DNA from: Prosopocoilus inquinatus
Taxonomy: Eukaryota; Arthropoda; Insecta; Coleoptera; Lucanidae
Length of the DNA stretch: 64,000 nucleotides
Direction of reading: 5' to 3'
NCBI GenBank assembly: GCA_036172665.1
Contig: CM069872.1
Span: 39,790,101-39,854,100, forward strand
A program made the position numbers and the translations under genes. The notes beneath the pieces were generated by a model, which saw nothing but the letters and a program-made list of their open reading frames with translations, did not search any database and was not told the DNA's origin. Below are positions 1-64,000 of the stretch, in pieces. Within the stretch, counting starts at the first letter, position 1. Every line of letters starts with the position of its first letter.

Positions 1-940
1 AAGACCAGAACTGAGATGGAAATCTGATATTGAGGACGATATAAGATATTTGGAAATTAGGAAGATGAAATAACTAGTTATGAATAGCTGGAAAAGTGTA
101 ATTCATAATAAATTATTTATTTGATAATTAAAACCAAAAATTTGTTTAAAATTTTGAGGAGAACATAAATTAACACGAGACAAAATTCTCATCACGTAAA
201 ACTCAATGACTACAATTGAAAAAGCGCTGTATTGTTACGAGTTACGAGTTTTTCGTAAAAAAATAGTAAAAAGAAATTATTAAAACACGAGCTTGTGAAA
301 TTAGGGCAATTTGAACAGTGTCGGATTGTAATAACAATATGTGAAGTAACGCGATATAACAGGGCTCATAACCGCAAAGAATAGAGGGCATGTTACGAAT
401 AACGCAATGCGCGAATAAACTAAAATTGCGTACAAAAGTGCGGGTTAAAATTTGGATGGCAGTCGAGCGCAGCTTAATTCGGTGGGCATTGGTGTCAATT
501 GTAAGAAGGGGAGCCGCCCGGAACCATTCTAGCCACCAAGGACCATGTTCCTTAGATCACCAACATCTTGAGGCCGATTGTAGGACGCTTCCCTGCCACC
601 CGATGTCAATTCCAGCCAGAAGCTGCCAACTTCACCCCCGGTCAACAACAATCCCCGTGAGCCGAACCAGCCTGCTCAGCTGAAGCCACTACCGCACTCC
701 TGTTTGCCCCACCAAGGACACGCCACTTCGTCCAGGACTAAAAGATCGACCGTAGTCATCCGCCAATGATCGCCGATAGCATCGCAGATGAAGCAACGAG
801 CGCGACCTTGACATCGCAGCTACAATCGCAGCTCCCGCACGGACGGCCAAGACCGCAACCACCCTATTTTGGACTACGAGAAACCCCCAGTAATTTAAAC
901 TTAATATTAATAAAAGGTATCAACTTTAGTAAAACATTTG
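1..940. other. Unassigned opening stretch with GC-richer island
   Basis: AT-rich sequence up to about 430, then a distinctly GC-richer, C-rich island at about 470-900 that ends in AATAAA-like sequence near 908. A 97-codon frame at 390-683 has no recognisable domain. The C-rich composition recalls the LTR-like units at 16540-17990, but I could not align them by eye. No gene is called. Confidence 0.3.
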
Positions 941-1296
941 TAAACAGATAAAATAGCGACATCTTACGATCGCTTTTTGACCTGACATTGCAGTAGGATA
1001 GACAAATTGAAGCGGGATTTGCCTTGCATGGGGGACTTATTAGGAGCAAATCCCGCTTCAATTTGTCTATCCTACTGCAATGTCAGGTCAAAAAGCGATC
1101 GTAAGATGTCGCTATTTTATCTGTTCATCACTCTTACATCGCAATTGCGAATAAATTGGACAAGTCGTTTTTGTTTGCAGTGGGAATGTCGAGCTACGTC
1201 TCTGCTGAAGAAGCCCCAAGCAGGGCTGAAACAGCTGTACAGAGGCTGCTAGAGGTTTTCACTGCAATCAAAAACGATTTGCACAAAATTTTTCTT
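941..1296 (+). mobile_element. Hammerhead-ribozyme (retrozyme-like) element, copy 1
   Basis: Flanked by a 10-bp direct repeat AAAACATTTG (931-940 and 1297-1306), taken as target-site duplication. The left half is a perfect palindrome with arms 943-1022 and 1046-1125 (80 bp each) around a 23-bp loop. The right half (1126-1296) is a linker followed by the ribozyme module and ends in GCACAAAATTTTTCTT. The same modules recur at 7719-7884, 22592-22803 and 33993-34499. There are no terminal inverted repeats of transposon type and no poly(A) tail. The variable 10-13 bp duplications across copies suggest insertion through reverse transcription rather than a cut-and-paste transposase. Confidence 0.85.
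1189..1253 (+). ncRNA. Type I hammerhead ribozyme, copy 1
   Basis: Outer helix I TCGAGC/GCTAGA (one mismatch); internal loop TACGT/GCT; inner helix I CTCTG/CAGAG; core CTGAAGA (fits CUGANGA); helix II AGCCC-CAAGCA-GGGCT; GAAA; minimal helix III AC-AGCT-GT; cleavage position H17 = A at 1239, so scission is predicted between 1239 and 1240. GUA is a permitted hammerhead cleavage triplet. Such short helix III hammerheads are known from animal retrozymes and Penelope-like elements, where they work best as dimers. The fold was read by eye and activity is not shown. Confidence 0.85.
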
Positions 1297-1431
1297 AAAA
1301 CATTTGTGTTTAAAGCTTTGCCCTCCGCAAACCTTACGCCACCCATCCACTCACGTGACCTAGTGGAGGCGCTACCCTGTTAGCGCAGCTTACTAAGAGG
1401 ACCACCCCGGAAAGCGTGACAGTACATTATA

Positions 1432-1877
1432 CAGGATGTTTCAGAAAAATTATTCGAACTTGCAGAAGTAGTAGAGAACATGTAATTGAGCAACTTTTAT
1501 TAATAATGTTGTGACCGGAAAAAGTTTTGCGCCAAGTTAAAACGATATAAAGAAAATGAAGACTAGAAATAATCTCAATGGAAAAAATAACTTTCCTATT
1601 TATTTTACGAAATTTTGACTAATTTCAACTTATTATGAAAACATGAAAAAATATTAAAACTGTTCAAAATTATAGTCTTCATTTTGAATACATGAGTTAT
1701 GACAACGTATTATTGAATGGCGAATTCTTCTAAATAGTTGAGGATGATTGCGAATGGTATCAAACGCAAGAATAATTCTAGCTACTAGTTGCTGTTCTGA
1801 GTTGGTAGGTGATGCAGACGATCGACTTAATATTAAATTAAATTGTGAAAGTTAAGAATAGTTTTCCTCACATCCTG
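1432..1877. mobile_element. Deleted Tc1/mariner-superfamily element (CAGGATG ends)
   Basis: Ends CAGGATG...CATCCTG are bounded by TA on both sides (1430-1431 and 1878-1879), the target duplication of the Tc1/mariner superfamily. At 446 bp it is much shorter than an intact element. It keeps the 3' end of a transposase frame on the minus strand, which ties the common CAGGRTG-ended repeats of this window to that superfamily. Confidence 0.7.
1654..1818 (-). pseudogene. Tc1/mariner transposase, C-terminal remnant
   Basis: About 54 codons on the minus strand ending in a stop at 1654-1656. The reading shows RNHPQLFRRIRHSIIRC, then CIQNEDYNFEQF and stop. This is the C-terminal pattern of insect transposases that carry a DUF4817-type N-terminal helix-turn-helix and end in CIQ...G.HFE.L. 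The catalytic DDE/D region is missing, so this is a dead relic inside the 446-bp element. Confidence 0.65.
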
Positions 1878-1879
1878 TA

Positions 1880-2990
1880 TATTTTAAATTATTTTTTACC
1901 GTGTTGAATTTTATTCCGAAAATAATTATATTGGATTTTTAATTTAAATGTTAATTTAATACTTCTGATTTTTATTTTCTAATATTTTGAAGAAATAAAA
2001 ATAGGTGATGCGTAATTATGTTCATGCCGAAAAGACGTTGGTACCAAAATCTCAATCATTAAAAAATGGGCTAAGAGCGATTCCTGACTAATTTTCAACC
2101 TCAAACCGGAAACATTCAAAGAAAGGAAATTGCAGTATGAGCCGTTAATAGGTTAAGGTGTATTAAATTTTGGAAAGAGGAGTGAGAAGAGAAGGTGGAA
2201 ATAACCAAATTATTCCCTATTTTCATTGAAAATTCCAAGGAATACGCTTAAACTCGATAAGTCCTTGTGAAATAATAATCTTCTTTTATCATTTAATCCC
2301 CCTTCCCCCACCGTTCCGTCCATGAAATGCACAAACAAACTCTGAAACGCCGAACCTTCACAATTTTCATCGAGTTGAGCTTTCCACAGATTTCATAGAG
2401 TCTCAAATATAGAAGGTGGAGGCAAATTATGGAGTGTAAACTGATTTTGGGGTGCGAGGATGAGATGAACCGCGACTTCTTTTTGGGCCTTTCGAAAGAT
2501 ACAACACAATTTGGTAAACTAAAACGCTGGTGAAACTAAAGATTATCCCGACGCGGTAATTCCAATAAGCCGATAATAATCTAGAACAGGGATGTTCATG
2601 GGCGCTTGAAATAGCTACCTATCCCCACTATCGATTGTTTCGGGGAAACGAAAATTCAATCACAGAGACGCTTCCGGTAAATAAATACAATCGTCGCAGT
2701 TGCATCGTGAGGATACATTTCTCCGTTAGCGACCATCCCTGATTTACAATGTATTTAAGTAAGTGAATCAGCTTTAAAAAGCATCAGTTAGAAGCGCATT
2801 ATCGGCTTAGAATCGGCTTATGAACACATTTTAAGCTTAGTGATAGGTGTTACTTGGTTGTCACACAGATGTATACAGTAGGAAAAATTGTAAGCTTTTA
2901 CCTGTGAGAGAGTAAGAGGTCATATTGGGTATATGTGACAGAATTTCGATTGATTTCTATAGGTGAAGAGCAGCTGAAGCACGAGTTTCA
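1880..2990. other. No gene recognised
   Basis: AT-rich sequence with scattered stops in all frames. There is a slightly less AT-rich patch around 2560-2720. No repeat ends, coding pattern or RNA gene was recognised. Confidence 0.4.
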
Positions 2991-3360
2991 AGTTCACCGC
3001 ATTTCGCGTGTTTATATAATCAATTTTCGAGCAGCCTGTTCAGCCGCAATAAGTGGACCTTAACATCTGTCCGCCGCAATTATTTTCTGGAAATGTGCCG
3101 CGTAACACATGTTTCTTGTTTTAATGCGACACCGCAACAATGAGCGACGCGTTAAACATGCTCGGCCGTCGACGTTTGCTTTAGAAAGTCGAATTAATAT
3201 TTGTATATTATGGGACGTACCGTTATTTTGCGCGATTTATTTATTTTCGAATTCGCGCGCTCGCCGGATCATGCACGTTTCGGACATACCACATCGCATC
3301 GCTGCGGGTCGTAAATTCGCACGACGGCGTTTGAATTATTTATTAAGGATGAGGTAAACA
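2991..3360. promoter_or_regulatory. Candidate conserved non-coding stretch
   Basis: Mixed-composition, CpG-containing sequence with short AT cores (ATTTATTTATTTTCG, TTGAATTATTTATT) between GCG-rich words. It resembles the texture at 50930-51260 and 57250-58140. An 82-codon frame at 3109-3357 shows no domain and is probably chance. The role is inferred from composition alone. Confidence 0.25.
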
Positions 3361-6300
3361 AATTTTTGAGAGCGAAATGCGGAAAACAACACGCGAATTG
3401 CATTTTGAGGTTCGTGATTTGACTTACTATTGGAATTGCTATTCATTTATGCCACTTACCTTTTACCGCAATGCAACATATTTCACTTCGCAAAAGAAAA
3501 TTGACTCCTCTCAATAAATAGCTCTGATTATGTAATGTGATACTGTTTAAGGTGTCTTATATTATCCAAGAGCGGTTTCCTAAAGAGCAATGAAGAGTGT
3601 GTGCGAATGGTTGAAAGAGATGAATATAGAGTGGGGAGGTTCCCAATCAAAGATCAGTTTTGTTTTCTTTTTAACGTATTGTGAATGGCATGGTCTTCGT
3701 TACTCATTATAAAACCACTACAGGCTAATTTGAAAGTCAGCTAATCTCTGGATATGTATTGTACTGTTAAAATTAATTATAATACTAACAATAAATGCTT
3801 TTGGGCTTTTTGAAAAACATGTTTGGAGTTTCTGACATCTTCATCGGTTTATGTAAATTAAATAAAATTATTATTTAAATTCTCATTTGTTTAGGTATAA
3901 TATTCTGTTATTTAATATTCCCACGGCATATATTTGTTTCTTTTCTGTAAACATTGAAAAACTGATTGGCTTTCTGTAATAGATTTTGTCGAACGTTTGT
4001 TGTTATTAACTTTACTGCTGTTCTTTTTATTTATTATCCATCTTCGAAGTATTACGCTGAAACTAATTTCATGTAAATAATAAAGCATAATTGCAAAAAC
4101 TTAAGCATGCAAAGAGGAACTTAGATGTTTAAATAACGTGTTTTATTCACATTTCTTTTTTTACTGCAATCTATTATGATACTGATCGGTTAATATGGTA
4201 ATATTAAAGTAATTATTTATGACATCGTTATTTTGTTTTCTACTAATTTCCTTTAATTGGCGGATGCCAAGACCAGTTCTTAAAAATGTAGTTTGCTTTT
4301 GCGACGATCTTGAATTAAATTATTCAACTCCTCTCTTTTTTGACAGTATGTAAGTTGATACACGCATTATAGAATCTTTTAACGATAATTTAAGAGACGA
4401 ATGCCTGTGAAACGCAATAAATACAAAACATTAGTTAGTTTAATATCATACTTGCCTTAGAAGGCACACTAAAAAGTAAGTTAAAAAGGGAAAGACCACA
4501 TTGGTGATAGCTCTTGAATTGTTATTGATTGGCACTGTATCATACCAGCGCCACCTCAAGAATTTCAGAGAGAGGGTCGTGGACAAAAAAATTAATAATG
4601 AGAATTCTACAATAGAGATACACTTAAAATTATTAATCAGTAGCTGCCAATTGAAGTAAACACACTAAAGGTGTTTACACTGATCGGCAAAAAAAAAACG
4701 GTTAAATTATGTCTAATCAGAAAATTCTGAATTTTGATGAATGAGAATACCGGGCCACACGTTGAATGTGTTGCGGCCGAATATCTTATTACTGTCTTTG
4801 TCTAGCCTTGCCCTTGAACCTCCAAAATCTGCAATTTGTTTCTTAAGAAGAATTTGAAAGAAGTTTTCAGATTTTTTTAATGAATTTCATTTCATGCGAT
4901 TGCTTCACTGTTAAATAAAGTAATTTAGCACGCACAGTGCATATGCACCATTTGTCATAACCAGAAAGTTCAAATTTTTACATAGGATAAAAATGGTGTT
5001 TACTGTTTCAGTTACTTTCTTCAAATGAAATCGTCTTCTTAACTAATTCGTATATCCCATTTCTGCATTGAATCGTTATTACACAGTACCAATCTTCAGT
5101 TAAATTAAAAGCATATTATTACTTTTGTAAAAGAAATGGCCGGATTTTTTGCCGGTGAATGTAATTCATCCAATCATAAATAATTTTAGTTTTAAAAAAG
5201 GTGGAGGTGTTCTAGACGACAGTTCAATAATGCACAAAAATGAATCAGCAATAATTATCACAAAACAGCGTTAAAGTCAATGTTCAATATTGATTAACCT
5301 CAAAATTACAAAAGATCTTAAAATATTTCATCAACATGAATTGAAACGTACGTAAGAAAATTTCCTTTTGTCTCACAATGATCTTTAACAATTCAAAATT
5401 TTGTGAAAATTGACTTTAAAATCAAATTGAATTAGATTGAAATAAATTGAATGAAATTGAATTAAATAGACAAAACTAAAGTAAAACGGAATGAATCGAC
5501 AAACTTACACCACTGAAACGTGACTTGATTTATCTGACACTTGAATGGAAATAATGTTCCGGAATACACGATTCGCAACGATCATCCACGCATCGTAGAG
5601 TACGAAAAGCGAATGAATTTAACCCGGGATGAAGATGTTCACGTTACGACAATTGGCCAAAATAATATATCGGGTGCAAGCAGCAAGGTGGTTCCTTAAT
5701 GAACGGCAAGGCAGCCTGATATAGGACTTAGATCTTCAACAAGCCAAATGCTTGAATGGTCTTAGAGCTGATCAATCGTCCGGTACGTGTTCATAATTCG
5801 ATAAAACCTTGCTGATAAAAGGCAGCAGAACAAAACCTACAAGTGAAGAAAGTATCCTAAGTAAAATTCCAAAAAGGAAACAAGAAAACTCAGCCCAACA
5901 AAGATAAACCAACAGGAAGGATTACGAACGGTAGTATCTATGGTAATATCGACTGACCTTGATAATAACTGGAGAATTCGCGCACGAAGAAATGCAAATT
6001 CGCCTCTAAATTAAGCTGACGTCATAAGAGATTATGATAACCTTAACAGCTCCCCACAATATTTGGAGCGAATGTGACCACAGCTGACCACGCGAAGCGT
6101 TGGGTTAATATTGGGGTTTAGGACAACTCCCTGTGAGGGGCGAAAAGGTAGACTAGAGGAGTTCTCCTTCTAGCGTGAAATTTACTGCAAATTCTTAGCA
6201 AGATCGACCTCCAAAGTTTCAAATTATATTGGCAACCATGATGACTAACAATGGCTATCAGAAAAGAAAATTATTTGTAGAAATGATTTGGCAAATAACT

Positions 6301-7080
6301 CGACAAAACGGGCGAATAACTCCACAAAATGGGCGAATTGAAGTTTGGAACTCACTCAGTAGGGACAGTGAATTATACGGGAACTGACCTAAGTATTTAG
6401 AGAGCGAACAATTTTGAAAAAGTTAAAATTCTGTCGAAAGGCTGTAACAAAAACTTACCGGAAAATGGCCGGGTTTAGATGACACATGAGGGCCAGTGGC
6501 AACAGAAAGGAATAATGCATCTAAATCAAAATGAGCCCGTAACAGAATAAACGTATTTGGGAATTAATACAAATGACTTTCTAACTCGCATTTATTATTA
6601 TTTTAATAATTTTAATTATTCTATTATTTATTTATTGAAGTAGATCATATTCTATTATGTTTTCGATATTTTTAGAATATATGCTCAGAAATAAATTAAT
6701 AAACAACTGCAGATCATCCATCTCCGTCTTTCCATAACCGCAGTTCATCCGTTATTACAAAAAAAACTCTAAAAAATTCTTGTACCTGATTTTTCCGAAT
6801 AATTGTTTTACACTAGTCCATTTCTTGTATAAGATTTGGTTAAATTTCTTAAGCAACTTTAACTAAACAATTTATTAAAAGTCAAAAATTTTCTTAATCT
6901 TGCGCTGTGACCGACTTAGCGAAATCTCACTTACAAAGTGTTCAAAAAGCTCAAGCTTCAATAAAAAAGAATTACTCGCGTTGAATTGTATTTGCTGTCA
7001 GTTCAACAGGGTCCAAATTATGTAATTCTAGATTTTCCCTTATATTTTTTCAGACAGTGGTGGAAACAGAATACTAAAGT
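3361..7080. other. Long stretch without a recognised gene
   Basis: AT-rich sequence with no frame of coding character and no recognised transposon ends. It contains a low-complexity AATTGA-like run (about 5400-5470), an ATT-rich run (about 6585-6650) and a somewhat more complex stretch at about 5560-6480. I see nothing more in it. Confidence 0.4.
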
Positions 7081-7718
7081 CAGGGGTTCCCAATCTTTTT
7101 TAAGCACCGATCTCCTGCAAGAAAATAAAAATTTTCTTCGACCACCTCTCACATTTAATTAATATTTCTGAAATGTTAAATCAAAATTTTGTTAAATTAC
7201 AATCTGCGATTCTATTTAACTTTATTTTATTTTTGTAAAATTGTAAACCTATCCGATCATCTTTTCTCTTTTCTTGGCTCTATTTTATTAGTTTTATTCT
7301 TTTCTATTTTTTCTTTTGTTCAAGCACTCTCTTGATTTGATCTGAATGTAGTATTTTTATTTTCGCCTTATCTTCATCACCCATCGCCTTTTAGTTTTTG
7401 ATATTCATTAGACTTTATTTAATTCAATTTTTAATTTTAATTGACCGACCTTTGCTTCTTTCTCCTTGATTCGATATCATTTGGTTTGTTGTTTGATCCG
7501 TTTATCATCTTTTTTTTCTTTTGTTTAATTTTATTTACCACGTTTTTATTGCATTTTTGAACTATCAATCGTCTTTTGTTCCGGTTTTTCTTTTACTTGA
7601 TTGGATGGAGTTCATTTTATTTTACGTTTTAATTCCGTACACTGATCGTAGTTTTTGTTTTCTTTCGCTGTTATTCGATTTGACATTATTTTGTTTATTT
7701 ATTTATTTATTATTTACT

Positions 7719-7884
7719 TTAGAAAAATTTGCACAAAATTTTTCTAAAATCTTTCATTATGCTTTGACAGCAAGCATGGCCACCTTGCATGGGGGACATA
7801 TTAGGAGCAAATCCCGCTTCAATTTGTCTATCCTACTGCAATGTTAGGTCAAAAAGCGGTAGTAAGATGTCGCTATTTTATATG
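7719..7884 (-). mobile_element. Retrozyme-like element, copy 2 (lacks ribozyme module)
   Basis: Bounded by a 13-bp duplication TTTATTATTTACT (7706-7718 and 7885-7897). It reads in the reverse orientation through the module ending AAAATAGCGAC, the AAGCGGGATTTG module, the loop module and a module ending AATTTTGTGCAAAT. It lacks the hammerhead, but it supplies the junction between the ribozyme module's end (GCACAAAATTTTTCT) and the loop module, so the order of parts in the unit can be reconstructed. Confidence 0.75.
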
Positions 7885-8502
7885 TTTATTATTTACTGTT
7901 CGTCCTTTTTCTTTAATATTTGCAGATTAAAGTTTTCATCGTCTTCGTCACTTTTTATTTTTGTCCTGACCACATCAACGATCGTCTTTTGTTTCCATTC
8001 GAATTGGCTGTATTTTATTTCCATTTTGACAATCAATAGTCTACTTTTATTCGAGTTGACACTGTGCAATGTTTAATTCAAATTCATTTAATATTATTCG
8101 TAAATCTCCTGTTTTTCTGTTAATAAACTATTCAGATAGGCTTGTATTAGACAAGAATTCATGACTAACTCCGATCCCCTAGAGGGTCATCGACCTTAGT
8201 CGACCCCTGTAAGTTCATCGACCCCTTTCAAGTCTCTCATCATCGATCCACAAGGGGTCGATATCGACTCCGCTGGAAACCTCTGATGTGCATTCTTCTT
8301 AATTTATTAATTTTCAATCACTCTTTGGTGTATTCGTAGCTTTTATTATAACATTTGATGTATAATTTTTCTTCTTTGCATTAATCTTTCGTAGATATTG
8401 AGAGTTTTTACCATCTTTTTTCTTTATTTAGACCGATATGAGAGACATGATTCGAATTTCAGTAATAAACTTTAATTTTTCTCTGATAATAGGGGCTATT
8501 CT

Positions 8503-8667
8503 GTATCGAGTACGTTAAATTTAAGCAGATAAAATAGCGACATCTTACTATCGCTTTTTGACCTGACATTCCAGTAGGTCTGTTGCTATGGTAACAACCA
8601 ATCCTGGAGCTTTTTGATTGGTTGTTACCATAGCAACAGTCTGTTAAATTTAATGTACTCGATATAC
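8503..8667. mobile_element. MITE interrupted by ribozyme-element fragment
   Basis: Outer inverted repeats GTATCGAGTACGTTAAATTT / AAATTTAATGTACTCGATAT (about 8503-8523 and 8645-8667). Inside is a strong hairpin of TTGCTATGGTAACAACCAAT and its complement (about 8583-8637). A 54-bp block identical in type to the end module of the ribozyme element (8525-8578) lies between the left outer repeat and the hairpin but not at the mirror position, so it was added later. Confidence 0.65.
8525..8578 (+). mobile_element. Isolated end module of the retrozyme-like family
   Basis: Matches the module that runs from CAGATAAAATAGCGAC to TTGCAGTAGG at 945-998 and 22598-22651, with one clear substitution (CATTCCAG). 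Unlike the other copies there is no clean target duplication; only CAGA is shared with the interrupted MITE, suggesting a microhomology join. Confidence 0.6.
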
Positions 8668-8678
8668 AATAATCACCG

Positions 8679-8791
8679 CTATGTTGTATCGTTTACGTTA
8701 AACATAACGTGACGTTATCGACCGAGTTCACGTTCAAATTCCTATGTGACATCATCGATCACAGCATGTTTGACGTCAATGATACAACGTA
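8679..8791. mobile_element. Short hairpin MITE
   Basis: A 27-bp inverted repeat, 23 of 27 matching (8679-8705 against 8765-8791), built on TTGTATCGTTTACGTTAAAC. It abuts the MITE at 8503-8667, with which it shares TGTATCG and CGTTAAA words, so the two may be members of one family. Confidence 0.5.
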
Positions 8792-8799
8792 GGGGTGAA

Positions 8800-10139
8800 T
8801 ATCTCTTAGTTCACTGTAAAACCAACGTTTTGCAATGGTTGTAGTTTGAACACTTTTTGATTTAAGAGGTAAGTAAGTCTCCAAATTAATATTAATTTGC
8901 CACGGACCCCTGCGAAGTCCGTTGAAACCATTTTGGGACCCACTAGTTTAAAGAAAGCTTGACAGTTGACTTAAACATTAGTTAAAGCTTTTTGACTTGA
9001 ATATTAGGTAAGTCATTGAAAGTGTCACAGTGACGAATCAAAGAGGTGCCATCTGCGAACATTACATATTCAGATTCTTGTATATAGTGGAGGACGTAAC
9101 AGAAAAGTTAATTGACCTGAATAGGGAAGTGGAACGAGGCTTAAATGAAAAGGAGATGGTTTTAGTGAAGGCATTGGAGTCCTTAAAGGCAAACATGTGA
9201 ACGTTACCGGAAACGAAGAGAAAGGGATGTAAATGCCAACAACTTCAAAATGCCGGGTGAAGTTAAATAATTGGAGTTACGTATTCAGGCAGGTGAAGGA
9301 TGTATGACAGAGTCAAAAAGAGATCAATTTATTTAACAATTGATTAACAATTAACAATAACAATTGATCGTTATAATATTGTATGGAGCAGATGGAAATT
9401 GGAGATCGAAAACAAATATGAGGTCTAACTTCTCATTATAAGGGAAACCTAGGTTTCGTGGAATACAATAAATTATTAAGAACAGTATGAAACTAATCGT
9501 TTTCAGTACTTGTCGCTGTTTCATACATTCATTTAGGTGCAAGGTCTGAATTAATTGACAACTTCAAAGATTACCTCATCACCGAGAGACGTACTTCGAC
9601 TGACATAATTAAAAACGTGGTCATCGATTGCTCTTGGAGTGTCAGTATCGTCTGACGAAGACGAAGGCAGGCCGTGATGCAGGAAGTGAAAATAGTAGGT
9701 CAGTAAGAAGGTTCGCAGCCACGTCGGAATGTCGACTGACCTTGACTGAGTGCGGGCTGGTTTAGAGGATCTTCCTACCAGGATCTACCGCTGTGCAGGG
9801 ATTATGATCTCTTCTACGCAACCATACCGACGACCGCCTGTGATTAATTGTGGATTAAATCATCTGACCCAATCGACGTGCTACATGAACTAGTTTAAGA
9901 CTATTGACTGAGACTCTTTTTTTTAATATGTACCTACTATTGAAACTCCGGTGTTGAGATTTAGATAGTACAATAATTAAGAGCCATTAATAGTTGGAGA
10001 TTTCAACGAAAGACTAGACTGCAGACAAAGCGACGGCTCTTGCAGCAATTGTACTTCAAGTGTGTTAGCGGAGCATCAAAATAAGATTCGATGTGAGTCA
10101 TTTTCAAATTGAAAATTCAGAAGTGTGCTACTCTAATAA
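8800..10139. other. No gene recognised; possible decayed retroelement frame
   Basis: Purine-rich 9060-9330 has one 36-codon open run (9089-9199, VEDVTEKLIDLNREVERG...) with a charged, coiled-coil-like look but no start and no recognised family. The rest (9550-9880 is less AT-rich) shows nothing I can name. Confidence 0.25.
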
Positions 10140-10540
10140 ATCACATTCCGAAATGCGCTAGAAACAAGCGAGCAAGCAAGCTCAATTCTTCCACATACGA
10201 CCTAATCTTGTTAGCAAACAGCGAATCTTGAACTCTTCGGCGTGCCAAATAACGAACGATCGGCGGTAGCGGAATCCGATTGCCGCCCGGAATACTAAGA
10301 TGGGCTCGGAAAGACCGCACGAAATTAGTAACAAGGCCAAGGTTCTTTGGCACACCCAATCCTCGTGTGGTCGAAACGCACACAAGAACACAGGTTCGGT
10401 TTTTGAGGTTTCTCTTCCTCTTCGTGTTTTTAATGCGTGCATCGGAGTCGGTTTTATTGTTTACGTGGGCGCACCGGACTTGAATGAAATCTCATCTCCT
10501 CAACCTGTTCCTTTCGTAAACACACTTCTTTCTTTATAAG
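10140..10540. other. GC-richer island open on both strands
   Basis: Several overlapping frames of 65-86 codons are open on both strands, a sign of base composition rather than coding. The composition differs sharply from the flanks and could mark an old exon or a conserved non-coding region. No domain or convincing splice sites were recognised. Confidence 0.25.
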
Positions 10541-10646
10541 CTTACAATCTTATGTTTTTTTTAAAACAACTGAAAAAATATATTTTATTTAGGAAAAAGA
10601 AAATCAGATTTACTTTCAGCTACTCTTCTTTTATATGACTATTTTA

Positions 10647-11884
10647 TTAGGTTGGTCGGAAAAAAATGTCGTTTTTTTTTTCTTTATCAACTAATTCATA
10701 TTTCGAAGGTAGCGAGATATATTTTTTATTTGCAAATTGAAGAGTATACTTCTCCAAACAATATACTACGCAAATGTTAATCCGTACTTAACTGTGTGTT
10801 CTTACGAAGAATAACCAAGAAACGAAGAATTCTTGAAGCTATTGTTATACAAGTTTAAGAAGAAAAGTGGCTGCACAAGTGGCTCAGAATATCTGTGAGA
10901 AAAAGACAAAGAGTCTCTTAATGTTAAGACATGCCCAACATGAATTTATAAAATTTAGAAATGGCGATTTTACTCTTCGAAGGAGTCGTACCTCGGGTTG
11001 CCCTTTAAAGATTAACCAATTTTTTTTTGCAATTTATTAAAGTAAATACGGTTACTACAGACGAGTCGGGTGCATTCAATTCAACCACCATTTGGTGCCA
11101 CTTAAGAGATCGTAGTACGATTATTAAACGTTCTACAAAAATTTCACATAACTTAAATGAATCTCAACCTTAAACATTTGTACAAAATTACTTGAAACTC
11201 CTCGCCACAATCGTTTTCTGTGACAAATCATGATTTATGAAGAAATATTGATTCTTTTAAGAATCCCTACTGGTATAAAGAGTGGCTTATTCTTCGACAA
11301 GTGTCTTTCAGTCGTTAGCAAAGATCGTTTTTTTAAGTAATGTTCAGTGTTTGTTGGAATATCTTTGGGGTGATCCATTTTGAACTTGTTTCAAATGTCT
11401 GTACAGTTACTGCTGCAGTCTGTTGTGCTCAACTTACCAAAGTACACGAAATTTTACGTTTAGGGTACCCTGCATTAGTAAATACAAATCACGTGATCCA
11501 TCACCAGGATAAACCAAAACCGCATAATACAATTAGGTCTATAAAAATAAAAACTGATGGAGCTTGGACGGACTTTTCTTTCTCTTTCTACATAAAGTCC
11601 GGACGTTGCTCCTTCGAATTACCACATGTTATGTTCGATGAAACTTTTCCTTAAAGACAGAAATTTTAATAAATATTGCGAAGTCGATACGGCAAATCAA
11701 GAATTTCTTGACTCTAGAGAACTTGGCTGGTATCATCGAGGAATACAAATGCTGGCAATGAATGATGGTGAAGGATCACTAATGAAAGTGGCAATTGCAT
11801 AGTTTAATCAAAATTAATATATTTCGTTTAATACAAGCATTCCAAATTAGAAAAAAAAAAACACATTTTTTTCGAACAACCTAA
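10647..11884 (+). mobile_element. mariner-family DNA transposon
   Basis: Terminal repeats TTAGGTTGGTCGGAAAAAAA (left) and, read inward from the right end, TTAGGTTGTTCGAAAAAAA. TA lies outside each end (10645-10646 and 11885-11886). The length of 1238 bp is normal for a mariner. The terminal sequence and the internal transposase remnant agree. The right-hand TA is shared with the next transposon at 11887. Confidence 0.85.
11340..11814 (+). pseudogene. mariner transposase, decayed C-terminal half
   Basis: The frame at 11340-11654 reads SVCWNIFGVIHFELV, then YPALVNTNHVIHHQDKPKPH. This is the mariner catalytic-core pattern WN..GVIHFELL...HQDNARPH, but the expected D-N is DK, so the second catalytic segment is altered. 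Further remnants (DRNFNKYCEVDTANQEF, GWYHRGIQMLAMNDGEG) continue in another frame to about 11800. The N-terminal helix-turn-helix part between 10790 and 11330 is broken by stops. It cannot make an active transposase. Confidence 0.8.
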
Positions 11885-11886
11885 TA

Positions 11887-13229
11887 CAGTGCCTTCAATT
11901 GAATTCCTCATTAAAGTAAGCTGTGATTTTTTTATGAAGTTGGCGACACAATTCTAGAGAAAACAGTTGTCATTAACTGTCAGTACTGATCATAACATCA
12001 AATAAAAACACAACATTAAAGTTTAAAGTAGATGCTCAAAGTACTCTCCTTCAGCTTGAATACATTAGCGTACTCTGCGTTTCATGTTTTCAAACCCGTT
12101 TGCTAAATGTTCGGGGGGTTATGTTAGCACACACATCTGTAATGCCCGCACGAAGCTCTTCGATTGTGTGACGCGTAGTTCTAAAAACTCTGTTTTTCAT
12201 GTGCGGATAAATGAAATAATCCGTAATTGTGAGATCCGGAGACCTTGCAGGAAAATTCACAATCCGATTATCGAAAAACTGCTGCAGGAAAGTTATTGTT
12301 TGATGAGCTGTGTGGGCAGTAGCATTGTCTTGTTGAAAAAACCCTTCTGTAAGTTCATCATCATGTAGTTGATTAATGAAAGGTTCTAATAACTCATTTC
12401 GGTATCTTTCAGCAGTTAATTACTGAGTCGTTAAAAAATATTGGTCCGATGATATGCCTTCTTGACACTGCTAGCCAAATACCAATTTTTAATGGATGTA
12501 ATGGAGTTTCCACAAATTCATGGGGATTTTCTGCTGACCGTATTCTCATATTCTGTTTATTTAAATACCCTGAGAGATGAAACCAGGCCTCATCGGAAAA
12601 GAAGCACTTGTCAAGAATGTCGTCGTTGTTTAAGTTATCAAGAAACCACTGACAATATTCTGTTCTTCTGTGAAAATCTACTGGCCTGAGTTCGTGGACT
12701 GCTTGAATCTTATATGGATAAAGCTTTAAGTTTTTTTTAAGAATAGTGTGAGATGTTCCCACTGATAGCTGAACTTCTCGTGAAATGTTGGCAATAGATT
12801 TCTTGGGAAAGTGTTCCATTCGATCCCGAACATCTTCAATGCAGGCTGCAGTCCTTTTCTTAGCTGCTCCGCTCCCTGTTTTGCGACCAGGCGATCCTGT
12901 TTCACGAAATTTAAGAACACAAGCATGGATATGTTTAACTAGCTGTTCATAAGTAATAGCAAAATTAGGAAACTGCTGTTGAAACTTCTGTACACACTGA
13001 TTAATTGAATAAACTAACTGTCCATTTTCTATTCTATCGGTTTGAAAATAACTTTCAACAATAAATATTTTCTGCTGTAATTCTAACATTTTGAATTAAT
13101 TGAAAATATAAAGTGTCACTTTGACATTTGTTTAATTAAATAATTGAACAGCTATCAGTGCTGCAAATTTTAGGAGAAAAAAACAGTGAAATCTTAGCAC
13201 TTTAATGAGGAATTCAATTGAAGGCACGG
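11887..13229 (-). mobile_element. Tc1/mariner-superfamily transposon (CAGTGCC ends)
   Basis: Terminal inverted repeats of about 32 bp: CAGTGCCTTCAATTGAATTC at the left and, from the right end inward, CCGTGCCTTCAATTGAATTC. The target TA is at 11885-11886 and 13230-13231. The element is 1343 bp and holds one transposase pseudogene on the minus strand. It starts at the very TA that ends the neighbouring mariner. Confidence 0.9.
12023..13089 (-). pseudogene. Tc1/mariner-superfamily transposase (DUF4817-type N-terminus, DDxD)
   Basis: The intact first part (226 codons, 13089-12409) has an N-terminal helix-turn-helix region (QKIFIVESYF...INQCVQKFQQQFP...FRETGSPGRKTGSG), a second helix-turn-helix (KKSIANISREVQLSVGTSHTIL) and the first catalytic aspartate in FFSDEAWFHLSGY. 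A frameshift near 12410 interrupts it. The next frame has the second aspartate in FFQQDNATAHTA, the third in SPDLTITDYF, and the terminal CIQAEGEYFEHLL then stop at 12023. There is also an in-frame stop before CIQ. Apart from these lesions nearly the whole of about 355 codons is present, so the copy is fairly young. Recognition of DDxD is by motif. Confidence 0.9.
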
Positions 13230-13770
13230 TATTTTGAATTTAGTTTTAATAATTCACAATCAGTTGAATGAATAACGCAGCACTATTGAGACCTGACTTC
13301 TTTTCGAAAATAAAATGCAAAAAGGGCAAATCAATTATCAGAAATAATTTTAGATATTTTCGCGGGTGCTGTTTACTTGTGGACATTTTAATGAGACAAT
13401 AATCGAGAAACCTGGGACATTTCTGTTGATTTATTTATTACTAATATGTATCTATGTTTTTTTTTATATTCTTTTAACTGACTGTTTAAACTTGCACAAA
13501 TACATACCTACGCGTTATTTAGGTTCACGTTTGTATTGAAAAATAAATACAATAATTAGTAATAGTCAAATAAAATTGTGTGCCCGATTTAGAAAGTCGC
13601 AATTGTTGGTATTTTTCTGATTCCGAAGAAACTGTTGGAGACATTTCAAGTTTTTTAATACATTATTAATTATCATGAAATTTGGCAACTTTGCCTCCGT
13701 TTAACCAGGTCTCCATCTCTTATAATAAGCGAGATCCCCATGCTGGTCATCGAATTTCAATCACCCTGTA
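13230..13770. repeat. Two dispersed-repeat fragments
   Basis: 13290-13440 belongs to a repeat also at 15900-16075 and, inverted, at 20735-20900 (shared words: AATAATTTTAGATATTTTCG and AATCGAGAAACCT). 13620-13768 is the right end of the CAGGGTG-ended transposon family seen complete at 21184-22427: both share CATTATTAATTA, GGCAACTTTGCC and CACCCTGTA. Its left end is missing here. Confidence 0.6.
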
Positions 13771-13784
13771 TAGAGCACGTCATA

Positions 13785-13870
13785 AATTCAATTCAATTCA
13801 ATTCATTTATTGCCGTGTGTTTCACAAGAAACTTTGATATTGTCAAGAAAATTACACTTATAAAATGTAC
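13785..13870 (-). repeat. 3' end of a non-LTR element with ATTGA tail
   Basis: On the minus strand the sequence GGCAATAAATGAATTGAATT runs into three to four ATTGA repeats. Simple-repeat 3' tails next to AATAAA are common in CR1/Jockey-like non-LTR elements. No coding part is attached. Confidence 0.4.
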
Positions 13871-13871
13871 A

Positions 13872-14178
13872 CTGATAAAAATCTGGAGTTAATTCTAACA
13901 CTTTTTGGACGCCAGGGAACGCTTTTTTGGTGTTCCCTTGCGTCCATCCGTTTGTGGAGTTAAAAAAGACGGAGTTACGATGTTCACCATGTAAAAGTTG
14001 GAGTAGAGATTATCCTTGCTGGAGTAAACACTCACTTTTAGACACAATTTAGTCGGAAAAAGACAACAATAACACCAAATTAGATAAGGATTAACAATTT
14101 TTCAGGCAAAACTTTATCCACATTTAACACCGATTAGGCAGATTACAATTAATCCCAAAAATTTTATGTGTGTACATG
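13872..14178 (-). repeat. Dispersed repeat, copy A
   Basis: About 300 bp that recurs inverted at 21362-21668 with roughly 80% similarity by eye. Shared words include ACTCCACAAACGGATGGACG, AAAAGTGAGTGTTTACT and TGGCGTCCAAAA. A local hairpin (GGACGCCAGGGAAC ... GTTCCCTTGCGTCC, about 13907-13948) sits inside. The family is unidentified. Confidence 0.65.
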
Positions 14179-14463
14179 TAGTTGTCAAAATAATTTATTT
14201 AATTGTCATTCATGTACAGGATGTCACTGAATAACTGGGCATTGTATCCTAATCTTCAAATTAATAATAAAATTCATATAAATATTATCTGGAAATGATT
14301 CTTTAAAAACCTATTAAATTTAAAAAAGAACGAAGTGTGAAAATGTTTTTTAATACTTTTTATTAGCAGTAGTGACATTATTTTCAGTCAATTTCTAATT
14401 GAAGACACGAGTGCATGAAGGTGTTATGTCGCATTTGTAAAATCAGTACTTTTTAGTATTTTT

Positions 14464-15818
14464 TTGAACAACTTTGGCGTAAATGTGGGAAAAAATGAAA
14501 AATTACTGTTTTTTAATAACTCTTTGCTACCTTTATTTGATTTGCATGCTCCCTTCCGGACTATAATTCCCAGAAAACTCAATGCTCCTTGGTTCACGGA
14601 TACACTCCGCGAAATGACCAAATTACGTGATGAAGCCCTAAAACGATTTAAACGAGCGGGCAATCCAAGCCATAAGGAGTATTACAAATCACTTAGAAAC
14701 TTTACAACGTTTGTAAGTATATTTAAAATAGCAATTTAATAATCATAATCCTAAATATCTCTGGAGGTCTCTCAATAAATTAATTCTGAATAAAAGTAAT
14801 GATCCTTTACCCGAATGTTTCGATAATCCTAATGACTTAAATAACTATTTTATTAACTGGGTTCCATCGTCTAACGTTTCTAAAGTTAACGTCATTTTTT
14901 CCTACCTTAGTAAACGTCATTCAAATTTTGTTAACGAATTTAATTTTCACATCGTTTCTCCATCTGTGGTCGAAAAGATAATAAGTAATGTATCAACCAA
15001 TGCTGTAGGTTCCAACGGACTTAGCGTTAAACTTATTTCTGTCTGCTGCCCCTTCATTGTACCTTATGTGACCCATATTGTTAATTTCTGCCTAGAACAC
15101 AATGTCTTTCCTTCGTGTTGGAAGGAGGCGATAGTCATTCCGATTCCCAAAATAATTAAGTCTACCGAGTACAAACACTTACGCCCCATCAGTATTTTGC
15201 CTGCTCTGTCCAAAGTTTTGGAACGAATTGTGAGTGAACAGATAAGATCATTTTTGAGTCATTACAATATTTTGCCTGCTCATAAGTATGGCTTTAGACC
15301 TGGTCACAGTTGTTGCTCTGCACTTCTAGGTGTCACCGATGATGTTATTAACTCAATGGACAAGAAATTTTCTTGTTTAATGGTGTCCATTGATTACTCC
15401 AAAGCCTTCGACTCTTTAGACCGTGATATTTTGTTGTCGATCCTGTATCACGTAGGTATGAGCAGTGATGTCATTAACTTTTTTTCTAATTACCTCCAAG
15501 ATAGGAAACAGGCAGTAAAAATCAGAGATCAAGTCTCAGAATTTATTTCTATTAAGTGTGGCGTTCCGCAAGGTAGTATTTGCGGTCCCTTATTGTACAT
15601 TTTATATACGTCTTGCTTTAATACAATTACTCCTTATTCTAAGTTGTATTCTTACGCGGATGACACCCGGATCCTCTTCGTTTCCGGATAACACCAATGT
15701 AGATATAATTAATTGTGTTAATCGTGAATTAGAGCGTATTCGATTATTATTTGAAAATCATAATCTTAACACAAATCCTTCAAAGTCTTCTGTATTAGTA
15801 TTCGGTTCGCTTTTTTAG
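14464..15818 (+). pseudogene. Non-LTR retrotransposon ORF2 (reverse transcriptase), CR1/Jockey-like relic
   Basis: Three disrupted frames give one ORF2. 14464-14739 is the endonuclease-RT linker (NAPWFTDTLREMTKLRDEAL). 14966-15691 is the reverse transcriptase palm: LRPISILPALSKVLERIV, YGFRPGHSCCSALLGVTDD, motif A VSIDYSKAFDSLD (about 15385-15422), GVPQGSICGPLLY and the catalytic YADD (about 15652). A frameshift near 15690 leads to the thumb start (CVNRELERIRLLFENHNLNT) at 15695-15818. The endonuclease and the 3' part are missing. Motif A and YADD are intact, so decay is moderate. The clade is assigned from motif style only. Confidence 0.85.
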
Positions 15819-15829
15819 TTAAACGAAAT

Positions 15830-16075
15830 AAGTGAACAATTACTTATTTCATCATATTTCATAATATGCAGAAAAGTAGAAAAAAAAGAAGACATGGTTG
15901 AATAATAGTACTTGTCTTCTTTTATGAAACATAAAATGCAAAAACGTAAGTCAACTACAAATAATTTTAAATATTTTTGCGGTTGTTGTTTAAACTGATG
16001 TTGGATTTTCAATGAGACGTTAATCGAGAAACCTCAGACAAGTCGTTTGATTTGATTTATTCATTATTCATCAAA
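15830..16075 (+). repeat. Dispersed repeat (copy 2 of 3)
   Basis: Contains ATGCAAAAACGTAAGTCAAC, then AATGAGACGTTAATCGAGAAACC; related copies are at 13290-13440 and, inverted, 20735-20900. Near its left side lies a short inverted repeat AGAAGACATGGTTG...ACTTGTCTTCTTTTATG. It directly follows the reverse transcriptase relic. The family is unidentified. Confidence 0.5.
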
Positions 16076-16539
16076 CAAAGTGTCTGTAGATGATATTTTT
16101 TTAACAGCCAATCAAATCAGTACAGTTGAAACTAAAATTCTCTGAAATATACACTTGTTTATGTAATTTGCTTAATTTCAAGCAATTTAGCCCATTTAAA
16201 ACTCGCGACGTTTACATCAATCAAAATTTTGACGAATCCAATTAAAAATGATGATGTCACGATTAGATTTTTAATAGAACAATTAAAAAAAAATATTTCG
16301 GAAATAGTTAGCAGACTTAAACATTCCATTTACGAAATTCCAAAAAAATTAGCAAAAACGTGAGCTTTGAAATAAGACGGAACGTTCTGCGAGCGTTGCA
16401 ATCATTCCACACAGTCAGTGTTATTATTTCAAAACCATTACCTACAGGACCTAGTTAAGCAAGCAAATTTTGTGTATGTTCGCAAGTAAACCGTTATAAG
16501 TAATTTGAAGAGAACCTCGAAAGTTAATCGGTAAAATGA

Positions 16540-17990
16540 TTCGCTTCAAGAGACCGTCGCCGTCGGCGTCCTACATCAAATGATGGACGTCGCCCACGTC
16601 GATGTCGTCGTCGCCCCTGGATTTACCCCATCTACCCCATCGCTATGAGAAGGATTACATCGTCGCTGTAGATTCTGCTGCCGCCTCGCCGCTAGGAAAG
16701 ATCAAGACAACTCAGCAACTCCGAGGAATTACTACAAACTCTAATCGTCCAGCTCGGTAAATTGAACGCCCCGAGAAGCCGACTTCAACGAATCCACCGC
16801 GGAAACACTTCACGGCTACAACGCTGAAGCGCATCTACTTCATACGTCCAACCACTCTCCACTTCATACGTCCAACCACTACCTCGTTGGAGGACTTCCC
16901 TCTCTGCAACAAGAACAAAAGGAACCTTGGATTGGCAAAACTCCGACCCCAAGAGATTAAATTAAATCAACTATTGTCGCCCTAGAACTCAATATCTACC
17001 CCATTGCTACGAGAAGGACGACATTGTCGCCATAGATTCTGCTACCTCCTCGCCGCTAGAAGAGGTCATGACATCTCGGCAACCCCTAATCATTTAGCCC
17101 GGTTAACTGAACACTCGAGAAGTCGCCCTCAACAAATCCACAGCGGAAACATCTCAAGGTTACCGAGTTCCTGCAGCAACACCGAAGCGACGCATTGGAG
17201 GACCAGCCTGTCTCCAACGAGCACAAAAGGAACCCCGGACTGGCAAAACCCCGACCCCCATAGATTAAATTAAATTATTATTGTCAAATAAACAGGTATA
17301 TTTTTGTATCCGATTGTTTAAAGCTCTACTCACGCCCCTACACCCCTGGAAGTCTGACATGGCGAAGGCGTAGAAGTCTTTTCGCGACAACATTAAATTG
17401 GCAGAGGACCAGAGATAAAGGAATTGTTTGTTCTCATCTTTTACATTGAATAAATGTGCCTGATTTCGTCGCCCCAGGACTCAACATTTACCCCATCGCT
17501 ACGACAAGGACCACATCGTCGCCGTAGTGTTTGCTGCCGCTTCGCTGCTACAGGAGATCAAGATATTTCAACAAACTCGAGGAATCGCTGCAACCCCTAA
17601 TTGTCTAGCCTGAGAAGCCGCCTTCAACAAATCTACAGGGGAAACACCTCAGGGCGCTCGAGTTCCTGCAACCCGAATCGCATCTATTTTAAACGTCCAC
17701 CCGCTCCGTCGTGATACATTGGCGGGCTATTTTGTCTGCAACGAAGAAAAAAGGAACCCCAGACTGGCAAAACACTGACTCAAGGACAATAAATTAAATC
17801 AATTATTATCAAATAAACAGGTATATTTTTGTATTCGATTATTTAAAGCTCTGCCTATGCCCCTGCACCTCCGAAAGTTTCTCCGTGATGTAGTGAAGGC
17901 GCGACATTATTAAACTGACAGAGGAACAAAGATAAAGAAATTGCGTGTCTTCATCTTTTACATTGGATAACTGTGCCTAATTTCATATTT
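16540..17990 (+). repeat. LTR-like direct repeats, three degenerate units
   Basis: Three units begin near 16560, 16975 and 17460 with ...TACCCCATCGCTACGA.AAGGA and continue through GATTCTGCTGCCGCCTCGCC and GGAACCCC.GACTGGCAAAAC. The second and third units also carry AATAAACAGGTATATTTTTG, then TTTAAAGCTCT..C, then TTAAATTGGCAGAGGACCAG or TTAAACTGACAGAGGAACAA. The GC-rich body, AATAAA before a short tail and a tRNA-primer-like TGGCAGAGG suggest LTR sequence in tandem, but no gag-pol is present. It could equally be a complex satellite. Confidence 0.5.
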
Positions 17991-19539
17991 GCTTTGATTT
18001 ATTTTCTGTGAGTGAGAATAGAAAAACGCGTCCAGTAGGAAGGGGTAAAAAGAAAAACTTTTCTTTAGGTTTTTCCTCATTTATCTCAACTGATTGTTTT
18101 CAACATCAACAAAACTGTCTAAAAAATACACCAAATAAAACGACATGAAATTAAACTATAGTCTAATAGATAATTACCCCGCTCATAAACAATTCAGAGC
18201 GTTTATATTCAAGTTGAATTAGTCTAATCGACATGATTAAGGAGTCCAATCCGACTACTTTTTAGGATTGGATTTTCTCTATTAAGCCGATCTATTTATT
18301 TAAAATAAATGCACTTGTATTTATATCAACATTTATATTAATTCAACTAAAGTGTTTTAATCAGCTTACTTGCCTCGTTACGTAGTCTTAATATTCTCTT
18401 CATTAATGAATTTTGACGCATTGCTCACTCTAACGAGTTAAACAAGTATGCTCGACGCAGCAAACATTATTTTTCAATTCGTATCGACTTGCAAACGATT
18501 TAATTCGACAGAAAAATCAACCTCACCGGCCCAATTCAATAAACTACTTATCGAAGTTTGGAGAAAGTACATCAGATCTAAAATTCCACACCTAAAGAAT
18601 TTAATTTTTTTTTTTGAGGAATGTCTTTGTGTGATCGTATTCTTTGTGCTTTTAAATAGAGACATCAACGACAAATTAAGCGGCGAACAAAAATATGGCG
18701 TGACAAACGAGCTTTATGGGACATTAAAAGGCACGAACGCGACAAAAACGGGCAGCAACAACAAACGTGTAAAAATTTATTTGCGACCGACGAAAGATTC
18801 ACGAAATAATTTACGTGGACCTCTCCGGTTTCCATTTCTACGAAAAAGTTGCTCCGCATAAATTATCTCGCTTAATTATTTATTCGGATTTTCTTATCTC
18901 ACTTCGTTTTAATTAAGTCTAAAAATAGCCGCTTCTATTTTATTTTAGTTTTGCATTCCGTATTTGATTTGCCTAACGTTGGGTAGTGAGATTTTGGAAC
19001 GTGTAATTGCAATGCTTTTGAGGAATTTGGGTCGTACGAAAGAAAGAAAAACAACGGAATTCCTGAGATTTAACGCAAGCTCTTAAATTCTAATACAACT
19101 GACTCTTTGAATTTTTAATTAAGCTTGCTTTTTACATTTACATTACATACTTACTAATTGGAGACCTTGATGAAAAAGGTCACGTAGATCAAGACCAAGC
19201 CGTTTGACCTAGTGAATGTAACTGAATCTTGTAATGTGGAAAATTGTTTTGTTATGTGAAGACAATAATAAAGATGAAGCAAAGCGTTTCTAAATTAATG
19301 TGCCGACCAAATTAAAAATTCATTATGCATGTGTCGGGCGTCTACCTTGATTTATTTATTATCGTTAAAATTAGTAACGGTTGTTCGGTTATAATAAATA
19401 AATAAAGTCTGGGAAGTAATTAGAAAAGAATGGTGTAGAACTCGATTCTGATGATAAATCAATGGAAATGGTCAAATAATCTATAAATATTTCGGAGCGG
19501 GCAAAAGTAGACGAGCAACATTCTTGAAAACTCAAACAA
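17991..19539. other. No gene recognised
   Basis: AT-rich. The 137-codon frame at 18448-18861 overlaps minus-strand frames and shows no domain. A small hairpin TCCAATCC...GGATTGGA lies at about 18246-18276. Confidence 0.35.
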
Positions 19540-20045
19540 GAGAAAAATTTGGGCAGTGGTTTGAAGCAGTGCGGAGGAGTGAGGGGAATTTACTCCACTG
19601 ACCTGCAGAGAGGATGGCTGGGGGCTCCGAAATCTGGCGGCGCGGCGGCACGCTTGCGAATTGGCGGCGGCGCGGCGGTTGGCTCCCTCTCGTATGAATC
19701 GCCGTGCTTGGGGCCGCAGGTGCGAGGAGATATTTCGCATTATTTACCTACTTCTTGTGTGTGTAAAATAGCTCGACATCCATTCGGGGTGATGCGCAAG
19801 ATGGGATAACTGTAAAGGCCCGTGTCTGGGTCAGGAGGCGGTCGTAGCTCGTCTGCTGGTGGGGCCGGTGAAAAATACGCTTCTGCATGGTGTGTGGTTA
19901 TAGTGGTAGACTATGAGACAGGTGGATTCCATTCTTTATCGAAACATCGTGTGAGCTGGTGTTATGTGTGCGCCCCCTTTAAAGTGAACACGATACTGTT
20001 TAGGAACTGGATTACCAAACAGACCAACGTGTTTTGGTAAGTATA
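19540..20045 (+). promoter_or_regulatory. CpG-rich island with strong 5' splice site; possible first exon
   Basis: 19610-19730 is the most GC- and CpG-rich spot in the window (GGCGGCGCGGCGGCACG). About 300 bp downstream, at 20037, TTTTG/GTAAGTATAC is a near-consensus donor. Open frames exist on both strands. A promoter plus non-coding first exon of a gene reaching beyond what I can see would fit, but no acceptor or downstream coding exon was recognised. Confidence 0.3.
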
Positions 20046-20149
20046 CTTGTATAATCCAAAAAACTTCAATATTTTTAATTTTTTTTCCAATAACATTATT
20101 TAGGCTTTAACTAGAACCTAATTAATCTGTTACATGACTTAAAGTCAGC

Positions 20150-20280
20150 TCTAAGGGAGGCTTCAAAATTAAACTCACAGTCTAATGTGTAAACAAACGT
20201 CTTTTTACGTTTGTCTTTACATTTGAATGTGCCTTTTTTATAATTTTGAAGCCTTCTTCAGTTCGATTATGAAATTGGTC
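20150..20280. mobile_element. MITE-like hairpin
   Basis: GGCTTCAAAATTAAA near 20160 pairs with ATAATTTTGAAGCC near 20240, and the inner AAACAAACGTCTTTTTACGT / ACGTTTGTCTTT forms another hairpin. The right flank (TTCGATTATGAAATTGGTCC) resembles the terminus of the MITE at 27921-28050. Confidence 0.45.
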
Positions 20281-20734
20281 CTTGCCCTCTACTACCATTT
20301 ACTTTGATAAACAGGAGACTTACCTTCATTTGAGATTTGAGATTCATTCTTTGCCATTTCGTTTTGGTGTCAGCAAGCTAATCTCGATTGCCTGAACTTT
20401 ACTGCCAAAGAAAATGTAAACAGCTGTTGTGATTTAATGGTTAGCACATAATTCTCAATTCCATCTCCGCGATGACATTTAATCCTTGCGATTACCAAAA
20501 ATCGATTTGGAGATTTCAATAAGACGTCAAGCCACGAACCTCAGGTATGCCTCAACTTAAAATTAATTAGCAAATAAGACCCTTATATATTTATAATAAA
20601 ATTTGAGAAAAACTGACAGAGAAGTGTGGAATTAACCAATAAACATTTGCTCGGGTAATCTATGTCTTTCATTTTGCAACAATTTTTTTGAAATTTTTTA
20701 CCAAAATTATCATCGTGTCATGTGACTTGAATCA

Positions 20735-20900
20735 AACCAACAGAAATGTCCGAGATTTGTCGTTTAACCTCTCATTGAAATCTCCACGTCAGTTTTGTAA
20801 AAAAAAACAACAAAAGCGAAAATATTTAAAATCATTTGTGGTTGGTTTACACATTTTTTAATTTTATTTTTCAAAACATGACAGGCACTATTCAAAGCGG
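20735..20900 (-). repeat. Dispersed repeat (copy 3 of 3, inverted)
   Basis: Complement of the units at 13290-13440 and 15900-16075: CAACAGAAATGTCCGAGATT, CTCATTGAAATC and AAAATATTTAAAATCATTTG. Confidence 0.5.
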
Positions 20901-21361
20901 TCTTTTTTTCTTCTGCTTTTCGCCATATTATTAAATATGTTGAAATGGTAATTGCTCATTTATTTAAAAATTAAGGTCGGGTCTTTCGGTTCTAAGATCC
21001 ACTGATGAAAATTTCTTTACGTTTGTTTTTAATATTTTTTTTAACCGACATTTTAAGCCAATAATTCACTTAAAATAAAAACCTAGAAGTTATTTGTTGT
21101 TTTCTCTTGACACAGTAAATTTGGACTGAACTCTGTTATGCACTCATCGATTCAAATGGTAATAATCAAAATGCACCAGTATACAGGGTGATTAAAACTT
21201 TACAGTCAGCGTGGGGATCCTGCTTATTATAAGAGATTGAGAATCGCTAATTAGAGTCAAGATTGCCAAATTTCACCCTGACTAATAATCTGTTAAGTAA
21301 TTTGAAATAACTCGAACAGTTTTTTCCCAATTGGAGACAAAATTTAAAGAAGAAACAAAGT

Positions 21362-21668
21362 TTAACAAAGGTACACACATAACAATTTTTGGGATCCTAA
21401 TTGTAATATGCCTAATCGTTTTTAGGTTAAGTATGGATAAAGTGGTTAATTCTTATCTAATTTGACATTGTTTTGTCTTTTCCCGATTAAATTGTATCTA
21501 AAAGTGAGTGTTTACTACAATAAGGATAAGCTCAACTCCTACTTTTAAAGGGTGAACATCCTAACTTCGCTTTTTTCTTAACTCCACAAACGGATGGACG
21601 CGAAGGAACACCGGAAAAATGTTACCTGGCGTCCAAAATCTGTTGACTCCAGATTTTTATCTGTTGTG
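21362..21668 (+). repeat. Dispersed repeat, copy B (inverse of 13872-14178)
   Basis: Reads ACACACATAACAATTTTTGG through CTCCACAAACGGATGGACG to GGCGTCCAAAATC, the inverse of copy A. It lies within the transposon at 21184-22427. Confidence 0.65.
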
Positions 21669-22004
21669 CGTTTTAGACAATAGAAATGTTTTCGAAAACA
21701 TGCTGTCCTCTGTTCCTGCACATGCTTTTCGATGGTGACGTTTCAAATATGCCATTTTGAATCAAATTGTCATACAACTTGGAAAACTGTTTAATACCCG
21801 GCTGTGTTCTTTCTGGAAAAGTTTCTAATGAGCATCTGTAATGGAATTTTGTGAAAAATCAAAAGAAATCGCAACGTATCAGGTTTCTCTTCATTTGAGT
21901 TCGATATTCTGAGTTTAATGACAGAGCAGTTAACAAATGTAAATATTTCCTTGACTACACAGCATAAAATTGAGCCCAAGCTTCTTAAGCCCAGTTTTTT
22001 CTAT

Positions 22005-22110
22005 ATTAAAGTTTAACTTTAAGTTTCGCTTTATTCCTATGGTAACACTTGAAAGGATTATTGTTCCCACAGAAATAAAACGGACCTTAAAGTTAGACCA
22101 TGACTGAAAA
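22005..22110. mobile_element. Small hairpin MITE
   Basis: TAACTTTAAGTTTCGCTTTA TTCCTATGGTAACA (left) mirrors TGTTCCCACAGAAATAAAAC GGACCTTAAAGTTA (right). A related arrangement (TTCCTATGGAAACA / TGTTAACACGGGAATAAAG) lies at about 27205-27260. Confidence 0.5.
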
Positions 22111-22591
22111 ACTGTCACTTAGTGTATCTACATGAATCTATTTTTATGTTTTTTTTTTCAAAATCTTTTAGTGGAAATCAAAGCAAGTGTTCAAAAAAGT
22201 TGCTGCAGGAATTCAGGAAAATTTTTATAGATTTTGAAAATAGTTTCAGCTCGATTTTCGAAAGTTGCGATATTCTCCAATTCCGAACAAGCTGTTCGAG
22301 ATATTTCAAATTTCTTAACACATTATTAATTAGCATGGAATTTGGCAACTTTGCCGCCATTTAACCGATTTTCTAAATCTTTTAATAAGCTGGATCTTCA
22401 CGCTGCCCTTGAATTTCGATCACCCTGTACAGAGCACATCATCGTTAGTTTATTTAATTGTTATAGGTATATTTGTTTGTATTTTATGAGTATTATTAAC
22501 GTAATAATTTCCGCATAAAGAAATATTTTTGTTTTCTGTAATAGGTTGACATAAAACGAATATTTTTTTTTTAGTTAATTAAAAAAAGAGC

Positions 22592-22803
22592 GATGAACAG
22601 ATAAAATAGCGACATCTTACTATCGCTTTTTGACCTGACATTGCAGTAGGAATTCGAATAAATTGGACAAGTCGTTTCTGTTTGCAGTGGGAATGTCGAG
22701 CTACGTCTCTGCTGAAGAAGCCTCAAGCAGGGCTCAAACAGCTGTACAGAGGTTGTTCGAAGTTTTCACTGCAATCAAAAACGATTTGCACAAAATTTTT
22801 TTG
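22592..22803 (+). mobile_element. Hammerhead-ribozyme element, copy 3
   Basis: Bounded by the 11-bp duplication AAAAAAAGAGC (22581-22591 and 22804-22814). It consists of an inverted end module starting GATGAACAGATAAAATAGCG joined at 22652 straight to AATTCGAATAAATTGGACAAG and the ribozyme module. Compared with copy 1 it lacks the palindrome and most of the linker. The first bases GATGAACAG are the complement of the CTGTTCATC seen between end module and linker in copies 1 and 4, confirming that those parts are contiguous in the parent unit. Confidence 0.8.
22696..22761 (+). ncRNA. Hammerhead ribozyme, copy 3 (core mutated)
   Basis: Helix I CTCTG/CAGAG, core CTGAAGA and helix II AGCCT-CAAGCA-GGGCT (one T-G wobble) are kept. 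The invariant G12 of GAAA is C (CAAA at 22735-22738), which should abolish cleavage. The triplet is GTA. The pairing changes in helices I and II are wobble-compatible, so decay appears recent. Confidence 0.75.
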
Positions 22804-22814
22804 AAAAAAAGAGC

Positions 22815-23740
22815 AAATACAATTTCAATATATTTAATAGAGGAGTAAAGTAGGAGAAGAAAAATAATATTTTGATATTAAATTCGAATGGTTAAAATTC
22901 CCGACTTATTAAAACTGAGAATGAAATTTACTTCGGCCATTAAAAAAAAATATTTCTAAATTTACGGAATTAAAGAATCACGAAAACAGAACAATTTCAT
23001 AACATGTGTCCCAAAGTTATGCAATCTCGATCTAGCTTATAACTGGTAACCTGTAGCTTGAATATTAATATTAATCATTTGAATACATAAATAAGGAATA
23101 TTGAAAGTAAACCAGTTAAATATTGACGTACGGATTAGCACTCATAGATACTTTTGAGATACATTTTAGTTTAAAAATTAAATCTTAAAGCAGTAAACAA
23201 TAATTGGTGTTCACGCCAAATTATAGCAAAACTGGACAGAAGTTTATCACATTTGGAAGAAATTTTTATGTCAGTTTTTTTAATTTTATTTTATTTTTAT
23301 TTTAAATGCAACTTCCAATTTGACCACAATTTTTTGGAACACCTTATAGATATTTTAATTTATATGGTATAAGGTGTTCCAAGAGTGGTGGTCAAATTGG
23401 AAGTTGCACGTAAAATAAAAATAAAATAAAATAAAAAAAACTGACAAAAGTGCTTTGCAAAATGTTATTAACATAATTCTTCTTCAAAATATTCAAGTGT
23501 GTGTTGCTCACAGTGGAGTTCCGACATTATTTGATATTCTTTTTATTTCTCTGCTCCACATGAATTTTGAGATTTGCTACGTTATTTCATATTCTTTTCG
23601 TTAGTTTTCATTACATGCGTATAATTTAGAACAAAAGCTGTAGATTTTGAAGGCGCTTTTTTGATATATTTGATTAGTTCTTTTGACACCGCACCATTTA
23701 ACTTAAAAGGAAGTTTGAGAGGGATGTAAGGGTGTGCGTG
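22815..23740. other. No gene recognised outside the MITE at 23269
   Basis: Very AT-rich, with frequent stops in every frame. Apart from the hairpin MITE listed separately I see nothing to annotate. Confidence 0.4.
23269..23446. mobile_element. Hairpin MITE, 178 bp
   Basis: Inverted arms of about 75 bp running from TGTCAGTTTTTTT through CAACTTCCAATTTGACCAC to GGAACACCTTA, mirrored by TAAGGTGTTCC...GTGGTCAAATTGGAAGTTG...AAAAAAACTGACA. The loop is about 30 bp. Near-perfect pairing suggests a recent insertion or a dsRNA-forming locus. Confidence 0.8.
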
Positions 23741-23743
23741 GTA

Positions 23744-24676
23744 ATTAATGAGACAATTTCAAAATAAAAATGATTAGAAACAAACAATTTATAATTACGT
23801 TTTTAATTTATATATTGATTGCTTAACTCTACAAGAATACTATCAGCACCTTAATTTGCTGATTTTCTAATTTTACTTTTAACTCTATACATGAAATGAA
23901 CAATGCTTCGTATTTTGAATTGGCTCAAAGTTGAAGTTTCAATTTGATTCTCTTAGTCAATTCAATAGTTGACTTAGCTTTCCATCTTTCTGTATATTCT
24001 TCACATTTAAGATTCGGCAAAATCGTTCAATTGGACAAAGTTGAGGCACGTTTGGCATAATTCTTATTTTGCTAATATAAGAAACTGTAAGACTCTTGCA
24101 ATTTTAGCGTAGTACTGGTGCCATGTCTGGTTAGAAGATGTATCCGCCATTTTGGTAATACTTTTTAACAAATGGTAAAAGACTCTTTTTAATACACTTT
24201 TTTTATGAAGATATTTGCATCGATAAAGAACCCCGATTCAGAAATATAAGCCACCCTCCGAGACCCTTTGTCGAAATGACTACCCAAACAAGCACTCTCT
24301 TTTGAAATTTGGCACATTTTTCGGCAACGCTGACCATTGTCGAGTCGTTTCATCGACTCACCGTTTTTCAAGTGTCTAATAAAGCAATAAACACCGTTTT
24401 TTCAAGTGTCTAATAATGCAATAAACAGTCGCACGTCGAACACCCATTGCAGCAAAATATTTAATTGTATAGCAAAGTTCATTTTTCCAATTTTTCAAAT
24501 AAAATTCGCCAAAAATTTCCTTCTGAGTGTCTGTTTTAATTTGATTTATTACTATCACCACGTAATTGTGAAGCACTATATTTTGACTATAATGAAAGAA
24601 ACCTGAAAATTTGATTTTTTTGAAAGAACGGCAGTCGTCTACGTAACCACACGAGCATATATTTTGTCTCATTAAT
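23744..24676 (-). mobile_element. Tc1-like transposon relic (ATTAATGAGACAA ends)
   Basis: Ends ATTAATGAGACAA and TTGTCTCATTAAT are each bordered by TA (23742-23743 and 24677-24678). At 933 bp it is shorter than an intact element. The interior carries a frame-broken transposase on the minus strand in the correct order: helix-turn-helix, catalytic core, C-terminus. Confidence 0.75.
23860..24672 (-). pseudogene. Tc1-like transposase, frame-broken
   Basis: The N-terminal helix-turn-helix reads YTIKYFAAMGVRRATVYCII (about 24400-24480). The core pattern ISTKG...AYISESGFFIDANIFIKK lies at about 24190-24300. A catalytic-D segment GYIF*PDMAPV..YAK is near 24080-24140, and the final acid lies in VPQLCPIERFCRIL (expected VPQLRPIE.FW). 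The C-terminal helix remnant lies around 23900. Several frameshifts and stops interrupt it. A partial sister copy is at 26467-26607. Confidence 0.75.
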
Positions 24677-24914
24677 TACGCTATTGTATTTTCTTGATCG
24701 CATAAACCATGATGTCACTGTTTTCTTGAATTTCCTCCCGAAAACATCAAATGAAGACCCCAGACGAAAAAAGGTGGAATGCTACAAAGAATAAATTTTG
24801 AATAAGTCAGCTTTTCGAAGCCAGAAACCTCATAGTTTTTGTAGATAAAAGAATTTACGTCTTGGTCCTTATTTTATTTTCATTGATATTTGATATTTTT
24901 CTCATTCAAGAACA

Positions 24915-24930
24915 TAGATAGATAGATGAC
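24915..24930. repeat. GATA microsatellite
   Basis: Short run of ATAG/GATA units just before the direct repeat that begins near 24935. Confidence 0.6.
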
Positions 24931-24934
24931 AGTA

Positions 24935-25325
24935 AGTACTAACTCAATATTCATATATTTGTGACATTGCTCCTTTTTTCCACGTGGTGTTCAAAAATTT
25001 AGTAGTTACAAAATATTTTAAACCAGAAATCCAAACTGTCTTCGTCATCGTGTTCGAGGTCGTTCACGCTATTTGATTTTATGCAAGAAATATTCTCTTG
25101 CAGTTTAGCCCATTCATGTTTTTGGAGACACACGGTATATCTTAGTTTAAATCTTATTAATAACGAAGTGAAACTAGATTTATTTATTTAGGGAATTAAT
25201 AAATTCTTTCGTAATACAAAACCGGAATTTAGGTAAGATAACACATACGAGAATCAAGAGATGCTCAAGTTTCTTTCAGATAATAAAACAAATTCTATAA
25301 AAACTTATTTACAACTAGTCAACGG
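24935..25325 (+). repeat. Long direct repeat, copy 1
   Basis: About 390 bp nearly identical (close to 90% by eye) to 29095-29485, same orientation. Shared words include TTTTTTCCACGTGGTGTTCA, AACTGTCTTCGTCATC and GAAACTAGATTTATTTATTT. In copy 2 the left part belongs to a CAGGGTG-ended transposon whose right end (ACACCCGGTATATCTT) falls inside the repeat; here that end is ACACACGGTATATCTT and the left end is missing. Confidence 0.75.
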
Positions 25326-26320
25326 AGAGTTTAAAAATTGTACTATAAATCTCAGTTTCGTTATCGGTTGACCGTTTCTTCGGGAAAAAAATAAAATGAC
25401 GAAGCTGGAAACGCTGAGACTTTTAGGATTCTTAAGCTATGCGTTGACAAGTTAAAAAAATAAATTATGATCGGAAAAGATGTTCGATAATAAAAAATAC
25501 AAAACGAATACAACTTTAAAGTCTTATTCAATCTACAACACAGTGATAATTACTTCAATTCATGACTGCATGAAAATGTTGTGCTTCCTTCGATCTGAAT
25601 AATTTCAAATCAAATTTAATTTATTCAATCATTTTAAGGTATTAGAATATTTTTGACTGACTTCAAATTCCTACCATTCATGTAAAACTAATAATTACAT
25701 AAGGTTTGCATGAAATAAACAAATATTGTATTTTTTTTTAATTAATTTTCAAATATGCCTTCCTTTTATTTCTAAATTAATCAGGTGAAACTTGCTTTTT
25801 AGTTTAAAATTGAGTCAAGACCATGTTTGTCGCCAGAGTTAGTGTTTATATTAAAAGATAATTAATACAAGGAGCATAAAAATTATCCTTAGTTTTTGTT
25901 TATTGTACCAACCCATTCATAAAAAAATGTGTTCTGAAGGAAACTCATTTATTTTCTCTTTTCTCAATAGCTTCTTCAATTGAAAAATTAATTATTATAA
26001 CGTAATAATTTAAAATTGAAATAAACATTCAAAAGCTAATTTGTTCTATATTTTTTTTTAATATGTACTCCTATTAAACATGTTTATTTTCTCATCGTGA
26101 AAGAAAGTAGAAGGATTAAAGAAAATTAACAAAAAAATCACGATGAACATCATTAAATGTGGGGGTTTCCATGGGGATGAACCAGATGCTAGGTCATTAA
26201 TTTTCATTTTCATTAAAATGAACTATTTTATATAAGAGTTAAAAAATAACTGAAAACCTTTTATTCTTCACGACGTTTGTTACTAGTTTCGTCTAGCATA
26301 AGGTCATCATCAGAAATGGA
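25326..26320. other. No gene recognised
   Basis: Strongly AT-rich sequence, stops in all frames, no recognised repeat ends. Confidence 0.4.
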
Positions 26321-26325
26321 ATGAT

Positions 26326-26465
26326 AGGACCTCTTACAGTTTTCAAAATTTTTGCAGTATATTTTCCTGTCATTAGGAAAATATACTGCAATTAATTTCT
26401 AGGGGCAAATCCATTTCTTCAGTGTAGAACTAAAAGCAAAAATTTTGAAAACTCTAAGAGGTCCT
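26326..26465. repeat. Nested palindromes
   Basis: Outer arms AGGACCTCTTACAGTTTTCA.. (26326-26355) and ..TGAAAACTCTAAGAGGTCCT (26436-26465) differ at one base. Immediately inside the left arm is a perfect 15-bp hairpin GCAGTATATTTTCCT / AGGAAAATATACTGC (26354-26368, 26375-26389). It abuts the transposase fragment at 26467. Confidence 0.75.
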
Positions 26466-26466
26466 T

Positions 26467-26607
26467 TTGGTAATGCTTTTTAACAAATGGTAAAAGACGT
26501 TTTTGAATACACTTTTTTATGAAGATATTTGCATCGATAAAGAAGCCTGATTCAGAAATGTAAGCCTCTCCCCGACCCTTTGTCGAAATGGCTACCCAAA
26601 CAAGCAC
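26467..26607 (-). pseudogene. Tc1-like transposase fragment
   Basis: Minus-strand frame LVWVAISTKGRGEAYISESG, then FFIDANIFIKKCIQKRLLPF. It is the same family and segment as the relic at 24190-24300 (between the first and second catalytic aspartates), without its ends. Confidence 0.7.
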
Positions 26608-26609
26608 TT

Positions 26610-27305
26610 TTTACATTTCATTAATTGAATCTTATTAAATTAAAAAGTTAAAAAAAGAACTAAAAATTTTCGTCACAGTCGATATTTGAAGTCGAGTCTT
26701 TTCGATAAGTACGTGTAGTCAACTGATTCATTTGCCTTTTCATTAATTTCGTAATTTTCTTTTCTTTTTCTTTAAATTTCTGAATTAGTCGTTTCTGAGA
26801 ATTTTGAAATACACAAAAGATACAGGACGTTGTGAATCTTCTAAATATATAAATAGGTATTGCTTTCAATTCTAAACCACTGCCACAGTCCTTAAATGGT
26901 CGCACTTTCATATCTATCCGTTTTACTTGTGAAAGGAAGGAAGTTTCTAATGATGTAACAGAAGTTCAATTTTAAGAACGACTTCAGGAAGGAGATTCAT
27001 TCATTTAAATCAAAACTTCTTCCGTGACCAGACTAAAATATCAGTTTAAATAATTGCAAATTAAACTTCTGAGACTAAATAAACATAAAAGGTACAAAAT
27101 TTTTATCTTTTTTATTTCTCTTAAGGGTAGGTTATTTAAGATATTCAAAACATTCCGATCTCTTTTTCTTTTTTGGATCAGTTTGACTGTAAGCTCGCTG
27201 TTGTATTCCTATGGAAACAATTGTGTTTGCATTATTGTTAACACGGGAATAAAGTTTAAACCTAAACTACAATGATTGAAAAAAATAAACCGGGCCGTAG
27301 ATTTA
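26610..27305. other. No gene recognised
   Basis: AT-rich. It contains only a weak hairpin pair (TTCCTATGGAAACA / TGTTAACACGGGAATAAAG, about 27205-27260) related to the MITE at 22005-22110. Confidence 0.35.
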
Positions 27306-27308
27306 ACC

Positions 27309-27561
27309 AGGTACAGTTGTGGTCTTTGAAAACAGGTACACTGCGACGAATACAATGTTTCGGCTGTGTAAACTGACCTTAAATCTGAAGCTTCGAAACG
27401 TCACTCAAATCACTTTAAATTCTGCTATGGATTTGTCAAATTTGACATTGTCATTAAAATGACAGATGAAGGTTTGATTTACACATTACAAAGTTACGAT
27501 TTCTTGACAGCGATGTCAATTCTCAGTGTACCAGTTTTCAAGGGCCGCAATTGTACTATCG
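27309..27561. mobile_element. MITE with 34-bp terminal inverted repeats
   Basis: AGGTACAGTTGTGGTCTTTG AAAACAGGTACACTG at the left mirrors CAGTGTACCAGTTTTCAAGG GCCGCAATTGTAC at the right. Just outside, ATCGGGTGCAAA (27562-27573) pairs with TTTGCACCCGAT (27725-27736), suggesting nesting in a larger inverted structure. Confidence 0.6.
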
Positions 27562-27920
27562 GGTGCAAAGAAAAGATTTTTTCGCTTTTGTATGTCTGAG
27601 TTTGATTTGCCAATGCTTCGTAACGGACTAATATTACTTGGTTGTCAAAAGTATTTGCCAAAAAATATACCTAAACTGGTTTCAAAAAACTAAAATACTG
27701 CAAAATATCCTCAGGAGACTTTTATTTGCACCCGATGGTACTTATTGTTAATTTTGGTTTGTAACTTAGGCCCGTCAGTTTAATTCCATAGGAATAAAAC
27801 GAATTTAGTTTAAAAATTGGAGAGAAAAAAATATTGTAAGAAAAGGTTAGACTTTTCTCACTGCAGGGTGCTTTGCACATTCCAGTCTCAAATTTGAAAA
27901 CCAGATAATTATTCTGTTTA

Positions 27921-28050
27921 AGGGCCGATTTCATAATCGAATTAAAGGAGACTTCTGATGCATAAATAACTACGTTCTCCCATTTTTCTGGACATATGAC
28001 TGTGACTTTTGTTTGAAAGTCTCCTTTAATTCGATTTTGAAATTGGGCCT
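27921..28050. mobile_element. MITE, 130 bp
   Basis: Terminal inverted repeats AGGGCCGATTTCATAATCGA ATTAAAGGAGACTT and AAGTCTCCTTTAATTCGATT TTGAAATTGGGCCT, about 35 bp with few mismatches. A related end occurs near 20255. Confidence 0.75.
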
Positions 28051-28179
28051 AAGTATAATGAGTGTTTAATAAAACAATTTAATGTATAGTGTTGCCAAGA
28101 TAAAAATGATAATTTAAAAAAATTAAGCAATGCATATAAATAAAAGATTTGGAAAGTTTCCTCTTTCCATTCACCATGA

Positions 28180-28590
28180 ACATCCAACAAAGTCGTCGTC
28201 TTAAAAGGCCGCATTTCGTGTACGTAATCACTTACTCAACCTCGGCAATGCTTATTTATTAAACAAACACTTGCACGCTACTTTCCTCCGGGTTATTGCT
28301 TCGTCTGTACCACATCCGAAGGAGAAAGAGTCCAGCGATTACCGAGCACAAACAAGAACGGTGACAATTGGAATAGTGGTAGTCCTTGACATTGGTCCCG
28401 CAGCGTCTCGTCCGTCATTAGCATAAGAGACTACACGCAAAGACGGCCCTGGCCTGGCGTCTTTGCGTCTGAGCTGCTCACTCGGGTACCGGGTCAGGTC
28501 GTTTGTGGGTCGGCCGTCATTAATTTCAATTGACGGGAGATTCTATCTCGCATTGTTAATGGTGCTGTGGGGTTAGAGTCGCCTCGTTCC
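28180..28590. promoter_or_regulatory. Candidate conserved non-coding / regulatory stretch
   Basis: Balanced composition, CpG-containing, with homeodomain-like ATTA cores (GTCATTAGCATAAG, GTCATTAATTTCAATT). No long frame on either strand. At 28436-28469 there is a perfect 11-bp hairpin ACGCAAAGACG/CGTCTTTGCGT around a GGCC-rich loop. The regulatory role is inferred from composition and would need cross-species alignment. Confidence 0.3.
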
Positions 28591-28943
28591 CACAAATGAT
28601 CTGCTTTACAAACAGAACGTTTTTCTTTGCAAAGAAGAGGCAACTGTAACATCACTTGATGAGGTCGTTGATGACCTCGAAAAAAAATTTTTATAACATG
28701 TAAAATAACTAATTTTTTTATTATTTAGGGGAACAACACAGGATTCCATTAGACTTACAAAAAAAAAAAAAAATACAGTACATACAGTAGTGTAAGACGT
28801 ACAGACGGGGGTGGAAGAGGGTGACAGGTTAAAAGAAAACAGGAACTCTTTTCCCCGTTTCAATAATAATCAGAAACCCAACGACGTAAAAAAACTCTTT
28901 TCAACCCCTTTTTGTCTCTAATTCATTTAACAGTCCGTATGTA

Positions 28944-29288
28944 CAGGGTGTTCCAAACCTCTGGAAAAGGCCAGATAATAATGGCCCTTTAAATTCATTT
29001 TATCAAGAAAAGGTCTAAGCAAAAGTTGTGTATGTTTCCATTCCGCATAATTTAAAATTATTTTCAAATGTACATACTGTTCATTTAATAAGTTACAAGC
29101 CTAACTCAATTTTCATATATTTCTCCTTTTTTCCACGTGGTGTTCAAATATTTAGTAGTTACAAAATATTTTAAACCAGAAATCCAAACTGTCTTCGTCA
29201 TCATGTTCGAGGTCGTACACATTACTTGTTTTTATGCAAGAAATATTCTCTTGCAGTTTCGCCCATTCATGTTTTTAGAGACACCCGG
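28944..29288. mobile_element. CAGGGTGTTCC-ended short element
   Basis: Starts TA/CAGGGTGTTCCAAACC and ends GAGACACCCG/GTA. The 345-bp size and ends fit a non-autonomous member of the CAGGGTG Tc1/mariner-like group. Its right half is part of the direct repeat shared with 24935-25325. Confidence 0.55.
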
Positions 29289-29485
29289 TATATCTTAGTT
29301 TTAATCTTATTAATAACGAAATGAAACTAGATTTATTTATTTAGGGAATTAATTAATTCTTTCGTAATAAAAGAACCGAACGACTCATTTAGGTAAGATA
29401 ACATATACGAGAATTAAGAGACGCTCAAGTTTCTTCCGGACAATAAAAAAAATGTATAAAAACTTATTTACAACATAAATTAAAA
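29095..29485 (+). repeat. Long direct repeat, copy 2
   Basis: Partner of 24935-25325, about 4.2 kb apart. The similarity crosses the right end of the transposon at 28944-29288 and continues about 190 bp into its flank, so transposon end and flank were copied together. Confidence 0.75.
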
Positions 29486-29672
29486 CGAACCCTAAATTCG
29501 GAACAATATGAAAATTCGGGACACGTTTTGCTGGTCGTAGGCGCCTAGATTATAAGACTTTTGGGATACACGTTTTAACGGTTAAAATTAAAAAAAATAC
29601 TAGTCAGTATGTTTAGCATACATTTTGTTATGAAATCCGCAATTGCTAATCCAATAGAGTCTGAACAAATAA

Positions 29673-29975
29673 GTTAGGATTGACAGTTTCGCAGACACGA
29701 CTGTCAACTGTCTTTTTCTTATGGACGCAGAACAAAAATTATTATTAAAATAATAAATCTTACTCAATTATGGTACTTATTTACATTTTTACATAAAAAA
29801 ATTACTTTTTAACAAAAATTCTTACTAACCTAATATTTTGTTTCAAAACAAAAGCATAAATGTTCATGAAGTCGTATTTAAATTATTTCTGGCTCACGTA
29901 CTATGAATATCTAAGCTAGCGTCCATAAGAAAAGAAACAGTTGACAGACGTATCTACGAAACTGTCAAACCTAAC
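29673..29975. mobile_element. MITE with about 55-bp inverted termini
   Basis: GTTAGGATTGACAGTTTCGC through ACTGTCAACTGTC to TTCTTATGGACGC (29673-29727) mirrors GCGTCCATAAGAAAAGAAAC to AAACTGTCAAACCTAAC (29919-29975), close to 90% matching. The interior is AT-rich. Confidence 0.75.
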
Positions 29976-30234
29976 CTCTTTCTTCGAACTGCATTAGGTT
30001 GTCCATCGAATTTAATGTAAAAATGCCGAATTTTATGATCTTAAGAAATAAAGAAGATATTCGAGATTTTTGAAAATGGGAATTTTCAGTTATTTCAGAT
30101 ATTTCAAAAACGAATGAAAATAGAAAAGATTTTTTTGCATTTACCTCAAGATAACGCAACTTTTCTATAATTTAACCATCTTTGTATCTCTTATATTTTA
30201 CGAGATCCCATAGTGGCCTTTTAATTAGTTATAA
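29976..30234. repeat. Right end of a CAGGGTT-type element
   Basis: Shares with 32935-33128 the words GTCCAT.GAATTTAAT, CAAATTTTATGA-like runs, TATAATTTAACC.TCTTTGT and the terminus GTTGTAACCCTGTA. No left end was found. Confidence 0.5.
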
Positions 30235-30594
30235 CCCTGTATATATTCAGAAAAATAGAAAAATTTCATATAAATTAAACAAGTTTGGAAATCTAAATTA
30301 TTATTATTTACAAGAAATAAACAAATAATAAATAATATAGGAGGATATAAAAAAAATTTATTAATTGAAGGAAGTTTTGATACAGAGCGGCAAGGGACGA
30401 AAAATCTGTACTATTAAAGCTGTTATTATTGATTAACCTTTTTAAGCGACAAGATTTCATTTCTTTATTTTGGGATCTCCATTAATTATTCATTTTATAA
30501 TTCTTGTAATTCTACTGCACTTGAGCTCACCTTTTTCAGTTCTTCCAACATTACTCAGAAGTTGCCAAAACAATTTGAATTTCCTTTTTGTACA

Positions 30595-31335
30595 TTATTT
30601 TTTATCTTTTTAGTCTTGCTGAGACCAAATGCAGAGGGTTCTTGCTTATTGCTTCTAGTGGTTTGTGATCTGTTTCTGCAATCAATGGTATACCATGGTA
30701 TATTGATGAAACTTGTTGCATCCAAACTCTAGTGCTTCTTTTTCTATTTGTAGGTAATTTCTTTCTATTTCGGTCAAAGCTTTAGTCGCGTAAGCTACCC
30801 GCTTATAATCTTGAATTATCACGGGTCCTAAAGCTTTTTAACTAGCATCTACTGATATCTACAGATGGGATTCCACCCGGTGCAATCGTTTCCACCGGTG
30901 GAATCACGGAATGTACCCACAATGCACCCGGTGCATTGGGTGCATTGTCCAATTGCCTACATTAACATAAGACATAAAAAATGCTTCAAAATGACATCAA
31001 ATATGATATATTTTGTGCGGACCATCGCTAGACAACGTTAATTTCAAGAAGTTACTCATATAGTTCAGACTTTAAGCTATAAAGCTTTCGTTTAAACTTA
31101 AAAGTTTACTATTCAGCTATTCACGACACATTATGTAACATATAATCTTATAAACCACCTGCAAACAATTAAATAATATCAAGAAAAGGTTATTTTTCGT
31201 TCAGTTTGCGCGGGAAATTAAAATTTTTGAATGCACCCTGGTGAATGCACCCATATGGGTGCTTTCAATGCACCTGGTTCATTCCCTGGCCCATCTCTAC
31301 TGATATCACTATCGGTTTTTTAGTAAGTCGATTCT
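30595..31335 (-). pseudogene. Ty3/Gypsy pol fragment (RT/RNase H), split by hAT
   Basis: Minus-strand reading after removing 30860-31299 gives KKPIVISVDAS at the break, then VAYATKALTEIERNYLQIEK EALEFGCNKFHQ and, in a shifted frame, ETDHKPLEAI-like and NPLHLVSARLKR. This is the start of Gypsy RNase H (VDASK..LGAVL...VAYASRALT.TE..Y.QIEKE.LA...FGC.KF). Stops and frameshifts make it dead. No LTRs were recognised nearby. Confidence 0.8.
30860..31299. mobile_element. Non-autonomous hAT element, 440 bp
   Basis: Ends TACAGATGGG and CCCATCTCTA (TASAGATGGG inverted) with an exact 8-bp target duplication CTGATATC (30852-30859 and 31300-31307), the hAT signature. Subterminal repeats of GGTGCATT/AATGCACC occur at both ends (30880-30955 and 31235-31275). 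There is no transposase. It sits inside the Gypsy RNase H fragment. Confidence 0.9.
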
Positions 31336-31611
31336 TGTTCGATGAAATTTGATAGCCATCAAAAGGCAGTGAAACGTTGAGCTCGCTTTCTAATTTTAAA
31401 AGTGTCCATTTAAAATTTAAAAACTATTTTCTTGAAATTCGCAAGGGTCGTCAAAGTTAACATTAGTTAACCGGTCACATGAAACGATTTTTTTTTCTTC
31501 AAACGAATGATGTTATATTAAAGTTGTGACTATTCTATAAATGTTCCGTTTGACTTCACCTCACAAACTTAAAACTCACTTAGAAAACTCAATTAGAAGT
31601 ACATGATATGT

Positions 31612-31617
31612 ATTTAT
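31612..31617 (-). terminator. Poly(A) signal of the secreted-protein gene
   Basis: AATAAA on the minus strand, 58 bp beyond the stop codon at 31675-31677. Its position fits a short 3' untranslated region. Confidence 0.5.
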
Positions 31618-31674
31618 TGTGGTCATCATTGGACCAGTTACATTTGATTCGAAAAATCCGAACTCTCGACATTC

Positions 31675-32451
31675 TTAGTGCTTGTCGTAAGGACCACCAT
31701 CATAGTCGCGCTTCTGCCCGTGAGCTCGATGATGTCGAGGACTTTGATAACGTAATCGACTTCTACTCTCTGAAAAGAAATAATATACAAGTGGGTGATG
31801 CGTCTCTCTTAACGAGTGGTTTTACCTGTGGTGTTAAAAGGAGCTGGACTGCTTCCATCAGGTGTTGTTGACTCAGAATTTGAGGACGCGTGAAGCAGAA
31901 CACAGCCATAATCTAGTTTCAGGGAGGAGCTCTTCCAGAACAAACTTGAAAGTCGATAAACCAAATCAGTCACTTGGCCTGCCGGAATTGGGGAGTATTC
32001 AAATACACATGTACGCATCTTTATGATTGTTTTCAGGTCTTCTGCGTCTACTTTGCTTTTATTGACCAAACCTCTGAGAGGAAAAATCACATTAATCGAG
32101 GAGTACTGATCAAGAATGTAGCTGTAAGCGCGAATTCCATCGATTTTAGGATTTAGGAGTTCTTGGGATATAACGGAAATGAGTCGGTTTGATGGAGATC
32201 TGTTAATATTCAATGCCACTATTATGGAGACTCCGAGAGAAAAGTTTCGAGGAGGTAATTTGAAGACTGTCCCAGGAATTGGGTCATGTGTGTTGGAGGA
32301 TGAGTTAGAATCAGCAGCATCATCGCGATTCTTTAGCCCTTCTGCAATCAATTTTTTAATAATTGCTGACCATGATATCAAACACTCCAAGCTTACCAGA
32401 GACTGCAGCACATATAATCGCTGCAAGGAGACGCCTGGTAAGGAACATCAT
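31675..32451 (-). CDS. Small secreted protein, three exons, unknown family
   Basis: Minus-strand exons 32451-32397, 32341-31826 and 31769-31675 total 666 nt (221 codons plus stop). Both introns, 55 bp (GTAAGC...TTGATTGCAG) and 56 bp (GTAAAA...TTTCTTTTCAG), have canonical ends, insect-typical size and keep the frame. The first exon encodes MMFLTRRLLAAIICAAVS, a clear signal peptide; cleavage near AVS/EG is likely. The mature part starts Ser/Asn-rich (residues 25-35), continues with a mixed domain containing ILDQYSSINVIFPLRGLV and LKLDYGCVLLHAS, and ends in a basic, His/Arg-rich tail (RSRLRYQSPRHHRAHGQKRD) with GGPYDKH last. Several N-glycosylation sequons (NSS, NFS, NKS, NTT) are present. The long middle exon is also open upstream, but that extension is the intron. 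I recognise no family. Expression is untested. It could instead be a diverged member of an insect secreted-protein family. Confidence 0.7.
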
Positions 32452-32458
32452 GGAAGGT

Positions 32459-32495
32459 AACTGAACGACTCGCCGAACTCTTGCAGCATTTTTAA
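32459..32495 (-). promoter_or_regulatory. Possible core promoter of the secreted-protein gene
   Basis: On the minus strand an arthropod initiator TCAGTT (32464-32459) lies 12 nt before the ATG and a TATA-like TTAAAAA (32495-32489) about 33 nt before the initiator A. The spacing is right for a TATA/Inr promoter, but the leader would be only about 11 nt long. Confidence 0.3.
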
Positions 32496-32548
32496 CGATG
32501 GAGATATTCAGCGAATTAGAAAAACGATTTTGTTATCGTCGCATACTT

Positions 32549-32588
32549 GTGTGTGTGTGTGTGTGTGTGTGTTGGGAGGGGGGGGGGG
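32549..32588. repeat. (TG)n microsatellite plus G-run
   Basis: About 12 TG units followed by a G tract broken by one A, some 100 bp upstream of the gene start at 32451. Confidence 0.9.
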
Positions 32589-33700
32589 TAGAAGGTCGTC
32601 ATTCCAGAAACCTGGAAACGGAAGCATTCGAGGAATTTGCTTGGTTCACAGTATTTATTTATGGAATTCAAGAGAAATTGAAACGTTGCAACGCCTACTT
32701 CAAACAGGCCTGTTTTATTGCGCAGGAATTATTTCTTGGCATGCTTATCGAGTCTAGTGGTTACGGCAGTAAGTGTCCTATGTACTCAAGGATAGTTCAA
32801 AATAGTGAATTGCTGTGCTCTATTGCAATGTTAGAGTAATCAATTTTCTAACGAGTTAGTGTTTACTCTTTTGGATTCTTATTATACCTCGCTATTCAAC
32901 TATTTAGAGTAACATTATTTATTTCTCTCGAAGAGTTTTAGATTGTCCATAGAATTTAATATGAAAAAAAAGCAAATTTTATGACTCTATCTATATTTCA
33001 GAAGCAAATGGAGATAGATAAGAAATGTTTTCATATTTTTTGTAAACTCCAAAATAGCGCTGCTTTTTTTTATAATTTAACCGTCTTTGTGTAGTTTACG
33101 AAATCCCCATTTAACTAGTTGTAACCCTGTATAGTCGTTAATAATAATTCCTCTTCTTTACTCAACAATTACAAATAAAGTAAGAAAGAACAGAATAACT
33201 AACAATAAAATGAAACAACAATCTAAAAATAAGCAACTATTAGCAGAACAATGCGTAACACAAAAAGAGTGAATTCAGAACCATGAACTAAAGAAATAAC
33301 TCAATAATATGCAAAAAACAAGAAAAAAGAAAAACAGGAAAAGAAAATTGAACAAGAGAAGCGAAAAGCAATAACTACAAAAAGTGTAAGAAAATTAATA
33401 AAGTGTGTACCTATGATTCTGCCTGTATGGATATTGTCTGTTGCTGTTTAAGACATATTTTATTTAAAGTTTTAAAGAAATCTTTTTTGTTAAAACAACA
33501 GAACATGTTCTTTGCCTGCTCTGAACTACGCACTTTTCTGTTTTCTCATTGTACCCTTATTTTTTCATCAGCAAATCTTAAATTTCAAATTTCTATTTAA
33601 TCCACCAAAGAAGTACACTAGACAGCCCGGTTTTTAAAGTTGTGGAAAGCTTAAAATCTATAATAATTCACAATAAATGGCAGCAACGGTTGAGCCGATA
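32589..33700. repeat. No gene; CAGGGTT-type repeat end at 32935-33128
   Basis: Apart from the repeat end shared with 29976-30234 (terminus GTTGTAACCCTGTA at 33119-33132), the stretch is AT-rich with an A-rich run at 33230-33400. Overlapping frames at 32498-32839 arise from the microsatellite border and show no domain. Confidence 0.4.
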
Positions 33701-34170
33701 ATACAGGCTGATTCAAAATAAGTGTACGACCCGTCAACTACAGGTAGTACACAGCAAAAGAAAACAGAAAGTCTATATGCATATGGGGTCTAGCATCCAT
33801 AGTTTTTGAAAAACGCATTGACGATTCAGATTTAAATTGGTTAATGGGCACCAATGCAGCTGCATTGCGTCACAAGAGCAATGAACTCGCTTGAAATACA
33901 ACAAAACGCTGGCGTTTAGCTTGAAATGAAATTGTAAAACGTTTTTATTTATGGCTTCTTTCGGAAAAAAATGTATAATACGCAATTTTTTTCAGATAAA
34001 ATAGCGACTTACTATCGCTTTTTGACCTGACATTGCAGTAGGATAGACAAATTAAAGCGGGATTTGCTCCTAATAAGTCCCCCATGCAAGGCGGCCAAGC
34101 TTGCTGCCAAAGCATAATGAAAATTTTTAGAAAAATTTTGTGCAAATCGTTCTTGATTGCAGCGAAAACC

Positions 34171-34228
34171 TCGAGCAGCCTCTGGACAGCTGTTTCAGCC
34201 CTGCTTCTTCAGCAGAGACGTAGCTCGA
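34171..34228 (-). ncRNA. Hammerhead ribozyme, minus-strand member of copy 4
   Basis: Helix I TCGAGC/GCTCGA and CTCTG/CAGAG, core CTGAAGA, GAAA, ACAGCTGTC all intact. A 9-nt deletion shortens helix II to AGC-AGG-GCT. The triplet is GUC; cleavage is predicted between complement positions 34185 and 34184. Activity may be reduced by the short helix II. Confidence 0.8.
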
Positions 34229-34391
34229 CATTTCCACTGCAAACAAAAACGACTTGTGCAATTTATTCGCAATTGCGATGTAAGAGTCAACTAAAAAGCG
34301 ATAGTAAGATGTCGCTATTTTATCTGTTCATCACTCTTACATCGCAATTGCGAATAAATTGGACAAGTCGTTTTTGTTTGCAGTGGAAATG

Positions 34392-34456
34392 TCGAGCTAC
34401 GTCTCTGCTGAAGAAGCCCCAAGCAGGGCTGAAACAGCTGTCCAGAGGCTGCTCGA
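34392..34456 (+). ncRNA. Type I hammerhead ribozyme, intact copy
   Basis: Outer helix I TCGAGC (34392-34397) pairs perfectly with GCTCGA (34451-34456). Internal loop TACGT/GCT. Inner helix I CTCTG (34403-34407) with CAGAG (34443-34447). Core CTGAAGA (34408-34414). Helix II AGCCC (34415-34419), loop CAAGCA, GGGCT (34426-34430). GAAA (34431-34434). Helix III is AC/GT closed by AGCT. The cleavage triplet is GTC, with scission after C34442. All invariant hammerhead positions match, and the helix I internal loop opposite loop II is the layout used for tertiary contact in natural hammerheads. Confidence 0.9.
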
Positions 34457-34689
34457 GGTTTTCGCTGCAAGCACGAACCATTTGCACAAAATTTTTCTAG
34501 CAATTTTTTTCATTCAATTTTCATATTTGGTATGTATACGTAAGAAAATAATTTCCATTTTGGATTCAAAAGAGGTTGATTTCTGAAATGCCTCGACAAA
34601 ATTATTTCTTGCAATTTCACACATGACAGTGAATACACTCCTAAAGGGTCGGACACTTATTCTGAATCACCCTGTATATCTGAATAACT

Positions 34690-37300
34690 TTGAAGTATTT
34701 TTTTTCGTACACTCCCATGATTTCAAATAAATTGTATCGCGATTATTTACCTCTTCTACCGATAGTCATTTCAAAATATCTGTATCAGTAAGCACTTTAT
34801 TAGCAAACACATTTTTTTTTTGCATTCTCTTGATTTTACCATATACAGGATATTAAAAAAAAAAAAAAAACTGTATACTCTTTGGCAAATGATAGCAGAG
34901 ATTACACCAAGAAAATAGTTCTAATAAACCCACGTCCAATAATCAATACAGGTGTCCACGCTTTTGTTCAACTCTTTTAAAATTTTAATTTTTTTTGCAT
35001 AAAATTCGAGAACGATAAGTTATATAAAAAGCTTAATTTTTCGACATAAAACCAAAGGACTTCCGGTATTGCCCGAAGTGTTAACAACTTTTTTTATTTT
35101 GAATGGAACAAATGCCTTATATATTTTTAAGTTTTTATTTGGAATCTACAGATCATTATAAATACGTATCACTTGGTAATTTTGATTCCCAAATATTTTT
35201 TGGAAAATTTTTCGGTTATTTGGTGTGGCGAAACTCAGAAAAAGAAAAAAGTTTTCTATCAAAATCCATTATTAGAAATGGTATATTAGTAATTAAAGAA
35301 AAATGAAGGAGGCGTGGCCGCTCGAAAACAATCGCAGATCGACGTTTAACTGATTTAGCAGAGTTATAGTCCTTGATAGTCAGACAATTTTTTTTTTAAG
35401 TCTTTTAGCTCCGTTAACAAGAGAAGGTAAAAAACATCTCCATTAATAAGGAAGTTTTTATAGAAATGCAGAACTTACCTTCATCGAACTAATCGAAGAT
35501 TACTGGATGTATTTTTCATTAAGTTGCAAACTTCGGCATCTGTTGTGACTTTATAAAAAATTGATAACTACCTACCATGTGTAGAAACAAAAATTATGCT
35601 GAGGAAATTAACTTACATCATAGCCAGCAGCTTCAGTCGTGACGACTCCGGATGTTACTTAAACGTGACAATAAAAGAGCGTCATCAAATCTTAACCCTA
35701 GATGAGGAGAAGATCAAGGAAAATGGAAGTGACTCAATCTATGCAACAACTTTAACAGCAACAAAATGTAGTCAAATACATCGGCACTGTGTGTGGCGGA
35801 CTTAACGCCACCAAGTGTGTGCTTGCCTTAATGCATCAAATCAAACAGTGACTAATCGCAAACGCAATATCAACAGTAAAAAATATCTTTCAATGTTCAA
35901 ATTAACCATTGGCGGATCCGTCATAAGCTTTACATGAGACAAATCTGAATCTAATTATATTTGGTGTGGGGCGCCAAAACCAAAACGATGAAAACCATGC
36001 CACTCCCAATTGTAGCCGCAAATAGGGTTATCTCCCAGCTGTTTATCATCGTACGATCAGTCCTATTCTTCACCACCATTCACATATGAAGACACCAAAT
36101 GTAAGTGACTCCAGTTCGGAAACAGCTTTGCCGAAAGCAAGGTCTACATCAACGCAGCGCTGCTCCCCCAGAAGGATCCCCACAATCAGCCCAAAACTAA
36201 CGCTTGCTCAACAAGTTTGAACAATCAGGACCGCAACCTACAATAGCACCGAGTCGTACCCTACGATAATGAGTCGTCGCTTAAACGGGCATTAAAATCC
36301 AAAATTAAAAACGGTACAGAAACCGGAACTAAAGATTGGCCATAACCAAGAAGCTTGTAAGAGAAGACAAGTTCACGAAAAGAGAAAGGACGAAGCCTAA
36401 GACAAACTCTAACGAGTTTTGTTTCGCCAACGCCAAATCAAAACTGATGAAACGTCGCACCATGATGAAACCTCTCTCTGGAGTACATAACATCAACCAC
36501 TCTTCAGGCGCTCACACTGCGAAAATGGGACAACGCTCCCGTCCAAACAACACCACCACGCGTTGGGGTTGTCGCCGAATAACTCTGCCTGCTCCAAGTG
36601 CGAAGCCCACTAATAAAGCCAAAAGCTGGCCCTGTTCACTGTGCAAGTAAGGAGAGCTTGCACGAATCGAAAACGTCGTGACAACAGTAGGAACCAATCG
36701 TGTACATCATGACATAAAGAAGGCCCAATAGTATTAAAAGTCGCAAGAAACTGTAATTCTCATGAACTAGTCGCGAAAAAGTAGACGCCGACGAAGATTT
36801 ATGACTGGTCTGGCCGCGTGGACTAAATAATTTTGTCGATTTCCACAAAAAAATATGAGCTGCACCTCCAGACGATTGCAAAAGATGCGACAATTATATT
36901 TAAAAATACACACTCCAGACGGTATTGTTTACTTATGCGATAAAAGAAACGCCGGGACATCGAGAATTTTACGAAAATATATGACCGGTGTTTTATGAAG
37001 CGAATGCAGTCTGAGTTGTACTACATAGCGTGAGACCATTTGTGTTTTACGAATCCAATTAATTTTAGCGACGAAGACGATGTAAAAAAAACTATTTTTA
37101 ATGCAATTGTGATATTCTTTTTTATTATTTGTGTTAGTATCGTACTCTGTGATTACCTGTTTTATTTATATTTTACATTTATTCTTGGTTCTTTATACTT
37201 TTATATGACGAAATGTAATGACAATATCCGTATAAGGATCTACAAATTTCATATGCAATACAATGTAAAATTGACAATGTCCACATCCTTATTGATCAGT
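34690..37300. other. No gene recognised; decayed coding-like patch
   Basis: 34690-35590 is AT-rich, including a poly(A) run near 34856 next to TACAGGATATT. 35590-36900 is richer in GC and amino-acid-like texture, with a 104-codon frame at 36336-36650 (Lys/Arg/Thr-rich, ending SWPCSLCK). It looks like an old element or exon, but no motif could be confirmed. Confidence 0.25.
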
Positions 37301-37312
37301 GACAATAAACTA

Positions 37313-37334
37313 TATTATTATTATTATTATTATA
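37313..37334. repeat. (ATT)n microsatellite
   Basis: Seven or so ATT units just before the repeat start GGGCTATTCTGTA at 37380. Confidence 0.8.
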
Positions 37335-37529
37335 AAAACAGACGAAATAGGTGCAGCATGAAGCGTTTCGCACAATCAGGGCTATTCTGTAACTTGCAGT
37401 CCGTTTCGAGTGTCATTTCGAGGTAATATGCATCTCTCTTCAATTGGCGGTCGGCAATCCACTTGGATTGTTGTGAAATCATTTGTAGTTCTCGTCAGTT
37501 ATTAAAGACCATATCAATTGATATGATAT

Positions 37530-38165
37530 TAACATGAGCCCTTGGAAGCCAAAGATGAACAAAATATATAGGTATCTTAACTAAAAATACAGCAGTTATA
37601 TACAAATAAAATATAAAAAATCCCACATCCTCAAAAAAGAAAAAAAATCCAAAGTTCCATTTAAGCCACAATAATAAAAAATAGAAACCATTATAGGCAA
37701 CGAAGCTACCAAAATATAAAACAAAAGACACACACCCGCCTGAATACGTTCAGGTTGATACCCCCATCCAATAATCAACACCAACGTAGGAATTAAACTA
37801 AACTCAAAAAACAAGTAAAATACAAACAAATTTATAGAAGCAAAAGTACAAAATAAAGAAATCAATAAAATAAGTAAAGTAAACAAAAAAAGATCAATAA
37901 AATAATTCCTCCTATTAATTCTCGAACTTGCCATAATCGTTAAAGAACAAATTCAAAGCCTCAATAAAATTATTACATAAGAAAGCAAATCCACCCCAAA
38001 AAGTAACTGACATTAACATATCCTCAACCCAAGCCAATCTCCCTCAAAAAAAAAATTATACACATATAAACACACTGATTAAATCAAAATCCCCCCTTAA
38101 TAAAACTTAATGGAACAGAAAAAAATATTAAAAGTAAAAATTTTCTCATAACAAATTAAAAGACT
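37530..38165 (-). pseudogene. nad4: Nuclear mitochondrial insert: ND4 5' part
   Basis: Minus-strand frames give insect ND4: FFEFSLIPTLVLIIGWGYQP then ERIQAGVCLLFY, LNGTLDFF and, in a shifted frame, YLYITAVFLVKIPIYFVHLW LPRAHV. Similarity stops after RAHV near 37535, the insertion border. The N-terminal part up to the start (MRKFLLL... with the mitochondrial code, AGA=Ser) overlaps the ND4L end at about 38156-38162, as in insect mtDNA. Frameshifts show it is not functional in the nucleus. Confidence 0.9.
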
Positions 38166-38430
38166 CTATGTAATCATTACCGTAAGTCCGCATAATTAAA
38201 ACCAAAACAGATAATCTAAGGGCCCCCTCACAAACTCTGACAGTCAAATAAATTATTAAAAATATAACTCACCCAAATACACTCAAATAAATATATAAAT
38301 CTAAAAATAAACAAACCACTACAAACTCCAACCTAAGAAGCATTAATAATATATGTTTACGATTAATGCAAAAATATAATAAACCCATTAAATACATAAA
38401 AACAGAAGATCCAATCATCATTCTTCATCA
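38156..38430 (-). pseudogene. nad4l: Nuclear mitochondrial insert: ND4L
   Basis: Minus-strand reading with AGA=Ser gives LLMLLSLEFVVVCLF and TVSVCEGALSLSVLVLI, then MRTYGNDYIESFNLL, the ND4L C-terminus. It lies directly upstream of ND4 in the same orientation. Confidence 0.85.
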
Positions 38431-38431
38431 T

Positions 38432-38536
38432 GGCTTTGTCAGGAGTGCTATAAATCTATAGCGAAACGTTGAGTGTTTTCCCTTCATATCCGGTTCGAGA
38501 TTAAAAAAAATTTATACTTACAATTTTCATCGGACA
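38432..38536 (+). repeat. Hammerhead-like repeat between two mitochondrial pieces
   Basis: Replaces tRNA-Thr, tRNA-Pro and most of ND6. It reads GCTATAAATCTATAGC (perfect 6-bp stem), GAAACGTTGAGTGTT, and ends TTTTCATCGGACAAGAA. The same words occur at 31345-31390, 40765-40860 and 40970-41040. Confidence 0.6.
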
Positions 38537-38634
38537 AGAACAAACTTCAATTATCTACCTACTTACTAGTAACAATAATCGTAGTAATTAAAATTGTTAA
38601 TATCAAATACGGACCACTACGACATAGTAACTAA
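38537..38634 (+). pseudogene. nad6: Nuclear mitochondrial insert: ND6 3' end
   Basis: Frame ends IVNIKYGPLRHSN then TAA at 38632-38634, which overlaps the ATG of cytb (TAATG), as in insect mtDNA. Only about the last 30 codons remain. Confidence 0.75.
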
Positions 38635-39715
38635 TGAATTCGAAAGATCTTTCATGTCACAAAAGTTATTAACAACTCCCATATTGACCTTCCACCTCCA
38701 TCAAATATCTCCGCATGGTGAAACTTTGGATCTCTACTAGGATTATGCTTAGGAATCCAAATCATTAAAGGAATTTTTTTATCAATACACTACATTGCCA
38801 ACATCGACCTAGCCTTTAATAGAGTAGTCCAATTTCACGAGATGTAAATTATGGATGTCTCCGTCGAACAATCCACGCAAACGGGGCATCCTTCTTTATC
38901 TGCCTTTACCTACACGTAGGGCGAGGATTATACGTGTATTATAGATCATACAACCTAGAATTAACATGAACAGTAGGTGTTCTAATCTTATTTTGCGTAA
39001 CAGCAACGGCCTTCTTGGGATACGTATTACCCTGAGGACAAATATCCTTCTGAGGAGCAACCGTTATTACAAACCTTCTCTCCGCTATCCTAACAACAAT
39101 TGTCCAATGACTCTGAGGGGAATTCGTTGTTGATAACGCAACTTTGACACGATTTTTCGCTTTACACTTCCTACTACCCTTTATCGTTCTCGCTCTTGTG
39201 ATAATTCATCTCCTAATCCTCCACCAAACAGGATCTGATAACCCCTTAGGAACAAACAGAAATCTCGATAAAATCCCTTTCCAGTCTTACTTACTTTCCT
39301 CCATACGAAGACGTATTTGGATTTATTATAATAGCTATAGCTCTCAATTTCCTAGTAGGTACTCATAAATCCTAATCTCCTTGTTGATCCTGAAAACTTT
39401 ATTCCAGCCAACCCCTTAGTAACTCCTGTCCATATCCAACCAGAATGATATTTCTTATTTGCCTAGGCAATTCTCCAATCGATCCCAAACAAGCTAGGGG
39501 GGGGGGTAATTGCCTTATTAATATCAATTGCAATCCTCTTAATCATCCCATTCATTAATAAAAAAAAAATACTAAGAACCCAATTCTACCCTATCAATAA
39601 AATTCTATTTTGAACTTTTGTAGCAATTGTAGCTCTACTTACGTGAATTGGAGTCCACCCAGTAGAAGACCCCTATATCTTAACAGGCCAAATCTGCACT
39701 ATTCTATAATAGCCC
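38634..39715 (+). pseudogene. cob: Nuclear mitochondrial insert: cytochrome b
   Basis: Cytochrome b motifs appear in order: [49 protein letters not shown](TGA)[62 protein letters not shown] and VHPVEDPYILTGQI. TGA stands where Trp is required. There are several indels (near 38845, 39090, 39290, 39460) and a G tract at 39496-39505. Similarity ends near 39712. Confidence 0.92.
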
Positions 39716-39890
39716 TGAATTCTCTTAATAAATATTGCGCAGACGATGGTAATTGCGATTTGAAACTTGATATACAGGATATTTGCTCTTATTAGATTTT
39801 GTCGTTCAAGTGACGAAAGCTACTGGTTACCGTTGTTCACGTGATCAATGATAACCTAATCTTAATCCTAATTTTATTCAGTTTGGTCGT
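39716..39890. other. Short gap, nothing recognised
   Basis: Ordinary AT-rich sequence between the mitochondrial insert and the foldback transposon. Confidence 0.4.
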
Positions 39891-39893
39891 GTA

Positions 39894-42231
39894 CAGGGTG
39901 GATTAATTTCGATGTCTCTTATGGGCATCTCCGTAACTATAAGAGATAGAAAAAAATTAGTGGCCAAGTCTCGATCTCTTTTTTGGAGATTAAGTCAACA
40001 GCGTAAACAAAAATTGGCTATCTTCTTTTGTTTTCAAGTTATAGGCAAAAATTGTCATTTTCGACTTTTCGTTTTTCGGTCATATCTCGTTTATTTCTAG
40101 AGATATTAAAAAACTGTTTGAACATTATTTCGACACTTTTTGGAATACAATTCAGTGGTGCAGTTGATTTTTTAGTATTGGCTTAAATTTTCGAGATATA
40201 ACACAAAGTTATGTTTTTTCTAATGGAAATCATAGTAGGCAATGCCCTCATTAAATAGAGATTTTTTTTCTGTTTTCAAAAATATATACTTTATTGGGTT
40301 TATTTCTTATAATTAATAAGGAAAATGGCCATTTTTGTTATTATCTTTGCGTAACCTAGTCTCAATAGGCTGGCTTTAATGCAGTGCCGACATTTGCTTT
40401 GTTTTTATTAAATATTATCAAACTTTCAAACCTTCAGACAGTTTTGACCCGTAAAAAATTTCGGATTCACGATCGATCTCTGGCAAAAGCTTTTTTGTTT
40501 TTATTAAATATGAATGCACACAAATCTAATTTGATACATGTCCGAGTTTGTTTATATTTTACTATTTGTTGGTTTGTTTTTGTTTTTTGTGATTTTAATA
40601 AAATATAACTCAAGAGAAACAAAAAAAAGAAATATTAGTTTAGTTTTAATTTAGTTATTACTACATTTATGTTTATTCGGACAACTCGTTTTTGTGTTTT
40701 TGTGTTACCTTTTCGTTTCTCTTGACAACTGGTTTATTTACATTTTTTAATTCCTGATGAAACCATAAAGCGATAGCGAAACGTAGAGTGTTCTTGCGAT
40801 TTCACAGTGTCCCTTTTAAAGTTTAAAAACTATTTTCTCTCACATATTTCATCGGACAAGAGTCGAAATTTTTTCTTGAAGTCACTTCTTGTCCGATGGA
40901 CATTGTATAAAAATTGTTTGCAACCTTTAAACGGATACTGAAAATTGCACGAACATTCAACGTTTGTTCCTAGCGAAGCTATCAACCGATAGTGAAACGT
41001 TGAGTGTTCGTGCGATGTTGACCATTTAAAGATTGAAAACAATTTTTCTATAAATTTTCGGTCATAACATAATACATAGTTGAAAATATTCTTGTTAAAA
41101 TGTTGATGAAAACGTGATGAATGACAAACTCATTTTCAATAGAAAGTCAGATAGAAGCTTTTGTCAGAACGGTCGCTGAAAACGATAAAGCGGAATTTTG
41201 TAAATTAACGCGAATATGAAATTATTTACGCAGCCAAAACTGTGAAAATATTTGAAAGCTCGTTAATTTTTTTTTGCAAAACAAAAAATCGGCACCATAT
41301 TGAACCCAGCCTGTTGAGACTAGGATATTCACGCAAGGATAATAATAAAAATGACAGCTTTTCCTATTAATTATAAAAAAAACCAACAATATATATATTT
41401 TTCAACAGAAAAAAAATCTCTATTTAATTAAAGGTTTATTTAATTTAAGTTTTCTCTTTTTGTTTCTCTTAAGTTATATTTTATTAAAATCACAAAAAAC
41501 AAAAACAAACACACAAATAGTAAAATATAAACAAACTTGGACATGTATCAAATTAGATTTGTGTGCATTCATATTTAATAAAAACAAAAAAGCTTTTGCC
41601 AGAGATCGATCGTGATGAGTGCTACATTTCTCAAACGGAATTTCGTAAAATAAAGTGAATACGAAATTTTTTACGCGGGCAAAACTGTCTGAAGGTTTGA
41701 AAGTTTGATAATATTTAATAAAAACAAAGCAAATGTCGGCACTGTATTAAAGCCAGCCTATTGAGACTTGGGTACGCAAAGATAATAACAAAAATGGCAA
41801 TTTTTCTTATTAATTATAAGAAATAAACCCAATAAAGTATATATTTTTGAAAACAGAAAAAAAATCTCTATTTAATGAGGGCATTGCCTACTATGATTTC
41901 CATAAAAAAAACATAACTTTGTGTTATATCTCGAAAATTTAAGCCAATACTAAGAAATAAACTACACCACTGAATTGTATTCCAAAAAGTGTCGTAATAA
42001 TGTTCAAACAGTTTTTTTAATATCTCTAGAAATAAACGAGATATGACCGAAAAACGAAAAGTCGAAAATGGCAATTTTGGCCATAACTTGAGAACAAAAG
42101 AAGATAGCCAGTTTTTGTTTACGCTATTGACTTAATCTCCAAAAAAGAGATCGAGACTTGGCCACTAATTTTTTTCTATCTCTTATAGTTACGGAGATGC
42201 CCATAAGAGACATCGAAATTAATCCACCCTG
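39894..42231. mobile_element. Foldback transposon with >700-bp inverted arms
   Basis: Begins CAGGGTGGATTAATTTCGAT and ends with its complement, with TA on each side (39892-39893, 42232-42233). The left arm (to about 40625) and right arm (from about 41447) match at roughly 95% by eye; the right arm has about 45 bp absent from the left. The central 800 bp holds another decayed partial copy of the arm (about 41210-41445) and the hammerhead-like repeat. No transposase was found. Confidence 0.85.
40750..41040. repeat. GAAACGTTGAG hammerhead-like repeat, inverted copies
   Basis: 40753-40782 reads CTGATGA...GATAGCGAAAC. 40970-41040 reads GCTATCAACCGATAGTGAAAC then GTTGAGTGTTCGTGCGATGT. Between them (about 40848-40965) a third copy runs inverted, joined by ATCGGACAAGA/TCTTGTCCGAT. 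Each copy keeps part of a hammerhead core: 40753 has CTGATGA and GAAA but a poor helix II, 40970 has a good helix II but a degraded CTGATGA. Confidence 0.5.
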
Positions 42232-42233
42232 TA

Positions 42234-42350
42234 CAGGGTCCGCCACTCAATGTAAGCACAGTGTAGAACGTCGGTCGTAATGAAATCCCATTATGTAATT
42301 GCGTTGCCTCATGAATGATCGTGTGTGCTTGCTTGCGGTGGCGCACCCTG
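42234..42350. mobile_element. CAGGGT-ended MITE, 117 bp
   Basis: CAGGGTCCGCCACTCAATGT and, inward from the right, CAGGGTGCGCCACCGCAAGC. TA at 42232-42233 is shared with the foldback transposon, and a second TA follows at 42351-42352. Confidence 0.75.
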
Positions 42351-42352
42351 TA

Positions 42353-44560
42353 TTAAAAATAATTATTTAAAACAACTGATTCTTTATCAATTATTTACAT
42401 TATTTGATTGATGTACCATACATTTATGTGAGTATAATAAAAATACAATGGTATAAATAAATGTGGCATTGCATCTTGTAGGAGATCGAGTTCTGGTTTA
42501 ATGGATTCTTACGTAACTGCTCGTAATACTTTTTAAAACGAATCGGATGCGTCTGGTAATTGCGCAAGGTGAGAGAACGTTTTTTCCGGCGCGACCCAAA
42601 AATCCATAAAAGGAGCACCGATTCGACCGCCTGGCAAGTTCGGCCGCGATAATTTAAGCAGGAGCGCTCGCCATTACGCAACTATTCGCCTATTGAAGAC
42701 TATCCTCGCAGATAGCAGCCGGCAAAAAAAGAGCTGTAGATCGCCTTCGTAACCGTGGTTACGGTAGATTGAACAGGAAGTCTCGATTTGATGCGGCGAT
42801 ATCAGTGTCACCGTGCACGCACTTGATCGCCATGCGATGGTAACTTATTCCGTTTTTACCAGGAACTCTTGTCAGCTTAACCTACTATGACTTCAAAGCA
42901 ATTATAAAAACCGCTTTGTTGCACGGCCTTGTCAGCTTCTTCTACTGTGTATTTTTTTTTAACTTGACCCCAGAAAATAATCTTTAAAGAGCTTCGTTTT
43001 GGATTCGATTTTATTTAATCAGCATGAACTATTTTAATGTTTTTATTTCTATGCTTGAGAAAACGTTACTTAATATCATGAAAATGTAGGTTAACTACAT
43101 ACTACTAGTAGTACGCAATTATCGCGAAACGTCACTTTAACTTACGTGACATTGTTTGACCATCGTCATCCATAAAACTTAGGAAGATTTTCCTCTAGCT
43201 CTGTCACTTTATTAAAATACACAATCGTTTATACACAAAATACACTAACATTACTCTACAACACTTATCTTTTAATATGGTTATATTTCACCTTATTCGC
43301 TTGAGCTGCTCGTACGTATCGCTTCCTAAAATACTTCGTACGCTCCAAAAATGTATGGAACTCCTCGCGTCCTCTCTGGAATACTTCATACGGATGGCAT
43401 GCCTTCTAGAAAACACTGCATTCCACAATAGATGATTGCTTTGGACATCGGTCACAAACACAAGTATCAAATTCCGAAAATCTTTTCATACATATTTGTT
43501 GCTTATGTTGGTATGTTAAAACATCTTTAATTTTTTTTTAATTTCTTTGAAAAATACGTGAGCCACAGAATAGCTGAAAAATAATGTCTTCTTTAAATTG
43601 CACCAAACTTTATACTGAAAAAAGAGTGCCTAAGTACATTATGCCTGATATGTGAAATCTATGCTCCAGTGTACTGTTCAGCAGGAAAATAAAAATTATT
43701 AATTTTAATCTATTAATGACAGTTTCGTAAAACTCTCGCAATATCGCTCTGTATAATATGCTACATTAATACACTACGAGACTAAGTTTCAAGCTTATAC
43801 CATCAGATTTTGCGACTTTCTGCGACCTTATAAGACATTTAATTGTTTATGAATATAGGGTGTTCCATCTGAGACGACTTTTTCATATTTCTTTAGTTAG
43901 TCATTTTACAAAAAATGGTTTCAAACAAGAGTTTCATTATCTCGTATAGGGTATATTTTAAAATTAGTTTGCTGTATACAGAATTTTCCGTTTAGTCTGG
44001 ACGTTATTTTAAATAGAAGACCCTATAAGTTTTTACATTTTCGAATTCCGTGCTCAATTTTAATGTGACTCTATGTACCACACATAGGGCCTAATGAAAA
44101 CCGTTTACGCGTTATTCAACTTTGTAAAGTATTATCACTGTTGCAGTACTTTAAACAAATGCAAATAACTTCCAAACAAATGACGCTAGGGACTTGTTTT
44201 TTTTTTTGCAACAGGCTCATCTTGAAATGCTTTTTCACTTACACCATTAAGAAAAATGTCAAGTGACAAGGTCTTACAAATAATTTAAAGTATATCTATT
44301 TTCATTAAAATGTTTATTTATTGTATGTAACTAAAGTACATCGAAAATATCAAGAGAAATTTTTTGACGATATAAACCTCTGTTTTCTGAATTCTGAAGT
44401 ATAATTTTTCAAACAGGTTATATTTTACACTAGAAATATATGTCACGTTGACATCAAAAGTCACGATAACACGAACAAAGTAAACTAGAAAAAAAATTAC
44501 TGTAATCGATTTTTTTGAAATTAACTGTACCTTTCTAACAGAAAAGTACAGTTCATTTAG
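42353..44560. other. No gene recognised
   Basis: 42480-42860 is GC-richer, with an 85-codon minus frame of no known domain. 43857 begins TAGGGTGTTCC, a left end of the CAGGGTG group without a visible partner. The rest is AT-rich. Confidence 0.3.
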
Positions 44561-44561
44561 T

Positions 44562-45620
44562 ACAGACCTTAGCATGGTAGGGGAACATGACGGGGTATAT
44601 CCTCTGGGTCTAGGACAATTCGCCATCGCCGATTTGTCGGCGCCAATTCACCGTCGCCGATTCGTCGTAGGTACAATTCACCGCCGGAAAACTCGCCGTC
44701 GGTAAATTCGCCGTCAGCGATTAAAGTTTTAAGTCCAGGTACATATCCAAATCATAATATACCGATAATTATATGTAAATAAAATAAGAAGTTAACATAA
44801 TTAATGGAAAATAAAATAATTTGTTATTAATTAAATGTGATACATAGATAAAGAAACAGATAAAAAAATTTGATCTTCCAGGAAGTATTTCTTATTCTTC
44901 AGGGTGTTCGTAAAATTCCTCCAATTCATCTTTTTTATATTTTCAGATTCTGCTCAAAATCATATTGATTTTCATATCAATCAAAATCACTACACATCAA
45001 AAGTCGACTGCTTTCAAAATATTGATTCATGAAAGCTCGTCATTTAAAATTATAAATTGAAAAAGGGGTTCCATTAAAAAAAATATAGAATTATGATTAT
45101 GTGTACGTACAGCACCTATTTGTTTGTAATTTTCTGTCTTACGGTGGTCGCACTGTATTTAGGATTTTATTTTAACTTGAAATAGAAAACAATAGTAAAG
45201 TTCATTTTAATTTACTTGAAACGTACTGAAACTATAGTTATTTTCTTCAATTCGTAAGGATAACTTGGATATTATTTAAATGGTCAGAAAGTGTTTTAAG
45301 GCTTATCAAGCTAAATAAAGCAGTAACATGGGACGGCGAATTGGGCGAACGGTAAATTGGATTGACGACGAATTGGCGACGGTGAATCGGCGACGGCGAG
45401 TTGTCGACGGCGAATCGTCCCATCCCCATATCCCCTTTCTTCGCGATATTAGCTGCGCGCTTATCTCAGCAACCAATCACACTGGGACCTTTTTTGTAAC
45501 TTTTATGTGATCACACTTGTTTGTTAATGGATTCATTGTTACCGTCGATGGGTGGGGAATACTACAAGCTGGCTCTTCTCGTATTTTATGCCCAGGTTTG
45601 ATTTAGTAGGTCATGATAAA
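44562..45620 (+). repeat. Older repeat interrupted by a Mutator-like element
   Basis: The flanks 44565-44605 and 45428-45620 together match the uninterrupted copy at about 60780-60985: GGTAGGGGAA.ATG, TTGCGCGCTTAATC-like, GTGATCACACTTGTTTGTTAATGG and ATGCCCA.GTTTG. Confidence 0.7.
44606..45427. mobile_element. Mutator-like (MULE-type) non-autonomous element
   Basis: Ends GGGTCTAGGACAATTCGCC and, inward from the right, GGGGATGGGACGATTCGCC. The 9-bp target duplication is ATATCCTCT/ATATCCCCT (44597-44605, 45428-45436; one mismatch). Both termini are built of repeated CGCCGTCGCCGATT-like words for about 100 bp. GGG-starting termini with 9-bp duplications are typical of MULEs. The 822-bp element has no transposase. 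Confidence 0.7.
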
Positions 45621-45624
45621 AAAT

Positions 45625-46090
45625 AGAGAAACGTCAAAATTTCTATTATGTCTTTCAGTTTGTCGATGGTTTGAATCTTTTCAAGATTCAAGTTCAAGAT
45701 TCGCTGTCCTCTGTGTTCTGTTAATTTTTCATATTAATTATTCCACATTCTCATTTTTTCCGTTCTTATTGATCTGATAAGATTCATTGATTATGTTCGT
45801 ACGCTTACAGTGTTTGTAAACGGAAATTTTAATTTCCATTAAAATTCGTTTGTTTATCTTTAAATATTCGAACTGTGCTTACATTATTTCACGTTGCTCC
45901 TTTTCTTGTATAGGAAGGTAGACTCTTGTTGCTGTGTATTCCTTTAATATTGTTTGAATTTTTTCTTTTTGTTCTGTTATTTTTCTTGTTAGCTTATGCT
46001 TCTTTGATACCATTTTGTATTTTTTTGTGTGTCATTATAATTGCATTACATTTTGTAAGAGGAACACATGTTATTGCTGAATTAAATAAA
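45625..46090. other. No gene recognised
   Basis: T-rich; the hydrophobic 62-codon frame at 45926-46114 is explained by TTT/CTT-rich sequence. Confidence 0.4.
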
Positions 46091-46242
46091 TTAATACAAG
46101 GAAGCAAACACTAAGAGGAAGACAGAAAATCTCTGCGTTTTGCAAAGGATTCTTGCTGCGAAACCGAGAGAGGCCCAGTTTCAAATCTCGAAAGTGACAC
46201 AACTTTTATGTCTTCCTGTTAGTGTTTCCTTCCTTGTATTAA
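46091..46242. mobile_element. Hairpin-ended SINE/MITE with B-box-like core
   Basis: 34-bp inverted ends (46091-46124 against 46209-46242, two mismatches) around TTAATACAAGGAAG. The interior has CCCAGTTTCAAATCTCG, similar to a Pol III B box. A related sequence lies at about 50690-50780 (AAAGGATCTGGCATGC, GGTCTCGAGTTCGAACGTCG, CCGTTAGTGTTCCC). Confidence 0.5.
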
Positions 46243-47320
46243 TTTATTTTATTAGAATAAATTATATCCAAATAACCTAATCATGATGAGTGGGAAAATA
46301 TGGAACGTACTTTCTGAAAATTGTCCATCTACGCGTTGTTATATCGGGTAGTCAATTTGAAAGGGTTGACACTGTAATTTTTTTTATTTTTGATGATAGA
46401 AATTCGGTTAAATTAGGAAAGATTTTCTAATTTCAATGTTGATCGTAAATTTGTAAATAATTGCACTGCTAGTTAAAACATTGTACGATCTTATTTTTTA
46501 ATTTTTTAGCAGTATAATAATTTTGTGTTTCATTCGGTAGAGATTTGTTTTTCTTTTTACAACGATGACAACATTTCTTAAATTACTTACAACGTAACTA
46601 GATAATAACAGAAAAATATTCTCAAATTTGTACGCCACGCCATGTTCATAATGAAACATTATTTCTATCTTCACTGCAGATTCACAGAATCCTAATTCTG
46701 AGGAATGAATTCCGTGAAAGTCTTAGAAATGGCAAAAAAGTATCAACCTTTTTATTTCGCTAGGACTAATCATTTTGTAGTAAAAAAGTGTGAGACCTAT
46801 TGTGGGACATGCTGTATATTACTGCATTAACATTTATATGTTACAAATTTTAGATAAATTTGCTCTAATGTACGATTTTAAAAATTATTTTAGTTTTATT
46901 TTTACTTTCATAATCCTTCTCTGATAACGCAGAACTTAACGTAACATAACACGAGAAGTCTTTTGTTATTTTGGTTATGAACCGATGAATGAATCGTAAA
47001 TTAATTTTCACCGTCCGTTATAAATGGTATTGGTATTATCTATACAAATTTTCATAAAAATCTGTACACAGATGTAGCTATAGTACCAGTAACTCCCATT
47101 ACATTGTTCCAATGTGCGCCGCTTGCACGTCTGAGCGCGACACATCAGCACTCTGCACCCCAGCCCGCGGCTTATAACATTACGATGAAGTTTTAAACGA
47201 AATTTAACTTAATTAATGATGCGGTTCTAGACGGCCTTCTAATATTTATAGTACAAACTCAAAATGTCTACCCTAAAAGTGTCTCCTACTTTACATGCTC
47301 AAAGTATCTATCCTAAAATT
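46243..47320. other. No gene recognised
   Basis: AT-rich; a GC-richer patch at 47100-47180 has no frame of note. Confidence 0.35.
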
Positions 47321-47798
47321 GCGTCCAGACTTAAGCAGTTTAGCCCGAACGAACCGAACGCGCATAGCAAAATTCGCTAAGTATCAGCTTGTCTCCGAGC
47401 CAAATGTTTTCTGAAGCTTGTAGGTAAGTCGGCTTTGCTCAAAAGGAATTATAGTTCGCAGAATTCTTCAGTGGCCGGGGATATAACAATTCAATGCATT
47501 GGAAACGTCAAATGGAAAGCATAACGAATCTACCGATCGCAATAAGCTTTTGCTCACAAAAGTAACACAAATTGTAGTCAGAATGAAGACAGAAACAAAT
47601 TGTAGTAAATATTACTCTAAGAATAGTGTTTTGCCCGACAATTTTCGAACATTTTCTACAGTTTGTTTCCGTCTTCATTCTGACGACAGTTTGTATTACT
47701 TTTTAGTATTCATTTTTCTCTGTGTATTCTGTTCTGTTTGTTCGCTCGTTCTTGGCGTGTTCTGTTCGTTCAGGCTAAAATGTTCAAGTCTGGACCCA
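47321..47798. mobile_element. MITE with nested hairpin
   Basis: Outer ends GCGTCCAGACTTAAGCAGTT TAGCCCGAACGAAC and, inward from the right, GGGTCCAGACTTGAACATTT TAGCCTGAACGAAC. An inner hairpin (47557-47606 against 47655-47704), built on GTCAGAATGAAGACAGAAAC, has about 46 paired bases. Confidence 0.65.
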
Positions 47799-47881
47799 CT
47801 TTAAGTTTCAAGGCACAAGTTGTCCGATGAAGTCTTCCACATTCTGTGAGTATTCTTTTTTTATACAGATGTTGAAACTAT

Positions 47882-48208
47882 TTAAATATGGCAATAACAA
47901 ATTTTATTGATCGGCATATAATAGAAGACCTGGGGGTCAAAGCACCAAACCCTTTGGTTAAGAAATGTAATAAATAAAAATAACCAGATTAATACGTGCT
48001 CATAACCTTTCCGAAACTTACTTTTTAATTTAGATGTTACAACAGTTAACAATAAATACTTAATATTAGGTATTATCAGTGGATTATTATCTTCAATGGC
48101 CCTCGCTTTTTTTCTGATTTGCCCCATCGTCTTCTGGACAACAGCAGGATCAATTCCCTGAAAATCTTTATATGCTTGCCTGTACGTCCTTGGCTTTGAC
48201 TTTCTCAT
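47882..48208 (-). CDS. Unassigned 108-codon open frame
   Basis: Starts MRKSKPRTYRQAYKDFQGID. The first about 50 residues are charged and helix-like (VVQKTMGQIRKKARAIEDNN), the rest is AT-driven hydrophobic sequence. The change of character suggests that only the first part was ever coding, perhaps an exon or element fragment. No family was recognised. Confidence 0.2.
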   Translation of the reverse strand: MRKSKPRTYRQAYKDFQGIDPAVVQKTMGQIRKKARAIEDNNPLIIPNIKYLLLTVVTSKLKSKFRKGYEHVLIWLFLFITFLNQRVWCFDPQVFYYMPINKICYCHI

Positions 48209-48539
48209 TTGACAATTCTCCTTTTTCTTCTTTTACATATTGCTGATAGGTTCAACAGTTATTTTACAGCTTCTTCCGTCTTCTCAGTCATGTTGACCTT
48301 TCCTTTTCTCTTGTAAATGGACATTAAAAACAGCTGAATTGAATCTTTGAGGGACATGACTTTCAACCAGAACAAATTGTTTTATTTTGCCCAAGGTTTT
48401 CAACGTTTATTATTTATTTTTTCTAAAATTACCATTACCTCGTTGAGCAACTGATTCCGAATGGTTTTGAACTGATGAGAAACTATGAGTGAAAGAAACC
48501 TATCATATACGATGTAATAAGGATCTTTAGGAGCATATT

Positions 48540-50370
48540 CTGTATCGAAAGCGTTAAATTAAGTTAAACGATATTTATACTATAAAAGACGTACGGATTG
48601 ATTTTAATGAGCTGTAAATAATTATACTCAATTTTTTTAAAGACAAATTTAGAAAGCTTTCTCATGTGATTGTTAGCGATGAAATATTTAAATTTTGATG
48701 AAAATAGTTTTCTCTTTTGGTTAAAAGATGGCGCTCTAGATGATTCCTGCAGCAGCTTTTATTTGTAGAAAAATTGAAAATAAATGACCAACAAATGGCG
48801 GTCTAAGTAACTCGATATGGCTCATTTAGTTTTAACTTTCAATTTTTTTTTAATAGTTGTAAAGGCAGAACGTGACTTCTGACTGCAAACGACAAAGCTA
48901 AGCTTAGCAAGCTGTCGAAAGTTAAGCGAAGATAGTTATGTAAAAGATGTAGGAATTGATTAAATGACCTGTAATTAATTATAATTCATGATATTTTAAA
49001 GACAAAGTTTTTTTGATGTGATTAGTAGCGATGAAATATTGTTTAACTTTTGATGAAAATAGTTTTCTCTTCTGGTTAAAATATGGCGCTCTAGATGATT
49101 CCCGTAGCAACTTTTATTTGTAGAAAGAATGAAAATAAATGAGCAAGAGATGGTCCTCTAAGTAACTTGCTAATAGACACCCTCTAGTTAGAGTCCGGCA
49201 GAAAGTCGTGCATTTTTATTAGTTTCGCCATACTTCAGCAAAAATGTATTTCAGTCAATCATAAGAAGGAATAGAAGTGCAGTTTGGCGCCAATATTTGA
49301 ATGTGATTTTGAAAATAAGCAAACAAGGTAAGGGATAATATTGTCAAGTTGACACTGACGGGACTTTTTTGCTGAAATTTGACTTTTTAATAAAAAAAAA
49401 GTAAGCAAGGTTAGGTAATATGATGAAAGATGGGTGATTTTGCCAGACTCTAAGTAGAGGGTCTCTACTCGCTAAGACTCATTTAGTTTTAACCATTTTT
49501 TTTTAATATGTAGTGGATTAACCATGATATTAGTGACTGTAAATAATTAAATTGAAATCTTGAGATGCCTTAAGTCACTAAAAACGCTGTCAACTTAAAG
49601 TATGTTTCGATCAAAAGACCATTTTCATATCTACAAGAAAGAAATTAAAGCTTTAAATAGTAGACCAATAACAAAACAAAGACAAACCTTGGTAAAAGTC
49701 TATTAAACGAGTTATAGGTCGAATAAAATATTCGACCTAAAACCTTGGTAAAAGAATATTTGCTATTATGAAATTAGAACAAACTAACTTCCGTTATTTT
49801 GTCAACAGATGGCGTTCTATATGATCACATCACATCACAACCTGTTTTTAGATTTTTAATTTAATTTTGAAATTAAAGTCATTGTCTGAGTTGGAAGGTA
49901 GAAGTTGACTTCTGTGTTGATATTAAAAAAAATAATTTGATGTTAAATTGAATACAACGTTCTTTTGTTTGAAATTAAAATCAAGAAGTTTCATTTTTGG
50001 TCCAGAGATGATGCTCTGAGTAATCCAATCACGCCTTGATTTTAGATTTTCAATTTAATTTTGAATTTAAAATTATAGCGAAGCTAGAGAAGGCAAAGTT
50101 TTGAACATGAGCGGAACGTTGAAGCGCTGCTATAGGAAAATCGATTGAAATTGTTTTCCCTTTTGGTCAAAAGATGACGGTTCGAAATACACCTGCCACG
50201 CCTTAGGCTTATTTTGAAATTCGCATCATTGCTAAGTTAGAAAAGGCAGAGATTTTGTTGTAAATTCAGCCTGAAGATGAAATCAAAAAAGGAGTAGGAA
50301 ATTTAATGTACTTTTTAACTTTTGGATGACAGATGGTGCTTTAAATGAATTTTATGGGCGTAAAATTTAT
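48540..50370 (+). repeat. Degenerate tandem array with AGATGGCGCTCT motif
   Basis: Two well-preserved neighbours (48590-48800 and 48940-49150) share TTTTGATGAAAATAGTTTTC TCTT.TGGTTAAAA.ATGGCGCTCTAGATGATTCC. Further decayed occurrences of GGT.AANAGATGGCGCTCT are near 48790, 49146, 49801, 50001, 50164 and 50322. The spacing is irregular (about 150-350 bp). The family is unidentified. Confidence 0.65.
49174..49466. mobile_element. MITE inside the tandem array
   Basis: Terminal repeats ACACCCTCTAGTTAGAGTCC GGCA and, inward from the right, AGACCCTCTACTTAGAGTCT GGCA. The probable target duplication is ACTYGCTAA (49165-49173, 49467-49475). The flanks join to restore the array sequence AGTAACTCGCTAAGACTCATTTAG-like seen at 48805. 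Confidence 0.7.
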
Positions 50371-50929
50371 ATTGCGATGCAAAAATTACAAGAATGTGTT
50401 TGTAACTTAAATTTCTTTGTCCAAATCGTAGGATTTTGCTTTTAACTCGCACTCATTGTACTATACCCTGTATGGGAGTTATAAAAAATTCTGTTTTCTT
50501 ATGAAGTTGTTGAAAAACCGTGCATAGATTGCCTTGTTCTTTTTTTTGATTTGTGGAGATGCCTAACGGGGTCTTAAGTCAAAGACTTTGGAATTTAGAT
50601 ATTTATTTTATTTATTTATTATTTATTTTTTTTCTAAGGTCTCAATGTTTAAAAAAGGTTAGGAATTTTTCCTGTATACTTAATAGTAAAGGATCTGGCA
50701 TGCAACCAAATGGTCTCGAGTTCGAACGTCGATAGGGAATGAATTTTTCTGTCAGTATTCCGTTAGTGTTCCCACTTTAATTGAATCGGCTATAGACGAA
50801 TATTCAACTATGAAAAAAATAAACTCGCAGTGTTAAAAAATGAGAGGCAAGTTTTGTCTTTATTTGCCGAGTTGCGATATGAATTCAAAAAGAATCCGTT
50901 TGGAGAGATTGCAATCGCCTAAGACTGAT
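50371..50929. other. No gene; SINE-like fragment at 50650-50790
   Basis: Contains the relative of the 46091-46242 element, with GGTCTCGAGTTCGAACGTCG resembling a tRNA B box. Confidence 0.35.
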
Positions 50930-51260
50930 CCAATTCCGTTCCGGCGTTAATTTTATTCGCTCTTAAATTACCTGACGTTTTGATTTACCGGCGCAATTTA
51001 ATCCCATCAAGATAGTGCCTCGGACATAACGCGCATTAATTTACGATATTCCCGCCAATAAATAACGCCTAGCGCGAAATCATTAAACCGCGTGTTACAG
51101 ATTGAACACAATAATTTATCTGACCGGCTCGAACACGACGTCGTCCTCTAAATTATTTAATAATTGTTAAACACGCGTTGCGGTAATTGAATCAAGATTT
51201 ATGAACCGGGCGAAGAAGGTGTTCTCAATGACGGAAACATTCACAAATTACGTAAGGTTT
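50930..51260. promoter_or_regulatory. Candidate conserved non-coding stretch
   Basis: CpG-containing sequence with many TTAATT/ATTAAA cores (ACGCGCATTAATTTACG, CAATAAATAACGCC, GAAATCATTAAACCGCG). This composition is typical of conserved enhancers and unlike the surrounding AT-rich DNA. No frame. Confidence 0.3.
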
Positions 51261-51756
51261 AAATATTCGATCTTCTCTTAATCCTGCATCTCATGTGATT
51301 TATGACCAAAGCTAGTGACATTCCGGACATATCATGGGCATGGACGTCCCATAACAATGGAAATTTTGCAAAATTTATAGTATTTTTCGTTGTACATAGC
51401 CTATTTATTGTTATTTCTGTATATGTTTCACAGCACTATTGGCCGACTCATCAATACGATCTACAGTAAATCAAAACATGTTTACGAACCAGAAATTATA
51501 GTCGATTAAAATAAACATCGCCTTATCTAAACGTAAAGGGAGATAAAACAAGCACTTTAAAATAATTTGGAATGCAAATTACATTGTAAATACGTTAGGG
51601 AAGCAAGCAACAATTAACAAGCCGTATTGTCGAACATGGTTTAAACAGTGAAAACAAATAGCGCGTATCTAGTTTCTTTTTTCGATTTAAAAGAACACTG
51701 AATGTATCAAAAGGGAAAATATCTGTAAGCTACTGTAAGCAGTAGGCCAACACCGG

Positions 51757-51901
51757 GGTCTATTCGATATTAAAACCGTTAACATTTAAAGGGGTGTTAA
51801 ATTTTGTTGCCACGTTAACAACCAATCACGGAACTGTATTTTAAATTTTAACGGATCTCTAAATTTTAACAGCCCGTTAATAAGTTCAAAATCCGCCCCT
51901 A
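51757..51901. mobile_element. MITE with GGGGTCTATTC-type ends
   Basis: GGGGTCTATTCGATATTAAA ACCGTTAACATTTAA mirrors TTAACAGCCCGTTAATAAGT TCAAAATCCGCCCC. The interior TTGCCACGTTAACAACCAATC resembles the hairpin of the MITE at 8503-8667. Confidence 0.5.
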
Positions 51902-52679
51902 TATCTGTTAATTAATCTGTATAACAATAAAAAGGAAAAATGAGTGTAATATTTATTTTCTTGAAAATTGCTAATGTGATTAATGTTATTAGGATTTATA
52001 ATAATATTGTTACGAATTTGGGGGTTCACAACTCGCAGTCGTTAATATTAGAACATTTTAATTACAAACTGTCGCTTTACATAATTAAAAACACAATAGT
52101 AATGACAAGCAACACTTGTCTATTAAATAACACTTCTACAGAATGTACTTTCTACTGTTCGAGGTGTGAACACTTCGCTTGCTAAATTATAACTGCTACA
52201 CTTGCGGGCCGGTACTGCTTTTATAGTAGATCCCTGTATTCTGGAAGTTACTAGAATCATTGTGAACCAACGAGAAATTGCGATAACATTTTCTGACGTA
52301 AGATTAGTTAACTCGTACTAAAAACAGATCGTGATTTGCGCGTCACTGCTGTAACAATACGTTAACCAATCTGTTAAATTTATTATTACAATTGTCGAAA
52401 CCAAAACTATGGTTGTGGTTAATTGAATATTGTACTAAAGCACTATGTTTAGGGTTTCCTTTATTAATATGATAGTTGTGTTGATAAAATCTGGTTTTTA
52501 AGTGTTGCGAAGTTCTCGAGCTTTATGTAGAAAATTGCGAGTTCATTGTGTTTTAATTTATTCTTGTTTCAGTGAAATCTTTATATGTATAATTTCTTAT
52601 AGAATAATGTTGCTCTATTTGATTTGTGGACTTTAATTGTTTCAAGGTGTTTTCATTTAGACCTATATATGTTTTGTTC
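51902..52679. other. No gene recognised
   Basis: AT-rich; an 81-codon frame at 51940-52185 is composition-driven. Confidence 0.4.
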
Positions 52680-53250
52680 GTTCCTTCTTATCTGGATAGC
52701 TTCGGGCGGTTTTAGGCGGTTCTGGGCTGATCTAGCCATTCAGGGCTAATTCTGGTAGTCCAAGGCAGTTCTGAGCCTACAGGTTAGTCTCCGGACAGTT
52801 CTAACCATTGTGATGGATTAGGTTACATCCAGGCCTATATCCTGCTCAACCTATCTTGATTGTTCCAAGGGGTCGGTTGTCCATTTTACAACTTCTTATT
52901 TCAAGTGTTCTTCATCCTCCTTTTCTTATCATCGTGTTTTCGTTTAGACCTCTATGTCTTGTTAGTTCCATCCCATCAGGACAGTTTCGGGAAGATTCTG
53001 GGTGGTTCTGGGCCGATCGGAGCAGTTTTGGGCCGTTCCAGGCCGTTCTGGGCCGTTCCGAGCACACAGGACCGATTTGGTCCACTCTTGGCGTCTATGG
53101 TGAATAGGGCAGTTCCAGACATTTCTGGGTCGATGGGTAGGTTCTGGACTATTCTGGAGTTGGGTTTCGTATAATCCGTGTCCTAATCAGCCTAACCTGT
53201 CCGGGCAGTTCTGGGCGGTGTCGGACGGCTCCGAGCGGATGCGGGTTATT
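52680..53250. repeat. 10-bp minisatellite, GGGCNGTTCT type
   Basis: Runs such as TTCTGGGCCGTTCCAGGCCG repeat with a period of about ten bases at 52690-52800 and 52975-53240. A third patch lies at 55220-55330. All three patches border the R1-like relics, so the repeat may belong to their non-coding ends. Confidence 0.7.
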
Positions 53251-54039
53251 TCCGACGGGACTGAACCGGGCGGTTCTCTTTTTTTTATTGTGGTTCGGGG
53301 AAATCTTCAAAAGACGCCCTCGGTCGGATCTCCACCGAGGTGTGCTGGATTCGCCTGGGAAGATAACCCAGACACCTACCAGCCAAACCCATTTTCCTCA
53401 TTTGCTTCTACGTTTCACTTAGTAACCACATAATGTAAAACATTTCAGTGGAGCCCTGTCCTTACAGTTTTTACTTTCATTAATTTTCATTCCGGGGCTT
53501 TCATTTCCTGCGTAATCTTTATTTCTCTGTAGAGCTAATTGATTTCTCCTTTGTTACAGGCTTTCTGTAACTTGTAACTTATTTTCGGCCTCTTTCTATC
53601 CTTCGCATTTCTCTTTTCTTTTTTGGGTCGAGAGAATTGGACTTCCTGTTTGTGACTTCATTTCGGTCTTCAACCATGTAACTTTTATTTTCTTTCGTGG
53701 ACTATTGTCTGTTTGCGTATTTTTTACTTCTCTGACTTTGTCTTTTCTTCTCTTTTCTTTTTGGGGGGAGAAGGAGGGATCCCGGTTTTCCGGGATATAA
53801 CTTGAGGCCTTTCTTTTGTGATCTTTATAGACTTGCTCGTGTCTTCTTCTTCTATAGAGAGAAGCCTCGTTGTTCCAAGGGCTTATCTATATCTAGTTTA
53901 TTTTCATCTTCGCTCTTCTTTGATCCAAACATGACTTTCCTTCTCCAGCTGTCTCGAATATAATTATATTAAATATTTCTTTAGTTTCTAATATTTTTTT
54001 AGTTTCTAGCCTCCTCTTCTCTTTCATCTTTTTCTTTGG
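53251..54039 (-). repeat. 3' non-coding part of an R1-like element
   Basis: On the minus strand GTGTCTGGGTTATCTTCCCA and CACCTCGGTGGAGATCCGAC CGAGG resemble 3' regions of R1-like elements. The sequence is strongly purine-rich on the minus strand through 53450-54040, matching the strand bias of the adjoining ORF2. Confidence 0.45.
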
Positions 54040-55235
54040 TACTTAGTATTCCTTTCGCGAATTTCTGTTTTTTTCCCCAATTTTCATTATTTCTAAGCAT
54101 TTGCGTATTAAATTGTAGCGTGTCTTCAAAGATGTGACGATATCTGCACATTGGTGAAGCTGTTTTCTTTATTTGATACCTTTAGGTTTCAAAGGCACCA
54201 TGGCCACTCAGAAGCTGGGTATTATGATAACGCGTATTCTCGACTACACCATTATTATAAATTGGTGATTAAACGCCGGGTCCATTGACCTGTACTTCCG
54301 TTTGCTCATCTTTGTTGCTAGGTTTCCATAGTGTTTTTTTCTTCTTCATTTTTATCACTTTCCTTGGCAACTCTTTGCCTTTCTCTTGCTAGTATGCCTA
54401 TGGGGATTAGTCTAGCCAGCACCAAGGTGGCTTCCGTAGAGATTGTTTGACGTGCTCTGCTGATTTTCTGTATTTTTCAATTTTGCAGGCTTCGGCCCAA
54501 ATCGGGGCAGCATATAAAATTATAGAATTAACCACTGACCCAAGTAATCTTCTCGTGTTTTCCGATGGTCCATACGTTCTGGGCATGAGTCTCCCTAGGG
54601 TGGTAACTGTCTTCCAGGGTCTATCAGTAGCGTACTTTAACTACTGCACCAAAGCTTAGGTTTTTATCCAACATAACTCACAAGTATTTAATTGATACCT
54701 TTGGCACTATTACATTTTGATTTAACTTGATTTGGATCTAACATTACCGTTTCCGTCCTTTCTCTCGCAAGTTCGAGCTTATTTGCCCTCATCCATTCCT
54801 CGATTTCCGATAATGCGTAGTTAACTCTGTATTCTAGATCTTCCTCATCTCGGACCACGGCTACGACAGCGAGGTCATCCGCGAAAGCCAATAGTTCCAT
54901 CCCTTCCGGTATTCTTAGTCGTACTACTCCATCGTAGAGTAAATTCCACAATATTGGATCCAGCACTGAGCCTGTGGCACTCCGCATCAAGATTGCTTTT
55001 CCAAACCAGGTTCAATTATTAGGTATCTGTCCTCCAGTTAATTGTGTAAGATGGTGCAGATAAGCAGTAAAGTTCCTTCTCTCTAATTATTTCTTTATCA
55101 GTGGCCCATTCGCAGTATTAAACGCATTTTTAATGTCTATAGCGACTAGGATGGTCAATTTCCTAGTTTCCTAGAGTCTTCCTCATTTCCGATTTGGCAA
55201 TGTCAACCACTCTACCGGACGGTTCTGTGCGGTTG
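54040..55235 (-). pseudogene. R1-like non-LTR ORF2, relic 1
   Basis: Read from high to low coordinates: motif A LVAIDIKNAFNTA (about 55115-55145); GSVLDPILWNLLYDGVVRL and the catalytic FADDLAVVA (about 54861-54886); EWMRANKLELARERTETVML; LGRLMPRTYGPSENTRRLLG SVVNSIILYAAPIWAEA (54500-54620); TISTEATLVLARLIPIGIL; and the C-terminal LLSGHGAFETYRY zinc-finger region (about 54170-54220). This is the R1-clade order. Frameshifts and stops are scattered throughout. The 5' part of the RT is missing. Confidence 0.85.
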
Positions 55236-55444
55236 TAGGCCGTCCTAGGTCATTCTGGGCTGTTTTGGGCAACCCTGGGCAGTTCTGAACCATAGGGGTT
55301 GTCCTCGGACAGTTCTGTGCAATTGCCTTGAGTTAGGGTTTCAATTAGGGTGGTCAATTAGAGTAGTCAATATTCTAGTTTTGAGAGTCTTCCTCATTTC
55401 CGATTTGGCAATGTGAACCACTCTGCCGGACGGTTCTGTGCGGT

Positions 55445-56330
55445 TCTAGAATATATGTATGTACATAATGCTCTCCCAGTATTCCTCGCTTTCTAATAAA
55501 GCTTCGGCTACATTTTCCAACGTTATGATCAGGTCGCAACTCCTGTTCATATTTTCCCATCTGGACCTTTTTCAGGTAAATGCCGAAGATACCATGTCCA
55601 GTCGCTGCTCGGGTGGTTCAGTGGTCCAGTTCTTGGTAGTTTCTGTTAAACCATTTCTGTACGTTTTTTCTATAAATGCTTTTGTCTAATTCTGTTGCGT
55701 TTTCCAGTTGCCTTGCCATTTGTGAAAAAGGTTCATTCTATCTACCATTTTGTAGGTGCCACCATTCTTGTGGATTTCCATTCTCTCTTCCACCCTGTAC
55801 CTTATTGGCAGAAGGCCCGCTACTGCCAAAATCGCCTCCGTGGGAGCAGTTCTGTACGTCGATGTAACTTTAATGGCCATGGTGCCAAACAGAGGCGGCA
55901 TTCAGTGTTATGGACATTGTTATCGAGGACAGGGTTCTTCTTTTGCTTGCCTTTAGGACCGCCTATGCTTGGCATTACGCGTACCAAAGCTTGGAAGGAA
56001 GCATTAGACTTCTTATACGTTTCTCGTACATGTTGTTGTCATTTTTGATCCTCAATGTATATAAACACATAAATATTTTACGGTCTCTACAACGTGCTTT
56101 CCAATACTTAACTTTAAGGTTTTCAGATTCCTGCTACCAGCCGAGTGAACCATGTCTGCATTTTGGGTTGCCAAAGATAATCCTCTCTCTCCCAAGAGGG
56201 TATTTACCTTTTCAATTTTTCTATCGCCCAGGGAGCTTTCGCTTCCAATAAACTTGGAGTCTTTGCATTTACCACCAGAGCTAGATCATCAACGTAAGCT
56301 ATGGATACTGCGTCTTTACCTAAATCCAAA
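55445..56330 (-). pseudogene. R1-like non-LTR ORF2, relic 2
   Basis: Read from high to low: catalytic YVDDLALVV (56270-56296), GKHVVETVKYLCVYI, VMPSIGGPK, KVTSTYRTAPTEAILAVAGL LPI (about 55800-55890), NGGTYKMVDRM, QKWFNRNYQELD, ATGHGIFGIYLKK (about 55565-55605) and LENVAEALLESEEYWESIM (about 55460-55520). Same clade and orientation as relic 1 but different sequence (YVDD against FADD). The two lie head to tail, with the 3' end of relic 2 meeting the 5' side of relic 1. Confidence 0.85.
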
Positions 56331-57044
56331 TGTCATTGTTAATTGTTGCTTGCTTCCCAGCCAACAATTCTCATAGTACCTTCCTATTTGTTTACACTGT
56401 ACATATATTTGTGTTTGCTCTTTTAATTTTTTTATTCAGCATATCTCCAATTAGCACTGATGAATTTAGCTTAAAATTTGTTAAATGCGTGCACCTGTTT
56501 TAACATTTAACATTTCCCCGTGCGACGCTCATTAAATTTATTTTGAAGTCGATTTCGTTTTTATGTTCTTAAGGATGCAAAAAAAAAACGTTCGCTCTGC
56601 TGTAAATCTCATAAACTTCCTTTGATTAGAGGACGCAGTTAAACTATTTTTGTTGAATGCCGTAGTAGTATTAATAAAAGTCGGCAAACACTCGACCTGA
56701 ACTCTACGTTTGGTTCGATATAATGTGTGCACTCAATTGCCGCAGCTTTGCAAAAACTGTATAGTTTATAGGAATGTCTGGAATTTTCCGAAATGTACTT
56801 ATGACATCGACTATACTTAAGGTTGCCGTTTGCCAATCATGTGTATTGTTACTTATCTAACCAACAAACAACACTTGGTCACGTGGTATACAATCAGTTA
56901 TGAAGACCCTGTACAAGCTGATTTCGATTTTTCTTTTCTTTCTTTGTTTTGCGCAGTCATCCGTACGTGGTTGTCTTTTGGCGTGGTACCATTCTAGACG
57001 AATTGCTTTGTTTTAAATAGCCGGGTCACAATCCGGACATGACA
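56331..57044. other. No gene recognised
   Basis: AT-rich after the R1-like relic; no repeat ends recognised. Confidence 0.35.
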
Positions 57045-57125
57045 TCTTGGTAGGATTCGAACCCACGCTGACGTGTGACATGACTTTCATAGTCGTCTAG
57101 GCTAACCGCTGAGCCACTCGCATGC
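57045..57125 (-). repeat. tRNA-like / SINE head with Pol III A and B boxes
   Basis: The minus strand has GAGTGGCTCAGCGGTTAGCC (A-box-like) and, about 45 nt on, GTGGGTTCGAATCCTAC (perfect T-arm/B box). The acceptor stem does not pair and the anticodon arm is ill-defined, so it is a decayed tRNA or the head of a SINE rather than a working tRNA gene. Confidence 0.6.
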
Positions 57126-57249
57126 TGAGATTCGATTTAAGAATCAACTCTCGAAGTCTTTCAAAAAGTATTTATTTAGTCGTTTTAGGTTGCAATTCAA
57201 GTATGTATGTAGGTCTCATTATGCATGAGATTCGATTAATGAATCCACT

Positions 57250-58140
57250 TAATTACCTTTTAATATTTGAAGTAGGCACTCGCAAGGTGTAACTGTTTCC
57301 GTTTTTGTTTTCTAATGCTTTCCTAGATTTCGACCAAAGTATGTAGGCCTCGAAAAGCTCGACCTGTTTGTAATTACATCGTAATTGCCATTTGAAATTA
57401 AACCACGCTAATGGGATCGCTTCGAGACGAAAGCAAAACGCCTGGTTAATTAGCATTCGCTGAAAGAGGACCATATGGTTGGCTGGCTTTGCGTGCACAA
57501 TATGAGCACAGCAATAAAACCTCGGCAAAACATCAGCAGACCGGTCAGTAGGTGACTTATTTATTAGAAAAACAATGTTCTTTGGCATTTTATCGTCTTG
57601 GAACAATGACTGCATTGTCCGCCTTCTAAACCTCTGTGTAATTACTGTGTAGAACTAATCGAACTGCTAATGAATTGTTTTTTTTTGAAAAATTCTAAGA
57701 AAGAAGATTGCAGAATTGTTCCTGTAGCCTTACAAAAAGTAGTGCATATTCCATGGCAAGAAATGTAATAGTTACTCTTGACCCAACTTACATGGCGCCG
57801 AGCCTAATCACACGAACGTTACAAATTCATTTATTATGGCGGTCAGGACGGTAATGTATGTATATAATCCCATATACATATCTTTGGAACACATTCTGCT
57901 TTCACGCGAGCCGAATGCTAATTGTGCTAACCGAGAGACCGGTTAATCCGATGCGTGGGTAACATATGGAAGCAGAATGTAATTACCACCTTTAGGTCTA
58001 ATAACATCGTCTGTTTATTACCAGATAATCCCGGACGACTTCCTGCTCACTATTTATCTTGCATAATAATTAGATAAAACAGTGCGCAATTAATCGCATG
58101 TAAATATTGATCGGGAGCAGCACTTAGTTGTTTGTTCCAC
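57250..58140. promoter_or_regulatory. Candidate conserved enhancer-like region
   Basis: About 900 bp of balanced composition rich in homeodomain-type sites: CTGGTTAATTAGCATTCG, GTAATTACATCGTAATTGCC, CATTTATTATGGC, GGTTAATCCGATG, GTAATTACCACC, CAGATAATCCCGG. Frames are short (the 120-codon minus frame has no domain). Composition and motif density recall insect developmental enhancers. Confidence 0.35.
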
Positions 58141-60129
58141 TGATGGGAAAATCGCTCTAAATTTCTTGCATTCCGTTATGAGGTGGAAGTGTTTCGAACT
58201 TAGAGGTCTAATTGCTTTTATAAACACAGTAAAATAATGGAACGTGAAAGGATTCTAAAAACAATCCGCCGAAGTGATGCATTAATTTAAATTGTCTCTT
58301 AGTTACTCACTTTTTTCTTGGGATGATTTTTTTATTGACGTATTTACTTTGTTGGTTAGAATTTATTTGTTTAAATATTATTGACAAAAATTACCATTAG
58401 GGGACGGAGTTACAATAAACATTCACTCACCGTTAGTTAGATCTCTCATTCCCTGTATTATTTCTTTCTCTCTCGCTTCCCTGACCGCAACTGGGCGCTG
58501 AGGGTAAACGTCTTAGCTTCCGGACATCGCATTCCAATTCGATAAAGGCCTTGCAAATTACAAGTAACCATATAGGAGTATCTATTCAGTAATATGGAAC
58601 ATTTTACTTACCGAGGCCGTTTTTCGGCCCCGCACACTCTAGCGGCGAATGTAGAAGCTATAGCTCCCCTCGCAATGGTATTGGACACTGGAGAAGCCAT
58701 CCTCGTACGTTGATTTCTTATATTCGCATGCATTAATCCCCATATTCATTTGTGGATATAAAACCCACCCCCTCGATGGATATTAGCGTACTTTGCCACA
58801 AGATCAGTTGATGTCATCGACCGCGCACCACTCTGTACCGGTCCAGCGAGATCGTCATGCCAGACTGTTCTGGACAGCTCAATGCTAATCACCTGATCAG
58901 GAATACAATCAACTGAATTCCTATTCACAATTAGTACAGAGTACAGCTAATTGTCTTGTCGGTACCGTGCTCTTTATAGGTGTCGCTTGTCACTGCGACA
59001 AGCCCCATGATACCGTATGCTGGTACATGATAACATCCTCCAGCCAACGCCCCAGGCCGCTGCCACTAGGACGATATTCTGCTGCCAGAATAACTCCCCA
59101 TAACTTCATGACTCTCATCCCGCATTGCCAATAAACAGGATGTTCGTCCTGCTACTTCTGCCAGAACATACCACCTAAGGTCATATTCCGCAGGTACCTT
59201 TTAAGTCATGCCCGGAAACATACCGCGGCCACCACATATAACATCTCTAATAAACAATCGCCTCTTCCAGGCTAATATATCGCGGTCTGTCCTTGTCAAA
59301 TATCCACTGCACTTTTAACCACACTTGCGGCCCGACTCATTAATGCTTTAAAGCATACATTTATCCTCCGCTCTTACCCTCGGCAGACCAACTCAATCTT
59401 TTCCTTTTCTTTGCCCGCTTGGGCTAAACATACTCCCGTATCATACTACCAAACCAATATCGTAAACAAACATGCTCGTGCTTTATAGAAATATCGAGAA
59501 CTTTCTTAAATTCTGAATTTCCAAAATGTACAACTAGAGCAATTTCTTATAAGAGGAAAATTACGCTCTCAAAACCCGATTTTCCAGATTATTTTTTTAA
59601 GCTTGAAACGCTTTGGGACTTGGAGAATCTTGCTTCCATTTCATCGGTGACTGCTTTGTTTCTAGTTCATAGAAATGTACCTTAAGCTTCATTCATGATT
59701 TCTTCTTCAAAAGGGTCACCACTGTTATAAAAGTTAAACGCTTGGGGATTCCTTAAAAAATCAAAGTGAATTAAATAGGGTGCTAGAAATGGTACCTAAT
59801 TATAATGTTCAAATTTGAAATTACTCTCGTTTATTGTTTCTTTCTAAACGCCAATTGTTTATGAGTTAAACTGATAATCTGATAAAATAATTCATCCCCT
59901 ACCTCATAGTTTAGGGTTTTCTGTGAAACATACTTTGCTTTATGGCATTTCTTAAAATTGCCTGACCTTCTTGTTTTATTGTGCACTTCAACCTTAACTT
60001 AGCTATTCTAATAACGTATGCTACTTCTATTCTATTCTAATAACGTATGCAATATCAATTTTTGAAAAAAATAAAGCTCTTAAACAACTAATAGCAAAAT
60101 TTTTGTTGACACATAAGTGTTAGACATTT
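58141..60129. other. No gene recognised; GC-richer 58490-59480
   Basis: 58490-59480 is C-rich on the plus strand, with a TATAAAA at 58757-58763 and a hairpin GTCGCTTGTCAC..GCGACAAG near 58982. A 60-codon minus frame at 58746-58928 has no domain. It might be an LTR or 3' end of an element. The rest is AT-rich. Confidence 0.25.
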
Positions 60130-60400
60130 GTTCCTGCACCGTAACCATTATCTTCAATTGCGCGCAATTTTCTGCGAACTTGTCTTATTTTTTGATAAAT
60201 AAAAGTATTTCCCGAATCTTCTGAAATATTCTTCCTCCGTAACGTGTTCGTTTTGAGCTTCCTGACTTTTATCATACCACTATTGCCGCATTACTTTTCT
60301 GGCAAGACGTCCCCAAAATTTTTCAATAGGCCGCGCCCTCGGAACATTGGAAGAAAATTTGGAAAGGCTTGAGGCTTCCTGTCTTCTTCTTTTACTTGTG
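60130..60400 (-). pseudogene. Tc1-like transposase C-terminal relic
   Basis: Minus-strand reading gives NVPRARPIEKFWGRLARKVM (the RPIE.FW motif with the last catalytic acid), then FRRFGKYFYLSKNKTSSQKI. It is a relative of, but clearly different from, the element at 23744-24676. No termini were recognised. Confidence 0.7.
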
Positions 60401-60779
60401 TGAGGTTTCTCTATTGCAAAAATCATAAATTATATCTTAAAATTGTTGCTCTCTAAAATTCTCTGTCACGTAGTACCTTTGTGCTATCCTAACAGTGCAA
60501 GGAACCTTAGAAATTGAGACCAACCAATAAAGAGCATTTTATCAGTCTTTTCACATCTTGGCATTTCATGTTCTATTCGTGGTTTATCTAAGGAAACATA
60601 ATTCAGACGGAACATTATAAAAGAAGTTGAATAGAATTTCAAACAATTTCGCTTTTCTTTTCTGGAGATGGAGAACTTAGATGTTTTAAGTAACAAAAAA
60701 AGAAAGATATTTTTAAAGCTTGAAAGTCAGCCTCAATTTCGGCTTAAGATCGAACTTTAATATGGCAAGACTGTAGAGT

Positions 60780-60985
60780 AGATGTGGGGATGGTAGGGGA
60801 AGATGCCAGAGTACAACCTCTTTCTTGCGCGCTTAATCACAACAGCCAATGACAAACGTAACTTTTTTGTGTAACTTCTATGAGATCACACTTGTTTATT
60901 AATGGATTTATTCTTACCGCCGAGTAGTAGAGATACTACGATCTCGCTCTTTTCGGATTTATATGCCCACGTTTGCTGTAGAGCA
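60780..60985 (+). repeat. Uninterrupted copy of the repeat at 44562-45620
   Basis: Contains GATGGTAGGGGAAGATGCC, TTGCGCGCTTAATCAC, GAGATCACACTTGTTTATTA and TATGCCCACGTTTG. It acts as a paralogous empty site for the Mutator-like element. Confidence 0.7.
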
Positions 60986-61156
60986 TTGTTTCTCAATTTT
61001 TTAATTCTAATTCTAATTGTATTTTTTTATTAACATTTGATTACGATTCAATAGCAAAAGTTTCTTTGAATGTAAGTATTTTATTGATTTTGACCGATTG
61101 CAAGCTCTTGTATATCTGAACTGGGAAAATGTACGAACGCATTATTCGGATTCGTA

Positions 61157-61281
61157 TTAAAAAACGATTCAGCGTACTGATCTGCAAAACTATCAGTATG
61201 AGAATGATTTTTCTCTGTGATACACATAAGAAAAACAATTTCTAAACTTTGAATTTTCAGTACGCTGAGTCGTTTTTTTAA
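61157..61281. mobile_element. Small hairpin MITE
   Basis: TTAAAAAACGATTCAGCGTA CTGA at the left mirrors TCAGTACGCTGAGTCGTTTT TTTAA at the right; the loop is about 75 bp. Confidence 0.6.
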
Positions 61282-61558
61282 AGGAAAATGACTCTTAATA
61301 TTTTTCTGAGTGTAATCGAAACCCCCCAGATTAAGAAACAATGCTTTGATAATAACGATAAAATGAATTTATTTGGTTTGATTAAATCAACAAAACATTA
61401 TTGGATAGTATGATTGGAAAAGCTCGACACGAATATGTTTTAGCAGCTTTTATACAGAATCTCAGACAGTAGTATACTTTTCTTTCTAATTTTGATCAGC
61501 TACCATCAGCTCTCTCGACGAACTTTATTTAGAACTTAAAATTATTTTTATTGAAAAT

Positions 61559-61876
61559 TTATGTATGGAAATTTATTTTATCATTTAGATGTCCCTGTTG
61601 CTGGAATTCTTTCAAGCATTGTCTCACAATTTCCATTACGCGTCTACATAAGTCAGGAGTAATGGCTTCAAGCTCTTCCTGGAGACGATTTTTAAGCCGA
61701 ATCAAATTTGCTTGAGGGTTATTGTAAACTCGACTCTTAAGATGTCAATGTTGTGGGCAGACTTCACGAAAGTTTAGGAGGCCGAATATTTTCCAGTTTT
61801 TTCAACTTTCTATATGCACTGTAACTAATCAGGCAATTATGTCTCAACAAGCTAAAATAAAAGTGTAAAATTCTCT
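61559..61876 (-). pseudogene. Tc1/mariner-like transposase C-terminus with CAGGGTG end
   Basis: Minus frame HLKSRVYNNPQANLIRLKNR then LQEELEAITPDLCRRVMEIV and stop at 61559. This is the C-terminal segment after the catalytic core of DUF4817-type transposases. CACCCTG/TA at 61870-61878 is the 5'-side terminus, so most of the element between terminus and C-terminus was deleted. Confidence 0.65.
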
Positions 61877-62029
61877 GAGACACCCTGTATTTAGTGGTGG
61901 ACTTAAATGTAAATTTGATTTACCAGTTCCATTATTTTAACACCTTCGTTTCAAATAGTGTTTCATTCACTTTTTATTGACATTGACAATTTGATTGCCT
62001 ATTAGATTAATTACTTAATTCTACGTCTT

Positions 62030-62990
62030 TGCGTTTACTAGATAGTGTGGGTTTTCTAGATAGAGATTACTACTCTTTTCACTCCCTCTTATTTTGGACA
62101 AGATATTCCACCTATTTCCTTTTTATATTTTTTCTTCTCTTATTGGTTGTTTTACTACTTTTTCTAAGGTTTGTCGTAGCCAGTTTTTTTTTTCTTTATC
62201 TTCTTTAGGCTCCAGTTTCATACGCTCTTCTGGTAAGATTGTATTGTACTATTCTGTTCAGGTTTATTTCGAAATATTTTATATTAATGAACTGGTCTCT
62301 GAAGACCTCATTCCTGATTTGAGAGTACTTTGTTTTTTCCATGCATCTGTCTTAAAATATTTTTGTTCAGAGTGATACTTTTGTACTTGTGTCTTTTCTT
62401 GTGTAGCGGTATGTTCTCTTCTCTTGGTATTTTCTTGGGTTGCCAACTTCGTTCAAAAAATTTCTTATTATTAGTGCCTTTTCTCCTATTTCTTCAGCCG
62501 TGATTTTCTATCTACCTCACTTTTCCGTTAAATCTTTAAAATAGTATCGCCATCTCTCCATTATTTTGTTTTCCTCCGTGATTATGTTTTCCTCATATTA
62601 TACTCTTTTTTATTTCGTAATTGTTTAGAATAGGTTTACCCGATTCGCCTCGATTTTGTTGAATTTGGCTTTTTGTACTAGGTCTTTGACTTCCTTTCTC
62701 ATAGTTTTATACGTTTTCCTTTGTGCTCAAGTACCTAACTACTTTCAAGACGTTTTCCTTGAAAAATACCTGTTTGCTTTTTGTATCAGTTCATACTAGC
62801 TCTTGTCGTAATTCTTTACCAATCGTATTTGAGTTTTGTCATTTAACTTTTGTTTCCGTTGTCTTACTTTTTTGGTGAGACCTTTCTGTACCTTATATAT
62901 TTTCATTTTTAATTTAATTTACCGGATACTTCCGATTTCTGCTTGTCTTGATGCTTCTCAAATAAGCTTCCGTGTTTATTCTTATCGATA
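62030..62990 (-). pseudogene. Heavily decayed non-LTR ORF2
   Basis: The plus strand is T-rich because the minus strand carries an A-rich, lysine-rich reading. Recognisable are KEVKDLVQKAKFNK and NIITEENKIMERWRYYFKDL TE, the endonuclease-RT linker of non-LTR elements (consensus-like I.TD...VL.RW.EYFE.LL). Many stops. The clade cannot be given. Confidence 0.5.
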
Positions 62991-64000
62991 GACTGTAGGA
63001 GTTAAGACGTTCTTGAACACGACCCCTTTCTCTTTCTCTTTCCAAAGAAAGAAATTGTACATCGCAACTATGTATTTGAAGATGCGATCTCTCATGAAGT
63101 GATATTTAATAATAATTTGCACTTTATTAAGATTACTAAAAAAATAGTGTTGAGCTGAAAAATAGGATTGTAGGCAATGTGGGTAGTAGTATAGAAAAAA
63201 AGTAAAAATATGATGAATGAATGAATGAAAATGAATGAAGGTATTCAGTGCTCTTGACGTTTTTAATAATATATCTAAATTGACGTCAAAAAAAAATGCA
63301 AATAGGCAACCCATCGTACTTTCGTGCACTTTAGTGCACTACAAAAGCACGAAATTATTGTTCCTCTGATTGATGAGTTGCGTGTTCTGAAATCTTAAGG
63401 CGTCATAATTTATTTATGCACTTTTCAGTATGAATTCATTAGCTAGTCTTATTTATAAAATAAAATTTGAAGCAATTCTGTCAACTTGAGAACTATCTGT
63501 TAAATGGGAAGGGATTGTTCTTTCAATACAATTTAAACTGTTTTTCTTTTCAATAAATTTGTTGGAGGTTTACATTTTATCTATTTTAAATATTTTATAG
63601 ATTCTTAAACGTAGGTAAATAAAATACGTGACTAAGCGGCATTGGATGCGTTGCCAGTTAAAGTAAATGTCATAATTTCTTTTTTCTAGATGACAGATAA
63701 GTAGTGATCGGAATCATATAATTTGACGTCATCAATAAGAGTTTATATTGCGTAATTCTTTCCGGAATAATCTGGGAGGGTGGCGTCATACAATTCTGAA
63801 GACTTAGACTGAAGACGATTAAAAATAGCTAAAGTATTAAATAGAAAAGAGTAACGTACTGATTTTTTTATTTATTGTTTTTTTTTCGAACTTATGCGAT
63901 CATCTTTCTTTTATCGATTATCGAGAATATCTCGCATTTTATTCTCCTTTTTTTATTTTTTAAATTTTGTAAAATTCTTTCGTAAATAATTTCGTCGTTT
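62991..64000. other. No gene recognised; GAAT microsatellite at 63214-63240
   Basis: AT-rich end of the window. It contains a short (GAAT)n run, a 115-codon minus frame (62982-63329) without domain and nothing else identifiable. Confidence 0.4.

Follow-up and report, generated by a model that had tools for sequence, protein, structure and literature searches.

A 311-nt, A/T-rich, non-coding unit carrying a hammerhead ribozyme motif is dispersed through the 650-Mb assembly, and most of the duplication-flanked insertions examined are antisense/sense structures whose outer ends lie at two different fixed sites inside the unit. We consider it likely that the element belongs to the non-autonomous, non-LTR retrozymes of animals and that machinery of the type used by Penelope-like elements (PLEs) inserted it. 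PLE-type insertion is supported by the unlike ends of 36/40 retrozyme insertions, by the unlike ends of 12/12 loci of a PLE family (P1) in the same genome and by similar duplication lengths. No description of two-site inverted retrozyme insertions was found in the literature searched; we regard the pattern as a variant of retrozyme insertion. The machinery that moves animal retrozymes is left open in the literature examined, with PLEs named as a strong candidate (PMC7229834), and short insertions with fixed, unlike ends provide a genomic test of the PLE role in this movement. At 311 nt, the unit would also make a minimal test RNA for a purified PLE protein. Should unlike ends prove to be the rule, they would limit the ways in which PLEs can complete insertion, a step described as yet to be validated (PMC11167929).

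The window (the whole stretch of 64,000 nucleotides that was analysed) contains four copies that entered our counts, A to D, and a copy E that was excluded from them. The unit was numbered m1 to m311 starting at the ribozyme cut site; the fixed sites are X, near m197, and Y, near m57. Locus L016, the reference for the arms below, has five hammerheads head-to-tail, spaced 312, 310, 311 and 312 bases.

33982..33994, no strand: copy A, target-site duplication on the left (GCAATTTTTTTCA), 13 bp, identical to 34500-34512
33993..34287, minus strand: antisense arm of copy A, from X (m195) through the whole unit to m202, 93% identical to an L016 unit
34185..34212, minus strand: copy A, core of the antisense-arm hammerhead, helix II shortened to AGC/GCT (pairing by eye)
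34293..34499, plus strand: sense arm of copy A, from m162 round to Y (m57), 97% identical to an L016 unit
34392..34456, plus strand: type I hammerhead of copy A, core 34408-34442, predicted cut after 34442 (direct reading and strict pattern)
34500..34512, no strand: right target-site duplication of copy A, partner of 33982-33994
930..1307, plus strand: copy B, flanked by duplications at 930-941 and 1296-1307; its antisense part (943-1022) runs from X and its sense part (1021-1299) to Y
22581..22814, plus strand: copy C, flanked by duplications at 22581-22591 and at 22804-22814; its antisense part runs from X and its sense part to Y
7706..7897, plus strand: copy D, duplications 7706-7718 and 7885-7897, without ribozyme, sense end at X
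8514..8653, minus strand: copy E, with GTTAAATTTAA occurring at 8514-8524 and again at 8643-8653

Judged from its sequence, copy A is an inverted insertion in which an antisense stretch is joined to a sense stretch inside a 13-bp duplication. The 13-bp repeat occurs in the window at these two positions only, and the two arms are 93% identical over 167 columns. The preliminary description, which had treated copy A as a retrozyme-like element, was right about the unit; it had overlooked the antisense arm (33993-34287), the two fixed ends and the antisense/sense joint. What it described is one of the two arms of an inverted insertion, and copy A as a whole carries a single sense ribozyme. In the predicted fold of the 505-nt copy A RNA, 58/65 ribozyme bases pair with the antisense arm. 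Since its only sense ribozyme is predicted to be buried in this way, copy A should not release a unit or make a circle. Copies B and C have one motif each, and D and E have none. The copy B motif is a strict hammerhead at 1205 with A at H17; the core of copy C is broken (GAAA to CAAA). The second end of copy D is a short Y stub by eye and a 5'-type end as called by the script. The duplications of copies A to D measure 13, 12, 11 and 13 bp, in agreement with the 10-13 bp described earlier. Tandem arrays are present in L016 and in no single insertion of the window, which holds insertion products, not source copies.

At copy E, an X module (8526-8578) is fused to an unrelated hairpin (8580-8639). 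The segment 8508-8664 thus comprises, enclosed by copies of GTTAAATTTAA, the X module and an unrelated hairpin with a perfect stem of 24 bp (TTGCTATGGTAACAACC...), and the same target-like repeat recurs around the flanks of locus L026, as if a second small element sharing the GTTAAATTTAA target were mixed in at copy E and L026.

The motif at 34392-34456 had been described as a complete type I hammerhead with all invariant bases, a 5-bp helix II and a two-pair helix III. Direct reading confirmed the core, with CTGAAGA at 34408-34414, GAAA at 34431-34434, CAGCTG at 34435-34440, T34441 and C34442. Helix II is AGCCC/GGGCT enclosing CAAGCA, the CAGAG 3' of C34442 pairs with an upstream CTCTG, and helix III is CAGCUG, two pairs with a two-base loop. 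The strict pattern (core with 5/5 helix I, 4/4 helix II and 2/2 helix III pairs) matched at two places in the window (1205 and 34408), compared to 0 matches in 30 Markov-1 shuffles. The loose, core-only pattern gave 14 matches against 5.6 ± 3.3 expected, and 3/100 shuffles reached 14; on its own it is nearer chance than the strict pattern. A hammerhead pattern had 0 matches in each of viral_contigs and genome_contigs.

The hammerhead RNA is more stable than shuffled sequence (z = -3.33; 0/200 shuffles equally stable), and the predicted minimum-energy fold of a single motif is a CUGC-CAGC pairing and not a hammerhead. Two motifs together are predicted to fold as a double hammerhead in which helices I and III form between the strands, at -64.1 compared to 2 x -30.1 kcal/mol for the singles. 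The preliminary description had proposed an Rfam covariance search and had named the lack of a hit as one of three refuting outcomes. This one did occur: Rfam gave no hammerhead in the 64-kb window at gathering score or at E up to 5, and none in L016, L068 or L071 at E up to 10. The short helix III, no more than CAGCUG, is the probable reason. Because of the two-pair helix III, the other minimum-energy fold and the missing Rfam match, the 34408 motif is predicted to be a poor stand-alone hammerhead. It is predicted to form as a dimer. Minimal PLE hammerheads may cut as dimers (PMC7761336), and the same is said of vertebrate retrozyme hammerheads in the abstract of PMC7229834.

To define the family, loci were collected by similarity, and the counts below are therefore not genome frequencies. 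A 161-base query spanning the cut site gave 45 matches among the 40 scored of 1645 first-look candidates. The 43 matches outside the window merged into 38 places, to which we added L048, taken from the GIY-YIG search described below, and 12 loci from 43 matches of a second search; these 12 form a second set, picked by a query that does not lie over the cut site. At least two strict same-strand hammerheads occurred in 8/48 loci. The unit of about 310 nt without a protein gene that had been proposed was recovered: L016 units measure 310-312 nt, and long open frames in the window copies are not above chance frames. The circular fold of one L016 unit reached -105.5, compared to -70.5 ± 4.7 for shuffles (0/100 as low). 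From the hammerhead, unit, tandem copies and duplications we assign the element to the metazoan non-LTR retrozymes, with circularity predicted. The 311-nt unit has no reverse transcriptase and GIY-YIG open reading frame of its own and is therefore not a PLE, only PLE-like in insertion. Some insertions were seen twice, L017/L019 and L021/L030 on contigs C15 and C6 of G000 and L033/L043 on C5; these reflect either duplicate assembly or segmental duplication.

Alignment of 55 sources (38 loci, L048, the 12 second-set loci and 4 window copies) to the unit yielded 60 clusters 100 nt or more in length, and 56 once duplicate rows were removed (L019, L030 with two rows, and L043, judged by eye from repeats and spans to duplicate L017, L021 and L033). 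A target-site duplication of 10-18 bp flanked 40/56 clusters, and LTRs were absent. Microhomology included, the duplications were 12 bp in 15 clusters, 13 bp in 12, 14 bp in 7 and another length within 10-18 bp in 6. Among the 40 duplication-flanked insertions, 36 had one end at X and the other at Y, both of RNA-3' type, with the antisense stretch first, starting from X or Y, and the sense stretch last, ending at the opposite site. Independent choice of ends would predict unlike ends in about half, and YY ends were seen in 0/40. The four exceptions were L016 and copy D, in which the second site is a stub by eye, L039, with ends at X and at X plus an A/T stub, and the complex L026. No poly(A) tail was seen at the X and Y ends. 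The 16 clusters without duplication included ten with one fixed end and two cut by the end of the locus; L021 was XY with a weak 9-bp repeat, L042 was XX, and two (the first cluster of L023, and L040) ended at neither site. By eye, the first cluster of L011 reads as XX too.

Leaving out L026, 42 antisense/sense joints lay at varied positions that differed from insertion to insertion. The insertions therefore do not descend from one inverted ancestor; each made its own joint. Microhomology at the joints was weak (p = 0.079). The arms were offset by 5-150 nt, and 3/42 joints had an offset within 7 nt (about 2 expected).

PLEs of the same genome were examined for comparison. A GIY-YIG search revealed an abundant family, P1 (150 scored of 2232 candidates), with a 788-aa open reading frame containing a reverse transcriptase at 322-514 (RVT_1, 2e-14) and a GIY-YIG domain at 688-770 (9.5e-7). 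The PLE relatives bear insect names, such as Tribolium castaneum, and together with an ND4 fragment of the window in invertebrate code they point to an arthropod. A minimal hammerhead lies upstream of the P1 ends. Among the matches listed, GIY-YIG neighbours within 12 kb were oriented minus-plus in 47 cases, minus-minus in 1 and plus-minus in 0. One outer end of P1 lay at site 1 and the other at site 2, about 38 nt further on, in 12/12 loci; as 11/12 had been picked as close minus-plus pairs, the inversion was selected and the unlike ends were not. The stretch of about 38 nt between the sites matches the PLE 'tail'. P1 duplications measured 11-16 bp (median 12.5, microhomology included), and P1 arms met at one coordinate within 7 nt in 4/12 loci. 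Near-equal P1 arms may be read as run-off at a shared 5' end, and the spread of retrozyme offsets as a sign that the retrozyme template had no such end. A second family, P2, showed unlike ends by eye in 3/4 readable pairs; L099/L100 were both short, and L101/L102 and L103/L104 fell outside the readable pairs. P2 (L093-L104) adjoins (TA)n tracts, which it seems to target.

Near the start sites, TCGAGG..TTT..CACT is common to P1 and the retrozyme. Around these sites, however, the retrozyme showed no significant similarity to either P1 or P2 (325/2000, 1765/2000, 91/500 and 1046/2000 shuffles as good), and the sequence therefore points to no particular helper PLE. A GIY-YIG match beside the L048 retrozyme was considered as a carrier PLE and rejected; its 84-aa frame reads like a host gene of the SLX1 type. 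The L048 retrozyme itself is an ordinary XY insertion.

The insertions also bear on the nature of the template. If self-cut linear monomers were copied, arms should stop at the cut site. Without L026, 2/84 arm ends fell within 6 nt of it (3.5 expected), and in the second set 0/20 did (0.8 expected), all 12/12 loci reading across the cut. Because units read across the cut site and mostly share variants, the template appears to be circular or uncut. At nine diagnostic sites (L016, L026 and three duplicates left out), 41/409 within-insertion comparisons were discordant, compared to 105.8 ± 7.7 after permutation (0/1000 as low), and 34/46 informative insertions were fully concordant. Over all bases, unit copies differed by 3.7% within and 4.6% between loci, with the lower value within in 30/43 loci. 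Variants shared with other insertions differed at 94/9659 sites between head-to-tail and at 61/9318 sites between inverted unit copies of one insertion, against 3910/269811 between insertions. The concordance together with the remaining differences therefore suggests that an insertion usually, though not always, stems from a single RNA. The head-to-tail array of L016 (227-1921) has a three-unit repeat: units three apart differ by 0.8% and others by 2-3%, the 0.8% coming from units 1/4 (1/311) and 2/5 (1/196), and unit 0 fits unit 2 (3/254) as well as unit 3 (4/254). The unit types are one with a helix II mismatch, one with a helix III mismatch and one intact strict hammerhead. This pattern would fit a three-unit ring left by failed cuts; later DNA duplication fits too.

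In the course of events that we propose, tandem units would be transcribed, paired hammerheads would cut the multimer and ligation would give rings. Circles have been shown for metazoan retrozymes (PMC7229834), whereas here we infer them, along with self-cleavage and the PLE-type enzyme. That enzyme would make a staggered cut at an A/T-rich site, at which the duplications seen are most often 12-13 bp. The target strands would then prime reverse transcription within the RNA, one at X (about m197) and the other at Y (about m57); the two fixed ends of RNA-3' type are observed, and priming at both together on one RNA is what they suggest. Finally, the two antisense cDNAs would be joined head to head at variable points, and the antisense/sense insertions do hold up to several units; copy A would be one product of such two-site priming. 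Purified anole PLE initiates reverse transcription at a pair of neighbouring internal positions, and each of the target strands is extended (PMC11167929). Several observations weigh against the PLE-type reading: the retrozyme shows no significant likeness to P1 or P2, 16 clusters lack a duplication and mostly do not show both fixed ends, unit copies differ nearly as much within as between loci over all bases, microhomology at the joints is weak, X and Y are about 140 nt apart compared to about 38 nt for PLE sites, and the anole enzyme in vitro used start sites that were alike on both strands (PMC11167929). More tentatively, and with rather less conviction than the PLE-type reading itself, we suggest a two-headed PLE particle in which the cut strands are obligatorily primed at different fixed sites of one circular RNA and the cDNAs are joined head to head. 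If this were true, PLE-type insertion would always produce unlike ends, and the retrozyme would be one of the smallest natural substrates for it.

Rather than a 311-nt ring, the template might be a long multimer transcribed from genomic arrays and left uncut, with the hammerhead minor in insertion, a possibility that we take seriously without favouring it. The shared variants that differ between unit copies of one insertion and the three unit types of L016 would fit such a transcript, and hammerhead mutants left PLE insertion in vitro unaffected (PMC11167929). The ribozyme core is moreover conserved no more than the rest: in the second set 12/326 core cells differ, compared to 29/1332 other hammerhead cells. 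Within insertions, however, diagnostic variants agree far beyond permutation, and multi-unit sources are few in the sample (the 8/48 loci above). The same lack of excess conservation would suit a dead relic, an element that moves while its ribozyme no longer matters, as would the lack of an Rfam match and the broken core in 9/67 full motifs found by BLAST. The other 58/67 motifs keep the core, all having been chosen by similarity over the motif, and two copies are predicted to fold as a double hammerhead; we regard the relic as unlikely.

Other routes to an inverted structure fare worse. L1 twin priming, in which both target strands prime on one RNA, yields antisense/sense structures with an inverted joint and duplications, as seen here, and a LINE-like reverse transcriptase is present in the window. 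In almost every flanked retrozyme copy, however, the two ends lie at fixed internal sites and are nearly always unlike. Poly(A) tails were not observed there, and P1 has the two-site pattern in common, which makes insertion by a LINE helper with L1-like inversions very improbable. A single target-primed cDNA that snapped back and copied itself would also produce head-to-head repeats, and the P1 arms that meet within 7 nt in 4/12 loci agree with this; self-priming has been discussed for rotifer Penelope (PMC3846280). Snap-back would need like ends and one arm-meeting coordinate, but retrozyme ends are unlike in 36/40 insertions, their offsets are spread with hardly more joints within 7 nt than expected, and P1 ends are unlike too. 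Snap-back is thus already largely refuted for the retrozyme and stands as the least probable of these explanations.

Similar to the metazoan non-LTR retrozymes of Cervera and de la Pena (2020, PMC7229834), the element has a type I hammerhead, a non-coding tandem unit of about 300 nt with low G+C and no LTRs, duplications longer than 4 bp and many dispersed copies, with PLEs in the same genome. Units of metazoan non-LTR retrozymes span about 170-400 nt and occur as dimers to multimers. The dispersed, animal-retrozyme-like character described earlier is consistent with this, given the head-to-tail arrays (L016) and dispersed, duplication-flanked copies. Most insertions here are antisense/sense with two fixed ends, whereas the word 'inverted' is absent from the main text of PMC7229834. 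PLEs with hammerheads in their pLTRs share with the retrozyme head-to-head copies, a tailed and an untailed end, A/T-rich targets, a minimal hammerhead that precedes the start sites and internal cDNA starts (PMC11167929, PMC3846280); the retrozyme differs in being non-coding and 311 nt long and in the wider spacing of its sites. Plant LTR retrozymes are likewise small non-coding hammerhead elements thought to move via circular RNA. They differ in having type III hammerheads, LTRs, a length of 600-800 nt and 4-bp duplications (PMC7229834).

The window contains several further features. The LINE-like reverse transcriptase frame mentioned above lies at 14732-15691 on the plus strand (RVT_1, 1.5e-22). 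A 69-nt inverted repeat at 23266-23449 is 90% complementary and MITE-like, with sub-threshold matches to miRNA families. On the minus strand, 53299-53390 resembles the R2 RNA element below threshold (32.4 bits; cut-off 38), and 37596-37952 reads as a fragment of mitochondrial ND4 in code 5 (Proton_antipo_M, 3.4e-14), in a stretch of strong GC skew, which we read as a probable nuclear copy of mitochondrial DNA.
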